From positions 186,001 to 250,000 of the forward strand of contig JAKOVD010000144.1 in NCBI GenBank assembly GCA_029782215.1: a stretch of DNA of 64,000 nt. The letters run 5' to 3'. Below, in pieces: positions 1 to 64,000 of this stretch. Made by a program: the position numbers and the translations under genes. The notes beneath the pieces are model-generated. The model made no database searches and had not been told where the DNA came from. It saw nothing but the letters and a program-made list of their open reading frames with translations. Source of the stretch: Chloroflexota bacterium (GTDB lineage Bacteria; Chloroflexota; Anaerolineae; J102). Within the stretch, counting starts at the first letter, position 1. Each line of letters starts with the position of its first letter.

Positions 1-644
1 TCCCGCCCGTAGTCGGTAGTGTCCTGGGCGACGACGATGATCTCTTTGACGCCCTTGGCCGTGAGCGTCTGCGCTTCCTGCACAATCGCCTCGAAGGAAT
101 GCGAACGCAGCTTGCCCTTGAAGGTCGGAATCGAGCAGAAAGCACAAGGAGCGTTGCAGCCGTCGCTGATCTTGAGATAGGCGCTGGCCGCCTGCTTGCG
201 GCGGCGTGGGGTGGGCGTTTCTTCGCCCGCGACCGGATCGCCCAGCATTTCGATGCGGCCAAACGAACGCTTTCCTCTCCCCCCGCCGAGCTGAGTCACC
301 AGGGCTACAATGTCCATCCACCGCCGCGTGCCCAGCAATCCGTCCACCCCCGGCACCCGCCGGAGGACTTCCTGCCCATCACGTTCGGCCAGGCAGCCAG
401 CCGCCACCAGCATCTGGTCGCGGCGTTTGCGTTCACTAAGCTCCTGCAGCGCTGCGATCGATTCTTCCTTCGACGCCTCCAGGAACCCACAGGTGTTCAC
501 GATGACAACATCGGCCCACCTCGGGTTATCAGTGAAGCGATACCCCTGCCCTTCGAGCAGGGTGGCCATGCCGTCGCTGTCGACCTGATTCTTGGGACAA
601 CCCAGAGTAAGCAGATAGTAGGTGGGAAGGCGCTGCGGGCTCAT
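1..644 (-). CDS. rimO: Ribosomal protein S12 methylthiotransferase RimO (partial)
   Basis: Radical-SAM methylthiotransferase that modifies the conserved Asp of ribosomal protein S12. The gene runs off the left edge, so only the N-terminal 214 or so codons are visible. The N-terminus carries the UPF0004 domain with LGCPKNQVDSDGM near residue 15 and VNTCGF near residue 49. The radical-SAM signature ISDGCNAPCAFCSIP (CxxxCxxC) lies about 165 residues in and is followed by FKGKLRS and VVAQDTTDYG, which are typical of RimO rather than MiaB. The ATG is on the minus strand at 644. It starts 25 bp after the rodZ stop, so the two genes are very likely one transcript. The C-terminal TRAM domain is outside the window. 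Confidence 0.93.
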   Translation of the reverse strand, partial: MSPQRLPTYYLLTLGCPKNQVDSDGMATLLEGQGYRFTDNPRWADVVIVNTCGFLEASKEESIAALQELSERKRRDQMLVAAGCLAERDGQEVLRRVPGVDGLLGTRRWMDIVALVTQLGGGRGKRSFGRIEMLGDPVAGEETPTPRRRKQAASAYLKISDGCNAPCAFCSIPTFKGKLRSHSFEAIVQEAQTLTAKGVKEIIVVAQDTTDYGR

Positions 645-669
645 GGTGCGCGGATGTCAGACAGCGCCA

Positions 670-1671
670 TCACGGCTGCGGCGTAATCGTCGAGGTCATA
701 GTGGCCGTTGAGGTCATGGTCGCCGTTTCGGTCAGGGTAGGCGTGGTGGTGTCGGGCAGAGGGGTCTGAACAACGGGCGTCTGGGCGGCGAGGACGCCGT
801 CCTTCAGAGACCATCCGACATCAACAATGTCACCTGTATTGCCGAGCGCGGGCTGCACTTCTCCGTTCAGTGTCAACTGGACGCCGGCGGCATTGCCCGT
901 TCGCAACTGCACCTCATTGGTGGCCGTGTATTCCTTCACGAAGCCAGGTGAAAGGATACTCTCCTCAAGGACCTGCCCATCGCCCATCACGCGCACCCAG
1001 GCTCGCTGCAGGACCTCTACCTTGAGGCTGATCTTGTCAAGCGGCGCCGGAGTTGGGGTTCCGGTCGATTGAGCAGCCGTGGCCAAGGCGACGACCTCGG
1101 TCACGATAGGCCGCGGCGTCGCCGTGGGGGGAGGCGTTGGTGTGGCGGTCGCGTCCACGATAATGAGCGGCGTGGGAGGGGGCGTTCCCTCTGGGGGCAG
1201 GGTCGGGGTCGCCGCAAGCACGCTGGCGGTGGTCGGCCCGTTCTCGCTGAGAAAGGGAAGAGCAAAACGGACGACGAAGTAGGCCACGGCCACGGCAACA
1301 ACCGCCAGGATGGCAAGCCGGATCACCCAGCGCGCCAGGGCTGACCTCTCCGCAGGCGCAGTCTCGAGAGGCAGCTCAATAGGGCGATAGGCTGGGGCTG
1401 CCGCTGGCGGGAGCGGCGCGCTCGCAGCCTGACTGGAACGCGGTTGTTCCTTGTCAAGCTGGCCGAGAAGAGCCTCGGCGTCGAGACCCAGAAAGCGCGC
1501 ATAGGTGGCCAGGAAACCACGGGCAACCACTGGGTTGGGAAGCTGGTTCCAGTCGTCGGATTCCAGGGCGGCCAGGTAACGTTGGCGGATGCGTGTCTGT
1601 GCTTCTACTTCGGTGAGTGAAAGCTCCTTGGCCTCGCGAGTCTGGCGCAGGAGCTGGCCAATATCGATCAT
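670..1671 (-). CDS. rodZ: RodZ-like cell-shape protein (HTH_25, one TM, DUF4115)
   Basis: Predicted membrane-anchored cytoskeletal adaptor of the RodZ family. Residues about 1-75 form an HTH_25/Xre-like domain (IGQLLRQTREAKELSLTEVE, then ARGFLATYARFLGLD). One hydrophobic helix follows at about 110-140 (WVIRLAILAVVAVAVAYFVV), then a Thr/Pro-rich periplasm-side linker and a C-terminal DUF4115-like beta domain. The ATG at 1671 was chosen because the HTH domain begins there. A longer reading from 1740 would add a Pro/Phe-rich extension and would overlap the promoter. That promoter is strong: TTGACA (1740-1735), 18 bp, CATAAT (1716-1711). The gene is directly upstream of rimO. Confidence 0.87.
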   Translation of the reverse strand: MIDIGQLLRQTREAKELSLTEVEAQTRIRQRYLAALESDDWNQLPNPVVARGFLATYARFLGLDAEALLGQLDKEQPRSSQAASAPLPPAAAPAYRPIELPLETAPAERSALARWVIRLAILAVVAVAVAYFVVRFALPFLSENGPTTASVLAATPTLPPEGTPPPTPLIIVDATATPTPPPTATPRPIVTEVVALATAAQSTGTPTPAPLDKISLKVEVLQRAWVRVMGDGQVLEESILSPGFVKEYTATNEVQLRTGNAAGVQLTLNGEVQPALGNTGDIVDVGWSLKDGVLAAQTPVVQTPLPDTTTPTLTETATMTSTATMTSTITPQP

Positions 1672-1710
1672 GAAGAATAGAAACAAGCGGAATGGTGGAG
1701 GGGGCAACCG

Positions 1711-1740
1711 ATTATGCGAGCGGGAGCGCGATAATGTCAA
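1711..1740 (-). promoter_or_regulatory. Promoter for rodZ-rimO
   Basis: On the minus strand there is a perfect -35 TTGACA (1740-1735), an 18-bp spacer and -10 CATAAT (1716-1711). The expected start is near 1704, giving a leader of about 33 nt before the rodZ ATG at 1671. Confidence 0.75.
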
Positions 1741-1832
1741 ACCCTATGACGATGAGAAAGGGCGGGGTGTTCCCCTCAAGCCGCGGCCGGTATGGGCCGG
1801 CGTCTCATCCTGTGTTTCCCATTGCTGTTGGA

Positions 1833-1841
1833 TGCTATAAT
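1833..1841 (+). promoter_or_regulatory. Extended -10 promoter for the lipoprotein gene
   Basis: TGCTATAAT: a perfect -10 hexamer (1836-1841) with an upstream TGn extension. There is no good -35; GTTTCC lies about 16 bp upstream. The predicted start near 1848 leaves about 33 nt before the ATG at 1881. The same 9-mer recurs at 4794-4802. Confidence 0.65.
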
Positions 1842-1880
1842 GCGAACCGCCGGGCGGACCTGAAACGAACGGCTGTTTCC

Positions 1881-2360
1881 ATGAGCTCTGCCTGCAAGTA
1901 CGTCGCCAAATGGCCGGTCAACGGTTCCTGGGCTTTGACCCTCGTGGTTGTCGCAGCCCTGCTGTCCGGTTGCGCCTCTTTGCGTGCTGCCCGGCAGGAT
2001 CGAGTGACGATTGACCTGTATTCCGGTCGTGCGGATAACCCGACCTGGATGCTAAGCCCCACCGAAAGCAGGTTGCTGCGCGACAAGGTGGCCACCCTCC
2101 CGCCGCTTGCGGACGCTCACCCGGCGGAGGGCAATCTCGGCTATCGTGGCCTGTGGGTCGAGCTGCCTGGGAAACGTGGCGCAACCGTGGAACGCCTGCG
2201 CGCCTTCCAGGGTATGGTCACCTGGGAGCGTGGCGGCGAAGTCGCTGCGTCGTACAGCGATCCGCAGCGGGCGTTCGAACGCTGGCTGCTGGAGACCGGC
2301 AGCGGGCGCCTCGACCCAAGTGTCCGTGACATGATCCGCTCGGCCATTGAGCAGCCCTAG
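1881..2360 (+). CDS. Predicted lipoprotein of unknown function
   Basis: 159-aa protein with a lipoprotein signal: hydrophobic stretch LTLVVVAALLSGC, lipobox LSGC. The mature part begins with a segment containing DLYSGRADNPTWMLSP. That segment resembles the (F/Y)SGRxNPxW motif seen in a scattered family of small uncharacterised bacterial proteins (recalled, not searched). The ATG at 1881 was chosen because it places the signal peptide correctly and follows the TATAAT box by 40 nt. A longer in-frame reading from 1692 would run back through the promoter. The amidase gene starts 35 bp downstream on the same strand, so the two may be co-transcribed. No enzymatic motif is seen. Confidence 0.75.
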   Translation: MSSACKYVAKWPVNGSWALTLVVVAALLSGCASLRAARQDRVTIDLYSGRADNPTWMLSPTESRLLRDKVATLPPLADAHPAEGNLGYRGLWVELPGKRGATVERLRAFQGMVTWERGGEVAASYSDPQRAFERWLLETGSGRLDPSVRDMIRSAIEQP

Positions 2361-2395
2361 CCTCAGCTTCCCTGCCACCTTCTGCCGCTTCCCCC

Positions 2396-3154
2396 ATGCC
2401 GTATCGACGCCTCTACATCCTTCAGATCTGGCTGCGTCGGCTGTTTCTCCTGACACTGGCGGCGCTGGTCCTCTTGACAGGCCTCAGTTTCTACCAGGGG
2501 ACGATGTCATGGGATCGCGTGGGGCGGATGGCCGGGCGGATGACCGGTCTTCCCGGCCTGCCGCAGTGGCGAGTGGCCATCATCGCCGGGCATCGCGGCT
2601 TCGACACAGGCGCGGTATGCCCGGATGGCCTGATGGAGGTGCAGGTCACCCAGGCTGTGGCCAATCGAGCCAGCAAGCTCCTGCAGGCGCAGGGAGCACA
2701 GGTCGAGATCCTTGACGAGTATGACAAGCGGCTCAATGGCTTGGCGGTCGACGCTCTGCTGTCCATCCATGTGGATTCCTGCATTGACCTGTCCGGTTTC
2801 AAGGTGGCCAGCGGCTCCGAAACGGTGATCCCCGAACAGGACGCCAAGCTTGTGTCGTGTCTCAAGGACAGCTACGCGGCGGCGACCGAGCTGCCGCTGC
2901 ATCCCACCACGATCACCAGGGACATGACCGGCTACCACGCTTTCCAGCGCGTTGCTGATTCGACACCCGGCGCGATCATCGAGCTTGGTTTCCTGGGCGG
3001 CGATCGCGATATCCTGGTGAACGGCCAGGCGCAGATGGCTCAAGGAGTGGCCAATGGGATCGTCTGCTTCCTCCAATCGCGGCCAGAGGCGACCGCGACG
3101 CCGGCCACCTCCGGCGACGAGCCTTTGCCTTCGCCAACACCTGGTCCTGAGTAA
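2396..3154 (+). CDS. N-acetylmuramoyl-L-alanine amidase (Amidase_3), membrane-anchored
   Basis: Zinc amidase that would cleave the bond between N-acetylmuramic acid and L-alanine in peptidoglycan. An N-terminal hydrophobic segment (about residues 12-33) is an uncleaved anchor or signal. The Amidase_3 fold follows with all expected ligands: H66 in AGHRGFDTG, E81 in MEVQVT, H125 in LLSIHVDSC, and catalytic E196 in IIELGFLGG. The C-terminus is a short Thr/Pro-rich tail. The gene is convergent with the spermidine-synthase-like gene, with stop codons 7 bp apart. Length (252 aa) is normal for a single-domain member without SPOR or LysM modules. Confidence 0.9.
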   Translation: MPYRRLYILQIWLRRLFLLTLAALVLLTGLSFYQGTMSWDRVGRMAGRMTGLPGLPQWRVAIIAGHRGFDTGAVCPDGLMEVQVTQAVANRASKLLQAQGAQVEILDEYDKRLNGLAVDALLSIHVDSCIDLSGFKVASGSETVIPEQDAKLVSCLKDSYAAATELPLHPTTITRDMTGYHAFQRVADSTPGAIIELGFLGGDRDILVNGQAQMAQGVANGIVCFLQSRPEATATPATSGDEPLPSPTPGPE

Positions 3155-3160
3155 CAGGAT

Positions 3161-4708
3161 CTACAGCCCTGGGGCGCTACCCAGCAGGTAACGGAGAATG
3201 ATGCCGTGGACGATCTGTTCGATGGGGGCCTGATCGTCCGTGAGCACGGCGGGAAGAGGCGGAGCGACACGGATATGCCCCTGACTGCGGCGAACGACTT
3301 CGGCCAGAAGCGGATCGGTTTGGGCGCCGGCATTCGCCGCAAAGTCCGCAAGATCGGACGGTTGGGCGGTGCCGATGACCAGGCTGTTGCCCAGGTCGAA
3401 GCCCTGGTCGGGTTCGTCGATGATGTAGACCGAAGGAAACACCGCTTCCATGGAGCCGGCAATGGCATCGACCAGGCGGTAGTCCGTGCTGGTGCGCGCC
3501 ACGTTGACGGCCACGACGCCGGTCGGTGACAGCCGCTGGCGCGCTTCCTGAAAGAACTCAACTGTGGACAGGTGAAAAGGGATGTAGGGCGGTCGATAGG
3601 CATCCACGGCAATGACGTCATAAGGCCCTGAGGCGCGACGAAGGAAAGCCCGTCCATCACTCGCCACGGCCCTCAGGTTCGGCTCATTCATGGCGAAGTA
3701 ACGTTGACCAGTGGCGATGACGGCGGGATCGAGCTCGACGCCATCGATCGGGATGGGACCGTAAGCGGCCGTGTAGAGCTTCGGGATGGTGCCTGCGGCC
3801 AGGCCGATCAGGAGCAGCCGGTGTACATCGCCCGGATGCACGGGCGCCGGGCCAAACAAGGGCGCCAACAAAAAGTAGTCCCAGATGCCGTCGGCCAGAC
3901 GCATGCCCGGGCGATAGACGGAATGCACACCCGCCCCTTCGTTGAGCTTCAGCACGACTTCGGGACCGTTACGCACCACCTGGATATAGTTGTAGGCAGA
4001 CTCTTGCTCGTACAAGGTCGCCATTCCGGTGCGAATGGGTCCTGATGGCCTGACAAAAAGCAGCAGAAGGGCCAGCCAGATGAACGCGAAGAGCCAGGCG
4101 CGGCGCTGCCGTGCGGATGCCAGCGCCGCCACGGCGAGGCCGAGCAGCGCCAGTCCCAGGCAGAGAAAAGTCCGCCGGGTACCCAGGTTGGGGATGAGCG
4201 CCAGGACCGTCACGAAAACCCCCAGGATGGAGCCGATGGTCGCCAAGGCCGTCACCTGCCCGCTGATGCGGCCACTTTCGGCCACGCTGCGGACAAGAAG
4301 CCGGATGGCAAAGGGGCTCAGGCAGCCCATGAGGACGATCGGCGCGCCCAGCAGCAGAAGCGAGGCTGCAAAGGAGAATGCCAGGGCGGCCAGGTCATAG
4401 GTGAGGAAGATATCGGCCGCCAGCCGGAGCACCGGTTGGGCAACAAGAGGGATCACGCCTAGAAGCGCCCCTGCCGCCGCCGCCAGGGTGTAGAATCGGG
4501 CCGGAGCCGGTCTGCGATCGGCCAGGCGCCCGCCCAGCCAGGAGCCGATCGCCAGATAGAGGAGGATGAGCCCGATCAGCACCGCCCACACCAGGAGGGA
4601 GTTGCCAAACCAGGGGTCAAGGAGGCGGCTGGCGGCCAGCTCGGCGCCCAGGCTGGCAAAACCGCCGGCAAAAACGAGCGCAAAAACGAGCGGGCGTGAG
4701 GTGGACAA
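3161..4708 (-). CDS. Membrane spermidine-synthase-like protein
   Basis: 515-aa protein with an N-terminal block of roughly seven hydrophobic helices (residues 1-215), followed by a class I methyltransferase-like/spermidine-synthase domain. The latter shows LLLIGLAAGTIP (Gly-rich loop), IDGVELDPAVIATGQRYF (acidic residue binding the nucleoside) and YDVIAVDAYRPPYIP. It matches the MFS/spermidine-synthase fusion type common in Chloroflexota. The polyamine product is inferred only from family. The start is uncertain: a TTG at 4708 is the first start before the first TM and has no clear Shine-Dalgarno. A TACAAT box at 4761-4756 on the minus strand would give a leader of about 40 nt. Confidence 0.78.
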   Translation of the reverse strand: MSTSRPLVFALVFAGGFASLGAELAASRLLDPWFGNSLLVWAVLIGLILLYLAIGSWLGGRLADRRPAPARFYTLAAAAGALLGVIPLVAQPVLRLAADIFLTYDLAALAFSFAASLLLLGAPIVLMGCLSPFAIRLLVRSVAESGRISGQVTALATIGSILGVFVTVLALIPNLGTRRTFLCLGLALLGLAVAALASARQRRAWLFAFIWLALLLLFVRPSGPIRTGMATLYEQESAYNYIQVVRNGPEVVLKLNEGAGVHSVYRPGMRLADGIWDYFLLAPLFGPAPVHPGDVHRLLLIGLAAGTIPKLYTAAYGPIPIDGVELDPAVIATGQRYFAMNEPNLRAVASDGRAFLRRASGPYDVIAVDAYRPPYIPFHLSTVEFFQEARQRLSPTGVVAVNVARTSTDYRLVDAIAGSMEAVFPSVYIIDEPDQGFDLGNSLVIGTAQPSDLADFAANAGAQTDPLLAEVVRRSQGHIRVAPPLPAVLTDDQAPIEQIVHGIILRYLLGSAPGL

Positions 4709-4755
4709 GGTCGTGGGCGTGCAGAACGTGCAGCGAAGTCGAAGTATTCACCGGG

Positions 4756-4761
4756 ATTGTA
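4756..4761 (-). promoter_or_regulatory. -10 element for the spermidine-synthase-like gene
   Basis: TACAAT on the minus strand, 48 bp upstream of the presumed TTG start. No convincing -35 is visible. It lies back to back with the plus-strand promoter at 4794-4802. Confidence 0.4.
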
Positions 4762-4793
4762 CATCCGGCGCGATGTTCTCACCTTCTCGGCTG

Positions 4794-4802
4794 TGCTATA
4801 AT
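4794..4802 (+). promoter_or_regulatory. Extended -10 promoter for the first glycan cluster
   Basis: TGCTATAAT, with the hexamer at 4797-4802, identical to the box at 1833-1841. The predicted start near 4809 gives a leader of about 52 nt that contains a GGCGTCG/CGACGCC hairpin and no Shine-Dalgarno. Confidence 0.65.
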
Positions 4803-4850
4803 GGCGTCCTGACGCTGGGAGAGGGCGTCGTTTTGTGTTGTTGCGACGCC
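4803..4850 (+). repeat. Alternating GGCGTC/GACGCC segments (leader hairpins)
   Basis: Four short complementary segments: GGCGTC 4803-4808, GACGC 4811-4815, GGCGTCG 4824-4830, CGACGCC 4844-4850. The last two form a perfect 7-bp stem with a 13-nt loop ending 10 nt before the ATG. The first two can pair with each other or with the later partners. Confidence 0.6.
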
Positions 4851-4860
4851 ACATCGTTTC

Positions 4861-7182
4861 ATGGCCACCCTGACCCCGACATCGAAACAGGCAGTGCGAC
4901 CGCTTCCCAATCGATCGGTGTGGGCGAGCTTCAGGCTAGAGTATTGGCTTGGCCTGATCCTGGTAGGGCACATCATCCTGGCGGCCTGGTACAGCTTCGC
5001 CGTACCGCCGTGGGAAGCCCACGACGAGTGGGCGCACTACCGCTATGCCGCCTATCTCGCCGAAGAGAAGAAACTGCCCGATCCCGAGCAGCGGCTGACG
5101 ACCGAGTTTGAGTTCGACGAAGCGACGCAGCCGCCCCTCTACTACCTTGTGGCGGCGGCGCCTATGCTGGCGGTTGACACCAGGGATGGCTACCGTCCGG
5201 CCGTTAACCCGTATGCCAGCCGCGGCACCGGCGAAGGGGGGGTCAACATGGTGCTGAATGACCCTTTGCAGAACAAGTGGCCGTTCCGGGGTACGATCCT
5301 GGCGCTCCACCTGGGCCGTTTGGTGTCCGTGGCCCTCAGCACGGTGGGTTTGTACTTCACCTACCGCTTGGCGCGCCTGCTGAGTCCCGGCGCCGGTGGC
5401 GTGGTCCTGACGGCTGTGGCCATCCAGGCCTTTGCGCCGCAGTATGTCTTCCTAAGCTCGGTGATGACCAATGACATCCTCCTGATCGTGTTGGAGACGG
5501 CGCTGCTCTATTTCTTGCTGCGCATCGTGGAGGAAGGCTTTCGTTTGGGGCTAGTTCTGGCGGCCGCTCTCACCCTGGGGTTGGCCCTTCTCACCAAGTA
5601 CCTGGCCCTTGCCATGCTGCCCGTGGCTGCCCTGGCGTTGTTGTTGGCGGCGCGCAAGCATGGCCGGAAGCCTCGTTCGCGCAGGACGTGGCCGGTCTGG
5701 ATAGCGGTGGCGACGCCGCTGGTGCTCATGGTGGCCTGGTGGCTGGGCCGCAACATCGCCCTGACAGGCCGCCTCTTGCCGCGCGACCCGACTTCGCAGG
5801 CCAACCTGCTAGGTGGGCTCACGGGCTCACAAACGCTTGCGGTCGATTCTCAATCCCTGGTTTCGGCCCTGCGCTATGGTTTCACGACGTACTGGGTGTC
5901 ACTGGGTTGGGGCAACGTCGGCGCGCCGGATTGGGTCTATGGGGTGTGGCTCTTTCTCGCCCTGGGCGGGTTGGCCGGCTTGCTGCTGTGGCTGCGCCTG
6001 CCAGAAGCCCGCCGCCGCGGCCCGCTGTTGTTTGTGGCCCTGACTTATCTCATTGCAGCCATCAGCCTGCCCTTACTGCGCGAGGTGCTGCACGCCTCCG
6101 CCTTGCTGCGCGGACGCTATATTCTCTCAACTCTGCCCCTCGTCGCCTGGATCATCGCCCAGGGTTGGTTCCAGCTCAGCGGCCGCACGTGGGTTGTGAC
6201 GCAGAAACTGCTCTGGATCTGGCCGTTTCTCCTGACGGTTGCGCTGGTGCCCATGGTCATCGTCCCGGCCTACGCGCCACCGGCGCCTGTGCTGGCAGCA
6301 GAAGCTCCTGGCCAGCCGATCAACGCCAACTTTGGCGGTAAGGCGCGCTTGCTGCGGGTGGATACCTGGCCTGCGGGCACGGTGACGCCCGGCCAGGGCC
6401 TGGCTGTTACCCTGACCTGGGAGGTGCTTGAGCGCACGGATGTCCCCTATACGGTCGCCGTGCAGTTGCTCGGCGCCGGCGGCCAGAGCTACGCCAGTGC
6501 GACGTCCTATCCTGGCAACGGCCGCGCCGCCACCACCGTCTGGCAGCCCGGAGCCACGTTCAGCGAGACCTACTGGCTGACCGTTCAGCCAGTGGGACCC
6601 ACGCCCGCCGAAGGACGGGTCAAGGTGGCGCTCTTCAACGACAGCGCTTCGCCCACCTATCTGCCGGTCCAGGCTGCTGATGGCACGCAGGCAGGAGATG
6701 CCGTCTACGTTGGCGATCTGCGCATCAACACGGCGCCTTCTCTGGCATCCGCCAGCCCTGCCGGGACACCGCCGCTGGCCCGTTACGGCGATCTCGCCGT
6801 GCTTCTCAATGCCAGGTTCCCGCAGCAGCCGCAGCGACCCGGCTGGGCGCTCCCGGTGGCGCTGCGCTGGCAGGCTCTGGGCGCCAGCGCCGAACCCGTC
6901 CAGGTCACGGTGCAGCTTCTCGATGCGGCGGGCAACTGGGTTGCGGGTTCCGATGGCAATGTGGACAATGATCTGCCGACGACGCTCTGGCAGGCCGGCG
7001 ATTACCCCTCAACGGTGCGCTGGCTCGTGATCCCACCCGACCTGGCGCCGGGCGCGTACCGGTTGGTGGTGGCCCTGTACCGGCCGGGAGACCTTGTCCG
7101 GCTCCAGGCAGTCGACAACACCGGTCTGCGCCTTCCTGATAATGCCCTTGCCCTGGGCGAGGTGACTGTCCAGGCTCCCTGA
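4861..7182 (+). CDS. GT-C/DUF2142-type membrane glycosyltransferase-like protein
   Basis: 773 aa. After a first TM at about residues 30-50 comes PPWEAHDEWAHYRYAAYL, the short loop with Asp-Glu and His residues typical of DUF2142 and GT-C (PMT/RgtA-like) proteins that use lipid-linked sugar donors. About ten further hydrophobic helices run to about residue 480. The C-terminal 290 residues are soluble, with two beta-rich domains of similar pattern (VAVQLLGAGGQSYAS... and VTVQLLDAAGNWVAG...), probably extracytoplasmic. It is the first gene of a co-directional cluster reaching to 17.2 kb. The start ATG at 4861 lacks a Shine-Dalgarno. The exact substrate cannot be told from sequence. Confidence 0.75.
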   Translation: MATLTPTSKQAVRPLPNRSVWASFRLEYWLGLILVGHIILAAWYSFAVPPWEAHDEWAHYRYAAYLAEEKKLPDPEQRLTTEFEFDEATQPPLYYLVAAAPMLAVDTRDGYRPAVNPYASRGTGEGGVNMVLNDPLQNKWPFRGTILALHLGRLVSVALSTVGLYFTYRLARLLSPGAGGVVLTAVAIQAFAPQYVFLSSVMTNDILLIVLETALLYFLLRIVEEGFRLGLVLAAALTLGLALLTKYLALAMLPVAALALLLAARKHGRKPRSRRTWPVWIAVATPLVLMVAWWLGRNIALTGRLLPRDPTSQANLLGGLTGSQTLAVDSQSLVSALRYGFTTYWVSLGWGNVGAPDWVYGVWLFLALGGLAGLLLWLRLPEARRRGPLLFVALTYLIAAISLPLLREVLHASALLRGRYILSTLPLVAWIIAQGWFQLSGRTWVVTQKLLWIWPFLLTVALVPMVIVPAYAPPAPVLAAEAPGQPINANFGGKARLLRVDTWPAGTVTPGQGLAVTLTWEVLERTDVPYTVAVQLLGAGGQSYASATSYPGNGRAATTVWQPGATFSETYWLTVQPVGPTPAEGRVKVALFNDSASPTYLPVQAADGTQAGDAVYVGDLRINTAPSLASASPAGTPPLARYGDLAVLLNARFPQQPQRPGWALPVALRWQALGASAEPVQVTVQLLDAAGNWVAGSDGNVDNDLPTTLWQAGDYPSTVRWLVIPPDLAPGAYRLVVALYRPGDLVRLQAVDNTGLRLPDNALALGEVTVQAP

Positions 7183-7255
7183 AACCGTGCTGCTGTCACG
7201 GCATGCAACACCTGGCAGCATCGCTGCCCTACCCCTGATTCACAAAGCAACCATC

Positions 7256-8449
7256 ATGGACCAACCCTTTACGCCGCAACCCTACGTCCAGCTTCTGGTC
7301 CGGCGCTGGCCGCTGATCGTCATTCCCGTGGTTGTTGCCCTGGTCGTGGCCGTCGCCCTCAGCCTATTGATGCCGGTGCGGTATACGGCCAGGGCCGTGG
7401 CCATCGCCCCCAATGAGCAATTGGCATGGAAGTGGGAGAGCAAACTGAGTGACGTCGTGGACACCCGTTTCGATTGGCGGGCAGAGGTGACGCCGCTGCT
7501 TACCACCGCAGGGGTGGCACAGCGCGCCCTGGCCAAGGTCCAAGGCCAGTTGGCCCACCCGATCGATGCCAGGCAGCTCCTGGCGGCGACACGGGTTCGC
7601 AACGGCGATGGCAGTCTCTTTGATATTTCCGTGACGGCAGCCGATCCGAACGACGCGGCCTTGTTGGCGAATGCCCTCGCAGCCTCGCTGCCCGAGGCTG
7701 TGAGCGAGCTCTACGGCGGCGACCTGGCCAGCAATCAGAAGGCGCTCGACGCAGCGACGATCGAATACAACAAACAAGACAAAATCCTGCTTGATTTCCG
7801 TTCGCGCACGGGCATGGGCATCGGCTGGGGCGGTGACCTGGCCTCCGGCAGCGGCAACGAGCTTTTCGGCGCTCAGAGCGTGGTCAAACAGGAGCTGACC
7901 CTCAAGAACTCCATGCGCGCCTCTTTGGAGAATGCCCTCGATCGTATCGACATGGTTTTGCAGTCGGCCAAGACAGGGGCGCCGGCAGTGACTCTCCTTG
8001 ACATTCCCGATTTGACGACTTACGGCGTCACGTACGACGAGCTGCGGCAGCTTGCGCAGTCTGACCCACAGGCGCTCATTGCCAGGCTGGAGACTATACG
8101 GGGTCAGATGACCAAAGACCTGGAGACGCTGACGGAGAATGCCCTTGCCCTGCAGCAAGTGGAGAGCGGAAACCAGCAGGAGTTGGACAACATCCTGCAG
8201 GAGCGCGGCGTCTGGCTCGAATCGGTCACAGCCCTGGAGCGGCGGGGCGTCGAATTGCAGATGAAGCCCATTGTCGAGGGCAGCAGGGTGCGGACGGTGG
8301 ATGCAGCGCAGCCGCCATCCAAACCTTCACAGCCTCGCTGGGCGCTCAATCTGGGGGTGGCCCTGGTGGCGGGCCTGTTTCTCGGCTTGCTGCTGGCGGT
8401 GGCGTCCATCTACCTGGATCGGGGGAGCAAAGGAGGCGCCGGCAGTTAG
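7256..8449 (+). CDS. Polysaccharide chain-length determinant (Wzz/GumC-like)
   Basis: 397-aa inner-membrane protein with the classic two-helix plan: TM1 at about residues 18-38 (LIVIPVVVALVVAVALSLL), a long central region predicted to be largely helical or coiled, and TM2 near the C-terminus (LGVALVAGLFLGLLLAV). A Pro-rich stretch (AAQPPSKPSQPRWALN) just before TM2 is characteristic of Wzz proteins. No Walker motifs follow, so it is not a bacterial tyrosine kinase fusion. The ATG at 7256 was chosen over an upstream start at 7187 because it begins just before TM1. It probably controls the length of the polymer made by this cluster. Confidence 0.82.
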   Translation: MDQPFTPQPYVQLLVRRWPLIVIPVVVALVVAVALSLLMPVRYTARAVAIAPNEQLAWKWESKLSDVVDTRFDWRAEVTPLLTTAGVAQRALAKVQGQLAHPIDARQLLAATRVRNGDGSLFDISVTAADPNDAALLANALAASLPEAVSELYGGDLASNQKALDAATIEYNKQDKILLDFRSRTGMGIGWGGDLASGSGNELFGAQSVVKQELTLKNSMRASLENALDRIDMVLQSAKTGAPAVTLLDIPDLTTYGVTYDELRQLAQSDPQALIARLETIRGQMTKDLETLTENALALQQVESGNQQELDNILQERGVWLESVTALERRGVELQMKPIVEGSRVRTVDAAQPPSKPSQPRWALNLGVALVAGLFLGLLLAVASIYLDRGSKGGAGS

Positions 8450-8512
8450 CGGCGGGCGGCTGTGCGGCGCTGGCCTTCTGCTTGCCCTGCCATGCCGGCG
8501 TGTTCCTGACCT

Positions 8513-10270
8513 GTGACCCGGCACGCGACTGCCTGGTGTCTCGTCCTGCTCCTGACCGCAGGGGCAGGTTTCGTGTGGTGGTGGCTGCTGCCGCCCTGGG
8601 CGGCCCCGGATGAGCCGGGACACTACCTGGTGGCGCGCCTCCTGGCTGAGTCGAAGCGCGGGACCCCTGCGATGGAGGCGCAAGGCCCGATCGAAGCCAG
8701 CGTCATTGCTTCGCTGGCAAGCCATGACTGGTGGGGCTACAACCATCGCTCCCAACCTGCGAACCTTCCGGAGCGCTTTGCCGGTGATCCGGTTCTGGCC
8801 GCCAGCGGTGATCAGACGGGCGAGCCCCGGCTCTTCTACGTCATACCTGCCTGGTGGCTGCGCCAACGGGGCGCCGGCTTGACCTCTGATCTGGCAGCGG
8901 ACCTGCGCCGGCTGCGGCTGGGAACGCTGGCGCTACACCTCCTGGCGACGCTGGCGGCGCTTGTATTCAGCCGCATCGTCTGGCCCGACCGTCCGGACCG
9001 GGCCCTGGCGCTCGGCCTGCTGGTGGGTCTCTTGCCTATGGCCGGTTTTGTGGGGGTGAGTTTCAACAACAATACCCTGGCGGTCTTCTGGGGCGTGCTG
9101 GCGTTCGGCCTGCTCGCCGTCGCCTGGCTGAAGCGGCGCGCCTGGCTATGGGTGGCGGCAGGGGTTTGCACCGCCGTTGCTCCTCTGCTCGTCGACCCGG
9201 GTCTGCTCTATCTGTGGTTAGTGGCGTTGGTTATGCTGGCAGCCCGTGTACTCAGGCGGTGGCCACGCTCATGGCCCCTGTTTCTTGTCGCCGTGCTGGC
9301 CCTGGCGGCGCCGTTCGCGCCCAATCCGGGGTGGGCGGCGGGTTGGAGGCAGCCGGCGCCCGGTGGGTCGACGCGCGCCAACGGAGGATTGGCGTTGGCA
9401 CCCCTGGAGGGCGCGCCGGTTGAGATCGCGCAGACGATCGGGGGCAAGGAGACCCTCGCTGTGCGCAGCGCCTGGCTGCAACTGGAGGCGGACCTCTCGT
9501 CCAGCACCGGTTCCACGGTCGATCTGACGCTCGCCGATGACGTGCATGCTCTGCACCTGCGCTGCCAACCAGGTTCGAGGTGCAGTGGTCGGTTCGTGCC
9601 CGCGGCGGTAGCGACAACGCTGCGGGTGACGGCCGCGACAAGGGATGGCCCGGCGGCCCTGGCCATCCACCTGTGGGACGAGGGCGGCCGCGACCTCCTG
9701 TTCAACGGTGACGGGCGCCTGCCCGAGCTGGTGGGCAGACCCCTGTTCGAGTTTCTCGAACGCGCCCTGCCCGTGCCCGCAGGGTATTTCAGCCGCGCCG
9801 TATCACCTGCGGCCTGGAATCTGCCCTCTCAGTTTCGGTACGCTCTCTTCGCCGCCTTCACCTGGGCCAGTTTCTGGGGCTACTTTGGCTGGTTAAGCCG
9901 TCCCCTCCCCGCACCGGTCTACCTGCTCCTGGCCGCGGCGACCCTGGCAGCCCTCGGGGGGCTGATCGGACTGCTGCCGGAAGTGGGGCGGCGCTGGCGC
10001 CGCGGTCGCTCGACTTCCGAGGACCAGGTGCTGCTCCTGTCCCTCTTAGCGGTGTTTTGCATCCTGATGCAGACCTGGGCGCCCATGGTGGGCCAGGCCT
10101 GGCAGCCGCAGGGCCGTTACTTTCTGGCCGCGCTTCTGCCGGTGGCGATCCTTCTGATGCTTGGATGGGGAGCCTATGTTCCCACAAGGTGGCAGCGCTA
10201 TGCTTCGGCTACCCTTGCCGCAGCACTTGTGCTTTTGAATCTAGCTTCCTGGTGGGTTATCCTCCCCTAG
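8513..10270 (+). CDS. Second GT-C/DUF2142-type membrane protein
   Basis: 585 aa, GTG start. The first TM is followed by PPWAAPDEPGHYLVARLLAE, the Pro-Asp-Glu-Pro-x-His loop found in DUF2142 and related GT-C membrane proteins. Several hydrophobic helices, then an extracytoplasmic stretch at about residues 265-430 with beta-sheet character, and a final group of helices. It differs from the gene at 4861 in having its soluble part in the middle rather than at the end. It lies 63 bp after the chain-length gene and is followed closely by the phosphodiesterase-like pair. Function in glycan assembly is inferred from neighbours. Confidence 0.7.
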   Translation: MTRHATAWCLVLLLTAGAGFVWWWLLPPWAAPDEPGHYLVARLLAESKRGTPAMEAQGPIEASVIASLASHDWWGYNHRSQPANLPERFAGDPVLAASGDQTGEPRLFYVIPAWWLRQRGAGLTSDLAADLRRLRLGTLALHLLATLAALVFSRIVWPDRPDRALALGLLVGLLPMAGFVGVSFNNNTLAVFWGVLAFGLLAVAWLKRRAWLWVAAGVCTAVAPLLVDPGLLYLWLVALVMLAARVLRRWPRSWPLFLVAVLALAAPFAPNPGWAAGWRQPAPGGSTRANGGLALAPLEGAPVEIAQTIGGKETLAVRSAWLQLEADLSSSTGSTVDLTLADDVHALHLRCQPGSRCSGRFVPAAVATTLRVTAATRDGPAALAIHLWDEGGRDLLFNGDGRLPELVGRPLFEFLERALPVPAGYFSRAVSPAAWNLPSQFRYALFAAFTWASFWGYFGWLSRPLPAPVYLLLAAATLAALGGLIGLLPEVGRRWRRGRSTSEDQVLLLSLLAVFCILMQTWAPMVGQAWQPQGRYFLAALLPVAILLMLGWGAYVPTRWQRYASATLAAALVLLNLASWWVILP

Positions 10271-10343
10271 TTGCGGGTTGTTGTCATCCTCACGCCGTTT
10301 GGACGCCGGCATGGCGCCCTGCCACCGATCCCGGTTTCTGCCA

Positions 10344-11978
10344 ATGCCCATTCATGACCCTGCCGCACGGCTGCTCATCATCGGTCTTGATGGTGGTGCA
10401 TGGGATATTTTTGGTCCCCTGTGTGACCTGGGGGAGATGCCGAACCTGGCGCGCCTGCGCAGCCAGGGCGCCTGGTCACCTCTGTGGTCCACACAGCCGC
10501 CCGCAACCGCGCCAGCCTGGGCCAGCTTTCTGACCGGCGCCAACCCGGGCCAGCATGGCATCCTGCAAGCCCTGTCCAAGCCCGCTGTGCCCGCGGCTTC
10601 ATTACGGGGCGAGGGTGTGCCTGTCAACGCCTCGAACCTTCGCCTTCCTACGCTCTGGGACTATTTCAATGCCGCGGGCAAGAGGGTGGGGACCGTCAAT
10701 CTGCCCCTAAGCTATCCGCTGCGTCCCCTGGATGGTTTTGCCATCAGCGGCATGATGACCCCGACGGCAGCCACTGATTGGACCTACCCGCCGCAGCTTG
10801 CTGCCACGCTCGACGGCTACATCATCGACGTCGACTACGGCAGGCCCGGTCAGGAGCTGACGCCTTCGCTTCTGCCTTCACCCGCAGTGATGCTCACGGA
10901 TATCGCCCACATGACCGAGAGGCGGGGATTCCATACGCTGCGCCTGATGCAGGAGGGTAATTGGAGTGTGGTGATGGTGGCATTCACGGGCACCGACCGC
11001 ATCTTCCACCACTTCTGGCCCTATTTGCAGACCAAGGAGGCCGACTCGCCAGGCCTGGAGGTGGCGATTTCCGAGCAGCTCGGCAACTACTTCCACCTGC
11101 TCGACAACATCCTCGGCAGCCTGGCACGCTCGGCCGGCAGGGATGCCAATGTCGTTTTCGTCTCCGATCATGGCTTTGGCCCTGCAGCTCACCACTGGAC
11201 GCATCTGAATAACTGGCTGTTGGAGATCGACCTCCTGCACCTGCACACAGTGAGCTCGGGCGGCTGGCTGCAGCGGGTCAGACGCCACACCCCCTGGCTG
11301 CGCGACGTGGCCAAGCGCATCCTTCCCCCCGAGGCGCGGGCCGTCGTCCAGGAACGCGGCCACCTGGCCGACGCCATCGACTGGGTTGACACCCAGGCCT
11401 GGGCAGAACCCCTCTATAACAACGTTGGCGGCATCTATCTGCATCGCGCCGACCGCTACGCCGAAGGCACGGTGAGCCCTGCTGCGGCTGACCGTCTCTG
11501 CCAGTACTTGATCGACCAGGCGCAGCATCTGCGGATCCCCGGCACAAACCGTCCGCTGGTGACAGATATCCGGCGGCGTGATGAAGTCTACAGCGGCTCC
11601 CGGATGGCATCTTTCCCCGATCTCATCGTTACCCTTGACCCTGACTACGCCGTGACGTCCACGCTGGGCAGCACCCTGATGACGCCGGAGTCCAGGCCCC
11701 TAAGATCCGGCGATCATCGCCCCGAAGGGATGTTCCTGGCCTGCGGCCCCAATGTGCGACCTGGTTTCCTGCCTGGTACACCGCGGCTGATCGATATGGC
11801 GCCAACGCTTCTGCATATGGTCGGTCTGCCCACGCCGGATGAGATGGATGGCCACGTGATCTCCTCAGCCTTCACGGAGGGCTTTCTGGTCCTGCATCCG
11901 CCGCGCCGCGGGCCGGCGCTGCCGCCGCCGGCGGAGACCGCCGTGACCGATCGTCAGGGCAGTTTCGGGAACGCGTAG
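10344..11978 (+). CDS. Alkaline-phosphatase-superfamily enzyme (type I phosphodiesterase-like)
   Basis: 544 aa. It opens with LLIIGLDGGAWDIF, the first metal-binding Asp of the nucleotide pyrophosphatase/phosphodiesterase family. ATAPAWASFLTGANPGQHGI then contains the presumed Thr nucleophile, and later metal ligands appear in GTDRIFHHFWP and VSDHGFGPAAHH. No signal peptide or TM is evident, so it looks cytoplasmic. Such enzymes occur in glycan clusters of Chloroflexota and could act as phospho- or sulfo-hydrolases or transferases; the substrate is unknown. The ATG at 10344 was preferred; an in-frame TTG at 10278 exists but adds an atypical extension. It is followed 10 bp later by a paralogue. 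Confidence 0.78.
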   Translation: MPIHDPAARLLIIGLDGGAWDIFGPLCDLGEMPNLARLRSQGAWSPLWSTQPPATAPAWASFLTGANPGQHGILQALSKPAVPAASLRGEGVPVNASNLRLPTLWDYFNAAGKRVGTVNLPLSYPLRPLDGFAISGMMTPTAATDWTYPPQLAATLDGYIIDVDYGRPGQELTPSLLPSPAVMLTDIAHMTERRGFHTLRLMQEGNWSVVMVAFTGTDRIFHHFWPYLQTKEADSPGLEVAISEQLGNYFHLLDNILGSLARSAGRDANVVFVSDHGFGPAAHHWTHLNNWLLEIDLLHLHTVSSGGWLQRVRRHTPWLRDVAKRILPPEARAVVQERGHLADAIDWVDTQAWAEPLYNNVGGIYLHRADRYAEGTVSPAAADRLCQYLIDQAQHLRIPGTNRPLVTDIRRRDEVYSGSRMASFPDLIVTLDPDYAVTSTLGSTLMTPESRPLRSGDHRPEGMFLACGPNVRPGFLPGTPRLIDMAPTLLHMVGLPTPDEMDGHVISSAFTEGFLVLHPPRRGPALPPPAETAVTDRQGSFGNA

Positions 11979-11988
11979 TCTCCGCACC

Positions 11989-13614
11989 ATGCCCCTGCAA
12001 CTTCTCGTCTTGGGCCTGGATGGGGCCGACTGGGCTATCCTGCATCCCTGGCTGGACGCCGGACTCTTGCCTAATTTGGCGGGCCTGAAAGAGAGGGGCG
12101 TCTGGGGACCGCTGCGGTCCACCATCCGGCCGGAGTCCTCCATTGCCTGGGTCACATTTGCCACAGGCGTCAATGCCGGACGGCACGGCATCTACGGCTT
12201 CAGCGGCCAGCAGCCCCACGACTACGAGACCCACCTCAACCTCTCTCCAGCGATTCGCTGGCCGGCGTTCTGGCAAGAGGCGGCGGCCCAAGGCAAGCGG
12301 ATGGCGGTCATGAACGTACCCATGACCTACCCGCCGGTCCCGATCCCAGGGGGGGCAGTGATCAGCGGCATGCTGGCCCCGGGTCTGCACAGTGAGTTCA
12401 CCTCACCAGCGGCGCTGCGCAAGCAGCTTCTGGCAGCGGTGCCGCGCTACACCCTGAGCGTCGAGCGGTCGGGACTGGGGTTGGGCAAGTTCATCCAGGA
12501 AACGACGCGGGCGATCAGGGCGCGCGGCGAGGCCGCCGCCTGGCTGCTGGCACGAGAACCCCGGGACGCTGCGATCGTGGTCTTCACCGATACCGACCGC
12601 CTCCAGCACTACGCCCTGCATCTGCTGACGCCCCGGCACCCAAGCTATGATCCGGCCGTGGCCGCGGCGCTGCTGCCTGAACTGATGGCAGCCTACCAGG
12701 CCATCGACGAGCAGGTGGGCCGCCTCCTGGCGATCGCGGGGAGTGAGGCCAACGTGGTGGTGTTGAGCGACCACGGGTTTGCACCCTGTTCACGGTCCCT
12801 GTACCTCAACAACTGGCTTGAGCAGCAGGGTCTGCTGCGGCGCACGACGGTAGAGCAGCGGTCCAGTCTTTGGCAGAGCTTACGGTCGAATGCATCCCTC
12901 CGGCGTGTGAAGCGGGCCCTGCCCGTCGTCCGCCATTGGCGCCGCCCACCGCCGCCACGCGGTCACCTGAGCAACATCGACTGGGCGCAGACTGCAGTTG
13001 TGTTCAGCGCCGCAGGCGGATTGCGCTTCAATATCCGGGGCCGAGAACCGGAGGGCGTGCTCAGCCCTGATGAGGCGGACCGGACGGCCGCGGATCTGAG
13101 CGCCTCCCTCCTCAGCCTGGTCGATCCCGAGACCGGATGGCGGCCTGTGCAAGCTGTCTATCGCCGCGAGGCTCTCTATCAGGGGCCGTTTGTCGACCTG
13201 GCCCCTGATCTAGTCGTCGAGCTGGTGCGCGATGATCCGGAGCCGGGGCGCAATACTGCCATTGCTTTTGATTTTGCACCTCCATCCTCTGCGAACGGCT
13301 TTGTGGACAGCGGCGATCTGACCGGAAATCACGCCCTTGACGGCATCCTCATCGCCGCCGGACCCGAGATGGCATCGCAGAGAATCGAGAAGGCTCGCTT
13401 GATCGACCTGGCGCCCACGCTGCTGCATGCCCTCGGCCTGGCGGTTCCGCGCGACCTTGAGGGGGACGTGCTGCCCCTTTGGAGCCAACCGCGGCCGGTT
13501 GTTTGGAGCGATGCCGGTTCGGGACAGCTGGTGGGGGCGGCGGGCACAGCCACTCTTGCGCCCGAGGATCAAGCGACAGTGGAAGAGCATTTGGCAGCGC
13601 TGGGGTATCTGTGA
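11989..13614 (+). CDS. Alkaline-phosphatase-superfamily enzyme, tandem paralogue
   Basis: 541 aa, same overall plan as the gene just upstream: LLVLGLDGADWAILHP at the N-terminus, RPESSIAWVTFATGVNAGRHGI with a Ser rather than Thr at the probable nucleophile position, TDTDRLQHYALH, and VLSDHGFAPCSRS for the second metal site. The Thr/Ser difference between the two neighbours suggests different substrates. No export signal. The start ATG is 10 bp after the previous stop, so translation is probably coupled. The C-terminal segment ATVEEHLAALGYL is typical of the family. Confidence 0.78.
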   Translation: MPLQLLVLGLDGADWAILHPWLDAGLLPNLAGLKERGVWGPLRSTIRPESSIAWVTFATGVNAGRHGIYGFSGQQPHDYETHLNLSPAIRWPAFWQEAAAQGKRMAVMNVPMTYPPVPIPGGAVISGMLAPGLHSEFTSPAALRKQLLAAVPRYTLSVERSGLGLGKFIQETTRAIRARGEAAAWLLAREPRDAAIVVFTDTDRLQHYALHLLTPRHPSYDPAVAAALLPELMAAYQAIDEQVGRLLAIAGSEANVVVLSDHGFAPCSRSLYLNNWLEQQGLLRRTTVEQRSSLWQSLRSNASLRRVKRALPVVRHWRRPPPPRGHLSNIDWAQTAVVFSAAGGLRFNIRGREPEGVLSPDEADRTAADLSASLLSLVDPETGWRPVQAVYRREALYQGPFVDLAPDLVVELVRDDPEPGRNTAIAFDFAPPSSANGFVDSGDLTGNHALDGILIAAGPEMASQRIEKARLIDLAPTLLHALGLAVPRDLEGDVLPLWSQPRPVVWSDAGSGQLVGAAGTATLAPEDQATVEEHLAALGYL

Positions 13615-13629
13615 GCTGAGAACTTGTCC

Positions 13630-14853
13630 ATGGCCTTACGTCTGCTTTTTCTTCTCCCGACTTCACCGCTGCCGATCGTCAGCGGCGGGCACCAGCGCAT
13701 CTACCAGGTGATGCGCCGGCTGGCCGCCAGGCACGAGATCACCGTGCTGAGTTTCTGGCGGACGCCGGAAGCACGCGCGGGACTGGATCAGCTTGCCGCA
13801 GAGCTGGATGTTCATCTTGTGCCGGTGCCGTTCACGCGCTTGCGTCAGAACCGGCGCCTGCCGTCGACGCTTGCCCGGTTTGCAGGCGCCCTATGGCACG
13901 GCTTGCCGCTTGACGTGCCGATCTGGGACCAGCCTCCCATGCACGCAGCCCTGCAGCAGGTGTTGGCAGCGCACCCGATCGACCTGATCCAGGTTGAGTA
14001 TCCCTATCTGACAGGCTATGCCCTGGCGCATCCGGAGATCCCCAGCCTCTTGATGGCCTATGAGGTCTTCGGCACCTTCCTGACGCAGATCAGTGATCTG
14101 GCCGAAGGCAGCTGGGCGCGCATCCGCGCGCGGCGCAGGGCGGCCGCCTGGGAAGCGTACGAACGCACCATCTATGCAAAGGTCAACGGCGTGGGCGCGA
14201 TGTCGGATTTCGATGCAGCCCTCATCCACGCCAGCGCGCCTGAAGCGCGCACCTTCGTCTTGCCCAACGGCGTTGATACGACTCTCTGCACGCCTGCGGC
14301 GATTCGCGAGACCGCCCAACACCTCATCTTCGTCGGTTCACCCAACCGCGGCCCGAACGTAGATGCTGCCTGCTGGTTCCTCGACCAGGTCTGGCCCGCC
14401 TTATACGAGAAGCGCAAGGACCTGCGGCTCACCCTGGTCAACCTCGACAGCCCGCAGGTTCGTATGCGCCTGCAGCCCGGCGTGGAGGTCACGGGGCGGG
14501 TGCCCGATCTCACGCCTCTCTACCGCAGCGCGGACATTGCCATCGTGCCTTTGCTGGCCGGAACCGGCACCCGTATCAAGATCCTGGAGGCTTTTGCCTA
14601 CGGCCTGCCTGTGATCAGCACGCGGGTCGGCTACGAGGGAATTGCCGTGAATGTCGGAGAGCACTTGCTGCGCGCCGAATCGCCCGCCGAATTTCACAGC
14701 GCCATCCTGTCGCTCCTGGATAACAGGGCCGCGCGCGCCCGGCTCGCCGCCAATGGCAGGCAGCTTGTCGTGCAGCAATATGACTGGGAGGTCATCGCCT
14801 CCGCCCACGAAGCCGTCTATGAGATGCTGATAGCCGGCGCCCGGCGGCATTAG
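13630..14853 (+). CDS. GT4-family glycosyltransferase
   Basis: 407-aa GT-B-fold retaining glycosyltransferase. The N-terminal acceptor domain has LPTSPLPIVSGGHQRIYQV. The C-terminal donor domain shows LIFVGSPNRGPNVDA and GTGTRIKILEAFAYGLPVIS, the EX7E-like signature region. The ATG at 13630 was chosen over a TTG two codons upstream. It lies 15 bp after the preceding phosphodiesterase-like gene and 18 bp before the sulfotransferase, consistent with one operon. The donor sugar cannot be inferred. Confidence 0.85.
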   Translation: MALRLLFLLPTSPLPIVSGGHQRIYQVMRRLAARHEITVLSFWRTPEARAGLDQLAAELDVHLVPVPFTRLRQNRRLPSTLARFAGALWHGLPLDVPIWDQPPMHAALQQVLAAHPIDLIQVEYPYLTGYALAHPEIPSLLMAYEVFGTFLTQISDLAEGSWARIRARRRAAAWEAYERTIYAKVNGVGAMSDFDAALIHASAPEARTFVLPNGVDTTLCTPAAIRETAQHLIFVGSPNRGPNVDAACWFLDQVWPALYEKRKDLRLTLVNLDSPQVRMRLQPGVEVTGRVPDLTPLYRSADIAIVPLLAGTGTRIKILEAFAYGLPVISTRVGYEGIAVNVGEHLLRAESPAEFHSAILSLLDNRAARARLAANGRQLVVQQYDWEVIASAHEAVYEMLIAGARRH

Positions 14854-14871
14854 GTGCAGGCGTCCACGGGC

Positions 14872-15834
14872 ATGAGCGTTCCCGACAATCTGGCCAGCAA
14901 GGCGCCTGTCTTCATTGTGGGCTGCCCGCGTTCGGGCACCACCTTGCTGCAAAGACTCCTGGCGGCGCATTCAGGGGTGGCCATCGCACCCGAAACGCAT
15001 TTCATGCGGCAGTTCTGGCTGCACCGCCAGGGCTTCGGGAACCTGGACGATGACGCGAATTTCCGGCGTCTTCTGGCAGCAGTGACGGCAACGCCGGAAT
15101 TTGCCGATTTGCACATCGACGCCGAGACCTGGACCCAAACGGCCTGGCAAGGCGAACGCAGCTACGGGGCCCTGCTCTGGCTGCTTCTTGAGCAGTACGC
15201 CCGTGCCAACGATGCCAGCTTTGTGGGCGAGAAGACACCCAATCATGTCTTCTTCCTGGCCGACCTGCATGGTCTGTTCCCGGAAGCCCGCTTTGTCCAT
15301 CTGGTACGCGATCCGCGCGCCGTTGTTAACTCGTGGCGGCATTGTCCCTGGACAAGTGGATCGGCATGGCGGGACGCAGTGCGCTGGCGCCGCCATGTCC
15401 GGGCTGCCATGAGCGCCAAAGTTCCCGGCATGATCACGGTGTTCTACGAGAAGTTGGTCCAGCAGCCCGGTCTGTGCCTGCAGAACCTGTGCCGGTTTCT
15501 GGATCTGACCTTCGAGCCAGACATGCTGCTCTACCACCAACGAGCCTCCACCGCCTTCGATATGCAGCGCGAGCCCTGGAAGGCTCGGGCCTTGTCTCCC
15601 ATTGCCAGCGAACTGGCCACAAGCTGGCAGAACGAGCTGTCCCCCGCTGCCATCGCCGCCGTCGAGGCCGTGGCCTGGCGCGAAATGAAGTTCTTTGGCT
15701 ACCATCCGGTGACGTCAAAGTGGCGGCTTCTGTCCCTCTTCCCCTACTTCCGGCTGCGCATGGCCGCGGATCGTGTCCGCCGCGCCGTGATGGCAAGGAC
15801 GCAGCCAACCCCGGCCATCGCCGGTCCGGCATGA
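14872..15834 (+). CDS. PAPS-dependent sulfotransferase
   Basis: 320-aa cytoplasmic sulfotransferase (Sulfotransfer_3/Sulfotransfer_1 type). The 5'-phosphosulfate loop is PVFIVGCPRSGTTLLQRLL at residues 10-28. The 3'-phosphate site is seen as FVHLVRDPRAVVNSW near residue 150. The family transfers sulfate from PAPS to sugars or other hydroxyl acceptors. Its position inside a glycan cluster suggests a sulfated surface polysaccharide. The ATG at 14872 was selected; an in-frame GTG at 14854 directly abuts the previous stop and is also possible. Confidence 0.87.
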   Translation: MSVPDNLASKAPVFIVGCPRSGTTLLQRLLAAHSGVAIAPETHFMRQFWLHRQGFGNLDDDANFRRLLAAVTATPEFADLHIDAETWTQTAWQGERSYGALLWLLLEQYARANDASFVGEKTPNHVFFLADLHGLFPEARFVHLVRDPRAVVNSWRHCPWTSGSAWRDAVRWRRHVRAAMSAKVPGMITVFYEKLVQQPGLCLQNLCRFLDLTFEPDMLLYHQRASTAFDMQREPWKARALSPIASELATSWQNELSPAAIAAVEAVAWREMKFFGYHPVTSKWRLLSLFPYFRLRMAADRVRRAVMARTQPTPAIAGPA

Positions 15835-15868
15835 TGGCATGCAGGCAGCACCCAAGGATTCTGGCGTC

Positions 15869-16459
15869 ATGAACAACATCCAACGGATCTGTGTCTTTTG
15901 CGGCTCCAACCCCGGCACCATCGACGCCTATCGCCAGGCGGCAGGCGACCTGGGACGACTGCTCGTCGCGCAGAGGGTGGCCATCGTCTACGGAGGCGGC
16001 GCTACCGGCATCATGGGTGCGCTGGCCGATGCTGCCCTGACTGCGGGCGGCGAGGTCATCGGCGTTCTGCCCCAGGCGATGAACCGTCCGGGCGTACCCC
16101 ATCCCCGCCTGACGGCGCTCCACGTCGTGGACACGATGCATACCCGCAAGGCGACCATGGCGCGGCTGTCGGATGCCTTCATCGCCCTGCCTGGCGGCGT
16201 GGGAACCTTCGATGAGCTGTTCGAAACCCTGACCTGGAGCCAGTTGGGCTACCAGACAAAACCCATCGGCATCCTCAATGTCCAGGGATACTTCGACCCG
16301 CTCGTGGAGATGATCGAGCATGCCGTCGCTCACGGCTTCGTCAAGCCCCAACACCGCCAGTTGTTTGCCGTGGCCGATGACCCTGCCGTGCTCCTGGCAT
16401 CCCTGCGCAGCTACACGCATCCGGCGGGCTCCAAGTGGACTGAGCTCGACCCCGACTGA
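15869..16459 (+). CDS. LOG-family nucleotide phosphoribohydrolase-like protein
   Basis: 196-aa Rossmann-fold protein of the TIGR00730/LOG family. Features are ICVFCGSNPG at the N-terminus, VYGGGATGIMG, and the diagnostic PGGVGTFDELFE with the catalytic Glu. Family members hydrolyse N6-modified or plain nucleoside 5'-monophosphates to base plus ribose 5-phosphate. Its role here is not tied to glycan synthesis by any sequence evidence. The ATG at 15869 was preferred to an upstream ATG at 15839, because it begins 7 residues before the first beta strand. Confidence 0.85.
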   Translation: MNNIQRICVFCGSNPGTIDAYRQAAGDLGRLLVAQRVAIVYGGGATGIMGALADAALTAGGEVIGVLPQAMNRPGVPHPRLTALHVVDTMHTRKATMARLSDAFIALPGGVGTFDELFETLTWSQLGYQTKPIGILNVQGYFDPLVEMIEHAVAHGFVKPQHRQLFAVADDPAVLLASLRSYTHPAGSKWTELDPD

Positions 16460-16477
16460 GCGGGCAAGGATGTCGCC

Positions 16478-17227
16478 GTGAATCCCCTTTACGCCGCTGC
16501 GGCCGTCGGCGCCGGATTCCTGGCCGGCGTCGTCAACACCCTGGCGGGGAATGGTTCATCCATCACCCTGCCGCTGCTCATCTTTCTGGGTCTGCCACCC
16601 ACGGTTGCCAACGGCACCAACCGCATCGGCGTCCTGGCGCAGTGTACGGTGAGCACGGTGACGTTCCACCGCAAGCGCATGGTGCCGTGGCGGCTTGCCC
16701 TGCCCCTGATCGCCGCCGTGGCCATCGGCGGCGTCCTGGGCGCGGCGATCGCCGTCGACCTGAGCGTCACGAGCATGTACCGTGCTATTGGCGCTATGCT
16801 GGTGTTGAGCTTCTTCCTGGTCTTGCTGCGCCCCGAGCGCTGGCTGCGCGGTCGCGCCGGAGCGGCGCAGCGGGTGCGCCTGCGCGATGGGCTGATCTTC
16901 CTGGCGATCGGCGTCTACGGCGGGTTCATCCAGGCAGGCGTAGGCATCTTTTTGCTCACCGCCCTGGTGCTGGAGATCGGCCTGGATATGGTGCGCGGCA
17001 ATGCGGTGAAATCCATGCTGACCCTTGCCCTGAACGTCACCGCCTTCGTCGTCTTTCTGCGCAACGGGCAGGTCGATTGGGGGCTGGGGCTGCTGGTGGC
17101 AAGCGGGCAGGTCCTGGGCGCCTGGGCGGCAGCGCATGTCGCCATGCAGGAGTGGGCGCAGCAGTGGGTTTACCGCCTGCTGCTGCTCGTGATCCTGGTG
17201 TCGGCTGTGCAGATGTTTCTGCGCTAG
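16478..17227 (+). CDS. TauE/SafE-family membrane permease
   Basis: 249-aa integral membrane protein with about seven to eight hydrophobic helices and the TauE/SafE family hallmarks: GFLAGVVNTLAGNGSSITLP in the first repeat and GVYGGFIQAGVGIFLL in the second. The family exports sulfite or sulfonate-derived organosulfur compounds, although many members are uncharacterised. GTG start, 18 bp after the LOG gene. It is the last gene of the cluster and converges directly on fdhA, with adjacent stop codons. The nearby sulfotransferase makes a sulfur-related role plausible but unproved. Confidence 0.83.
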   Translation: MNPLYAAAAVGAGFLAGVVNTLAGNGSSITLPLLIFLGLPPTVANGTNRIGVLAQCTVSTVTFHRKRMVPWRLALPLIAAVAIGGVLGAAIAVDLSVTSMYRAIGAMLVLSFFLVLLRPERWLRGRAGAAQRVRLRDGLIFLAIGVYGGFIQAGVGIFLLTALVLEIGLDMVRGNAVKSMLTLALNVTAFVVFLRNGQVDWGLGLLVASGQVLGAWAAAHVAMQEWAQQWVYRLLLLVILVSAVQMFLR

Positions 17228-20137
17228 CTAAACCGCTTCGACGCGCACGGCGCAGACTTTGAACTCGGGAATCTTGGCCTCCGGGTCGAGCACGGGGTTG
17301 GTGAGGAAGTTGGCGGCGGCCTCGGCGAAGTGGAAGGTGGTGAAGATCAAACCCGGTTCCACACGGTCGGTGATGGTCGCCTTGGCCAGGATCTCACCAC
17401 GGCGAGAAGACACCTTCATCAGGCCGCCCTCGTCGATGTGGGCGCGCTCGGCGTCCTGGGGGTTGATCTCAACCAGGGCCTCCGGGTACATGGCCTCGAG
17501 ATTGCGGGCGCGGTGCGTCATCTCGCCGCCGTGCCAGTGATAGATCACGCGTCCCGTGGTAAGGATGAGCGGATAGTCGGCATCGGGCAGCTCGGCGGGA
17601 GGCACGTGGTCGACGGCCGCAAACCGGCCCAGACCGCGGCTGAATTTGCCGACGTGCATGACGGGCGTGCCGGGATGCTCTTCGTTGGGCACGGGCCACT
17701 GTGGGGTTTCGCCTGCGTCAAGCCTGCGGTAGGTGACGCCGCCGTAGATGGGAGTGAGCGCCCTGATCTCCTCCATCACATCCTTCGGCGACTGGTAGTC
17801 CCAACCGGCGTAGGGCGCCGAGGGGTCAGGGGTGATGGCGCCGAGCGCCAACAGACGCTTCGCCAGCTCAGTCACGATCCAGGTGTCGGTTTGGGCCTCG
17901 CCGGGCGGCTCTACCGCCTTGCGCACCCGCTGGATGCGCCGCTCGGTGTTGGTGACCGTGCCTTCCTTCTCGGCAAAGCTGGTCGCCGGGAAGACCACAT
18001 CGGCAAACTGGCCAGTCTCGCTGAAGAAGATCTCCTGCAGGACGATGAACTCGGTCTTGCCCAGAGAGTAACGCACATGGTTGAGATCAGGGTCGCTGGT
18101 CATCGGGTTCTCGCCCACGATGTAGAGACAGCGCACCTTTCCTTCTTCCGCGGCCTTCAGCATCTCCGTGACGGTCAGGCCCACCTTGTTGGAGAGGGGC
18201 ACGCCCCAGGCAGTCTCGAACTTGTGCTGAACGGCAGGGTCGGCCACGCGCTGGTAGCCGGTATAGACATTGGGAAGACCACCCATGTCACAGGCGCCCT
18301 GGACATTGTTCTGGCCGCGCAGGGGGTTGACGCCGCCGCCAGGGACGCCCATGTTGCCCAGCAGCATCTGGATGTTGGCGCAGCTCATGACGTTGGCGAC
18401 ACCGCTGGTGTGCTGTGTGATGCCCATCGCATAGAGCAGGGCGCCGGGCTTGTTCTCGCCCAGCATGCGGGCGGCTTCTTCCAACTGCGCCACCGGCACG
18501 CCCGTGATCTCACTGGTGACTTCGGGCGTGTACTTGGCAACGATCGCCTGCATTTCCTCGAAGCCCTCGGTGCGGGCGGCAATGAACTCACGATCCTCCC
18601 AGCCCTCGCGCAGGATGATGTGCATGAGGCCGTTCAGGAGGGCGATGTCCGTGCCGACGTTGTGGCGTATGTACAGGTCGGCGTAGTCGGCGATGTCGAT
18701 GCGCCGGGGGTCCGCCACGATCAGCTTGGCCCCGCGATGGCGTTTGGCCCGCCTGACCTTCGTCCCGATGACAGGATGCTGTTCGGTCGTGTTGCTGCCG
18801 ATGATGAAGATGCATTTGCTCTGCTCGGCGATGTCCTTGATCGAGTTGGTCATCGCCCCACTGCCGAAGGAGGTCGCCAGACCGGCGACAGTGCTGGAGT
18901 GTCACAACCGGGCGCAGTGGTCGATGCTGTTCGTGGCCAACATCTGCCGGATGAACTTGGCAAAGAGGAAGTTCTCTTCGTTGCTGCACTTGGCCGAGGC
19001 CAGGAAGGCGAAGGCATCACCGCCGTGGGCCTGTTTCTCCTGATAGAACTTGCGGGCGACCACATCCAGGGCCGTGTCCCAATCGGTGGCGATGAAGGAG
19101 TCAGGGGAGATCTCGGATGGCGGATTGGGGATCTCGGCTGGGAGAGACGAGGGACCGGCGATGTGACCGTTGCCCCCGTGGCCGTTGCCCCCGCGGCCTT
19201 TGCCCGACCGCCGTTTGGTCGCCTGCTCGCCGACGTTCTGCCACCGGCCGCTTGCCACCTCCTCTTCGACGCCTGTCAGCCACTTGGCTCGCACCAGGGG
19301 CCGCGTCAGGCGTTCGGGGTGGTGGACATAGTCATAGCCGTAACGTCCCTTGACGCAGAGGGCCATGCCGTTGACGGGCGCCTCGCGCGTGCTCGTCACC
19401 CGCACGATCTTGCCATCGCGCACGTTGAGGTCGAAGTTGCAGCCCACGCCGCAGTAGGAGCAGGTGGTGCGCACCTTCTTCATCCGGCTGGCGCGCCCCT
19501 GTCCCATGCTCATTTTGTCGTACAGCGCGCCCACCGGGCAGTAGGCCACACACTGGCCGCAGCTCTCACAGCCCGCGTCGAGCATGAGCTGATCGGCGCC
19601 TGCCACCAGCTTTGTCTTGAAGCCGCGATAGGCAAAGCTCCAGATGTCACGATTCTGGATCTCGTTGCAGGCGCGGACGCAGCGGCTGCACAGAACGCAC
19701 TTGTTGCGGTCGATGAAGATGAATGGGTTCGGATCGGGGTCGATGTCCCAGGGCTGCCGTCCCGCCCCCTTCTCGGGCCAGACGACGTTGTAGTCGTAGA
19801 CCAGGTCCTGCAGCTCGCAGTCGCCGTTGACCTCGCAGACCATACAGGCGTTGGGGTGGTCGGTCAGGAGCATCTCCAGCACGAACTTACGTGTTGCCTG
19901 CGCCTCGGCGCTGTCCGTGTGCACCACCATGCCTTCAAAGACGGGCGTCGTACAGGCTGTCTGCAGGCCTCTCGCCTTCTCCACGGAGACCACACACATG
20001 CGGCACGCTCCCACATTGCTCAGGTCGGGATGGTGACACAAGGTGGGGATGTCGATGCCGGCGCGGGTCGCGGCCTCGAGGATGGTGGCGCCTTCAGGGG
20101 CCTGGACGTGTCTGCCGTTAATGGTGAGGTGGGGCAT
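17228..20137 (-). CDS. fdhA: Selenocysteine-containing NAD-linked-type formate dehydrogenase, alpha subunit
   Basis: 969-aa molybdenum or tungsten bis-MGD enzyme interconverting formate and CO2, read through an in-frame TGA (18904-18902). The context CARL-U-HSSTVAGL and GSGAMTNSI matches the Sec140 region of E. coli FdhF, placing Sec at residue 412. The N-terminus is NuoG-like: a [2Fe-2S] domain (C34, C45, C48, C62), His94-ligated cluster (C98, C101, C107), two ferredoxin clusters (C147-C157 and C190-C200), then CSYCGVGC (C226-C261) for the Mo-domain cluster. It lacks any export signal, so it is cytoplasmic. Residues about 303-345 are a Gly/Asn/Pro-rich low-complexity insertion. It is the last gene of the redox operon and overlaps the DUF3788 gene by 20 bp. 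Confidence 0.93.
18873..18904 (-). promoter_or_regulatory. UGA selenocysteine codon and bacterial SECIS element
   Basis: TGA at 18904-18902 is followed by a hairpin with stem GUCGCC/GGCGAC (18889-18884 and 18878-18873) and apical loop GGUCU. The loop starts at the seventh codon after the UGA, the same spacing and loop sequence as in E. coli fdhF, where SelB binds the GGU. Confidence 0.9.
19101..19198 (-). repeat. Short repeats inside the fdhA low-complexity insertion
   Basis: Two copies of a 15-bp unit, GTTGCCCCCG(T/C)GGCC on the plus strand (19169-19183 and 19184-19198), encode a GGNGH repeat. A second pair, ATCTCGG at 19110 and 19131, is 21 bp apart. All stay in frame within fdhA. Confidence 0.6.
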
Positions 20138-20588
20138 CGGATTGACCTCTGTGGGAAGGGGTTGGTGAGAGGGTGCGAGAGGATTTTACCGCCAAAAGCG
20201 TTTTCACATCGTCAAGGTCCTGAGCTGTCATCACAGGAATGAAGAGCCACCGGCCCTCGGGATAGGGATGGGCGCCCGTGATGATCTGCTGAACGTGTTC
20301 GCCGAGGGGAAGCTTGAGCGCCTCGGCGACGTGGGCCTCACCGAGGATGGCCTGGATCGTGAAGCCGCCCTGGACCGGATAGAGAGACAGGAGCGCCTTA
20401 CCGCCTTTGCGAAAGCGCAAGGCCCAACCATAGTTCTTGCCGTAGAATCCGAAGTCCTCTTTGGCGGCATAGGTCTCCCGTACATACGCCGCAAGGTCCT
20501 GCCAGGCCTGCTGCCAGGGTTCAATGGCGGCTTCGATTTCCTCGCTGGTCGGCTGGTGGGCCTTGTCGGTGAACGAGCCAATGGACAT
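20118..20588 (-). CDS. DUF3788-family small protein
   Basis: 156 aa. The core EEIEAAIEPWQQAWQDLAAYV, FYGKNYGWALRFRKGGKALL and SLYPVQGGFTIQAILG matches my recollection of the DUF3788 family, whose members are small soluble proteins of unknown function. Its last 20 bp overlap the start of fdhA in another frame, so it is translationally linked to the formate dehydrogenase. No cysteine cluster or cofactor motif is present. A role in FDH maturation or regulation is only a guess from position. Confidence 0.72.
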   Translation of the reverse strand: MSIGSFTDKAHQPTSEEIEAAIEPWQQAWQDLAAYVRETYAAKEDFGFYGKNYGWALRFRKGGKALLSLYPVQGGFTIQAILGEAHVAEALKLPLGEHVQQIITGAHPYPEGRWLFIPVMTAQDLDDVKTLLAVKSSRTLSPTPSHRGQSDAPPHH

Positions 20589-20626
20589 GGGGCCTTGGGT
20601 CTTTGGCGGGAACCTGAAGGGCAGCC

Positions 20627-21538
20627 CTACTGCGGCTGCGGCAGGTGTGTCAGACCTTTGCGAATGTAGATGAACCAGTACACCAGGCCGACCATGACCG
20701 CCCCACCGATGATATTGCCAATGGTGACGGGCAGAAGATTGGCGATGAAGAAGTTGTACCAGTTCAGCTTGGGATAGTCGGCGGCGGTTTTGCCGATGGC
20801 GGCCCAGAATTCAGGCGAAGCGCCGGCCTTGACGAACAGGCCGATGGGGATGAAGTACATGTTGGCAACGCTGTGCTCGAACCCGGCAGCCACGAAGGCC
20901 GTGATCGGGAAGATGATCGAGAGGATCTTGTCCGTGGTGGTACGGGCGCTGAAGCAGAGCCACACGGCCAGGCACACCAGGGCGTTGCACATGATGCCCA
21001 GAGCGATGGCCTGCACGAATTCCAGGCTGCACTTGGAGTTGGCGATGTTGAGCACATTGAGCCCGACCGCGCCGCTGCTGAACAGGTACTGCTTGGAGAA
21101 GAACATCACCACCGCCGTGGCGATCGAACCGACGAAGTTGCCGGCATAGACGAGGCCCCAGTTGCGCAGGACCTGCAAAATGGAAATCCGTCCGTCGGCC
21201 CAGGCCATCACGATCAGGTTGTTGCCGGTGAACAGCTCGGCGCCGGCCACCACGACCAGGATCAGGCCCAGGCAGAACGTGAGTCCGGCCAACAGCCGCG
21301 TGATGCCGTAGGTGAGTTGGCCGGCGGCGCCGGTCGTCGCGATCGTGGAGAAGATCGCGCCCATCGCAATAAAGGCGCCCGCCAGCACGGCCAGCGCAAA
21401 GGTGTTGCGCCAGCCCATGACGGCCTTCTTGACGCCAACGACTTCCGCCTTGACCGCCATCTCAGGCGGAATAAAGGCATCAACGCTCAGGACGGGCACG
21501 GATGCAGCGGCGTTTTCTGCGTTTGGAGGGGTAGACAT
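20627..21538 (-). CDS. focA: Formate/nitrite-family channel (FocA/FdhC-like)
   Basis: 303-aa membrane protein of the FNT family with six hydrophobic helices. Signature segments: GAELFTGNNLIVMAW in the first half and AAGFEHSVANMYFIPIGL with the conserved channel histidine in the second. FNT pentamers carry formate, nitrite or hydrosulfide; the neighbouring formate dehydrogenase makes formate the likely substrate. It sits 38 bp upstream of the DUF3788 gene and 111 bp downstream of the HoxU-like gene, with a weak Shine-Dalgarno (AAAAGG). The first 40 residues are a cytoplasmic extension. Confidence 0.9.
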   Translation of the reverse strand: MSTPPNAENAAASVPVLSVDAFIPPEMAVKAEVVGVKKAVMGWRNTFALAVLAGAFIAMGAIFSTIATTGAAGQLTYGITRLLAGLTFCLGLILVVVAGAELFTGNNLIVMAWADGRISILQVLRNWGLVYAGNFVGSIATAVVMFFSKQYLFSSGAVGLNVLNIANSKCSLEFVQAIALGIMCNALVCLAVWLCFSARTTTDKILSIIFPITAFVAAGFEHSVANMYFIPIGLFVKAGASPEFWAAIGKTAADYPKLNWYNFFIANLLPVTIGNIIGGAVMVGLVYWFIYIRKGLTHLPQPQ

Positions 21539-21649
21539 GGGTTGTTTTGCCTTTTGTCGTGCAGTGAATGATGGTTTGAAAAGGTTGGCCTTTATGAAGG
21601 TCGCATCCGGCGCCGACTACGACACCGGACACGGAACAGCATCATTTCT

Positions 21650-22384
21650 TTATCCCGACGCCACCTGCTTGCGGCGACAGGCCGGGCACAGGCCCCAGAC
21701 GTGGTCGATGCCCTCGACATGTGTGCGCAGAAAGGACATCGGTTCAGGCGTGAACGGCTGCCCGCATCCCTGGCACGGCTGCAGGCGGATGATCGTATGC
21801 CAGGGGTGCAGCACGCGCTGTCCATCGACATCTTCGACTCGTATGGCGCCGGTAGGACAGACGGCGGCGCAGGCTCCGCAGCCGATGCAGACATCCGAGG
21901 CGGCGTGAAAGGGCGTGTCCACCGTGCGTTCAGCGCCGCGCCCGATAAAGCCAAGCGCAGCAGCGCCCACCAGGTCCCGGCACACGCGCACGCACAGCCC
22001 GCACAGGATGCACAGCTCCTCCGTCTTCTCGTTCGCGGGAAAGCGGGAGGCGCTCACACCGACCTCGTCCGCCAGGCGGCGGATCACCTCCGACTCCGGG
22101 CAGCGGGCCAACAGGAACTCCAGCATCATCTTGCGATGGGCCCTGGCATGGGGACCGTCCGTTTCGACTACCATGCCGTCGAAGACAGGATAGGTGCAGG
22201 CGGCGATCGTCTGGCGCCGGGGCGCCGTCATTTCCACCAGGCAAAGCCGGCAGGCGCCATAGGGAGGCAGCCCTTCCCAATAACACAGGGTGGACAACTG
22301 CATCCCGGCCTGGCGAATGGCCTGCAGCACGGTGCTGTTTTCGCGCACGCTCAATTTCTGGTTATCAATGGTCACGGCGAGCAT
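21650..22384 (-). CDS. HoxU/NuoG-N-terminal-like iron-sulfur subunit
   Basis: 244-aa electron-transfer protein. A [2Fe-2S] plant-type ferredoxin domain with C34, C45, C48 and C63 (YGACRLCLVE) is followed by two [4Fe-4S] motifs: C125, C128, C131, C135 and C166, C169, C172, C176. The C-terminus has two extra CxxC pairs (C204/C207 and C233/C236), probably a zinc or rubredoxin-like site not present in standard HoxU. The His-ligated NuoG cluster motif seems to be missing. It lies 1 bp after nuoF1, so it likely bridges the NuoE/F diaphorase module and the formate dehydrogenase. Confidence 0.82.
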   Translation of the reverse strand: MLAVTIDNQKLSVRENSTVLQAIRQAGMQLSTLCYWEGLPPYGACRLCLVEMTAPRRQTIAACTYPVFDGMVVETDGPHARAHRKMMLEFLLARCPESEVIRRLADEVGVSASRFPANEKTEELCILCGLCVRVCRDLVGAAALGFIGRGAERTVDTPFHAASDVCIGCGACAAVCPTGAIRVEDVDGQRVLHPWHTIIRLQPCQGCGQPFTPEPMSFLRTHVEGIDHVWGLCPACRRKQVASG

Positions 22385-22385
22385 G

Positions 22386-24122
22386 TCATGCCTCCGCGCT
22401 CATCGGGCACTTGCCGGTTGGACAGCGGTGTTCGACGACGTGCGCTTCGTATTCCTCACGGAAATAGCGCAGGGTGGTGAGCACTGGGTTGGGCGCCGTC
22501 TGGCCCAGACCACACAGCGACCCGGACTTGACCGCTTCTGCCAGTTCCTCAAGCAGAGCGAGGTCTTCCAGGGCGCCCTGGCCCTGGGCGATACGGGTGA
22601 GAATTCGATAGAGGTGGGTGGTTCCCTCGCGGCAGGCCGTACACTTGCCGCAAGATTCCGCCCTGGTGAAATTCAGAAAGTAGCGCGCTACGTCGACCAT
22701 GCAGGCGCTCTCGTCCAGGACGACCATGCCCCCCGACCCCATGATCGAGCCCGCAGCCTGCATGCCCTCATAGGTGATGGGCATGTCGAACAGGCGCGCC
22801 GGCAGACAGCCTCCCGAGGGTCCTCCTGTCTGCACCGCCTTGATCGCCTTGCCGTCCCCGCCGCCGCCGCCAATCCCGTCGAGCAGCTCGTGCAGCGTCA
22901 TGCCCAGGGGAATTTCGACGAGCCCGGTGTTGGCGATCTGGCCCACCAGCGAGAAGACGACGGTTCCGGTGTTGTCCGGCGCCCCCAGGGTGTGGTACCA
23001 GGCTGCCCCGCGGGCCAGGATGACCGGCACAGTCGCCCAGGTCTTGACGTTGTTGATGATCGTCGGTTTGCCCCACAGACCAGCCACGGCAGGATACGAC
23101 GGCTTGGAGCGAGGCTCACCAATTCCCCCCTCGATCGAGGTGATCATGGCCGTCTCTTCACCGCAGACAAAGGCGCCGGCGCCCCGTACGATCTGCAGCC
23201 TGAAGTCGAAGCCAGAGCCAAGGATGTTGTCGCCCAACAGCCCACATTCCTCGGCCTGGACGATGGCGCCCGCCAGCCGTTCGATGGCCAGGGGGTACTC
23301 GTCGCGAATGTAGGCGTAGCCCTGGTGGGCACCGACCGCATAGGCGCCGATGATCATGCCCTCGATGACGCTGTGGGGATCGCTCTCCAGCACGGTGCGG
23401 TCCATGTAGGCGCCGGGGTCCCCTTCGTCGCCGTTGCAGATGACGTACTTGGTCTTGCCCGGTGTGTCGTGGGCCACCTGCCATTTGGGCCCGGTGGGAA
23501 AACCACCCCCGCCGCGGCCGCGCAGCCCCGAGTGCGCGATCTCGTCGATCACCTGCTGTGCCGTAAACTCCGCCAGGGCGCGAGCCAGGCCGTGGTAGCC
23601 GCCCCTGGCCACGTATTCCTCCAGGCTGGCGGGGTCAATGAAGCCGCAGTTGCGCAGGATGATCTTGTGCTGGCTGGCGAAGAAGGGCTGCTCGCCGTAG
23701 GCCGGCACCTTGTCCAGTTCCGGCCGTCGCGCAAAGTGTTCGACGTGATCCGCCACCAGGGCCTCTTCTCCGTCGATCACCGCCCAGGCCGAGTCAGCGG
23801 GTAGGACGCCGTGAGCCAGCTTGTCGATCAGGGCGCGGGCCGACGGCCGGGTCATCCGCGTGAATAGCACCCCCCCGGCGCCGGGCAGACGTACGTCGAC
23901 GAGCGGCTCCTGCTGGCAGCAGCCAATGCAGCCGGTGCGGCTGAGAACGGCGTCGAGCCCGCGCTGCTCGATGCGCTGGCGCAGCGTTTCATAGACGGCT
24001 TCGGCGCCCGCAGCCAGGCCACAGGTGGCCATGCCCACCACGATTTTGAGCCGGTCAGGGTAGAGGCTGGCCCGTCCTGCCGTGCTCAAGGTATCCAGAT
24101 CGGCAACGCTTGCGATCCTCAT
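22386..24122 (-). CDS. NuoF-like NADH:acceptor oxidoreductase subunit (plain form)
   Basis: 578-aa flavin/NADH subunit. The N-terminal 100 residues are a thioredoxin-like [2Fe-2S] domain (C34, then GCIGCC at 64-69). The NuoF core begins near residue 195: RGRGGGGFPTGPKW for NADH, then CNGDEGDPGAYMDR and GAFVCGEETA for FMN. ESCGKCTACREG around residue 490 binds the [4Fe-4S] cluster. It ends with RCPTGKCPM and, unlike the two other NuoF copies here, has no added C-terminal module. It pairs with nuoE1 4 bp upstream and the HoxU-like gene 1 bp downstream. Confidence 0.88.
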   Translation of the reverse strand: MRIASVADLDTLSTAGRASLYPDRLKIVVGMATCGLAAGAEAVYETLRQRIEQRGLDAVLSRTGCIGCCQQEPLVDVRLPGAGGVLFTRMTRPSARALIDKLAHGVLPADSAWAVIDGEEALVADHVEHFARRPELDKVPAYGEQPFFASQHKIILRNCGFIDPASLEEYVARGGYHGLARALAEFTAQQVIDEIAHSGLRGRGGGGFPTGPKWQVAHDTPGKTKYVICNGDEGDPGAYMDRTVLESDPHSVIEGMIIGAYAVGAHQGYAYIRDEYPLAIERLAGAIVQAEECGLLGDNILGSGFDFRLQIVRGAGAFVCGEETAMITSIEGGIGEPRSKPSYPAVAGLWGKPTIINNVKTWATVPVILARGAAWYHTLGAPDNTGTVVFSLVGQIANTGLVEIPLGMTLHELLDGIGGGGGDGKAIKAVQTGGPSGGCLPARLFDMPITYEGMQAAGSIMGSGGMVVLDESACMVDVARYFLNFTRAESCGKCTACREGTTHLYRILTRIAQGQGALEDLALLEELAEAVKSGSLCGLGQTAPNPVLTTLRYFREEYEAHVVEHRCPTGKCPMSAEA

Positions 24123-24126
24123 GGAC

Positions 24127-24570
24127 TTACCCTTTGCGGTACAGGTCGAGAATGCTGGCGATGTTCGCCGGCGTCACGCGGCCATAGGTGTCGTTGTCCA
24201 CCCGTACGACCGGCGCCAGGGCGCAGGAGCCCACGCAGCGGACGCGCTTGAGGGTGAACACCTCGTCCTCTGTGGTGGCGTCGGGTATGAGGCCGTATTC
24301 TTCGGCAAGGAAGCCGAATAGCCCCGTCGATCCTTTGACATAACAGGCCGTGCCCTCACACACCTGCAGCCGGTGGCGCCCGCACGGCTTGAAGCTGAAG
24401 ATGGCATAGAAAGCCGCGGCGCTGTACACCAGACTGAGGGGCACCCCCAGCTCCTCAGCCACCTTTCGCATTTCCGCTTCGGGCAGATAGCCGCAGGCCG
24501 CGTTGACTTTGTGCAGCGCGGCTAACACGGCTCCACTGTCAGGCTGGCGGTATCGTTGTGACGGAAGCAT
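24127..24570 (-). CDS. NuoE-like [2Fe-2S] subunit, copy 1
   Basis: 147-aa thioredoxin-fold subunit. Cluster ligands C71 and C76 (CEGTAC) with C112 and C116 (CVGSC) give the complex I 24-kDa pattern. It is more divergent than the two other NuoE copies in the window (SAAAFYAIFSF in place of GVATFYAQFYL). It starts 2 bp after nuoF2 and ends 4 bp before nuoF1, so it belongs with nuoF1. There is no Shine-Dalgarno, consistent with translational coupling. Confidence 0.88.
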   Translation of the reverse strand: MLPSQRYRQPDSGAVLAALHKVNAACGYLPEAEMRKVAEELGVPLSLVYSAAAFYAIFSFKPCGRHRLQVCEGTACYVKGSTGLFGFLAEEYGLIPDATTEDEVFTLKRVRCVGSCALAPVVRVDNDTYGRVTPANIASILDLYRKG

Positions 24571-24572
24571 GG

Positions 24573-26942
24573 TCAGTTACTCGTTGAACGTTCAACTGCA
24601 AGGGTGGCAACAAGCTCGGAGACGGCTACCTTCGACGCCGGTTCGAGATCGTCGGGTGTGACCTGCTCCAGGAACCTGGCGACTGCTTCAGCCGTCAGGC
24701 CGACAAGGGAATCGTGGGCGATAAACGGAGCTTCCGCCCCCGTCAGCGCTATCTCGCGGCCCTTCTTGTACGCAAGCGCCCCGGTGGGGCAGGCGGCGAC
24801 ACACGCTGGTACCTCGCGACCGGGACAGAGGTCGCACTTCAGCGCCATCAGTCTGCCCGTGGGTGCAGGTGCGCGGGCGATGACGCCAAAAGGACAGGCG
24901 ATGACGCACATGCTGCAGGCAATGCAATCGGTCTTGCCGCCGACGTTGGTCACCCCACCGTTTTCCGGTGAACGGTGCATGGCCTGGGGAAGACAAGCCG
25001 CGATGCACGCCGCCGGGTCGCAGTGGTGGCAGATCGCCGGCACGCCTTTGGCGCCCGTCTGGCTGCCGGGGATGGGTTCGATGTAGATGCGCGGGTGGGG
25101 CGGCGGCGCCTCTATCAGCGCTCCCAACACGGTCTTGCTCAGGGAGTGCTCGACGGCACAGGCCAGCTCGCAGAGGCCGCAGGCCGTACACAATTCCGGT
25201 TGGACGACCAGGCGCTTGCGGAAGGCCTGGCACTTGCCGGCCGGACAACGCTTTTCCTCGATGTGGGCGCGATACTCGTGTTCAAAGTGTTGCAGGGTCG
25301 AGAGAACGGGCGATGGCGCCAACTGGCCCAGGGCGCACAAACAACCGTTCTGCATGTTCGTGGCCAGATAGCGGATCTCATCCAGGTCCTCCATCTTCCC
25401 TTCGCCGGCGGTGATGCGCTCCAGGACCTGAAGCATGCGCATGCTGCCGATGCGGCAGGGTGGGCACTTGCCGCAGCACTCATCGCAGATGAACTGCATG
25501 AAGAACCTGGCAAAGTCCACCATACAGGTGGTTTCGTCCGCCACGATCATCCCGCCAGAGCCCATCACCGCGCCCACTGCCCGCAGCGACTCGAAATCCA
25601 CTGGCGTATCCAGGTAGGCGCCCGGCAGGCATCCACCCAAGGGGCCGCCCGTCTGCACGGCTTTGAACGTCTTGCCGTAAGGCATGCCGCCGCCCACGTC
25701 GTAGATGATCTCCCGCAGCGTGATACCCATCGGCACCTCGACCAGGCCCGTCCGTTGGACCTGGCCGGTCAACGCAAAGACGGCCGTACCGGGGCTGCCC
25801 TTCGTGCCGAGGCTCTTGAACCATTCGGCGCCCAGGCGCAGGATGCGGGGCACATAGGCGTAGGTCTTGACGTTGTTGACATTGCTGGGCTGTCCCCACA
25901 GGCCCGCAACAGCCGGGTAGGGCGGGCGGGGCCGCGGCTGGCCGCGCTGGCCCATGATCGAGGCCATCAGCGCCGTCTCTTCCCCGCACACAAAGGCGCC
26001 GGCCCCTTCCTTGATGAAAATATCGAAGTCGAAGCCAGAGCCCAGGATGTCCTTGCCCAGCAGGCCCAGCGTCCTGGCCTGGTCGAGCGCGAGGCGCAGG
26101 TGCCGGATCGCCAGCGGGTACTCAGCCCGGCAGTAGATATAGCCCTCCTGCGCGCCGATGGCATAGCCGGCGATGATCATGCCTTCGATCAGGGAATGCG
26201 GATCGCCTTCCAGCGAGGAGCGGTCCATGAACGCGCCAGGGTCGCCTTCGTCGGCGTTGCAGATCACCATCTTGGGCCAGGAGGGGGTCTTGCGGGCCAG
26301 GCCCCACTTGACGCCAGCGGGAAAACCACCGCCGCCCCGTCCCCGCAGCCCCGACTTCGACACTTCATCGATCACCTGTTCGGGCGTCATCTGCGTCAGG
26401 GCTTTTTCGAGGGCCACGTAGCCGTCCAGCGCCAGGTAATCGTCGAGCGACAGCGGGTCGATGAGGCCGCAGTTGCTGAGGACAATGCGGAGCTGCTTGC
26501 GCTGGAAGGGGATGCGGTCGTGGGTGCCGGGCCGGACGAAGCTCAACGACTGCAGGGTCTGCCCGTCCCCGTGCACCGTCGTGGACACGACCTCACCCAC
26601 GATCACCGTGCGTTCCAGCGCGGCGCCCTCGAAGTAGTGGGCAAAGATCTCGGGCACGTTCGACCCGCTGACCTGGCCGTAGCTGAGTCGCGGCCTGCCT
26701 CTGGCCTGCAGCTCCACCATCGGCTCATAGGAACACATGCCCACGCAGCCCACCTGGCTGATTGTAGCCGGCAGGCGGCGACGCTCAAGCTCTGCCTCAA
26801 TGGCAGCGATCGTCTCGCGTGCGCCTGCGGCCAGTCCACAGGTGCCCGTTCCGACCGCAATGGCCAGGGCGGCCTCCTGCTTCTCCTGCCAGCGCTCCCG
26901 TGCGCAAGCCCGCGTCTGTGCGAGTTGTTGTGTCGTGTTCAT
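24573..26942 (-). CDS. NuoF-like subunit fused to a CooF/HydN-type polyferredoxin
   Basis: 789 aa. N-terminal thioredoxin-like [2Fe-2S] domain (C35, C66, C70). NuoF core with RGRGGGGFPAGVKW near residue 200, CNADEGDPGAFMDR and GAFVCGEETA, then ECCGKCPPCRIG near 490 for the [4Fe-4S] cluster. From about residue 590 a complete HycB/HydN/CooF-type ferredoxin follows: CTACGLCELAC, CHHCDPAACIAAC, CIACSMCVIACPFGV and CDLCPGREVPACVAACPTGA. These could carry up to four [4Fe-4S] clusters. Such an appendage suggests exchange with ferredoxin or with a hydrogenase/FDH-type partner. It pairs with nuoE2, 16 bp upstream. Confidence 0.87.
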   Translation of the reverse strand: MNTTQQLAQTRACARERWQEKQEAALAIAVGTGTCGLAAGARETIAAIEAELERRRLPATISQVGCVGMCSYEPMVELQARGRPRLSYGQVSGSNVPEIFAHYFEGAALERTVIVGEVVSTTVHGDGQTLQSLSFVRPGTHDRIPFQRKQLRIVLSNCGLIDPLSLDDYLALDGYVALEKALTQMTPEQVIDEVSKSGLRGRGGGGFPAGVKWGLARKTPSWPKMVICNADEGDPGAFMDRSSLEGDPHSLIEGMIIAGYAIGAQEGYIYCRAEYPLAIRHLRLALDQARTLGLLGKDILGSGFDFDIFIKEGAGAFVCGEETALMASIMGQRGQPRPRPPYPAVAGLWGQPSNVNNVKTYAYVPRILRLGAEWFKSLGTKGSPGTAVFALTGQVQRTGLVEVPMGITLREIIYDVGGGMPYGKTFKAVQTGGPLGGCLPGAYLDTPVDFESLRAVGAVMGSGGMIVADETTCMVDFARFFMQFICDECCGKCPPCRIGSMRMLQVLERITAGEGKMEDLDEIRYLATNMQNGCLCALGQLAPSPVLSTLQHFEHEYRAHIEEKRCPAGKCQAFRKRLVVQPELCTACGLCELACAVEHSLSKTVLGALIEAPPPHPRIYIEPIPGSQTGAKGVPAICHHCDPAACIAACLPQAMHRSPENGGVTNVGGKTDCIACSMCVIACPFGVIARAPAPTGRLMALKCDLCPGREVPACVAACPTGALAYKKGREIALTGAEAPFIAHDSLVGLTAEAVARFLEQVTPDDLEPASKVAVSELVATLAVERSTSN

Positions 26943-26958
26943 ATGGGGCTCCCTGCGC

Positions 26959-27471
26959 CTAGCTGGTGGAATGCATCTTTTCCTGCAGGCGACGCAACAG
27001 CATTTCCTGGCGCAGCCGGCCGATCACGACGCCGTCCAGCACCGCCACGGGCGCCAACGCACACGATCCCATACAGTAGACGATTTCCAGGCTCAGCTCG
27101 CCATCAGCGGTCGTGTCCCCTGGCTGGAGGCCGAACGTGTCTTCAACGGCGGCCCACACGATGGGAGCACCTTTGACATGGCAGGCCGTGCCATCGCACA
27201 GCTTGAGCTGGTGGCGGCCGTGACGCTCCAGGTAGAACTGGGCGTAGAAAGTCGCCACGCCGTAAACCGTGCTGTTGGACATGTCGAGGTGATGGGCGAT
27301 CTCCTGGAGCACTTCTTTGGGGAGGTAGCCGTAGATCGCCTGCGCGTCCTGCAGGATCGGGATCAGCGCCCCGCGTTGGCCCCGATGCCGCTGGAAGACG
27401 TCGTCCAGGGGGGTCAGATCGACCCCGGAGGATGCTGCAATTGTCTGCGTCCCACTGCCGCTCACGCTCAT
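26959..27471 (-). CDS. NuoE-like [2Fe-2S] subunit, copy 2
   Basis: 170-aa complex-I-24-kDa-like subunit. Ligands C92 and C97 (CDGTACHVKG) plus C133 and C137 (CMGSC). Very similar to copy 3 (shared VYGVATFYAQFYLER). The ATG at 27471 was chosen because AGGAGG lies 8 nt upstream; a longer reading to 27528 would overrun this Shine-Dalgarno. It is the first gene of the operon running to fdhA. Its promoter and the inverted-repeat operator are at 27512-27566. Confidence 0.9.
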   Translation of the reverse strand: MSVSGSGTQTIAASSGVDLTPLDDVFQRHRGQRGALIPILQDAQAIYGYLPKEVLQEIAHHLDMSNSTVYGVATFYAQFYLERHGRHQLKLCDGTACHVKGAPIVWAAVEDTFGLQPGDTTADGELSLEIVYCMGSCALAPVAVLDGVVIGRLRQEMLLRRLQEKMHSTS

Positions 27472-27511
27472 GGATTCGCCTCCTGAACTGTCAAGGAGCC
27501 AGCGCGCGAAC

Positions 27512-27548
27512 TGTGACAGAATGCACAAGTTAGATGCATTCTATCACA
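27512..27548. promoter_or_regulatory. 37-bp inverted repeat, candidate operator of the formate operon
   Basis: Left arm TGTGACAGAATGCA (27512-27525) and right arm TGCATTCTATCACA (27535-27548) are complementary at 13 of 14 positions around a 9-bp spacer. The right arm contains the minus-strand -10 box, and the rest covers the transcription start, the position expected for a repressor. Confidence 0.75.
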
Positions 27549-27566
27549 AATTGGCCGGGAATTCAA
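27538..27566 (-). promoter_or_regulatory. Promoter of the nuoE2-to-fdhA operon
   Basis: Minus strand: -35 TTGAAT (27566-27561), 17-bp spacer, extended -10 TGATAGAAT with hexamer at 27543-27538. Predicted start near 27531 inside the inverted repeat, leaving about 60 nt before the ATG at 27471. Confidence 0.7.
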
Positions 27567-27680
27567 TACCCGTTTGGGGCAGGAAGTGTCTTTCACGTCG
27601 TTTGCGCGTCGCAAAGTGGCCAGACAGCGCCGGCGCGACCCCACGATGGGCAGCGCCGGGATTCAGGCAGGACTGCCGGA

Positions 27681-30887
<3,207 letters not shown>

Positions 30888-30893
30888 GGTCTC

Positions 30894-31391
30894 TTAGGCT
30901 TCCTCTGGCACGGGGGCGACGTCTTTTTGCAGCGTTCGCATCAGCATTTCCTTGCGCAGCCGGCCCATCACCCGGCCATCCAGAACCGCCACGGGCGCCA
31001 ACGCGCAGGAGCCGAGACAGTAGACGATCTCCAGGGTGAGCTCGCTGTCCGCCGTGGTCTGGTCCGGTCCGATGCCAAAGCGTTCCCCCACTGCCGACAG
31101 CAGGTCCGGCGTGCCTTTGACATGGCAGGCGGTGCCGTCACACACCCTGAGGACGTGGCGGCCGCGGCGTTCCAGGTAGAACTGGGCGTAGAAAGTCGCC
31201 ACCCCATAGACTTTGCCGGCGGCGATGCCGAGCTTCCTGGCGACAAGCTGCACGACCTCTGGCGGCAGGTAGCCATAGATGCTCTGAGCCTTCTGAAGAA
31301 TGGGGATCAGCGCACCTCGCTGTCCGCCATAGGCGGCGAAGACCTCATCCATCAGGCTGAGGTCAACCGCACTGCTGCTGGTTGCGACCAT
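30894..31391 (-). CDS. NuoE-like [2Fe-2S] subunit, copy 3
   Basis: 165-aa thioredoxin-fold subunit with ligands C84, C89 (CDGTACHVKG) and C125, C129 (CLGSC). Nearly the same plan as copy 2, so the nuoE2-nuoF2 and nuoE3-nuoF3 pairs look like a tandem duplication. AAGGAG lies 8-9 nt before the ATG at 31391. It is the first gene of a two-gene unit with the NuoF-GltD fusion and is divergent from the SDR gene. Confidence 0.9.
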   Translation of the reverse strand: MVATSSSAVDLSLMDEVFAAYGGQRGALIPILQKAQSIYGYLPPEVVQLVARKLGIAAGKVYGVATFYAQFYLERRGRHVLRVCDGTACHVKGTPDLLSAVGERFGIGPDQTTADSELTLEIVYCLGSCALAPVAVLDGRVMGRLRKEMLMRTLQKDVAPVPEEA

Positions 31392-31457
31392 GGGGCTCGC
31401 TCCTTTCTTGGGTAGCCTGTGTCCGCGTGCTCAGCATCGGGCGCACGGGTGCCAACT

Positions 31458-31463
31458 ATTGTA
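31458..31463 (-). promoter_or_regulatory. Possible -10 element for nuoE3-nuoF3
   Basis: TACAAT on the minus strand, about 67 bp upstream of the nuoE3 ATG. No clear -35 is seen at the right distance. Confidence 0.35.
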
Positions 31464-31498
31464 GGCCCATGTGCGGTGCTTGTGTATGACCAAAATCA

Positions 31499-31518
31499 TT
31501 TTGCGGCACGTTTTGCGG
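31499..31518. repeat. TTTTGCGG direct repeat, 12-bp period
   Basis: TTTTGCGG at 31499-31506 and again at 31511-31518 in the divergent region between nuoE3 and the SDR gene. One-turn spacing would suit an activator or repressor binding on one DNA face. Confidence 0.4.
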
Positions 31519-31523
31519 TGCAA

Positions 31524-31553
31524 TTGGAGTCCGGACAGGTCGCCCTTTACAAT
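31524..31553 (+). promoter_or_regulatory. Promoter for the SDR epimerase gene, probably leaderless
   Basis: Weak -35 TTGGAG (31524-31529), 18-bp spacer, -10 TACAAT (31548-31553). The start codon ATG at 31561 is 8 bp after the -10, where transcription itself should start, and there is no room for a Shine-Dalgarno. Confidence 0.55.
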
Positions 31554-31560
31554 AGGGCCA

Positions 31561-32547
31561 ATGTTGACGGCTTTTGTTACCGGTGGCAATGGTTTCCTGG
31601 GCGCCACCCTGGTCCGGCGCCTTGTACAGGGTGGCGTTCACGTGCGCGTTCTCCTGCGTGATGGGGCTCGCGCGCCTCTCCTGGCCGAGACGCCGGTGGA
31701 GGCGGTGGCAGGCGATCTCATGGCCCCGGAAACGTACCGCGCCGCCCTGGCAGGATGCGATGTCCTGTTTCACCTGGCCGCTGCCTACACGCACGATCCG
31801 GCCGCGGTGGCGGCGATGGAGGCCGTCAATGTCGAGGGGACGCGCCGGGTATTGTCGGCGGCGGTGGAGACGGGCGTGCACCGTCTTGTCCATGCCAGCA
31901 CCATTGGCACCATCGGCCAGCCCGGCGACGGCGCCCTGGCCACCGAAGCCATTCCCTTCAATCTGCCTCACCCCACTGCCTACGTCCGCAGCAAGCTCGA
32001 AGGTGAACGGATCGCCGATGCGCTGGCGCAGCACGGCGCCGGTGTAGTCGTCGTCCACCCGGTGGCGATGCTCGGACCGGGCGACTGGCGGCCATCGGCC
32101 AGCGGTCGCCGGGTGCTGGACATCCTGGCCGGCCGCACACTCCGCTATCCGGCGGGAGGCATCAACTGGTGTCCGGTCGCCGATGTGGCCGATGGCATGA
32201 TTCTGGCCGCCGGCAAGGGCAGGCCGGGACGGCACTACATCCTGGGCCACGGCGACGGCAACCTGGGACGGGATGAGTTCGCTTGCCTGATCAGGCAGGC
32301 CGCCGGCATGCCGGCGCCGTCCGAGACTGTCGCCCTGGCTGCCCGTGCCCGTTCGCTGCTGCGCCGCCTGACCTCCTCTCCGCCGGCGCCCGCCTCCACC
32401 GGCGGCGCCCCTGACCGCCTGACCTGCGACCCCAGCCGCGCCGTGTTGGAGCTGGGGATGCCCCAGTCCAGCCTGCTGGCCGCAGCACAGGACATGGTGG
32501 CCTGGTACCGGGAGAGCGGCTTCTTGGTTGCCGAGGCAGGTCAGTGA
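31561..32547 (+). CDS. NAD-dependent epimerase/dehydratase (extended SDR)
   Basis: 328-aa Rossmann-fold protein. It begins with FVTGGNGFLGATLVRRL (NAD-binding TGxxGFLG), followed by FHLAAAYTHDP and the catalytic AYVRSKLEGE (YxxxK). Overall it resembles the sugar epimerase/dihydroflavonol-reductase-like SDRs, including HpnA-like members; the substrate is not determinable. The ATG at 31561 is the natural N-terminus of the Rossmann fold and coincides with the predicted transcription start. The last 7 bp overlap, tail to tail, the DUF433 gene. Confidence 0.85.
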   Translation: MLTAFVTGGNGFLGATLVRRLVQGGVHVRVLLRDGARAPLLAETPVEAVAGDLMAPETYRAALAGCDVLFHLAAAYTHDPAAVAAMEAVNVEGTRRVLSAAVETGVHRLVHASTIGTIGQPGDGALATEAIPFNLPHPTAYVRSKLEGERIADALAQHGAGVVVVHPVAMLGPGDWRPSASGRRVLDILAGRTLRYPAGGINWCPVADVADGMILAAGKGRPGRHYILGHGDGNLGRDEFACLIRQAAGMPAPSETVALAARARSLLRRLTSSPPAPASTGGAPDRLTCDPSRAVLELGMPQSSLLAAAQDMVAWYRESGFLVAEAGQ

Positions 32548-32777
32548 ATATCCTCGATTTCGCCGGAAAGGACCACCTCATTCCTCACGGCTTCGGCCGC
32601 GTATCTGAGAGCATCCTCGATTCCTGGCTGAGTGACCTGTGGATAGGCGCTGAGAATGTCCTGCTGCGTAGCACCGCTGGCAAACAACTCCAGGATGAAC
32701 TCCACACTGATCCGCGTGCCCTTGATGCAGGGCTTTCCGCCAAGAATCGCTGGGTCCGAAGTGACATTGGCAAACAT
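32541..32777 (-). CDS. DUF433 antitoxin-like protein (orphan)
   Basis: 78-aa DUF433 protein: SDPAILGGKPCIKGTRISVE, then LFASGATQQDILSAYPQVTQ, the complete short winged-helix-like family pattern. DUF433 genes are commonly antitoxin partners of PIN-like toxins (VapB45 type). No toxin gene is next to it: the upstream neighbour is an acyltransferase on the opposite strand, and the downstream SDR is convergent with a 7-bp overlap. The ATG at 32777 has a strong AGGAGG 6 nt upstream and an extended -10 TGCTACAAT at 32815-32807. Confidence 0.87.
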   Translation of the reverse strand: MFANVTSDPAILGGKPCIKGTRISVEFILELFASGATQQDILSAYPQVTQPGIEDALRYAAEAVRNEVVLSGEIEDIH

Positions 32778-32806
32778 CGTCGGCCTCCTATCAAGACAAT
32801 ACTCCG

Positions 32807-32815
32807 ATTGTAGCA
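32807..32815 (-). promoter_or_regulatory. Extended -10 promoter for the DUF433 gene
   Basis: TGCTACAAT on the minus strand, 30 bp upstream of the ATG; no convincing -35. The Shine-Dalgarno AGGAGG follows. Confidence 0.55.
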
Positions 32816-32867
32816 TGTATTGGGGCAAGAATGCCTGCTCCTGTTTGAATGCGGCCTGGCGAGTACT

Positions 32868-33524
32868 ATGACCACACGACTTCTGAAGGTTTGCCTCACC
32901 CTGGCCGGTCTGCCCCTTGTCGGCGGGCTCTTCCTGCGACTGGCCTGCCGCCTGGTCGGGCCGTACAAGGCCAGGCGCCAGTTGATCACGCTCAGCGGGC
33001 GCAGTTTCGTGTCTCCTGCCGCCGACATCCACTGTCCTCAGCTCACGCTTGGCCGCCGTGTCTTCATCGACGACCACGTCACCATCTTCGCCCACCGCGA
33101 CGGCGGCGGCGTGAATCTCGGCGCTGACTCCTCGCTGCAGCGTTACACTATCCTGGAACTTATCCAAGGCGGCAGCATCACGATCGGCCAGGGGACTCAC
33201 ATCCAAAGCGGCTGCAACCTGACCGCCGCCCTGGGCAGCATCCGCATCGGCGACAACGTGCAGTTGGCCCCGCGCTGCGCCCTGTATCCCTACCAGCACA
33301 GCTTTGGCAGCCGTGAGATGCCCATTGTGCGCCAGCCCGTCACCACGCGCGGCGACATCGTCCTCGAAGATGATGTCTGGCTTGGCGTGGGGGTCATCGT
33401 CCTCGACGGCGTCACCATCGGCCGCGGGGCCGTGGTGGGCGCCGGCGCCGTCGTCACCGAGAGCATTCCGGCGTACGCGATTGCCGCTGGAGTTCCCGCC
33501 AGGGTCATTAGCCAGCGCCCCTGA
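32868..33524 (+). CDS. Left-handed beta-helix acyltransferase (hexapeptide repeat)
   Basis: 218 aa. An N-terminal hydrophobic segment (VCLTLAGLPLVGGLFLRLAC) is followed by hexapeptide repeats of the LbH fold, such as GSITIGQGTHIQSGCNL, SIRIGDNVQLAPRCAL and GDIVLEDDVWLGVGVIVLDG. It ends with AVVTESIPAYAIAAGVPARV, typical of WcaF/NodL/maltose-acetyltransferase-like O-acetyltransferases. The likely role is acetylation of a sugar or surface glycan. The ATG at 32868 was chosen over an upstream ATG at 32820 whose extension is not family-like. Confidence 0.85.
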   Translation: MTTRLLKVCLTLAGLPLVGGLFLRLACRLVGPYKARRQLITLSGRSFVSPAADIHCPQLTLGRRVFIDDHVTIFAHRDGGGVNLGADSSLQRYTILELIQGGSITIGQGTHIQSGCNLTAALGSIRIGDNVQLAPRCALYPYQHSFGSREMPIVRQPVTTRGDIVLEDDVWLGVGVIVLDGVTIGRGAVVGAGAVVTESIPAYAIAAGVPARVISQRP

Positions 33525-33604
33525 GGCGGATTACAGAAAATTCACCAAGCAACTCCGGCTGTGTTCATGCCAAATTCATCTTGCCGTGCTAATGTCATCA
33601 CAAT

Positions 33605-33672
33605 GGCAGGAGCAGCCAGGGAACAGAGGTGGCCGACACCGAGGGGAGACTGGTCCCGAAGCTGCTCCTGCC
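33605..33672 (+). ncRNA. Candidate structured leader RNA (perfect 12-bp P1)
   Basis: GGCAGGAGCAGC (33605-33616) pairs perfectly with GCTGCTCCTGCC (33661-33672). The 44 nt inside hold two small hairpins, GGTG/CACC (33628-33640) and GGGA/TCCC (33644-33657). An additional GGGA (33619-33622) can compete for the second TCCC. This is a three-way-junction layout like an aptamer. I could not match it to a known riboswitch class. Confidence 0.5.
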
Positions 33673-33695
33673 TTCTTCGAAACCCTCCCTGATCC

Positions 33696-33726
33696 GGCCG
33701 CCGCTCCTCACGGCGGCCTTGTTGTT
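33696..33726 (+). terminator. Intrinsic terminator in the leader of the secreted GH-like gene
   Basis: GGCCGCCG (33696-33703) and CGGCGGCC (33711-33718) form an 8-bp GC stem with a 7-nt loop, followed by TTGTTGTT. It lies between the candidate aptamer and the ATG at 33783. It could therefore be a regulated attenuator or simply the end of the acyltransferase transcript. Confidence 0.65.
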
Positions 33727-33782
33727 AGATGAGAGAGTGCAGGCGCTGCTCCTTCTCAGCCTTCGAACTCCTGGAGTCCTTC

Positions 33783-36700
33783 ATGCGCAGATTCCCAGCA
33801 GCAGTCCTCGTCATGCTCGTTGTCGGTGTTCTTGCCAACAGCGTGTTTGCCGCTGCCAGTCCGCTGGCCCTGGCTGAATCCCGGCCTGCGGCGAACGTCA
33901 CGCCGGCTGCGGTCGCGCCTGTCCAACGGCCTGCGGCCCAGGCCCCTGCCGAACCGGCGCGCGTCATGGGCCTGGGCCCCGGTTTCTTCATCGAGAACAG
34001 CGTCAGCGGCGTGCCCATCCCCCCGGCCAGCCATTCCGGCACGGGCTCTTTTCGCTTCTGGGACTGGAATACGCTCAACCCCGGCAGCGGCGTCTACAAC
34101 TTCGCCATCCTGGACAATTGGATTCAGCTTCAGCTCGGCGCCGGTTACCAGTACGTGGGCATCGCCATCAATACGTATGCCGGTCGCGCCTTCACCCGGA
34201 GCAGCTGCAGCGCCCAGAGCGTACGCCTGGGAGTTAGTTTGACGCCGGAGTGGGTGCTTAACGGTCCGGACGGGCAGGGCGGCACCGTCGACGACCCGGT
34301 CATCATCTCCAACCAGAAGTTCGTCTGGGACTGCAACAAGGATGGCACGGACGAGACCTATAACTGGCCCCTCCTGAACTATCAGAACGCCTACTACCGC
34401 GACCAGTACCGCACGTTTGTCAATGCCCTGGCCGACCACCTGCGCACAGGACCGTACGCTGACAAGGTCGCCTGGGTCGCCGCCGGGACGGGCAAGGACG
34501 GCGAAAACAAGCCCATGGATGATGAGGACGACAGCTCGTCGGGCATGAGTTCGTCGCAGTGGGTGAACGTCGTCAAGGGCATCCTCACCGATTACAGGAA
34601 CGCCTTCTTGAGCAGCAACGGCACGCCGGCAATCCGGGTGCTGACGCAGAATGCGCCCTTCTTCCTGCAGATTTCCGAGCGCCGGGATGTGGCGAAGTGG
34701 GCCTCAGACAACGGCATTGGCGTCGCCATCAACAACATCACCTCCGATTTCGACTTTGTAGAGTCGTGCAACAGCACCGATCCCAACTACAAATGCGCGG
34801 GCATCTATGACCAGGCCCGGCAGTACAGTGACAAGGTGCCCGTGGCGCTGGAAAGCTACGGCTACATGATGGCGACCCCCAACGAGTTCTACTGGTCGAT
34901 GGCGCGGGCGATGGACGTGCATGCCGACTTCATCCGCCTGTCCAACTTCTGGACCACGCAGGATACTGCCGACAACCGCACCATCGCCGAGTGGACCGAC
35001 AAATACATGGGCGTCGGCCTCCAGGCCGGTGACGTGACGCCGCCCAGCATCTGGTCACGCATGCGCGAGCATCGCGACCCCTGCTTCCTGTCCTACACGG
35101 GCGCCAGCGGCATTAGCTGCAACTGGTGGCCCACCAACGGCAACTACGAGTACTACCTGAAACAGGTCCACACGGCGCCGGGCGGCGTCACGATTCCCTT
35201 TACGGACGACGAGCGCTACAACGTCTCCGGCCGCAAGTTTGGCTGGGACAACTACGACTCCAACGTGCTCGGCAAGCCCTATCACTACAACACCAAACCC
35301 TATGACCCGGTTCTGCGCAGCGCCGGCCTGTACAGCGTTGGCGCCAGCAATGTGCAGATCGGGGTGGACCCTGGCTGGACGGCCCGGCGCAGCGATCAGG
35401 CCACAGGCAATTACGGTTTCTTCTTTGATGCCGACGACCGCTACCTCTCGCCGCCCACGGGCGATCCCCACCAGGTGGCCATCGCCGTGACCTACCTGGA
35501 CCAAGGGACGGACCGGTGGCGGCTGCGCTACGATTCCATGACCGGCGAAAAGTCCGCCCGTGTCTACGCCATCCAGGACTGGACGATCCCCATTGGCCTG
35601 GCCATCAATCCCAAGCTGCCCACAGCCGGTCTGCAGCCCGCCAATACCCTGTACATCCAGAAGACCAATACGAACACCTGGAAGACGGCCACCTTCCTGA
35701 TCGAAGACGGCTATTTCGGCAACCGGCTGCCGGGAGGCACGGACTTCTATCTCGACAGCCGCAGCGACACGGGCGCCAGCGATGGCAACGAGTACATCCA
35801 TCACGTGGACGTACGCAAGCTCAACAATGCGCCTCAAATCACTCCCACCCCCACGTCGACGCCGGCCGGAGCGACGCCCGGCCCCACCGCCACGCCCACG
35901 CCGACACCCACCGCCACCCCCAGCAGCACCAAGGGCAGCATTTCCGGGTACGTGTTCGAGGACGTCAACCTGAACGGCAATAAGGAGGGCTACGAACCTT
36001 CGCTTCCCGGTGTGCTCGTCGAGCTGGCCCCTGCCAACAATCCGGGCAATGTCATTCGCCAGGCGGTGACCGACAACAACGGCTTCTACCGCTTCACGGA
36101 CTTGTCGCCCGCGATCTACTTTCTAAACATCACGCTTCCTGCCGGCTGGGAAAAGCTGCTCGTCAGCCGCTATGCGCAGGTGGTGGTCGGCCAGGAGAAT
36201 CAGAACAATAACTTCCCAGTCAAACGCGTCGCCACGCCCACGCCCACAGCGACCCCGACATCCACCCCCACGCCGACGGCGACGACCACGCCCACGGCCA
36301 CTCCAACCGCCACACCCACGCCCACAAGCACCCCCACCGGCGGCCGCATCGAAGGCATCGTCTGGCACGACAGCGACCGCAGCGGCACTCTTGACGCCGG
36401 GGAGGTGAAGCTGCAGGGCGTCACGGTGCGGCTGCAAAACGCCAAGGGCGATGTGTTGGCCGAGAAGCAGACCGATGCCGACGGCAGATACGGCTTCCTG
36501 GGGCTGGCGCCGCTGACCTATCATGTGGTCATCGTGCTGGCGACAGGCTGGGAGTCCACGACGGCCGCAGACGCCTGGCTGGCGCCCGGCGCGGGCGTGC
36601 TGACCGTCGATTTCGGCGTCATTCCGGGACCGACACCGACGCCCACGGCCACCTCCGCGCCCAGCGGCAACCTCCATGCCCTGGTCTGGAACGATGCCAA

Positions 36701-36998
36701 CAGGGATGGGGTGAAGGATGAGGCCGAGCCGCCGCTGACAGGCGCCACCGTCATCGTCTACACCTGGCCCGGCATGCAGGAAGTAGCGCGAACGACTACC
36801 GGGGGGGATGGAATGGCGCGCTTCCTGGCCCTCCCTGCACCCACCACCTATAAGGTGGTTGAGCAGGACCTCGCCGGCATGAGCTCCAGCACGACGAACG
36901 AGGTCCTCCTGGTGCTCACCGCCGGAGCCACGTTTGACGTCGCCTTCGGTGACTATGAGGTTCTCGAGCATGTCTATGTGCCTCTGATCCGGAGGTAG
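33783..36998 (+). CDS. Large secreted multidomain protein: GH-like barrel plus three SdrD/prealbumin-like repeats
   Basis: 1071 aa. The signal peptide RRFPAAVLVMLVVGVLANSVFA precedes a large region (about residues 60-420) resembling a beta-galactosidase-type TIM-barrel hydrolase (GSFRFWDWNTLNPGSGVYNF, WVAAGTGKDGENKP). A beta-rich domain follows to about 690. Three SdrD-B/CNA-B-like repeats come next (YVFEDVNLNGNKEGYEPSLP, VWHDSDRSGTLDAGEVKLQG, VWNDANRDGVKDEAEPPLTG), each preceded by Thr-Pro-rich linkers. The last residues are VYVPLIRR, resembling the tail of the next gene. The ATG at 33783 has GGAG 8 nt upstream. Catalytic residues could not be assigned, so the enzyme activity is tentative. 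Confidence 0.7.
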   Translation: MRRFPAAVLVMLVVGVLANSVFAAASPLALAESRPAANVTPAAVAPVQRPAAQAPAEPARVMGLGPGFFIENSVSGVPIPPASHSGTGSFRFWDWNTLNPGSGVYNFAILDNWIQLQLGAGYQYVGIAINTYAGRAFTRSSCSAQSVRLGVSLTPEWVLNGPDGQGGTVDDPVIISNQKFVWDCNKDGTDETYNWPLLNYQNAYYRDQYRTFVNALADHLRTGPYADKVAWVAAGTGKDGENKPMDDEDDSSSGMSSSQWVNVVKGILTDYRNAFLSSNGTPAIRVLTQNAPFFLQISERRDVAKWASDNGIGVAINNITSDFDFVESCNSTDPNYKCAGIYDQARQYSDKVPVALESYGYMMATPNEFYWSMARAMDVHADFIRLSNFWTTQDTADNRTIAEWTDKYMGVGLQAGDVTPPSIWSRMREHRDPCFLSYTGASGISCNWWPTNGNYEYYLKQVHTAPGGVTIPFTDDERYNVSGRKFGWDNYDSNVLGKPYHYNTKPYDPVLRSAGLYSVGASNVQIGVDPGWTARRSDQATGNYGFFFDADDRYLSPPTGDPHQVAIAVTYLDQGTDRWRLRYDSMTGEKSARVYAIQDWTIPIGLAINPKLPTAGLQPANTLYIQKTNTNTWKTATFLIEDGYFGNRLPGGTDFYLDSRSDTGASDGNEYIHHVDVRKLNNAPQITPTPTSTPAGATPGPTATPTPTPTATPSSTKGSISGYVFEDVNLNGNKEGYEPSLPGVLVELAPANNPGNVIRQAVTDNNGFYRFTDLSPAIYFLNITLPAGWEKLLVSRYAQVVVGQENQNNNFPVKRVATPTPTATPTSTPTPTATTTPTATPTATPTPTSTPTGGRIEGIVWHDSDRSGTLDAGEVKLQGVTVRLQNAKGDVLAEKQTDADGRYGFLGLAPLTYHVVIVLATGWESTTAADAWLAPGAGVLTVDFGVIPGPTPTPTATSAPSGNLHALVWNDANRDGVKDEAEPPLTGATVIVYTWPGMQEVARTTTGGDGMARFLALPAPTTYKVVEQDLAGMSSSTTNEVLLVLTAGATFDVAFGDYEVLEHVYVPLIRR
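35836..35933 (+). repeat. Thr-Pro codon repeats (first linker)
   Basis: Degenerate ACGCCCAC-type repeat coding for a Thr-Pro-rich linker in the secreted protein. Similar tracts occur at 36232-36345 and 36630-36655 in the same gene and at 39362-39475 in the next one. Confidence 0.7.
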
Positions 36999-37051
36999 CG
37001 CCTTCAGGCACCAGCCCTACACCCTTTCTGCCGTCGCGTTTGTCACCCACC

Positions 37052-37106
37052 AACCGCCGGTTTCCCATCGCCGCAGCCAAGCTGGCGGGGTCGGGAGCCG
37101 GCGGTT
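37052..37106 (+). terminator. Long imperfect hairpin after the secreted GH-like gene
   Basis: Outer arms AACCGCCGG (37052-37060) and CCGGCGGTT (37098-37106) are perfectly complementary. An inner stem CCGCAGC/GCT(G)GCGG closes a CAA loop. No U-run follows, so it could be a non-canonical terminator or another structured RNA. Confidence 0.45.
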
Positions 37107-37137
37107 GCGTTTGATCGACGCCGGACGCGTGATGCTT

Positions 37138-37167
37138 TTGTTTCCCAGTTCTACGCCTGCGTATAAT
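37138..37167 (+). promoter_or_regulatory. Promoter for the secreted hydrolase gene
   Basis: -35 TTGTTT (37138-37143), 18-bp spacer, perfect -10 TATAAT (37162-37167). The start near 37174 leaves about 28 nt before the ATG at 37202. Confidence 0.7.
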
Positions 37168-37201
37168 GTTGAGTCTGATACCCCACTTGCCACCCCCTTT
37201 T

Positions 37202-39826
37202 ATGTCAACGGCGTCTCGCCAGCGCTTGCACCGCCTTCGCCCCCTTCTCATCAGCCTGTCAACAGTCACCTTTCTCCTCGCCGGTGTGGCCCTGTTCACC
37301 GCGCCCGGCGCCTGGGCAAGGGCGAAGGTGATCGAGGTCCGTTCCAACATCGATGAGTCCTGCCACTATGTCGATGGCTACACCTCTCAGGAGATCGACA
37401 TCGTGGTGCCCTACACCGGCACCGTAACGAGCGCCAGGCTCCTGATGCGCTCCACCAACGTCCTGAACAACCTGCACCCCATCCAGGTGAACGGTGTGGA
37501 CATCGGGCAGACCCCGCCCACCGACGGCTACACAGGCTGCAGTACGAACCCCGCCATTCCCATTTACGAGTACACCGTGCCGCCCGAGCTGCTGAGGCCC
37601 GGCGTCAACACCATTCGCCTGACCTCAGAAAATACCTCTGACGGTTGGGGCACCAACTACCTGGAACTTCGGATCACAGGTGAGAACATCACGGGAAGCT
37701 CTTTCGAGGCCATCCAGTTTTCAGGGGATGGCGGGGATAGAGTGCCGGCAGTCGTGCTGGCGCCGCTGGACCAGAGCGCACCCCGCCCCCTGCTCCTGCT
37801 CTTTCACGGCTGGAACGGGACGCCGATGGAGGTGTACGAAACAGACTACACCCAGGCGGCCGTCCAACGTGGCTGGCTCGTGGCAGCCCCGGTGCAGCGC
37901 GGTCAGGACACCCTCGGCCCGGCCGGGGCGCCGTTGGCTTCACTGCGCAGCCAGCACGACGCCATTGACCTGGTGGACTACATGCGCAGCCACTACCCCA
38001 TCGACCCCAATCGCATCTACGTGGGCGGCTTCAGCATGGGCGGCATGATGGCGGGCACGATGGCCGCCAAGTATCCTGATGTCTTTGCCGCCGCCGTCAC
38101 GCACAAGGCCATCACCGACCTGGGCGATTGGTACAACGAAAGCAGTTCGTTCCGCCAGTCACGCATCGTGACGGAGACCGGCGGCACCCCCAACCAGAAG
38201 TCTTTTGAGTACCAGCGCCGCAGCCCAATCACGTTTGCCTCCAATTTCGAGAACCTGCCGCTGGCCATCATCCACGGCACGACGGACACCACGGTGCCGC
38301 CGCACCATGCCGAGGACCTCTATGACGCCATTTTGCCTGCGGCAGGGCGAAGGCTCGATCTGCACTGGTATGCGGGCAACCATGGCGATGATCCGGCGCC
38401 CTATGGGGGCGAATGGGCGGCTGCATTCATGCAGGTTTATACACGGCTGGACAACCCGGCGCACCTGCACGTGCGCACGGACGAGGCCAAGGCCTTCTAC
38501 TGGCTGACCCTGGGCAAGCGCAGCACCGGGACTTTCACCGAGGCCGCTGCCGGCGTCGATGCACCCGCTGACAGGTTCACCGTCACCATCACCGATACAC
38601 AACAGCCTGTTGACCTGGGCTTCGACCTCAAACGCATGGGGTTGGATCCGCAGGCCAGCTACGTCATCTCGCAGACGACCAGCACGCATGGCACCATCCT
38701 ATTACCGGTGCTGCCCCTGGCCGGCAGTATTGTATGGACCGTGCCCGCCGGGGTCACGCACCTCACCATCAGTCCCAACACCGGCGATCTGCCCGTGCAG
38801 CTTGAGCTGCAGGACGGGCGCAATGGCTACGCAGGCGCCGCCGACACCTGGTTGAACGCCTGGGTTCCTGCCTCCAATTACGGCAACGCCAATGTCCTGA
38901 GTCTGCGCACCGATGGTGTGGCCAAAGGGCTGCTGCGTTTTGACCTTGCGGGCCTGTTGCCTGGCAATGCCGAGATCCTGGCGGCCAATCTCAAGCTCTA
39001 TGCCGATGCGACCGGCCCGGCGATGACGGTTGGCGTGCATGCCATGCTGCGGTCGTGGAGCGAGGCGACTGCCACCTATAACCAGGCGGCTGCGGGTCAG
39101 GCCTGGGCCCAGGCCGGGGGCAAGCCGGGGCAGGATTGGGCCGCAACGCCCTCCGCCACGCTGACCTTGCCCAACGGGGCGGGGGTGGTCACCGCCAACG
39201 TGGCCAGCCTGGCGCGGAGCTGGGTGCAGGATCCCGACACCAACTACGGCCTGGTGCTGCTGCCCACCAACGCCCAATATAACGGCGCCCGGACGTTGCA
39301 CACCAGCGAGCACGTTGATCCCACATCGCGCCCTTTGCTTGAAATCATCTTCCAGGTTCCGTCCCCCACGCCGACGCCCACGGCCACCCCCACCCCCACG
39401 CCCACCCTCACCCCCACCGCAACGCCCACCGCAACGCCCACGGCCACGCCGACGCCCACCGCCACCCCGGCTGCGGGGGCCATCGACGGCCTTGTCTACG
39501 AGGACAGCAACGGCGATGACGTTTTCCAGCCCGGCGAGCCCACCCTGGCGGGCGCTGTGGTGGACCTCTGGCAGGGACAAGACCTGCTTTTCTCGCAGAC
39601 GACGGCCGAGGACGGCAAGTTCGAGTTTGCCAGCCTGCCAGCGCACAGTTACGTCGTCAGGGAGAAAGCGCCGCCGGGCTACGGCGTGGCCAGTCCGGTG
39701 GATGCGCTGACGGTGGGAGTCAGCGCCGGCCAGCAATCTTATGTCGAGTTCGGCCATCAGCCGCTGCCGACCGCCACCCCCACGGTGGAGCCAGTGCCAC
39801 TCTATCTACCTTTGCTGCGGCGCTAA
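37202..39826 (+). CDS. Secreted alpha/beta-hydrolase with DNRLRE/CBM-like and SdrD-like domains
   Basis: 874 aa. A signal peptide (LLISLSTVTFLLAGVALF, cleaved near GAWA) leads a beta-sandwich of about 130 residues. An alpha/beta-hydrolase follows with LLLLFHGWNGTPMEVYE (oxyanion HG) and YVGGFSMGGMMAG (GxSxG nucleophile Ser), and probable catalytic His in YAGNHGDDPAPY. It resembles PHB-depolymerase/feruloyl-esterase-type proteins. A DNRLRE-type domain comes next (TWLNAWVPASNYGNANVLSL, SEHVDPTSRPLLEI), then a Thr-Pro linker, one SdrD-like repeat (YEDSNGDDVFQPGEPTLAG) and the tail LYLPLLRR. The ATG at 37202 was chosen over a non-ATG-proximal 37166 start because it follows the promoter. Confidence 0.82.
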   Translation: MSTASRQRLHRLRPLLISLSTVTFLLAGVALFTAPGAWARAKVIEVRSNIDESCHYVDGYTSQEIDIVVPYTGTVTSARLLMRSTNVLNNLHPIQVNGVDIGQTPPTDGYTGCSTNPAIPIYEYTVPPELLRPGVNTIRLTSENTSDGWGTNYLELRITGENITGSSFEAIQFSGDGGDRVPAVVLAPLDQSAPRPLLLLFHGWNGTPMEVYETDYTQAAVQRGWLVAAPVQRGQDTLGPAGAPLASLRSQHDAIDLVDYMRSHYPIDPNRIYVGGFSMGGMMAGTMAAKYPDVFAAAVTHKAITDLGDWYNESSSFRQSRIVTETGGTPNQKSFEYQRRSPITFASNFENLPLAIIHGTTDTTVPPHHAEDLYDAILPAAGRRLDLHWYAGNHGDDPAPYGGEWAAAFMQVYTRLDNPAHLHVRTDEAKAFYWLTLGKRSTGTFTEAAAGVDAPADRFTVTITDTQQPVDLGFDLKRMGLDPQASYVISQTTSTHGTILLPVLPLAGSIVWTVPAGVTHLTISPNTGDLPVQLELQDGRNGYAGAADTWLNAWVPASNYGNANVLSLRTDGVAKGLLRFDLAGLLPGNAEILAANLKLYADATGPAMTVGVHAMLRSWSEATATYNQAAAGQAWAQAGGKPGQDWAATPSATLTLPNGAGVVTANVASLARSWVQDPDTNYGLVLLPTNAQYNGARTLHTSEHVDPTSRPLLEIIFQVPSPTPTPTATPTPTPTLTPTATPTATPTATPTPTATPAAGAIDGLVYEDSNGDDVFQPGEPTLAGAVVDLWQGQDLLFSQTTAEDGKFEFASLPAHSYVVREKAPPGYGVASPVDALTVGVSAGQQSYVEFGHQPLPTATPTVEPVPLYLPLLRR

Positions 39827-39832
39827 ACCGTC

Positions 39833-40573
39833 ATGGACCTTGTTGCCTGGTATGAAGCCTATTGGGCGGCGAAGGACGACACCGTCGACCACAGCCGCCT
39901 GGACCTGCTGTTGCCCCACGTGCAGCCGGGACAGCGCGTCTTCCAATTGGATGGAGGACCCGGCATGCTGGCCGAACGCATGGTGCGCGAGCGCGGCGCG
40001 CGGGTCATCATGACCGACCTGACCCAGGAGGCGACCCGCCGGGCACGCGCCAAGGGCCTGGACGCCAGCCAGCTCTACATCGCCGAGCAGGATATTCCGC
40101 ATCCAGATGCCAGTTTCGACGCCGTGGTGTCTGACTCGGCCATCGAGCATCACTTTGACCCGGCCCGGTCGTTCGACGAGCTGGCGCGCGTGCTTAAGCC
40201 CGGTGGCGCCTTTGTCTTGTGCCTCCCCAATGCCGGTCACTGGCGCTGTCGTTGGTGGCTCCTACGCGGCCGCTTCCCCTACGTACGCGGAACACCCACT
40301 GACTTCACGCATCTCCGGTTCTTCACCCTGCACGAGATTCGCCTCTGGCTGTTTGAACGCGGGATCGACATCCAACACATCGACGGTTCCGCTTCCCTTT
40401 GGGTGCGGGGCCTCTATCCCTCGTGGCTGCGGCGCCCACCTATCGCCGGCTTGTACACCCGACTTGCCCGCCGTTGGCCGGCGCTCTTCGCCCGCGATCT
40501 GATCGTAGTGGGCCGCAAGCGCGGCGTCCAGAACGAAACCCGCCGGCCTTCCGTTTCCAGCACCCCCTCATGA
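39833..40573 (+). CDS. Class I SAM-dependent methyltransferase
   Basis: 246 aa, Methyltransf_11-like. The SAM-binding loop is FQLDGGPGMLAERMV, then ARVIMTDLTQEATRRA with the acidic residue. The post-motif is FDAVVSDSAIEHHFDPARSFDELARVLKPGGAFVLCLPN, interrupted here only for length limits (near residues 98-137). It has no TM. It starts 6 bp after the hydrolase stop and overlaps the flippase start by 4 bp (ATGA), linking it to the second glycan cluster. The acceptor is probably a glycan or lipid intermediate, but this is inference. Confidence 0.85.
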   Translation: MDLVAWYEAYWAAKDDTVDHSRLDLLLPHVQPGQRVFQLDGGPGMLAERMVRERGARVIMTDLTQEATRRARAKGLDASQLYIAEQDIPHPDASFDAVVSDSAIEHHFDPARSFDELARVLKPGGAFVLCLPNAGHWRCRWWLLRGRFPYVRGTPTDFTHLRFFTLHEIRLWLFERGIDIQHIDGSASLWVRGLYPSWLRRPPIAGLYTRLARRWPALFARDLIVVGRKRGVQNETRRPSVSSTPS

Positions 40574-42069
40574 CTTTTCGCAAGCAGGTTGCCGACAGCG
40601 CCGTCTGGGTTGGCATCTCCACCGTCGCCATCAAACTGCTGACATTCATCAGCGTCACACTCGTCCTGGCGCGCGTGCTGAACCCCGCGGATTTCGGCGT
40701 GGTTGGGGTGGCCTGGCTGGCCATCAACTCGCTGGAGTATTTTCGTGAGATGGGGGTGGCTTCAGCCCTGGTCTACTGGCAGAAGGACGATGATGGCCTG
40801 GCCGCAGACGTCGCCTATATCGCCATCCTGATCAGCAGCTTCGTCACCTATGCAGTCATCTTCCTCGGCGCCCCCTGGGTGGCTTACTTCTTCCAGAACA
40901 CACCGACGGTAGTGCCGGTCTTGCGTGTGTTGGGGCTGGTGACCATCATCAATGGGATCAGCCAGGTGCCCTACACCCTGCTGGCCAAGAACCTGGACTT
41001 TCGCAACAAGGCCATTCCGGAAATCATCGGCGGCATCTCCAACGCCGGGGTGGCCATTGTCATGGCCCTGACTGGGTATGGCGTCTGGGCCATCGTGGCG
41101 GGCTACCTGGCCGATGCGGTGGCTCGCAGCAGTCTCATCTGGTTCTTCACCACCTGGCGTCCGCGCTGGCGCTTTGACCGCACGATCTGGCGCCAGATGA
41201 CGGGCTACGGCCGGCATGTGGTGGGAAGCCGGCTGCTCATCTTCGGGATCACCAATATCGACGACCTGTTCGTAGGCCGCTTCCTGGGCACGACGGACTT
41301 TGGCTACTACACCTTTGCCTACCGGCTGAGCAACGTTCCCGCCACGCACATCACAGGTTTTCTGAACAACCTGATGTTTCCGGCCTTCAGCAAGATCCAG
41401 GACGATCGCGAGCGTGTGCGCCGTGGGTACTTCGAAACCCTCCATGCGGTGGGCCTGGTGACCATCCCCCTGGCCGTGGGCACCTTCGTCCTGGGACCAA
41501 ACTTCGTCCACAACTACTACAGCGGCAAATGGGATGCGGCCATCATTCCCCTGGAATGGCTCACCATCTACGGTCTGATGCGCTCGATCTCGGCCAACCT
41601 GGGCAGCATCTACCGGGCGCTGGGCAAGCCGGAATGGCTGACCTACCTGGCGCTGTGGCGTTTTCTGACGATGCTGATTCTGCTCTATCCCGCTCTCCAA
41701 TGGAACGGGATCATCGGCGTGGCCATGTTGAGTGGCATCGTCTCGGTGGTCGACATGTGCATCGCCGCCTGGGGCGGCAACCAACTGATGGGCGGGGGCT
41801 ACGTCATCTATTTCCGTGAGCTCGGCCTGACCTTTGTGGTGTCCTGTGTCACGGCCGTCGTCGGCTATCTGCTGCTGCCGTATGTGCCTTCTTTGCACCG
41901 CATGTTCCCGTTCCTGGTCGCCGGCACGGTCATGATGACGCTTTACACGTTCATCATGGTCTGGCTGGACGTTCGCTTCCGGGTGATGGCCTTGGGTGCG
42001 TTGGTTCGCCTGGGGCAACTGCGGCTGACGCTGGCGCAGCGCAGCGCCGCCTCGCGCAAGGGGGCGTGA
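40570..42069 (+). CDS. Wzx-type polysaccharide flippase (MOP superfamily)
   Basis: 499 aa with about 12-14 hydrophobic helices. It starts FRKQVADSAVWVGISTVAIK, followed by VLARVLNPADFGVVGVAWL, the N-terminal pattern of lipopolysaccharide/teichuronic-acid exporters (Wzx, TuaB). It would flip undecaprenyl-linked repeat units across the membrane. The ATG at 40570 overlaps the methyltransferase stop (ATGA). A longer reading from 40399 lies inside the methyltransferase gene in another frame and is not credible. Directly after the stop begins a heptamer repeat tract. Confidence 0.88.
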   Translation: MTFRKQVADSAVWVGISTVAIKLLTFISVTLVLARVLNPADFGVVGVAWLAINSLEYFREMGVASALVYWQKDDDGLAADVAYIAILISSFVTYAVIFLGAPWVAYFFQNTPTVVPVLRVLGLVTIINGISQVPYTLLAKNLDFRNKAIPEIIGGISNAGVAIVMALTGYGVWAIVAGYLADAVARSSLIWFFTTWRPRWRFDRTIWRQMTGYGRHVVGSRLLIFGITNIDDLFVGRFLGTTDFGYYTFAYRLSNVPATHITGFLNNLMFPAFSKIQDDRERVRRGYFETLHAVGLVTIPLAVGTFVLGPNFVHNYYSGKWDAAIIPLEWLTIYGLMRSISANLGSIYRALGKPEWLTYLALWRFLTMLILLYPALQWNGIIGVAMLSGIVSVVDMCIAAWGGNQLMGGGYVIYFRELGLTFVVSCVTAVVGYLLLPYVPSLHRMFPFLVAGTVMMTLYTFIMVWLDVRFRVMALGALVRLGQLRLTLAQRSAASRKGA

Positions 42070-42118
42070 GGTGGCAGGTAGCAGGGAGCAGGTGGCAGGT
42101 GGCAGATGGCAGGTGGCC
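42070..42118 (+). repeat. Heptamer tandem repeat (GGTGGCA)n
   Basis: Seven consecutive 7-mers: GGTGGCA, GGTAGCA, GGGAGCA, GGTGGCA, GGTGGCA, GATGGCA, GGTGGCC. The tract begins immediately after the flippase stop codon and is not in a gene. Confidence 0.85.
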
Positions 42119-42195
42119 GGACCCTTCCGAGCCCCGACTGTGAGGGAGGGGTCACGTAACACGGCTCACGCAACATGGAGCACGGAGGTCTAGGG

Positions 42196-43305
42196 GTGGC
42201 TGATCCGGCGGCGCGACCTCTCAAGGTGGTCTATCTGTCACGGGTGCGCCTCAATCCCTATGTCAGGCTGATGGCCGACGGCGTGCACAAGGCCGACGCC
42301 GCGATCAGGACCGGCATCAGCCCCACCTTCACCTGGCGTCTGCTGCTGCCGGGAAGACCCAACGTCGTGCACATGCACTGGATCGAGCTCCAGTACAGCT
42401 ACCGGCACCCACCGCGCTCGCAAGCCGAATGGGACCTGCAAGCCCTCCTCGTTAAGCTCAATCTGGCCCGGCATCGTGGCACGCGTCTTTTCTACACGGT
42501 CCACAATCTCAACCAGCACGAAGGGCTCTATCCCGACCTGAACGAGAAGGCCAACCGCTGGCTGTTCACTCATGCCGATGCCATTCACGTCCATGATGAA
42601 GCCAGCGCTGCCGTCGTGGCCGCGCAGTACGGTCGCCGGGACCATGTCTACGTGGTTCCACACGGCCACTATCTCCATGCGTATCCGAACACCATCGATC
42701 GCGCGAGCGCCAGGCGGCGCCTGGGACTCCCCTCTGACAGCTACGTGTACCTCTGCCTGGGCCAGGCGCGGCCGTACAAGGGACTCGAGCAGCTTATCAC
42801 AGCGTTTATGAGCCTGGACGAGGCGGGCAGCATCCTGGTGATCGCCGGCCATACGGAATCCGGTGACTACCGCGCCCAGCTTGAGAAGTTGGCAGGCGAC
42901 CATGCGAATGTGCGGCTTTTCCCGGACTACGTCGCCGATGACGAGCTGCAAGTGTTCTTCAACGCCGCCGATGCCTGCGTCTTTCCCTATCGCCGGGCAA
43001 CGACTTCAGGTGCGGCCCTGCTGGCCTACTCCTTTGGCAAACCCATCGTCGCCCCGGCCATCGGTCCCTTTCCCGAGCTAGTCGGGCTGGCGGGCCTGCC
43101 TGACGCCAACGGCGCCGTGGCGACGGACCGCGGCATCCTGTTCCACCCCGAACGCGATGACCTGGGTCAGGCGCTGAAGAAGGCGCAGTGCCTGTCAGCC
43201 ACCGGCGCACGGGCATCGGCGTTGGCAACCGTGGCCAATCGTGATTGGACCGTGCTTGGCGCCAGGCACGCGGCGGCTTATCGGGGCGACGCCACAGGCG
43301 ACTGA
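42196..43305 (+). CDS. GT4-family glycosyltransferase
   Basis: 369 aa, GT-B fold. Segments: VVHMHWIELQ, TVHNLNQHEG, DAIHVHDEASA in the N-terminal half. YLCLGQARPYKGLEQLITAF opens the donor-binding half, and VFPYRRATTSGAALLAYSFGKPIV is the signature region. The GTG at 42196 is preferred because GGAGG lies 7 nt upstream; an ATG at 42175 is also in frame. It resembles beta-1,4-mannosyltransferase-like or GDP-sugar GT4 enzymes, but donor assignment is not possible. Confidence 0.83.
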   Translation: MADPAARPLKVVYLSRVRLNPYVRLMADGVHKADAAIRTGISPTFTWRLLLPGRPNVVHMHWIELQYSYRHPPRSQAEWDLQALLVKLNLARHRGTRLFYTVHNLNQHEGLYPDLNEKANRWLFTHADAIHVHDEASAAVVAAQYGRRDHVYVVPHGHYLHAYPNTIDRASARRRLGLPSDSYVYLCLGQARPYKGLEQLITAFMSLDEAGSILVIAGHTESGDYRAQLEKLAGDHANVRLFPDYVADDELQVFFNAADACVFPYRRATTSGAALLAYSFGKPIVAPAIGPFPELVGLAGLPDANGAVATDRGILFHPERDDLGQALKKAQCLSATGARASALATVANRDWTVLGARHAAAYRGDATGD

Positions 43306-43313
43306 CATCTCCC

Positions 43314-44495
43314 ATGCTATCGGGCCAGAACATCGTGTGTTTCTCTCCCAATCGCTGGGAGGCGCTCTGGCGCAACCGCCAGCAGATCATGTCGCGGTTG
43401 GCGCCGCAGAATCGTGTGCTGTTTGTGGAACCGGCGTCCTATCTGCGGGACGTCAAGGCCGGCGGGCGCAGGGCGGTGCGCGGACCGCGTCTGGACTCGC
43501 CGCTGCCGAACCTGTGGGTGTACGATCCCCCTGCTTATGCACCCATCTCAGGACGCCGTCCCCTGAGCGACCTGACTTTCGCCGGGCGCCGCGCCCACCT
43601 GCGCGCAACCCTGCGCCGGCTGGGCATGCAGCGTCCTATTGTCTGGGTCTTCCAGTACAACCTGGGTGAGATGCTCGGACACCTGGACGAACAACTCACC
43701 ATCTACCATGCCGTCGACGAGTATGCTGCGTATGCCCTGAGTGCCTCCACGACCACCGAAGCCGACCAGCAGGCGGCGGTCAGGCGTCTGGAGGCCGAGG
43801 TGATCCGCAAGGTGGACCTGGTGTTTGTCACCTCGCCCGCTCTCCTGGAGTCGAAACGCCCCTTGCACGCTCATGTCGTCCTGGTGCCCAATGGTGTAGA
43901 CTACGCGCATTTCGCACGTCCGGCGCCCGAGCCCGCAGCGATGGCAGCCCTGCCCCACCCGCGCATCGGCTACGCCGGCGTGATCAACGAGAAGCTCGAC
44001 TACGCCATGCTGGCGGAGACGGCACGCCAACACCCGGAATGGACCCTGGTCCTGGTGGGCCCTGACGTCCTTCGCCGCCAGCGCGAGGCCCTGGAGGATC
44101 TGCGGACGCTCCCCAACGTTCACATGCCTGGCTACCAGCCTGTGCAGGACTTGCCCGCCTACATGCAAAGCTGCGACGTCTGCCTGATGCCGTACCTGCG
44201 CAACGAGTGGACGCGCAACATCAGTCCTCTTAAGCTCTACGAGTATCTGGCCACTGGTGTCCCCATCGTTTCGACGCCCATTCCGGCCGCGGAAGCGTTC
44301 GCGGGCAGTCTGTGGCTGGCTGAGGGCGCCCCGGCCTTTGCGGAGGCGATCGCCGGCGCCCTGGCTGCCGACACGCCCGAACGCCGCCGCCAACAGCAGG
44401 CTCTGGCGCTGGCCCACACCTGGGACAGCCGCGTCGACGCCCTCTCCGAAGCCATCCAGGATCGCCTGGCCGAACTGTACCCTTCTGCCGCATAA
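43314..44495 (+). CDS. GT4-family glycosyltransferase (WsaF/TuaH-like)
   Basis: 393 aa. The N-terminal NIVCFSPNRWEALWRNRQQI with MSRLAPQNRVLFVEP is characteristic of the TuaH-like glycosyltransferase group. The donor domain has IGYAGVINEKLDYAMLAE, LVGPDVLRRQ, GYQPVQDLPAYMQSCDVCL and RNISPLKLYEYLATGVPIVS with the EX7E-like region. The ATG at 43314 lies 8 bp after the previous stop. An upstream in-frame start (43245) would overlap the preceding gene. Confidence 0.83.
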   Translation: MLSGQNIVCFSPNRWEALWRNRQQIMSRLAPQNRVLFVEPASYLRDVKAGGRRAVRGPRLDSPLPNLWVYDPPAYAPISGRRPLSDLTFAGRRAHLRATLRRLGMQRPIVWVFQYNLGEMLGHLDEQLTIYHAVDEYAAYALSASTTTEADQQAAVRRLEAEVIRKVDLVFVTSPALLESKRPLHAHVVLVPNGVDYAHFARPAPEPAAMAALPHPRIGYAGVINEKLDYAMLAETARQHPEWTLVLVGPDVLRRQREALEDLRTLPNVHMPGYQPVQDLPAYMQSCDVCLMPYLRNEWTRNISPLKLYEYLATGVPIVSTPIPAAEAFAGSLWLAEGAPAFAEAIAGALAADTPERRRQQQALALAHTWDSRVDALSEAIQDRLAELYPSAA

Positions 44496-44558
44496 GCATC
44501 TACCTGCTGCACTCTCCTTGAGACGCTGCCTGGCCGGTCTCAGGTTTTCGTTACCACG

Positions 44559-45815
44559 ATGACTAACTCCTCCGATTTCACTTCTTACCTTCGCATCATC
44601 GCCCGGCGCTGGTGGCTGTTCCTGCTTCTGCCGCTGGTCACCCTGGCGGCCATTCTGGTGATCAGCCGCACAGTCGAAACCGAGTACCTGGCTTCGGAAC
44701 GCCTGCAGATCGGCGTGTTGGATACCCAGGAGGTGTCACTCTATGGTTCGGCCCGCACCGATACCCCGGACGCCGTGACAGGCGCCGTTCATGAGGACTT
44801 CTACGACGAGCTGCGGCTGAACTCCGTGGCCTGGAAGACCATCGCCGACCTGGGACTCACCATGTCAGCTTCCGAGTTGGTCGGCCGGCTTGACAGCCAG
44901 CACCAGAAGAATGTCATCGTGGTCACGATGCGGATGCCGACGCCGGAACAAGCGCAGCAGGTGCTCACCAAGTACGTGGACAACGCCATCGCCTCGTACC
45001 GGGGCATGCGCGCGATGCCCGCGGAAACCACGCGGACCTTCCTTGAGGCACAGCTTGCAGAACAGGCGAAGCAGCTTGCCGATGCCCAGAAGGCGCTGCA
45101 GGACTTTCAGCTCCAAAACGAGGTCAGCGATCTGCAGCGGGAGATCTTCGCCCAGCAAGATCTCAAACGCGACCTGAACGGCGATCGCGGTCGCGCTGCA
45201 GCCGAGGCGGCGCGCAACGATCGTCTTTCCACCGAACTCACCGCCGCTGCTGCGGACAACAGCGCCAAGGCCGACGCCCTGCAGGCAAGCCTGACCGTGA
45301 CCACTACCAAGAAGGCGCCCACGCCGGCGCCTGATGTGCTGGCGCGCACCCAGACACAGATCGCCACCTACCGCGCCCTGGCTGATAAGCAGCAGGCGGA
45401 CGCACAGAACTATAAGGCGACCGCCGCCGGACAGCGGGCGGCAATGGACGAGATCGACCGCCAGCTCGCCGCCCACGACCAACAGATCGTCTACCTGCTG
45501 GGGCTGCAGGACCAATACCGCACATTGGTCGATGCCCAGGAGCGCGCCCAGGCGAGCTACAACTTCCTGGCGGACAAGGTTGATGAGGCGCGTCTCAAGG
45601 CCACCCAGGGCGAGACCATTGGCTATCTCCATGTCATCGAACCGGCGTCACTGCCGCAAGCGCCGATGCCGCAGCGCACGACGCAGTACCTGCTGGTAGG
45701 CTTGATCGGCAGCGTGCTCCTGGCCTTGATCCTGGCGTTTGCGCTGGCGCTGCTTGAGAACAGCCTGACCAGGCGGGAAACGCCAAGCAGAGCTCCGGCG
45801 CCGCGCCGGTCCTAG
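44559..45815 (+). CDS. Polysaccharide chain-length determinant (Wzz/GumC-like), second copy
   Basis: 418 aa. TM1 near residues 16-36 (WWLFLLLPLVTLAAILVIS), a long helical and coiled-coil middle with Ala/Gln/Lys-rich heptads (FLEAQLAEQAKQLADAQKAL), and a Pro-rich segment (EPASLPQAPMPQ) before TM2 (LLVGLIGSVLLALILAFALALL). No tyrosine-kinase domain. It is the second such gene in the window, one in each glycan cluster. Confidence 0.85.
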   Translation: MTNSSDFTSYLRIIARRWWLFLLLPLVTLAAILVISRTVETEYLASERLQIGVLDTQEVSLYGSARTDTPDAVTGAVHEDFYDELRLNSVAWKTIADLGLTMSASELVGRLDSQHQKNVIVVTMRMPTPEQAQQVLTKYVDNAIASYRGMRAMPAETTRTFLEAQLAEQAKQLADAQKALQDFQLQNEVSDLQREIFAQQDLKRDLNGDRGRAAAEAARNDRLSTELTAAAADNSAKADALQASLTVTTTKKAPTPAPDVLARTQTQIATYRALADKQQADAQNYKATAAGQRAAMDEIDRQLAAHDQQIVYLLGLQDQYRTLVDAQERAQASYNFLADKVDEARLKATQGETIGYLHVIEPASLPQAPMPQRTTQYLLVGLIGSVLLALILAFALALLENSLTRRETPSRAPAPRRS

Positions 45816-45855
45816 GACTGCAACCGACCACGCCGGATTTGGCGCCCATCCGATC

Positions 45856-47124
45856 ATGAGGCCGCGACTGCTTTATGTTGACTTCGGCGCCGCTCCCGGG
45901 GGCTCGGTGCAAAGCCTCCTTTTGCTTCTGCAGCACCTGCCCCGCCACAGGTTCGACCCCCTGCTGCTCCTGGCGCCTACCGTCGCCACCTTGCCGGCGG
46001 TGAAGGCCCTGGGGCTTCCCGTCTTTAGCTATGACGCCGGCCAGGGGACGACCATCCCTGCCGGCGCCGCTGTGAGCACGGTACGCGCCAGCTCCGCGGC
46101 CGGACGCCTGCGCGGCGGCAGCGGCATGGGACGCCTTTGGCGAGCGGGCTCGATCGGCAGGCGGCTGTGGCTGCGGACGCGCCCCACGGCGATGTTCGTC
46201 GCCCGGCTTATGCAGGAGCAGCGGATTGACCTTATCCACCTCAACGACGCCCTCCCCCTGGCCGAGCCGGGGATCCTGGCCGGTTGGCGGCGCGGCCGGC
46301 CCAGCATGGTCACGGTGCGATCCTTCGCCGAGCTCGATCCGGTGCACCGGCTGCTGAGCCGTCTGCCGGCAGTGGGGATCTTCACGTCCGAGGTCCTGGC
46401 AGACGACCAGCATCGCCAAGGGGCCTGGTTTCGCCGGGAGGCCGTCATCCCCAATGCCATCGACCCGGCGCCCTATTCTCAGCCGCCCGATCGCGCCGGC
46501 GTCAGGGCGGAGATGCACATCCCCGAGCAAGCGCAGATAGCCATCGTCGCCGGCCGCATCATGCGCCGCAAGGGACTGGATGTCTTTATCCGGGCGCTGG
46601 CGCAGGCGGCGACCACGCACGCCGATCTCTACGGTCTGGTAGTGGGCGAGACCGATCCGCAGGAGCTGGGCCTCCAGGAAGAACTGCTGGCGTTGGCCAG
46701 CGCCTGTGGCGTGGCCGGGCGGATTCGCTTTGCCGGGTATCGCGACGACGTGCCCCGCCTCCTGCTCGCGTCCGATCTGCTGTGCTTTGTGCCCACCGTG
46801 CCGGAGCCTTTTGGCCGGACGCTGATCGAAGGGATGGCGGCAGGGCTGCCTGTGATCGGCGGCGCCAGCGGCGGCATTCCCAGCATTGTGCGCGAGGGTG
46901 AGACCGGCCTCCTTGTTCCCCCTGGCGATCCGGCCGCCCAGGCGTTGGCCATGCAGCGCCTCCTTGGCGGGTCCGACCTGGCCCGGACGCTGGGCGAAGC
47001 GGCGCGCGGCGATGCTTTCCGGCGCTACGGCATCGCCGGACAGGTGGAACAACTCACCGGCCTCTATGACAGTGTCCTCGCCGCCGCACCCGGCAAGCGT
47101 CCGCCTTCCACCGGCCCTTCCTGA
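45856..47124 (+). CDS. GT4-family glycosyltransferase
   Basis: 422 aa, GT-B fold. VDFGAAPGGSVQSLLLLLQH at the N-terminus, IDLIHLNDALPLAEPG, then IAIVAGRIMRRKGLDVFI for the donor domain start. The signature region is VPTVPEPFGRTLIEGMAAGL followed by PVIGGASGGIPS with EX7E spacing. It starts 40 bp after the chain-length gene on the same strand and is the first of three consecutive GT4 genes. Confidence 0.87.
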   Translation: MRPRLLYVDFGAAPGGSVQSLLLLLQHLPRHRFDPLLLLAPTVATLPAVKALGLPVFSYDAGQGTTIPAGAAVSTVRASSAAGRLRGGSGMGRLWRAGSIGRRLWLRTRPTAMFVARLMQEQRIDLIHLNDALPLAEPGILAGWRRGRPSMVTVRSFAELDPVHRLLSRLPAVGIFTSEVLADDQHRQGAWFRREAVIPNAIDPAPYSQPPDRAGVRAEMHIPEQAQIAIVAGRIMRRKGLDVFIRALAQAATTHADLYGLVVGETDPQELGLQEELLALASACGVAGRIRFAGYRDDVPRLLLASDLLCFVPTVPEPFGRTLIEGMAAGLPVIGGASGGIPSIVREGETGLLVPPGDPAAQALAMQRLLGGSDLARTLGEAARGDAFRRYGIAGQVEQLTGLYDSVLAAAPGKRPPSTGPS

Positions 47125-47142
47125 CTGGCCCCTCGCTCAGCG

Positions 47143-48276
47143 ATGCGCGTTCTGCTCTACGGCCCCTATCCTCTTCCCGGCCAAGCCATTACTGGCGGGG
47201 TGATGGCCGTTGTCCATGCCCTGGCCCAGGGCCTGGCGGCCAGACCTGGTCTTGAGGTGGGTGTGGCCTCATCGCACACCAGCCTGGCCCGGCCCTCCAT
47301 CGAGGAGGGAACGGTGACCGTCTTCCGGACGCCGGTCACACCCTTTCCCAGGGTGCGCTGGTACCGCCCGCTGCGGAGGCAGCTCGTCGATCTGGCCGGC
47401 CGCTTCCGGCCGGATCTCGTCCACGGGCATGGAACCGGCTACAACGCCGCCGCCGCCCTCGACGCACCCTATCCGGCGCTGGTGACGGTTCACGGCATCG
47501 TCCGTCAGGAGGCCGTGCTCAGCGGCGCCGCCCGCTGGAAAGAGCGCCTGGCCTGGCAGTATGACGCCCTGTTCGAGGCGCGGGTGCTCCAGAGGATGCA
47601 CCAGGCGGTTGCCATCAGCCCCTATGTGCGCCGCGCTTTTGCCGGCTACCGGCAGATCGCCTGGCACGATATCCCCAACCCGGTGGATGACGCCTGTTTC
47701 GCCGTGGCGCGCGACCCGCAGCCCGGGCGCCTCCTGGTCCCGGCGCGGGTGATCCCGCGCAAGGGCATTGACGTGGCCATCACCGCCTTTGCCCAGGCGG
47801 CCGCCGCGCATCCGCAAGCCCAGCTTCACATCGCCGGCGAGACAGAGACAATGCCCCGCTATGTGGCGCACTGCCGGCAGTTGGCGGCTGACCTGGGCGT
47901 GCAGGAACGTGTGCGCTTCCTCGGCAACCTCAGCCGCGCTGACCTGCTGCGTGAACTGGCGGCGGCGCAGGCAGTCGTCCTGACCGCCCGGCAGGAAACG
48001 GCGCCGGTGGCGGTCGCCGAGGCGCTGGCGGCAGGCTGTCCGGTGGTGGCCACGGCCGTGGGCGGTGTGCCCGACATGGTCACGGGGGAGCAAACGGGCC
48101 TGCTGGTCGCAGACGGCGATCCCAGTGCCCTCGCCGGGGCGCTCGTCCGCATCCTGGAGGACCCTGGTCAAACGGCCGCCTGGGGCCTGGCGGCGCGAAC
48201 GGCGGCGCAGATCTATCGCCTGGATGCCGTCGTGACGCAGACGCTGGCCGCCTACGATCAGGTCTTGGCCGCTTAG
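47143..48276 (+). CDS. GT4-family glycosyltransferase
   Basis: 377 aa. LLYGPYPLPGQAITGGVMAV at the N-terminus with the Gly-rich loop, PDLVHGHGTGYNA, RLLVPARVIPRKGIDVAITA and VVLTARQETAPVAVAEALAA followed by GCPVVATAVGGVPDMV. This is a complete and normal GT4 protein. It lies between two other GT4 genes with gaps of 18 and 16 bp. Confidence 0.87.
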   Translation: MRVLLYGPYPLPGQAITGGVMAVVHALAQGLAARPGLEVGVASSHTSLARPSIEEGTVTVFRTPVTPFPRVRWYRPLRRQLVDLAGRFRPDLVHGHGTGYNAAAALDAPYPALVTVHGIVRQEAVLSGAARWKERLAWQYDALFEARVLQRMHQAVAISPYVRRAFAGYRQIAWHDIPNPVDDACFAVARDPQPGRLLVPARVIPRKGIDVAITAFAQAAAAHPQAQLHIAGETETMPRYVAHCRQLAADLGVQERVRFLGNLSRADLLRELAAAQAVVLTARQETAPVAVAEALAAGCPVVATAVGGVPDMVTGEQTGLLVADGDPSALAGALVRILEDPGQTAAWGLAARTAAQIYRLDAVVTQTLAAYDQVLAA

Positions 48277-48292
48277 GGGACACTGGCTGCTG

Positions 48293-49408
48293 ATGCGTCT
48301 TGCCCTGCTCGGCCACTTTCCCGTCAATGCCCCGCCCCAGGGGGGCGTGCAGAGCGTGCTCGCCAACCTCGCCGCGGCCTTTGTGCGGCAGGGGGACATC
48401 GACCTGCACGTGATCCAGCACCGCCGCGGCATTCCCGGCGGCGTCCTGGCGGTGGACGGTTACACGCTCCACGACTTCCCCGCCCGGCCGAGCCGCGTGG
48501 TCCCCAACATGATGAAGACCGGCGGGCTGGTGACGCCCCTGCTGCGCGAATTGCAGCCGGACGCCGCTTCCACCCACCAGCCGGAATATGCTCTGGCCGC
48601 CCTGGATGCCGGCATCCCTGTGCTGCACACCATCCACGGCTTCCCCCGTCACGAGTTCTGGACGCGGCGGGGCGTCTTCGTGCGCACGGCCACGCTCTGG
48701 GAGGTCTGGCTGGAAGGCCGGGTCCTGGCCCGCGCCCGCGACCTGGTGGCCATCTCCGACTACGTCATCAGCGCCTATCGTTCCCGGACGGCCGCCCGCT
48801 TCCACCGGATCGATAACCCGGTGGCGCCCCTCTTTTTCGCCCCCGGCCCTTTGCCGGAGCCCGGCCACCTGCTGCTGGTAGGCAATCTGACGACCCGCAA
48901 AGGGGTCGAGACCGCTCTTGCCGCCGTCGCCCGGCTGCGCCCCAGCTTTCCCGGCCTTGTGCTCGACATCATCGGCGCCCCGGTGGATGCCGTATATGCC
49001 CGCCGCCTGCGGGAGCAGGCCGTGCCGCTGGACGGCGCCGTCCGCTTCCTGGCGCCAACCTCCCAAGCCGGGATCAAAGAGGCTCTTGACCGCGCCCAGG
49101 TGCTGGTCCTGACCTCGCGCGAAGAGCACATGCCCGTCATCGTGGCCGAAGCCATGGCTTCCGGCCGCCCCGTAGTGGCCACGAGGGTGGGGGCGCTGGC
49201 AGACATGGTCACGCCCGGCGAAACCGGCTATCTTGCGCCCGCCGGCGATGCCGCTGCCGTTGCCGAAGCGATCGCAGCGCTCGTGGCCAGCCCCGAGCAC
49301 GCAACGGAACTGGGCCGGGAGGCGGCGCGGCGCGCCCGCCTACGCTTCCATCCGGACGTGGTGGCGGCCGCCTACCTGGCGGCGCTGCATGAGGCGATGA
49401 CCCGGTAG
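48293..49408 (+). CDS. GT4-family glycosyltransferase
   Basis: 371 aa. GHFPVNAPPQGGVQSVLANL, then TIHGFPRHEFW, LLLVGNLTTRKGVETALAAV and VLVLTSREEHMPVIVAEAMA with GRPVVATRVGALADM. It closes the second glycan cluster and converges on the SsnA-like gene 25 bp away. Confidence 0.87.
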   Translation: MRLALLGHFPVNAPPQGGVQSVLANLAAAFVRQGDIDLHVIQHRRGIPGGVLAVDGYTLHDFPARPSRVVPNMMKTGGLVTPLLRELQPDAASTHQPEYALAALDAGIPVLHTIHGFPRHEFWTRRGVFVRTATLWEVWLEGRVLARARDLVAISDYVISAYRSRTAARFHRIDNPVAPLFFAPGPLPEPGHLLLVGNLTTRKGVETALAAVARLRPSFPGLVLDIIGAPVDAVYARRLREQAVPLDGAVRFLAPTSQAGIKEALDRAQVLVLTSREEHMPVIVAEAMASGRPVVATRVGALADMVTPGETGYLAPAGDAAAVAEAIAALVASPEHATELGREAARRARLRFHPDVVAAAYLAALHEAMTR

Positions 49409-49433
49409 CGGCATCGCTTGCCGGGCGCACGTT

Positions 49434-50810
49434 CTACGAGGCAGCCCAGAAGCGCTGCCAGGTGGCCTGAGCTGCCTCGCGGCTGCGGGCGTAGATGCGT
49501 TCGACATCCAGGTGGGGAATCTCGCGGTGGCGCATGAGCACACGCCCGCTCGCGATGGTGGTGTCGACGCGGCGGCCATCGAAGCCGAAGATCATGTGCC
49601 AGGGCAGGTTGTCGATCGTCAACGGGGTCGGCGGGTCGTAGTCGACCAGGATGACGTCGGCGAAGGCGCCGGGTTCCAGCCGTCCCAGCGGCTTGGGGAA
49701 AAACAGGGCGGCAAGCGCCGCATTGTGCGCCGTCGCCATGTGCAGCAGTTGGTCGGCGGGCAGCACGCGCGGATCGTTGCGCGCCGATTTGTGCAGGAGA
49801 TAGGCGGCTTTCATCTCCTCGAACATATCGTTGCTGAAACCGTCATTGCCCAGCACCGCTTTCATCCCGCCGCGCAGCAGGGTGGGCAAATCGGCCACGC
49901 CCACGGCGTTGTTCATGTTCGACCGCGGCTGGTGGCTGACCCACGTACCCGTCTCCCGCAGCAGACCCATCTCCCAGGCGTCGATGTCGATGGCATGGCC
50001 GACGATGGTGGACGGCCCCAGGATCCGGCGCTGTGCCAGCCGGTCGATCGTCCGCAGCTTGTAGGTCGCCAGGGAGTGTTCGCGATCGGCGGTGCCTTCG
50101 GCGGCGTGGACGTGGAAGCCCTGGTGACCGAGGCTCTCCGCCTCGGCGACGCAGCGATCCAGGGTGGCATCGCTGAGGGTCAGGGCGGCGTGCAGGCCGA
50201 AGGTGCCGGCCAGATGCGGATCAGCCGCCGCCCGCGCCTTCTGGATAAAGCGGACGTTTTCCCGGATGCCGGCAGCCCCGACCTCCGGTCCATCGCGATC
50301 GGTGACCTCGTAGCAGAGGCACGCGCGCAGCCCCGCCTCGGTCACGGCCTCGGCGATGACATCCAGGGAGCCATCCACAAAGGTGTTGCTGGCATGATGA
50401 TCGTTCAGGGTGGTGGTGCCGTAGCGAATGGCGTCGACGAGCGGCGTCAGCGCCGAATAGCGCACGCCCTCGGCATCCAGGGCACGATCCAACGGCCACC
50501 ACAGCCGGCTCAGGATCTCGGCAAAGGTCGCCATCGGCGGACCGGGAATGTACATGCCGCGGGAGAAGGTACCGTAGAAGTGGGTATGGGAGCAGATCAT
50601 GCCCGGCATCACTAGCATGCCCTGGGCGTCGATCTTGTCGGCCTGCGGGTTTGCCGCAGCCAGCGCAGCCGTATCACCGACGGCGGCGATGGTATCCCCG
50701 CTGATGAGCACCGCTCCGTTCTCAATCAGCTTCGGCGTCTCCCCAAAGGTGAACACGCGGCCGTTGGTGACCAGCAGGTTGGCGGTCGTAGCTTGGTTTG
50801 CTGCGAGCAT
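49434..50810 (-). CDS. ssnA: SsnA-like aminohydrolase (amidohydrolase superfamily)
   Basis: 458-aa metal-dependent hydrolase of the cytosine-deaminase/chlorohydrolase group. H75 and H77 are in MICSHTHFYGTFSRGM, further ligands in GFHVHAAEGT and STIVGHAIDID, and Asp in VLGNDGFSNDM. The segments DHHASNTFVDGSLDVIAEA and RACLCYEVTDRDG are close to what I recall for SsnA, a putative aminohydrolase family named for its link to selenium metabolism. MTA/SAH deaminase is the main alternative. GGAGG lies 7 nt before the ATG at 50810. It sits 67 bp downstream of the LysM-CAP gene on the same strand. Confidence 0.72.
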   Translation of the reverse strand: MLAANQATTANLLVTNGRVFTFGETPKLIENGAVLISGDTIAAVGDTAALAAANPQADKIDAQGMLVMPGMICSHTHFYGTFSRGMYIPGPPMATFAEILSRLWWPLDRALDAEGVRYSALTPLVDAIRYGTTTLNDHHASNTFVDGSLDVIAEAVTEAGLRACLCYEVTDRDGPEVGAAGIRENVRFIQKARAAADPHLAGTFGLHAALTLSDATLDRCVAEAESLGHQGFHVHAAEGTADREHSLATYKLRTIDRLAQRRILGPSTIVGHAIDIDAWEMGLLRETGTWVSHQPRSNMNNAVGVADLPTLLRGGMKAVLGNDGFSNDMFEEMKAAYLLHKSARNDPRVLPADQLLHMATAHNAALAALFFPKPLGRLEPGAFADVILVDYDPPTPLTIDNLPWHMIFGFDGRRVDTTIASGRVLMRHREIPHLDVERIYARSREAAQATWQRFWAAS

Positions 50811-50822
50811 CTTTGCTCCTCC

Positions 50823-50836
50823 GGGCCTGCAGGCCC
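50823..50836. repeat. 14-bp perfect palindrome upstream of ssnA
   Basis: GGGCCTGCAGGCCC just upstream of the ssnA Shine-Dalgarno, in the gap after the LysM-CAP gene. It could be a protein site or a small hairpin. Confidence 0.45.
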
Positions 50837-50877
50837 TATCAAAAGCGTTCAGGAAGCGCCGCCCTGCTAGAGTCGGG

Positions 50878-52029
50878 TCAGCCTCCTGCGAAATCAGCTA
50901 TAAAATAGTAATGCCCTTCGACGCCGAAGGCAACTCCAATGCCGACGGCTGTGTAGCGAGGTGAGAGGATGTTGCGGCGATGCGGATCCTTTCCCGGCGC
51001 TTCGTTGTACCACCAATCGACTCCCCGCTGCGGCGAGACGGTGTACACCCAGTTCTCGCTGGTGTAGCCCGGATGCAGCCCCACGCGAGCCAACCGGGTG
51101 CGCAAAGAAGCGCCGTCGCTGCCCACGTGGCTGCCCCGGCCCCGGTTGCCGCAGTCCTCAGCATGCCCTTGCGCGGCCTGCGCCAGCTCCGGCGACCAGG
51201 CCAAGGGCGGCAGACCGTGCGCCGCCCGCTTGGCGTTGATGCCGTTGAACACCTGCTGGGGCCAATCGCTGATGGCGGCGGGCAGATTGGCGGCGGGAAC
51301 CGTGGCGCTGATGGTTTGCGTGCCGGTGATGGCTGCACCAGCCTGGACGGGTTCGTCGACGCCATCCGGTCCGTCAACAGCGTCGTTTTCCCCCGCCGGC
51401 TGGTCTACCGGGGCGGACGCCAGCGGCGTGGTGATGGCTTCGCTCGCCTGGATGGCCGCGGCGTCGCCAGGGGCCGTGGTGGTGAGAGCGAGGGTCGTGG
51501 TCAAAGGCGCCGTGGCGGTCAATGACGGTGCGGCCGGGGCAGGGGCAGGCTTAGGGGCCGGGCGCGGCGCCCTGGCGCCTGCCGGCAGCACGAGCACCTG
51601 GCCCACCGCCAGCACCGGGTTCACGCCGAGGCGGTTGGCCGCGAGCAGGGCATCGACCGTGACGCCGTAGGCGACGGCGACATCCCAGGGTGTGTCACCT
51701 GACCTCACCACGTATTGGAGCGGCTGGGTCTTCACGACTGTCGGGCCTGCCCCTGTGGCACGAGCCTTCGGCGGGAGCACCAGTTGGCGCCCAACCGCAA
51801 GCACTTCCCGGCCCGTCAACTGGTTGGCAGTCAGCAGGTCAGACACACTGAGCCCAAACGAAGAGGCGATACCCCAGAGGGTGTCGCCGGTCTGTACGGT
51901 ATAGCGTTGGGGGGACTGCGTTTCGCCTGGCGCCGGCGGGGTGAGCGGTGCAGATGCGCTCGCCACAGGGGCCGTCGCCATGAAGCCGATCATTGGGGGA
52001 ATGACCAGCAGCAGGGTGAGTATACGCAT
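50878..52029 (-). CDS. Secreted LysM-CAP domain protein
   Basis: 383 aa. A signal peptide (ILTLLLVIPPMIGFMATAPV) is followed by two LysM repeats for peptidoglycan binding (YTVQTGDTLWGIASSFGLSV at about 43 and YVVRSGDTPWDVAVAYGVTV at about 107). A Pro/Ala/Thr-rich linker follows, then a C-terminal CAP/SCP domain from about 260 (VFNGINAKRAAHGLPPLAWS, GHAEDCGNRGRGSHVGSD, GYTSENWVY, WWYNEAPGKDPHRRNILSP). This resembles B. subtilis YkwD-type wall proteins. The -10-like TGCTAGCAT ends only 10 bp before the ATG, so the mRNA may be leaderless. Confidence 0.9.
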   Translation of the reverse strand: MRILTLLLVIPPMIGFMATAPVASASAPLTPPAPGETQSPQRYTVQTGDTLWGIASSFGLSVSDLLTANQLTGREVLAVGRQLVLPPKARATGAGPTVVKTQPLQYVVRSGDTPWDVAVAYGVTVDALLAANRLGVNPVLAVGQVLVLPAGARAPRPAPKPAPAPAAPSLTATAPLTTTLALTTTAPGDAAAIQASEAITTPLASAPVDQPAGENDAVDGPDGVDEPVQAGAAITGTQTISATVPAANLPAAISDWPQQVFNGINAKRAAHGLPPLAWSPELAQAAQGHAEDCGNRGRGSHVGSDGASLRTRLARVGLHPGYTSENWVYTVSPQRGVDWWYNEAPGKDPHRRNILSPRYTAVGIGVAFGVEGHYYFIADFAGG

Positions 52030-52038
52030 AGGGCGCGC

Positions 52039-52047
52039 ATGCTAGCA
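52039..52047 (-). promoter_or_regulatory. Extended -10 promoter for the LysM-CAP gene
   Basis: TGCTAGCAT on the minus strand, with the hexamer at 52044-52039. The expected transcription start (about 52032) is within 3 nt of the ATG at 52029. Confidence 0.5.
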
Positions 52048-52107
52048 CACTGATCGCATCCCGCCAAACGAAGTCCAAGCGGAAAAGGGGCTTTGTCGGG
52101 GTTGAGA

Positions 52108-52199
52108 CGTCTCGTCCACCGGCAAACCCGCCCCACCCCCCTGCTTCCCGGGGCTCGGGAACGCCGCTTGGCGGTAGGCTCGTCACCGGTGCGACCGCC
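52108..52199 (-). repeat. Hairpin-rich intergenic segment between terC and the LysM-CAP gene
   Basis: Several self-complementary stretches lie close together: the palindrome GAGACGTCTC near 52108, TCCCG/CGGGA at 52146-52160, CGCC/GGCG in the next 15 bp, and GGCGGT (52170-52175) with ACCGCC (52194-52199). No U-run is present. It may be the terC 3' end or a structured leader upstream of the LysM-CAP promoter. Confidence 0.4.
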
Positions 52200-52212
52200 A
52201 CACCGACACGCG

Positions 52213-53115
52213 TTAGCTGCGGCTCGGCTTTTCCTTGGAGAACGGCGCCCGCAGCGAACGGATGATCACCACCAACCCTTCCGCCATGAGCTTGAAGGGA
52301 TACAGAAAGACATCAAAGATCCGATCAACCAGCCCCATAAGGCTTCCCAGGAACCACAGCAAGTGACCCATGCGGCGCTGCAGCCAGGGGGTGTGAGCAT
52401 AGACCAGTGCGCCCGCGATCGTCAGCAGTGAGAAGGCGAACTTCTGCAATGCGGTCAGGTCGAAGGCGATCTCATTGAGCGCCGCCACGTCGGTGACGAG
52501 CAGCTCGACGCTGATGATCAGGACCAACACATAGGCCGTGGGTACCAGGATCGGCTCGCGGCGGATCATGACCGTGAAAGCCTGGGCGGCGAAGCGCATC
52601 ATCAGGATGCCCAGGGCAACGCCCACCATGACCACCCAAAGCTTGTCACTGAGGGCCACGGCCGCGACCACGTTGTCCAGGCTGAAGGCCAGGTCCGCCA
52701 GCTCGACCGACACCACCACCATCCAGAAGTTCCTGTCACTCAGGTCTTTGACCTCATGCGCCTCGGCGCCCTTGTCTGCACGCACTCCCAACTGGCTGAC
52801 AGCCAGCTTGAGCAGATAGAGCGCGCCGACCAGCCGCAGCCAGGGATTGCGGATGATAAAGGAGGCCATGACCAGCATCAGCGCGCGACCCAGGTAGGCG
52901 CCCAGGAGCCCCACTTTCAGCGCCGCCGCCTGCTGTCCTCCCAGGGCAAAGTGGCCCCACGGTACCAGGAAGTGGAGCGGGCGCGGCCAGGGAATACCCT
53001 CATGTTCGGGCAGCACAGACACCATGGCCCCCAACACGGCGGCGTTGTCGATGGAGAGAATCCCTTCCAGGAAGATCAGTTGGGTGATGACAACGAGAAT
53101 CTCGGTAGGCGACAC
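52213..53115 (-). CDS. TerC-family integral membrane protein
   Basis: 300 aa with about seven to nine hydrophobic helices. Family motifs: FLEGILSIDNAAVLGAMVS near the N-terminus and ELADLAFSLDNVVAAVAL in the middle, each with the conserved Ser-x-Asp-Asn that probably coordinates metal. TerC proteins include tellurium-resistance and manganese-export types. The GTG at 53115 was chosen: it follows GGGAG by 9 nt and the promoter TTGACC/TATAGT. A reading from 53310 would extend through that promoter. No yybP-ykoY manganese riboswitch is visible in the short leader. Confidence 0.85.
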   Translation of the reverse strand: MSPTEILVVITQLIFLEGILSIDNAAVLGAMVSVLPEHEGIPWPRPLHFLVPWGHFALGGQQAAALKVGLLGAYLGRALMLVMASFIIRNPWLRLVGALYLLKLAVSQLGVRADKGAEAHEVKDLSDRNFWMVVVSVELADLAFSLDNVVAAVALSDKLWVVMVGVALGILMMRFAAQAFTVMIRREPILVPTAYVLVLIISVELLVTDVAALNEIAFDLTALQKFAFSLLTIAGALVYAHTPWLQRRMGHLLWFLGSLMGLVDRIFDVFLYPFKLMAEGLVVIIRSLRAPFSKEKPSRS

Positions 53116-53157
53116 GATGCACAACTCCCAGGGCGACCCTTCGTGGCGGGCACGGGC

Positions 53158-53186
53158 ACTATAGCACGCCGGCAAGGGGTGGTCAA
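53158..53186 (-). promoter_or_regulatory. Promoter for terC
   Basis: Minus strand: -35 TTGACC (53186-53181), exactly 17 bp, extended -10 TGCTATAGT with hexamer at 53163-53158. The leader to the GTG start is about 36 nt. Confidence 0.75.
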
Positions 53187-53199
53187 CGGCAGAGTGACT

Positions 53200-53228
53200 T
53201 TGCTTCCCATGCCATCTTCTGCTATTCT
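53200..53228 (+). promoter_or_regulatory. Promoter for the aminotransferase-enolase unit
   Basis: -35 TTGCTT (53200-53205), 17-bp spacer, extended -10 TGCTATTCT with hexamer at 53223-53228. Divergent from the terC promoter, whose -35 is 14 bp away. Confidence 0.6.
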
Positions 53229-53293
53229 CGCGCGTTGGCAGCCTTGCCAACGCCGCACATTCCGATACTTCTGTCACTGACTGCTTCTCTTTC

Positions 53294-54385
53294 ATGCCCG
53301 GAATCGTCACCCCTCCACGACTTTACATTCCCGGCCCCACGGAGGTCGCTGCCGATGTCCTGGCTGCCCAAACGCAGCCGCTGGTGGGGCACCGCAGCAC
53401 CGAGTTCACCGACCTCTTCTACCGCGTGGCAGGCAAACTCAAGCCGCTGCTGCTGACCGAACAGCACGTCTATATCGCCACGTGCTCGGGGTCAGGGCTG
53501 CAGGAAGCAGCGGTGCGCAACGGGATCAAACCCGGCCGCAAAGTCCTCCACCCCGTCAACGGCGCCTTCAGCGAACGCTGGCACCAGGTCGCCGTGGGCA
53601 ACGGCTGCGAAGCCGTGCGGGTCGATCTGCCCTGGGGACAGCCCATCCGCCTTGAGGACCTCGACCCCCATCTGGCGGCGGGCGGGTTCGACGCCGTCGC
53701 CCTCGTACACAACGAGACGAGCACGGGGGTCATGAGCGACATCGGTTCCATCGCGGCCCAGGTGCGCCAGCGCTACCCCGATGTACTGCTGATGGTCGAC
53801 GCCGTGTCCTCGGCGGGCGGCGTTCGCATCCCCTTCGATGAATGGGAACTCGACCTGCTGCTGACCTCCTCGCAGAAATGCCTGGCGCTGCCGCCGGGCC
53901 TGGCGTTCGCGGCGGTGTCCGACCGTTTCCTGGCCAGGGCACGCGAGGTGCCCTTCCGGGGCTGGTACTTCGATCTCCTGCTCCTCGAGAAGTACTTCAG
54001 CGATGGCAGGACCACCCCGGCCACGCCCGCCATTAGCCTGCTCTATGCCGCCGATCGCCAGTTCGACCGGATGCTGGCCGAAGGGCTGGAGGCGCGCTGG
54101 GCCAGGCACGCCCAGGGGATGCAGTTGACGCACGCGTGGGCGCACAAACACGGCTTCACCTTGTTCCCGGAACCGGGCTACGAGTCCCCCACGATCACCT
54201 GTATCCGCAACAACAGGGATGTCGACGTGGCGGTGATGGTGAAACACGCCAAGGCTCGTGGCCTGGTCATCGGCAACGGCTACGGCAAGCTCAAAGGTCA
54301 AACCTTCCGCATTGCGCACATGGGCGAGCTGACGCCGGCGCAGATGGAAGAGCTCTTTGTGGTACTCGACGAATTTCTCAGCTAA
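53294..54385 (+). CDS. Class V aminotransferase (alanine/serine-glyoxylate type)
   Basis: 363-aa PLP enzyme. LYIPGPTEVAADVLAAQTQP, HRSTEFTDLF and TCSGSGLQEAAVRN (phosphate-binding turn) lie in the N-terminal half. The Asp of LLMVDAVSSAGG contacts the PLP ring. The Schiff-base Lys is in LLTSSQKCLALPPGLAF. Close to alanine-glyoxylate, serine-glyoxylate and phosphoserine-type class V enzymes; substrate choice cannot be read safely. It is followed 21 bp later by enolase, likely on one transcript, and the pairing suggests serine or glyoxylate-linked carbon metabolism. Confidence 0.85.
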   Translation: MPGIVTPPRLYIPGPTEVAADVLAAQTQPLVGHRSTEFTDLFYRVAGKLKPLLLTEQHVYIATCSGSGLQEAAVRNGIKPGRKVLHPVNGAFSERWHQVAVGNGCEAVRVDLPWGQPIRLEDLDPHLAAGGFDAVALVHNETSTGVMSDIGSIAAQVRQRYPDVLLMVDAVSSAGGVRIPFDEWELDLLLTSSQKCLALPPGLAFAAVSDRFLARAREVPFRGWYFDLLLLEKYFSDGRTTPATPAISLLYAADRQFDRMLAEGLEARWARHAQGMQLTHAWAHKHGFTLFPEPGYESPTITCIRNNRDVDVAVMVKHAKARGLVIGNGYGKLKGQTFRIAHMGELTPAQMEELFVVLDEFLS

Positions 54386-55699
<1,314 letters not shown>

Positions 55700-55725
55700 G
55701 AGGCGCTTCGCTGCACCTGTCTGTC

Positions 55726-55757
55726 ACGCCGCCTGGCGCCACGCCAGGCGGCGTTTT
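55726..55757 (+). terminator. Intrinsic terminator after enolase
   Basis: A perfect 13-bp stem ACGCCGCCTGGCG (55726-55738) / CGCCAGGCGGCGT (55742-55754) with a CCA loop, followed by TTTT. Confidence 0.9.
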
Positions 55758-55823
55758 GATGCCGGCGCGTGACTGCTTCTCCGAACCGTATCGGCGCCGC
55801 TCTGGCAATCGCCGCGTCAAAGA

Positions 55824-55832
55824 TGGTAGAAT
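55824..55832 (+). promoter_or_regulatory. Extended -10 promoter for moxR
   Basis: TGGTAGAAT, with the hexamer TAGAAT at 55827-55832, 44 bp upstream of the ATG. No good -35. It follows the enolase terminator. Confidence 0.5.
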
Positions 55833-55875
55833 ACTTTGACCTGTACATGAATTCACTCATCAGTCTGGAGTTGTG

Positions 55876-56838
55876 ATGCCTGCACCGACGATAGTCCGTA
55901 ACCTGGTGGAGACGGTGAGCGCCAACGTTGGCCGTGTGATCATGGGGAAGCATCATGCTATCCAGTCCACGATCCTGGCCTTGCTATGTGAAGGACACCT
56001 GCTGATCGAAGATGTGCCCGGCCTGGGCAAGACGATGCTGGCCCGCTCCATCGCCCGCTCCATCGGCTGTGCCTTCAGCCGCATCCAGTTCACGCCGGAC
56101 ATGCTGCCGAGTGACGTCACCGGGGTCTCGGTCTACAACCAGAAATCTCAGCAGTTCGAGTTCCGGCCGGGACCCATCTTCGCCCAGATCGTGTTGGCAG
56201 ACGAGATCAACCGGGCGACGCCGAAGACTCAGGCTGCACTGCTGGAGGCGATGGAGGAGCGCCAGGTCACTGTGGACGGCACCACCTATCCCCTGGCCCG
56301 GCCCTTCCTGGTGCTTGCGACCCAAAACCCCATCGAGTATGAGGGCACCTTCCCGCTGCCCGAAGCCCAGGTCGACCGCTTCATCATGCGCGTCCATCTC
56401 GGCTATCCCGAGCGCCAGCACGAGATGGCGATGCTGGCCTCACAGCAGGATCACCACCCCATCCAGGACCTGGGCCAGATCGTGTCGGCCGAAGATCTGA
56501 CCAGCGCCCAGGATGTGGTGAAGACCATCTACGTCGACGATCAGATCAAGAACTACATCATCTCGCTGGCGGCGGCCACGCGTGAGCACCCTGACGTCTA
56601 CCTGGGGGCCAGTCCGCGCGGATCGCTGGCGCTTTTCAAGACCTCACGCGCCTTTGCAGCCGCCCAGGGCCGGGATTATGTCATCCCCGATGACGTCAAG
56701 GCATTGGCGGTCGCGACCCTCGCCCACCGCCTGATCATCAGTCCCTCGGCACGGATCAAGAACGTCAACCCCGACACGATCATCCAGGAGACGCTTGCGA
56801 CTGTTCCTATTCCCGGCGCCCGTACTCGCGCAGCCTGA
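55876..56838 (+). CDS. MoxR-family AAA+ ATPase
   Basis: 320 aa. Walker A is [16 protein letters not shown] at about residue 40-55, Walker B is [20 protein letters not shown], and sensor segments are [19 protein letters not shown] and [17 protein letters not shown]. MoxR ATPases act as chaperones and are usually followed by DUF58/VWA genes, as here. The ATG at 55876 was selected with GGAG 5 nt upstream; a GTG three bases earlier is equally in frame. Confidence 0.93.
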
Positions 56839-56873
56839 CGGCGGCCGAGGACGTCCCTGAAGCTCCCGCCCCT

Positions 56874-58151
56874 ATGCGTCGCAACTCGCTTGTCGCGCTT
56901 GTGGTCTGGGTGATCAGCCTGGTGGCTGCGCTCAGCACCGGCCGCGACCTGCTCTTTAACACCCTGTACCTGATCAGCATTGTCCTGGTGGCTTCTTTTG
57001 CCTGGGCGTGGCTCAACATCAACCGCGTGGGGTTGAGTCGCTATACACGGGCCCGCCGCAGCCAGGTTGGCCGGCTGGCAGAAGAGCAGTTCGAGCTCAC
57101 CAATCGCAGCCGGCTGCCCAAGCTGTGGCTGGAGGTCCGGGATCACTCGACGCTGCCGGGGCACTATCCCTCGCGCGTGGTGGCCTCGCTGGGGGGGCGC
57201 AAGAAGTATGCCTGGTACGTGCGCACGCCGTGCTATCGTCGCGGCCGCTATCTGCTGGGGCCGCTGACGGTGCGCAGCGGCGATCCCCTTGGCATCTTCG
57301 AGCTCAGCCGCACCCTGCCGCAGACCAATACCATCCTCGTCTACCCTGCCACCGTCGACGTTCACGGTTTTCGGCTGCCGGAGGGACAGATGCCCGGCGG
57401 AGAGGCCGCCCGCACCCGCACCCACTATTTGACGACCAACGTCAGCACGGTGCGCGACTATGTGCCGGGCGACAGCTTCAACCGCATCCATTGGCGCTCG
57501 ACCGCCCGCCGGGGAGAGCTCATCGTCAAGGAATTCGAGCTGGACCCGACCAGCGACGTCTGGCTTTTGCTCGACCTGGAGGCGCTGTGGCATGCCGCCA
57601 TGCCCTGGCAGGCGCCGGAGGAGTTGGATCGCCCGGCCGTGCTGTGGAGCGAGCGCACCACGCGCTTCGAGCTCATCCCCGCCACCATCGAGTATGCCGT
57701 CACGGCGGCAGCGTCCCTTGCCCGGCGCTACCTGGTCGAACGCCGCGCCGTCGGCCTGATCGCCTATCCCGGGCACCGTGAGATCATCCAGCCGGACCGC
57801 GGCGAGCGCCAGCTCAACAAGATCCTGGAAACCCTGGCCGTACTGCAGCCGACCGGCACCCTTGCCTTCGACCGTTTTCTGGCGGCCGAGAGCAGCTTTC
57901 TCGGCCGCACCAGCACGATTGTGGCCATCACGCCTTCGACAGACAGCGCCTGGGTGGCAGGAATGCGCGAGATCGGACGCCGCGGCGCCCGCGGCGCCGC
58001 CATCCTGGTCGCCGCCGACTCCTTTGGCGGCGCTTCCCGCCATGAGCGCACCCTGGCTGAACTCTGGGCGAACAACATTCCCACCTACGTTTTGCGCCGC
58101 GGCCTCGCCATCGGCGATGCTCTTTCCCAGTACGCCCGGCCGGGCGAATGA
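56874..58151 (+). CDS. DUF58-domain protein
   Basis: 425 aa. Two short hydrophobic helices at the N-terminus (ALVVWVISLVAALSTG and TLYLISIVLVASFAWAWL) anchor a cytoplasmic part with the DUF58 hallmark VRDYVPGDSFNRIHWRSTAR near residue 195 and the following VKEFELDPTSDVWLLLDLEA (a VWA-like strand). It is the standard partner of MoxR. Its stop codon lies inside the first unit of the 20-bp tandem array at 58141. Confidence 0.9.
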   Translation: MRRNSLVALVVWVISLVAALSTGRDLLFNTLYLISIVLVASFAWAWLNINRVGLSRYTRARRSQVGRLAEEQFELTNRSRLPKLWLEVRDHSTLPGHYPSRVVASLGGRKKYAWYVRTPCYRRGRYLLGPLTVRSGDPLGIFELSRTLPQTNTILVYPATVDVHGFRLPEGQMPGGEAARTRTHYLTTNVSTVRDYVPGDSFNRIHWRSTARRGELIVKEFELDPTSDVWLLLDLEALWHAAMPWQAPEELDRPAVLWSERTTRFELIPATIEYAVTAAASLARRYLVERRAVGLIAYPGHREIIQPDRGERQLNKILETLAVLQPTGTLAFDRFLAAESSFLGRTSTIVAITPSTDSAWVAGMREIGRRGARGAAILVAADSFGGASRHERTLAELWANNIPTYVLRRGLAIGDALSQYARPGE

Positions 58152-58240
58152 TCGCCCGAAAGGCGAATGATCGCCCAATCGGGCGAATGATCGCCCAACT
58201 GGGCGAATGATCGCCCAACTGGGCGAATGATCGGCGAACG
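58141..58240. repeat. 20-bp tandem array of self-complementary units
   Basis: Five 20-bp units in a row (58141, 58161, 58181, 58201, 58221), the third and fourth identical: GGGCGAATGATCGCCCAACT. Each full unit contains GGGCGA-ATGA-TCGCCC, a 6-bp stem with a 4-nt loop. The junctions CGCCCA-AC-TGGGCG are also self-complementary. The first unit contains the DUF58 stop codon. Confidence 0.9.
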
Positions 58241-58261
58241 GCGCCCGGACAGGCGCCGTTC
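58236..58261 (+). terminator. Perfect 10-bp hairpin before the GNAT gene
   Basis: GAACGGCGCC (58236-58245) and GGCGCCGTTC (58252-58261) with loop CGGACA. No U-run follows; the Shine-Dalgarno GAGGAGG begins 3 nt later, so it may instead affect translation of the GNAT gene. Confidence 0.5.
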
Positions 58262-58275
58262 ATGAGGAGGAACCG

Positions 58276-58812
58276 TTGCTGCAAATCCGCCGTCCTACGC
58301 TCCATGACCTGAACGATTGTGTTCGTCTCGACAGCTCGTACACCACGCAGCGCGTCTGGCAAATGAGCCTGGATGTGGAAGAACACGACATTCAAGCCAA
58401 TTTCCACCTCATCTATCTTCCGCGACCGGTGACCTTCACCATCCCTCCTGTCGCCGAAAACATGCTGCAGTGTTGGCAGCGCGGCGACTGCCTGCTGGCG
58501 GCCCGTTGGCAGAACAGTCTGGTCGGTTTCCTTCACCTGGTGCCTGATCCGCAGACCCGCAGCGGTCGCATCGCGCACCATACCATCGCTCCCGATCACA
58601 GGCGCCGCGGCATGGGCGCTCGTCTCCTGCAGGCGGGACTGCTGTGGGCGCGCGACCACAACCTCGGCAGCGCGACCGTCGAAGTGCCCACGAAGAACCA
58701 CCCCGCCATCAGCTTCTATATGAAGCAGGGCTTTACCTTTACCGGTTTCTACGAGCGCACCTACGGTGATCAGGAAATCATCTTTCAGTTGGCGCGCAGC
58801 ACCCTCCGCTAG
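58276..58812 (+). CDS. GNAT-family N-acetyltransferase
   Basis: 178 aa. The acetyl-CoA binding region is HTIAPDHRRRGMGARLLQAG (R/Q-x-x-G-x-G/A), followed by ATVEVPTKNHPAISFYMKQGF. Substrate unknown. Start TTG at 58276, chosen because GAGGAGG lies 5 nt upstream and no ATG is available before the first strand. It starts just after the repeat array and ends 6 bp before the membrane GAF gene. Confidence 0.82.
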   Translation: MLQIRRPTLHDLNDCVRLDSSYTTQRVWQMSLDVEEHDIQANFHLIYLPRPVTFTIPPVAENMLQCWQRGDCLLAARWQNSLVGFLHLVPDPQTRSGRIAHHTIAPDHRRRGMGARLLQAGLLWARDHNLGSATVEVPTKNHPAISFYMKQGFTFTGFYERTYGDQEIIFQLARSTLR

Positions 58813-58818
58813 GTTCGC

Positions 58819-60807
58819 ATGGCCCAAGCACCTCTTTGGCTGAGCTTGTTGGAGTCCGCCAACCTCTTCCTGTCCTCGGCCATCCTTGTTCTTAGCTTTT
58901 CGCTGTTCGTCTATATCCTGACGTACAACCTGCACAGCCGGGTGGGTCGGGCCTTTGCGGCGCTGCTGCTGGGGGTGATCATCGTCTATGCGGTGGATGT
59001 GGTGCTGCCGCGGGTTGACTGGCAGGAGACCTGGCTGCGCTTCCAATGGCTGGGCATTGCCCTGGTGCCCGCCGCCTATCTGCACTTTTCCCGCGCCGTC
59101 CTGATTGCCACGTGGATGCAGCCCTACCAGAGGCGGTGGGTCTGGATCATCCGCGCCGCCTATGGGCTTTCGGCGTTCTTTGCGGCGCTGGCGCTCTTCA
59201 CAGACGTCCTGGTGCAGCCGCCGGCCGGGACTCGTCTTGTCACCTACCTTCAACCCGGCTTCCTGTTTCTGCCTTTCACGCTGTACTTCGCCTCCGCCAC
59301 CCTCTGGGGAGGGTGGAACCTTCTTCGCGCACGCTCGCACGTGCGCACCGCCGCCTCGAAGCGCCGCCTGAATTACCTGCTCTGGAGCTTCGCCGCGCCG
59401 GCGGTGGGCGTTTTTCCGTACCTGATCCTGGCGCCCAGTGCCGGCACCGCCGACGCCGTGGCGGTGCTCGTGCTCTCGTCGGTGGCCAACCTGCTCGTGG
59501 GCATCATGCTGGTCGTCATGACCTACAGCGTGGCCTATTACGGGGTGCTGGCGCCGGACCGCGTGGTCAAGCGGCAGCTTGTCTACTTCCTGCTGCGCGG
59601 CCCCGTGGTGGCGGCGCTCGTCGTGGGGTTGATCATCTCCGTCCCCAAGGTGGAGGCCATCGTGGGCCTGCCGCCGGATACGGCGCTCACAATCTTCATC
59701 GTCGCCACGATTGTCCTGGCCCAGATCGCGTTTTCTATCTTTCAGCCCTGGATCGACCGCCTGCTCTACCGCAACGAAAGCGGGGAGGTGCAGTGGCTGC
59801 GCACGCTGGAAACCCGCCTCATGACCAGCGGGGACCTGCGCCAGTTCCTGGAAAACGTCCTCGTCTCCACCTGCGACGTCCTCCAGGTCAACGCCGGTTT
59901 TGTCGCTCTTCCCGGCGAGACCGGCGCCCGCCTGGAAGCCGTGGTGGGCAGTGAGAGTTTCGCCTGGCACGCCCTGTCGTTGCCCGAGGTCCAGCGCCTG
60001 CTGACTGCCGACACGCCTGACAGCAGCTTCCACGATGTCAACGGCTATGCTATCCGCACGCTTGTCAATCGCCATGATGACAGCGCCATGGGGATCATCG
60101 GCTTCCGCAGGCCGGAGCGCAGCCTGGAAGCGCTTGACGAGGAAACAAGCGCTGTCATCAGCCATCTTCTGCGCCGCGCCGAAATCGCCGTCGAGGATCG
60201 CCGTCTTCAGCTCGACGTCTTCGAGGCCCTGCGTCCCATTCTGCCCGACATCGCGGTCATGCAGGCGCTGCGCGGCACGGTGCCTTACATCGTTCTGCCA
60301 TCAGAAGGGGAGGCCGGCGCTCTCACCGAGGCGCCGGAGTTCACCGAGTGGGTGCGGGATGCGCTCACCCACTTCTGGGGCGGGCCCAAGCTGAGCGACA
60401 GCCCCCTGCTCGACCTGCACATCGTGCGGCAGCGCCTGGCGGAGTATGACGATTCGCCCACGCGGGCGCTGCGGGCGGTGCTGCAGATCGCGGTCGAACG
60501 GCAGCGTCCCCCCGGCGAGCGCCAGATGACGACTTCGGAGTGGTTGCTGTACAATATCCTTGACCTGAAGTTCATCCAGGGTAAACGCGTGCGTGAGGTC
60601 TCCGACCGTCTGGCCATGAGCGAATCGGACCTCTATCGCAAACAACGCGTCGCCATCACCGAGGTAGCTCGTGCCCTGGCTGAATTGGAGGCCAGCGCCC
60701 TGCCGGTCGACCAGGCCGTGTCACAGCCCGGCCTTCGTGTCGATGCAGCGCCCACGCCCGACATGGCCGCAGTCGGACCGCCCGCTGCCGGAACCAGCCG
60801 CAATTGA
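58819..60807 (+). CDS. Membrane sensor-like protein with GAF domain and C-terminal HTH-like segment
   Basis: 662 aa. The N-terminal 310 residues hold about eight hydrophobic helices in the manner of HisKA_7TM-type sensor modules. A GAF-like domain follows at about 325-455 (LENVLVSTCDVLQVNAGFVA, MGIIGFRRPERSLEAL). No HisKA or HATPase motifs (H-box, N/G boxes) are seen, and no GGDEF or EAL. The C-terminus contains LYNILDLKFIQGKRVREVSD and RLAMSESDLYRKQRVAITEV, which look like a helix-turn-helix segment, then a disordered Pro/Ala tail. I infer a membrane-bound one-component regulator. It lies 6 bp after the GNAT gene. Confidence 0.6.
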   Translation: MAQAPLWLSLLESANLFLSSAILVLSFSLFVYILTYNLHSRVGRAFAALLLGVIIVYAVDVVLPRVDWQETWLRFQWLGIALVPAAYLHFSRAVLIATWMQPYQRRWVWIIRAAYGLSAFFAALALFTDVLVQPPAGTRLVTYLQPGFLFLPFTLYFASATLWGGWNLLRARSHVRTAASKRRLNYLLWSFAAPAVGVFPYLILAPSAGTADAVAVLVLSSVANLLVGIMLVVMTYSVAYYGVLAPDRVVKRQLVYFLLRGPVVAALVVGLIISVPKVEAIVGLPPDTALTIFIVATIVLAQIAFSIFQPWIDRLLYRNESGEVQWLRTLETRLMTSGDLRQFLENVLVSTCDVLQVNAGFVALPGETGARLEAVVGSESFAWHALSLPEVQRLLTADTPDSSFHDVNGYAIRTLVNRHDDSAMGIIGFRRPERSLEALDEETSAVISHLLRRAEIAVEDRRLQLDVFEALRPILPDIAVMQALRGTVPYIVLPSEGEAGALTEAPEFTEWVRDALTHFWGGPKLSDSPLLDLHIVRQRLAEYDDSPTRALRAVLQIAVERQRPPGERQMTTSEWLLYNILDLKFIQGKRVREVSDRLAMSESDLYRKQRVAITEVARALAELEASALPVDQAVSQPGLRVDAAPTPDMAAVGPPAAGTSRN

Positions 60808-60857
60808 GAAGCACCTGTGAGGCTGCGACCTCGCCGGTCTCTTCGGAGTGAAGCGCC

Positions 60858-63047
60858 GTGTCTTCCCCCACTCGCGCCGCTCTCGGCAAGAATCACACGC
60901 TCATAGGCCTCGTTCTCCTGGGTGCGGGCGCCCTGGCCCTGATCGATCTCTTTGTGTCGCCGCAGGGCAGCCCCTATCTGCGGGCGCTGTTGGGTTGGGG
61001 GGCGGTCGTACTGGCCGGTTTGCTGTTGTTCCTGGGCTTGTTCCTGACCTTCCGGGGTCCGATGGAATCGCTGCTGGGCCGGGAGTGGTATCCCGAAGCC
61101 CTGCTGGGGTTTGAGCTCATCTTTGTGGCAGGGCTTGCGATGGCGCACATGCGTTACGGCGCCAATGGCTTTTTCGCCGCCCGCGCCGGCCAGGGCGGCG
61201 GCTATGTCGGGTGGGCGCTCTCCAGTGTGCTCATCCGCTACCTGGACACCCCCATGACCTGGGCGCTCCTGGTAGGGGTGGCGCTGGCCGGCCTTGTGGT
61301 GGTGGTCCTCTTTACACCGCTGCGCGGGCTCAACCTGCACCGCCTGCTTCCCGACCGGACGCCTGCCGCGACCGGGCAGGAGGGGTCGCCGGCGCTGGCT
61401 CTGCCTCCACCGGCGCCAGCGCGGCAGCGGCCAGCCCGTAAGCGGGCCGCGCCGCCCCCTGCCGTATCCGAGACGGCGGCCGCCGCGCCAGTGGAGGCAG
61501 AGCCGGCATCCCCGCCCCAGCCGGCAGCGCCGCCGCCCGCGGCGAAGAAGCGCCAGCGCAACAAGCAGGCGCCGGTGGAGATGAAGCAGGAGGCCCAGGT
61601 TGCCGCCAAGCCGGCGCCGGCGCCCGACCGCCGGAAGCTGCCCCCCTTCAACCTGCTGAACACCGAGGAGCGGAGCGGCACCCGAAACGAACAGGCGGCG
61701 ATCCAGGCGGCCATCATCGAGGACACGCTGCGCGGCTTCGATATCCCCGTCAAGGTGACGGAGATCAATGTGGGGCCGACCGTGACGCAGTTTGGCATCG
61801 TGCCCGGCACCTACCAGCGCAATGACAAGGTCACCCGCGTCCGCGTCGGCCAGATCGTCGCCCTGGCCGATGATCTGGCGCTGGCGCTGTCCGCCAGTCC
61901 CGTGCGCATCGAGGCGCCGGTGCCGGGCAAGCCCTACGTCGGCATCGAAGTGCCCAACCCGAACACCGCCCTGGTCAGCCTGCGCAAGCTGCTCAAGGAC
62001 GACGAGTTCACCAGGGTGGGCAGCCCGCTGGCGATTCCCCTGGGGCGCGATGTCAGCGGCGCAGCGGTGGTGGTCGATCTGCACAGGCTGCCCCACCTGC
62101 TCATTGCGGGCGCCACGGGTTCGGGCAAATCGGTGGCCCTGAACGGCATCATCTGCGGTTTGCTCTTCAACAATCTCCCCAGCACGCTGCGACTGCTGCT
62201 GGTCGATCCCAAGCGCGTGGAACTGCCCGGCTACAACGGCCTGCCCCACCTGGTGGCGCCCGTGGTCACCGACGCCGAGCAAGCCAACGGCGCCCTGAGT
62301 TGGCTCCTGGTGCAGATGGATGACCGCTACCGCCTGTTCAACCAGGCCGGCGTGCGCAATATCATCAGCTACAACGAGATCATGGACCCCAAGGAGCGGC
62401 TGCCCTACATCGTGCTCGTGATCGATGAACTGGCCGACCTGATGATGGTCGCGCCCGACACGATCGAGGCCAAGCTCGTGCGGCTGGCGCAGATGGCGCG
62501 CGCCACCGGCATCCATCTCATCATCGCCACACAGCGCCCTTCGGTCGACGTCGTCACCGGCCTGATCAAGGCCAACTTCCCGGCCCGGCTGGCCTTTGCG
62601 GTCACCAGCCAGATCGATTCGCGCGTCGTCCTGGACACCCCCGGCGCCGAGAAGCTGCTGGGGCGGGGCGATGGCCTGCTCATGACCGCGGACAGCGCCA
62701 AGCTGCGCCGCATCCAGGGCTGTTTCGTGAGCGACGTCGAGATCGACGCCCTGGTGCGCTGGTGGCAGAGCAACACTCCCGCCGCCCCCCATGACCCCCT
62801 GCAGCCGCGCTATCCCTGGAGCCAACTCATGGTCGAGCAGGCCACCGCCGACGATGTGCTGCAGCAGGCCATCGACAAGCTGCGGGGACGCCAGTTCATC
62901 AGCGTGTCCGGCCTGCAGCGTCTCATGGGCTTGGGCTATCCCCGGGCGGCGCGGCTGATGGACGAGCTGGAGGCAGCGGGGGTCGTCGGTCCGGAGGAGG
63001 ACAGGCGGTCCGGCCGGCCGGTGCTGCTGGACGACGACGCCGTCTGA
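60858..63047 (+). CDS. ftsK: DNA translocase FtsK/SpoIIIE
   Basis: 729-aa hexameric DNA pump for chromosome segregation at the septum. Four N-terminal hydrophobic helices (residues 12-155) are followed by a Pro/Ala-rich linker, shorter than in E. coli. The motor domain starts near 265: alpha/beta part with [20 protein letters not shown], Walker [17 protein letters not shown] near 415, Walker [16 protein letters not shown] near 515, and [20 protein letters not shown]. The C-terminal gamma winged helix ([20 protein letters not shown]) recognises KOPS-type sites. GTG start. Confidence 0.95.
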
Positions 63048-63086
63048 CACACGGAGGCCGCCGTCCCCAAGGCCTCTGCCGCAAGC

Positions 63087-63115
63087 GGCGAATCGTTGGG
63101 TCAATTCGCCTATTT
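63087..63115 (+). terminator. Terminator-like hairpin between ftsK and infA
   Basis: GGCGAAT (63087-63093) and ATTCGCC (63104-63110) form a 7-bp stem with a 10-nt loop, followed by TATTT. It overlaps the -35 of the infA promoter. Confidence 0.5.
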
Positions 63116-63125
63116 GTGCTAAACT
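63096..63125 (+). promoter_or_regulatory. Promoter for infA
   Basis: -35 TTGGGT (63096-63101), 18-bp spacer, extended -10 TGCTAAACT with hexamer at 63120-63125. The leader to the TTG start at 63194 is about 60 nt. Confidence 0.45.
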
Positions 63126-63193
63126 TAGCATTTGACTATGTGCCCGCACGCAGCCAGTTTACTGTCTCATCCATTGACAAAGGAGAAGCCCAC

Positions 63194-63451
63194 TTGTCCC
63201 GAACCCGATCCAGACAATCATCCCCTGGCAAGAAAGATAAAGATACCATCGAAGTGGAGGGCACGGTGATTGAGGCGCTGCCCAACACCATGTTCCGCGT
63301 TCGTCTCGATAACGGCCACGAAGTGCTGGCGCACATCTCCGGCAAGATGCGTGTCTACTACATCCGCATCCTCCTGGGCGACAAGGTCACGGTTGAGCTG
63401 TCGCCGTATGACCTGACCCGCGGGCGCATCACCTTCCGCCACAAAACGTGA
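63194..63451 (+). CDS. infA: Translation initiation factor IF-1
   Basis: 85-aa S1-domain/OB-fold factor that binds the ribosomal A site during initiation. The core [39 protein letters not shown] and [18 protein letters not shown] is almost invariant among bacteria. Start TTG at 63194, because AAAGGAG lies 8 nt upstream and the upstream in-frame ATG at 63116 would add an unrelated 26-residue extension. The N-terminal 15 residues (Ser/Arg/Lys-rich) are slightly longer than usual. Confidence 0.96.
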
Positions 63452-63533
63452 GGCCCGGCGGCCCGTTTGCGTTGTCCTGAGGGCTTGTTCTTTCCTTCTT
63501 CGTGAGCGCTGCGGTCTGCCGCATGCTCTTTCC

Positions 63534-63607
63534 GGGCGAATAGCTCAGTTGGCTAGAGCGCTTCCCTTACAAGGAAGAAGTCACGGGTTCGAGTCCTGTT
63601 TCGCCCA
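63534..63607 (+). tRNA. tRNA-Val (anticodon UAC)
   Basis: Full cloverleaf: acceptor GGGCGAA/TTCGCCC, D-arm GCTC...GAGC, anticodon arm CTTCC-CTTACAA-GGAAG with anticodon TAC, and T-arm ACGGG-TTCGAGT-CCTGT. Discriminator A at 63607; CCA is not encoded. Confidence 0.95.
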
Positions 63608-63612
63608 CTCTG

Positions 63613-63662
63613 AGCCGCACGCCGTGCCAGGTCTCTGGCATCAGGCCAGCGGCTTCTTTTTT
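63613..63662 (+). terminator. Terminator after tRNA-Val
   Basis: Nested stems AGCCGC (63613-63618)/GCGGCT (63649-63654) and TGCCAG (63625-63630)/CTGGCA (63635-63640), followed by TCTTTTTT. Confidence 0.75.
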
Positions 63663-63699
63663 CCCCACTCCGGTCTGGGCCGCGCACGCAGCAGGCGTC

Positions 63700-64000
63700 A
63701 TGAATCCCTATCGGCAGCTCCCCAGCCTTGACCGCCTGCTCGACCAGCCGGCGGTGCAGGCGTTGATCGGCGAGTTCGGCCGGCTGGCGGTGCGCGATGC
63801 CGGGCGACGACTGCTGGAACAGGTTCGCCTGGAAATCGCCGGCGGCGAGCAGCCGCCCGATCTGCCGGGTTTGGCGGGGCGCCTGGCGGCGCAGGTCTGG
63901 CGGGACCTGACCCCCACGCTGCGGCCGGTAATCAATGCGACGGGCATCGTCATCCACACCAACCTGGGACGCGCGCCCCTTTCGGCGGCAGCCGCGCAGT
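63700..64000 (+). CDS. selA: L-seryl-tRNA(Sec) selenium transferase SelA (partial, 5' end)
   Basis: The first 100 codons of SelA, the PLP enzyme that converts seryl-tRNA(Sec) to selenocysteinyl-tRNA(Sec). YRQLPSLDRLLDQPAVQALI matches the N-terminal domain. LTPTLRPVINATGIVIHTNL and GRAPLS are the strongly conserved entry to the PLP domain, as in E. coli SelA (RPVINLTGTVLHTNLGRA). The reading frame runs off the right edge. It matters here because fdhA in the same window needs selenocysteine; selB is often next to selA, but that would be outside the window. Confidence 0.93.
   Translation, partial: MNPYRQLPSLDRLLDQPAVQALIGEFGRLAVRDAGRRLLEQVRLEIAGGEQPPDLPGLAGRLAAQVWRDLTPTLRPVINATGIVIHTNLGRAPLSAAAAQ

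Follow-up and report, generated by a model that had tools for sequence, protein, structure and literature searches.

A conserved structured RNA outside the Rfam families precedes one secreted-protein gene in a single order of Chloroflexota

The window analysed here is a 64,000-nt stretch of contig JAKOVD010000144.1 from a Chloroflexota bacterium. On its + strand, a structured RNA of roughly 70 nt lies between a putative promoter and the gene for a secreted protein of 1071 amino acids. The features of this locus are as follows.

33541 to 33580, + strand: promoter boxes TTCACC (33541-33546), TTCATG (33564-33569) and TTCATC (33575-33580), putative OmpR/PhoB-type direct repeats; position and sequence conserved in relatives
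33587 to 33595, + strand: extended -10 element TGCTAATGT; TGnTAnnnT conserved in relatives
33605 to 33672, + strand: structured leader RNA, whole motif (covariance models R2 and R1)
33605 to 33616, + strand: P1 5' strand, pairing with 33661-33672; covariation at 9 of 11 modelled pairs
33619 to 33626, + strand: P2 5' strand, pairing with 33650-33657; covariation at 4 of 9 modelled pairs
33628 to 33640, + strand: P3 hairpin GGTG-GCCGA-CACC; stem invariant in 17 copies
33642 to 33649, + strand: invariant core AGGGGAGA, between P3 and the 3' strand of P2; identical in 17 of 17 copies
33650 to 33657, + strand: P2 3' strand (covariation analysis)
33661 to 33672, + strand: P1 3' strand (covariation analysis)
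33696 to 33726, + strand: intrinsic-terminator-like hairpin with TTGTTGTT tail (folding and terminator scan); counterpart in about half of the relatives
33773 to 33776, + strand: weak ribosome-binding site GGAG (ribosome-binding-site comparison)
33783 to 36998, + strand: secreted glycoside-hydrolase-like protein with SdrD_B repeats, 1071 aa (Pfam; predicted fold and Foldseek)
37166 to 39826, + strand: following gene, a secreted esterase/peptidase-like protein with one SdrD_B repeat (Pfam); conserved in most relatives whose contig extends far enough

The original prediction had described an aptamer-like RNA upstream of a secreted 1071-aa protein, and this description holds: the RNA is conserved and covarying, and the product is secreted and contains SdrD_B repeats. 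The N-terminal part of the protein, of roughly 650 residues, is modelled well (pLDDT 82), and for the predicted fold Foldseek returned structures of beta-galactosidase and beta-amylase (best E 3e-9), with low TM-scores of 0.3-0.45. It is likely that this predicted part forms a glycoside-hydrolase-like barrel. The upstream neighbour gene varies and is common to only a few relatives.

P1 is a perfect 12-bp stem, as had been claimed: GGCAGGAGCAGC occupies 33605-33616, and 33661-33672 matches its reverse complement exactly. Inside it, two small side-by-side hairpins and a GGGA segment able to switch partners had been proposed. Comparison of relatives gives another arrangement, in which P2 encloses P3 and AGGGGAGA. 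GGGA (33619-33622) forms the 5' side of P2, and folding revealed no other partner for it that is conserved. P2 has a single A-G mismatch in the window, and the strands of the P3 stem are GGTG at 33628-33631 and CACC at 33637-33640. The segment from 33600 to 33680 folds at -40.3 kcal/mol, compared with a mean of -28.2 for shuffled sequences (z -3.9), and none of 200 shuffles was as stable. With model R2 the window copy scores 69.4 bits (E 9e-13). Model R1, built from five relatives with the window copy excluded, gives it 54.8 bits (E 7.8e-9), and on this score the window copy is beyond chance.

In the alignment of 17 sequences, which was fitted to the covariance model, 96.8% of cells are standard pairs and 13 of the 24 pairs have changes on both sides. 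There are 57 double-change cells, against 17.6 in shuffles (0 of 500 as high) and 5 to 10 in slid controls. RNAalifold, given 13 copies aligned by MAFFT without fitting to the model, found nine pairs with compensatory double changes; a 15-sequence MAFFT alignment was dropped because two long-loop copies were misaligned. When 778 variable column pairs were ranked by a background-corrected G statistic, predicted base pairs took all of the top eight places. Double changes occur in 9 of 11 pairs of P1 and 4 of 9 pairs of P2. The P3 stem (GGUG/CACC) is without any variation in the 17 copies, and since P3 and the core are invariant, covariation is no test of their pairing. The pairing of P3 rests on thermodynamics and on the extended loops of G018 and G019, where a further hairpin is present. 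The length of this loop differs among species, and its sequence, GCCGA in the window, is variable in relatives, starting with GCC or ACC.

The sense reading of the window copy scores 69.4 bits and the antisense reading 26.4 bits, and in all copies sense outscores antisense. Together with the G-U pairs, these higher sense-strand scores indicate that the conserved entity is an RNA of the + strand. The leader RNA structure is real and conserved, with P1, P2 and the strand established by computation. A lack of covariation and of homologous leaders had been named beforehand as grounds for abandoning the prediction; instead, the covariation is strong and homologous leaders are present in 17 genomes. 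A leader peptide, starting at ATG 33603 of the window and in frame through the RNA, was rejected as a reading, as the frame is lost in relatives and, by inspection, the compensatory changes follow the helices.

The RNA had not been matched to the c-di-GMP, c-di-AMP, TPP, cobalamin, SAM or fluoride classes, and no Rfam family matches it. At the gathering threshold, Rfam 15 (4227 models) identified only a tRNA elsewhere in the window, the best hit of a permissive scan of the region was a microRNA model (E 0.17, 19 bits), and scanning of 16 relatives gave no match at the motif. The leader RNA is therefore in no Rfam family and is previously uncatalogued. Among published work, 104 candidate structured RNAs have been described (PMC2864571), and the orphan riboswitch candidates there are like the leader RNA in having a short leader, covarying stems, invariant loop nucleotides and one downstream gene family. 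The Chloroflexi entries found in the table of that paper, Chloroflexi-1 and pan, both have Rfam numbers and neither matches the leader RNA.

BLASTN with the leader gave one match in its own genome, with no further copies. In relatives it matched sequence that precedes the orthologous gene, the main matches having 70-77% identity. With the covariance model made from five relatives and lacking the window copy, 17 of the 20 genomes analysed from the window's order each gave exactly one copy; the genomes analysed from the family are the same 20, so that the two ranks are equivalent in this comparison. All nine near-complete, clean genomes of the order have a copy. The three without one (G009, G012 and G014) are incomplete genomes, and in at least one of these, G012, the ortholog of the downstream gene is cut by the contig end. 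The orthologous gene is directly downstream in 16 of 16 checkable copies; for the 17th, in G015, the contig ends 293 nt after the RNA. The ortholog match in G004 (L038) has one in-frame TAA; in this MAG the gene may be disrupted or split, or its sequence may contain an error.

No convincing further copy was found by covariance search of 396 genomes of the class or 400 genomes of the phylum, nor any copy in the viral contigs searched. Two class-level matches in G246 were rejected as unrelated palindromic repeats without the core. This repeat (GCGAGGGCGCAGCCCGAAGCAATC and its complement; L080:1501-1564 and L081:1499-1568) is present at least twice and can be mistaken for P1 by a covariance search. 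When 84,980 species genomes were scanned by pattern, 14 true copies emerged, every one of them from a MAG with the label Chloroflexi/Chloroflexota, Caldilineae, Caldilineales or Anaerolineae. Pattern matches in Clostridia and Gemmatimonadales (L108, L109) score 17-23 bits, against 55-84 for true copies, and were set aside as chance. On these searches, the leader RNA is limited to a single small order of Chloroflexota.

Ahead of the RNA, the leaders have in common TTCAC...TTCAT-N6-TTCAT(C), which varies slightly, followed by TGnTAnnnT. An 11-bp repeat directly before the -10, with no clear -35, is the arrangement of OmpR/PhoB-type activators. From the promoter spacing, transcription is predicted to start at about 33602, a few nucleotides before P1. 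Because the conserved promoter places the predicted start just before P1, the mRNA most likely begins with this RNA. The conserved, covarying, aptamer-like domain would thus occupy a 5' leader, a position that is taken from the promoter and its spacing.

The window's genome has three occurrences of TTCATN6TTCATC in all: before the leader RNA, before a response-regulator gene and before the gene for a PepSY protein. On contig C33 of G000, a two-component system (OmpR-type regulator and HAMP kinase) and a PepSY protein are encoded together (L099:774-1463 and L098:899-2915), with the box preceding both the regulator gene and the PepSY gene. This box-bearing response regulator was rejected as the conserved controller of the promoter, since it is not conserved in the family. 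TTCAT-repeat promoters with TGCTAnnnT are also found before a flavoprotein gene like succinate dehydrogenase/fumarate reductase (L144, in G011) and before a radical-SAM-like gene (L121, in G006), hinting at a possible wider regulon.

Paralogs of the 1071-aa protein have similar promoter boxes and no leader RNA. A GGAGG site is present in 10 of 13 paralogs compared with none of 16 RNA-bearing genes, and the ribosome-binding sites of the RNA-bearing genes are weaker (median -3.4 against -10.2 kcal/mol), a descriptive contrast in which independence is overstated by the related sequences and for which start codons were set by eye. The paralogous secreted proteins at L053-L062 share about 45-50% identity; most of their genes have similar promoter boxes and strong GGAGG sites, and other hairpins seem to occur in some of the leaders.

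The GC-rich terminator with a U-rich tail that had been placed about 25 nt beyond the RNA is present as a hairpin of 8 bp, all G-C, at 33696-33718, 23 nt after P1 and followed by TTGTTGTT. The start codon, expected about 60 nt further on, is at 33783, 64 nt beyond the hairpin. In a terminator scan of the whole window, 33696-33726 is among few good candidates. A terminator follows the RNA in seven or eight of the 17 genomes (G000, G001, G002, G003, G007, G017, G018 and possibly G019), and none is visible near the remaining leaders. In five of the six scan-detected terminators close behind the RNA, the loops are complementary to GGGGAG over 5-6 bases; among other terminators the share with such loops is about a fifth (19 of 80 when those close behind are included). 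Pairing between the terminator loop and the core is unproven, since the copies are related and the numbers small.

Like transcription-attenuating metabolite riboswitches, the window has an aptamer-like RNA, then a terminator, then a start codon, and the original prediction had read this layout as such a riboswitch. Of that reading, the conserved aptamer-like leader stands but the switching does not. In all seven terminator-bearing leaders folded, the best structure holds P1-P2-P3 and the terminator together, and blocking the 3' strand of the terminator costs 6 to 15 kcal/mol. Constrained folding of these leaders, with the RNA or the terminator blocked, revealed no conserved alternative pairing or antiterminator, and a mutually exclusive terminator and antiterminator were not found with or without constraints. 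Antiterminator pairing was therefore rejected for these leaders. No expression platform common to all leaders was found, and unlike in these riboswitches the terminator is present in only about half of the relatives.

In the dfn/LoaP system of Bacillus velezensis, processive antitermination acts on genes for antibiotic synthesis, the leader hairpin and the terminator are separate elements, and LoaP binds a UNCG-type hairpin (PMC12691694). The present leaders are partly similar in that the RNA is followed by a separate terminator in seven or eight of 17 cases and most genomes encode a second NusG-type protein. They differ in that the RNA has no UNCG-type hairpin, as the P3 loop sequences show, the terminator is not conserved, and the gene encodes a surface protein. 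Two NusG-domain proteins are present in 14 of the 20 genomes, and the presence of the paralog does not track the terminator. RfaH/LoaP-like factors often sit among nucleotide-sugar/polysaccharide genes. The second NusG-domain gene of G000 (C158:99700-99975, L182) and that of G007 (C180:66725-67000, L184) sit in nucleotide-sugar/polysaccharide-like clusters, the genes of which were recognised by eye.

The best explanation, with a probability of about two in three, is that this is an uncatalogued cis-acting leader RNA of one Chloroflexota order, the core of which is recognised by a partner and which sets how much mRNA is made or translated. The OmpR/PhoB-type TTCAT-repeat promoter would give rise to an mRNA with the leader RNA as its first ~70 nt. 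P1 and P2 would be the scaffold presenting the invariant core (GGUGRCC...CACC and AGGGGAGA), and recognition of this core by a specific small molecule or protein would set the amount of mRNA made or translated. Read-through would most likely be affected where a terminator follows, in seven or eight of the 17 genomes; in leaders without one, the RNA would act on translation or mRNA stability. We infer the transcription start, the action in cis and the existence of a binding partner.

For the nature of this partner, a riboswitch and protein-recruited antitermination are about equally plausible. In the former, which is a tentative reading, the core would fold around a metabolite and alter terminator read-through, or translation where there is no terminator. 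The invariant core within covarying stems, the leader position and the terminator before the start codon in the window are consistent with this, but the seven leaders lack a pairing mutually exclusive with the terminator, the terminator is not conserved, and a single target gene family offers no pathway hint to a ligand. Protein recruitment, likewise somewhat doubtful, would mean that RNA polymerase acquires a factor from the RNA, for instance the second NusG-type protein, and then reads through the terminator. The separate coexistence of RNA and terminator, as in dfn/LoaP (PMC12691694), argues for it, and the second NusG-domain protein in 14 of 20 genomes is circumstantial evidence; against it are the relatives with the RNA and no visible terminator, the missing UNCG hairpin, and a NusG paralog that is encoded elsewhere, in a nucleotide-sugar cluster where examined, and is not linked to terminator presence.

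It is unlikely that promoter, RNA and terminator form an independent unit producing a trans-acting small RNA, with the protein gene receiving only read-through. Such a unit would suit the conserved promoter directly before the RNA, the terminator that follows in about half of the genomes, and the P1 of G015, which itself ends in a run of T. Against this reading stand the constant association with one gene, which is directly downstream in every checkable case while the upstream neighbour varies, and the leaders of G004 and G006, where only 45-58 nt separate the RNA from the start codon, without a terminator or evident second promoter. The association with a single gene family may reflect a cis leader or a small RNA sharing the locus, which it does not tell apart for certain. 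A structural 5' cap that merely stabilises the long mRNA of an abundant surface protein is quite improbable: a very stable stem is indeed predicted a few nucleotides from the transcript start, but the invariant unpaired AGGGGAGA and GGUGRCC, and the absence of the RNA from paralogs with similar promoter boxes, would be left unexplained.

Within the preferred reading of a cis-acting leader with a recognised core, a more specific proposal is possible though far from assured: a new ligand- or protein-sensing leader class, in which the GGUGRCC/AGGGGAGA core would control a secreted surface enzyme by way of read-through at a separate terminator, with no antiterminator pairing. The leader RNA is a well-supported orphan family new to Rfam, tied to a single surface-enzyme gene in a little-studied order. 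The 17 aligned copies, with their conserved core, variable P3 loop and covarying stems, provide a ready model for biochemical testing. Ligand binding would make the leader RNA a new riboswitch class, and recruitment of a protein would make it a new antitermination or translation-control leader.
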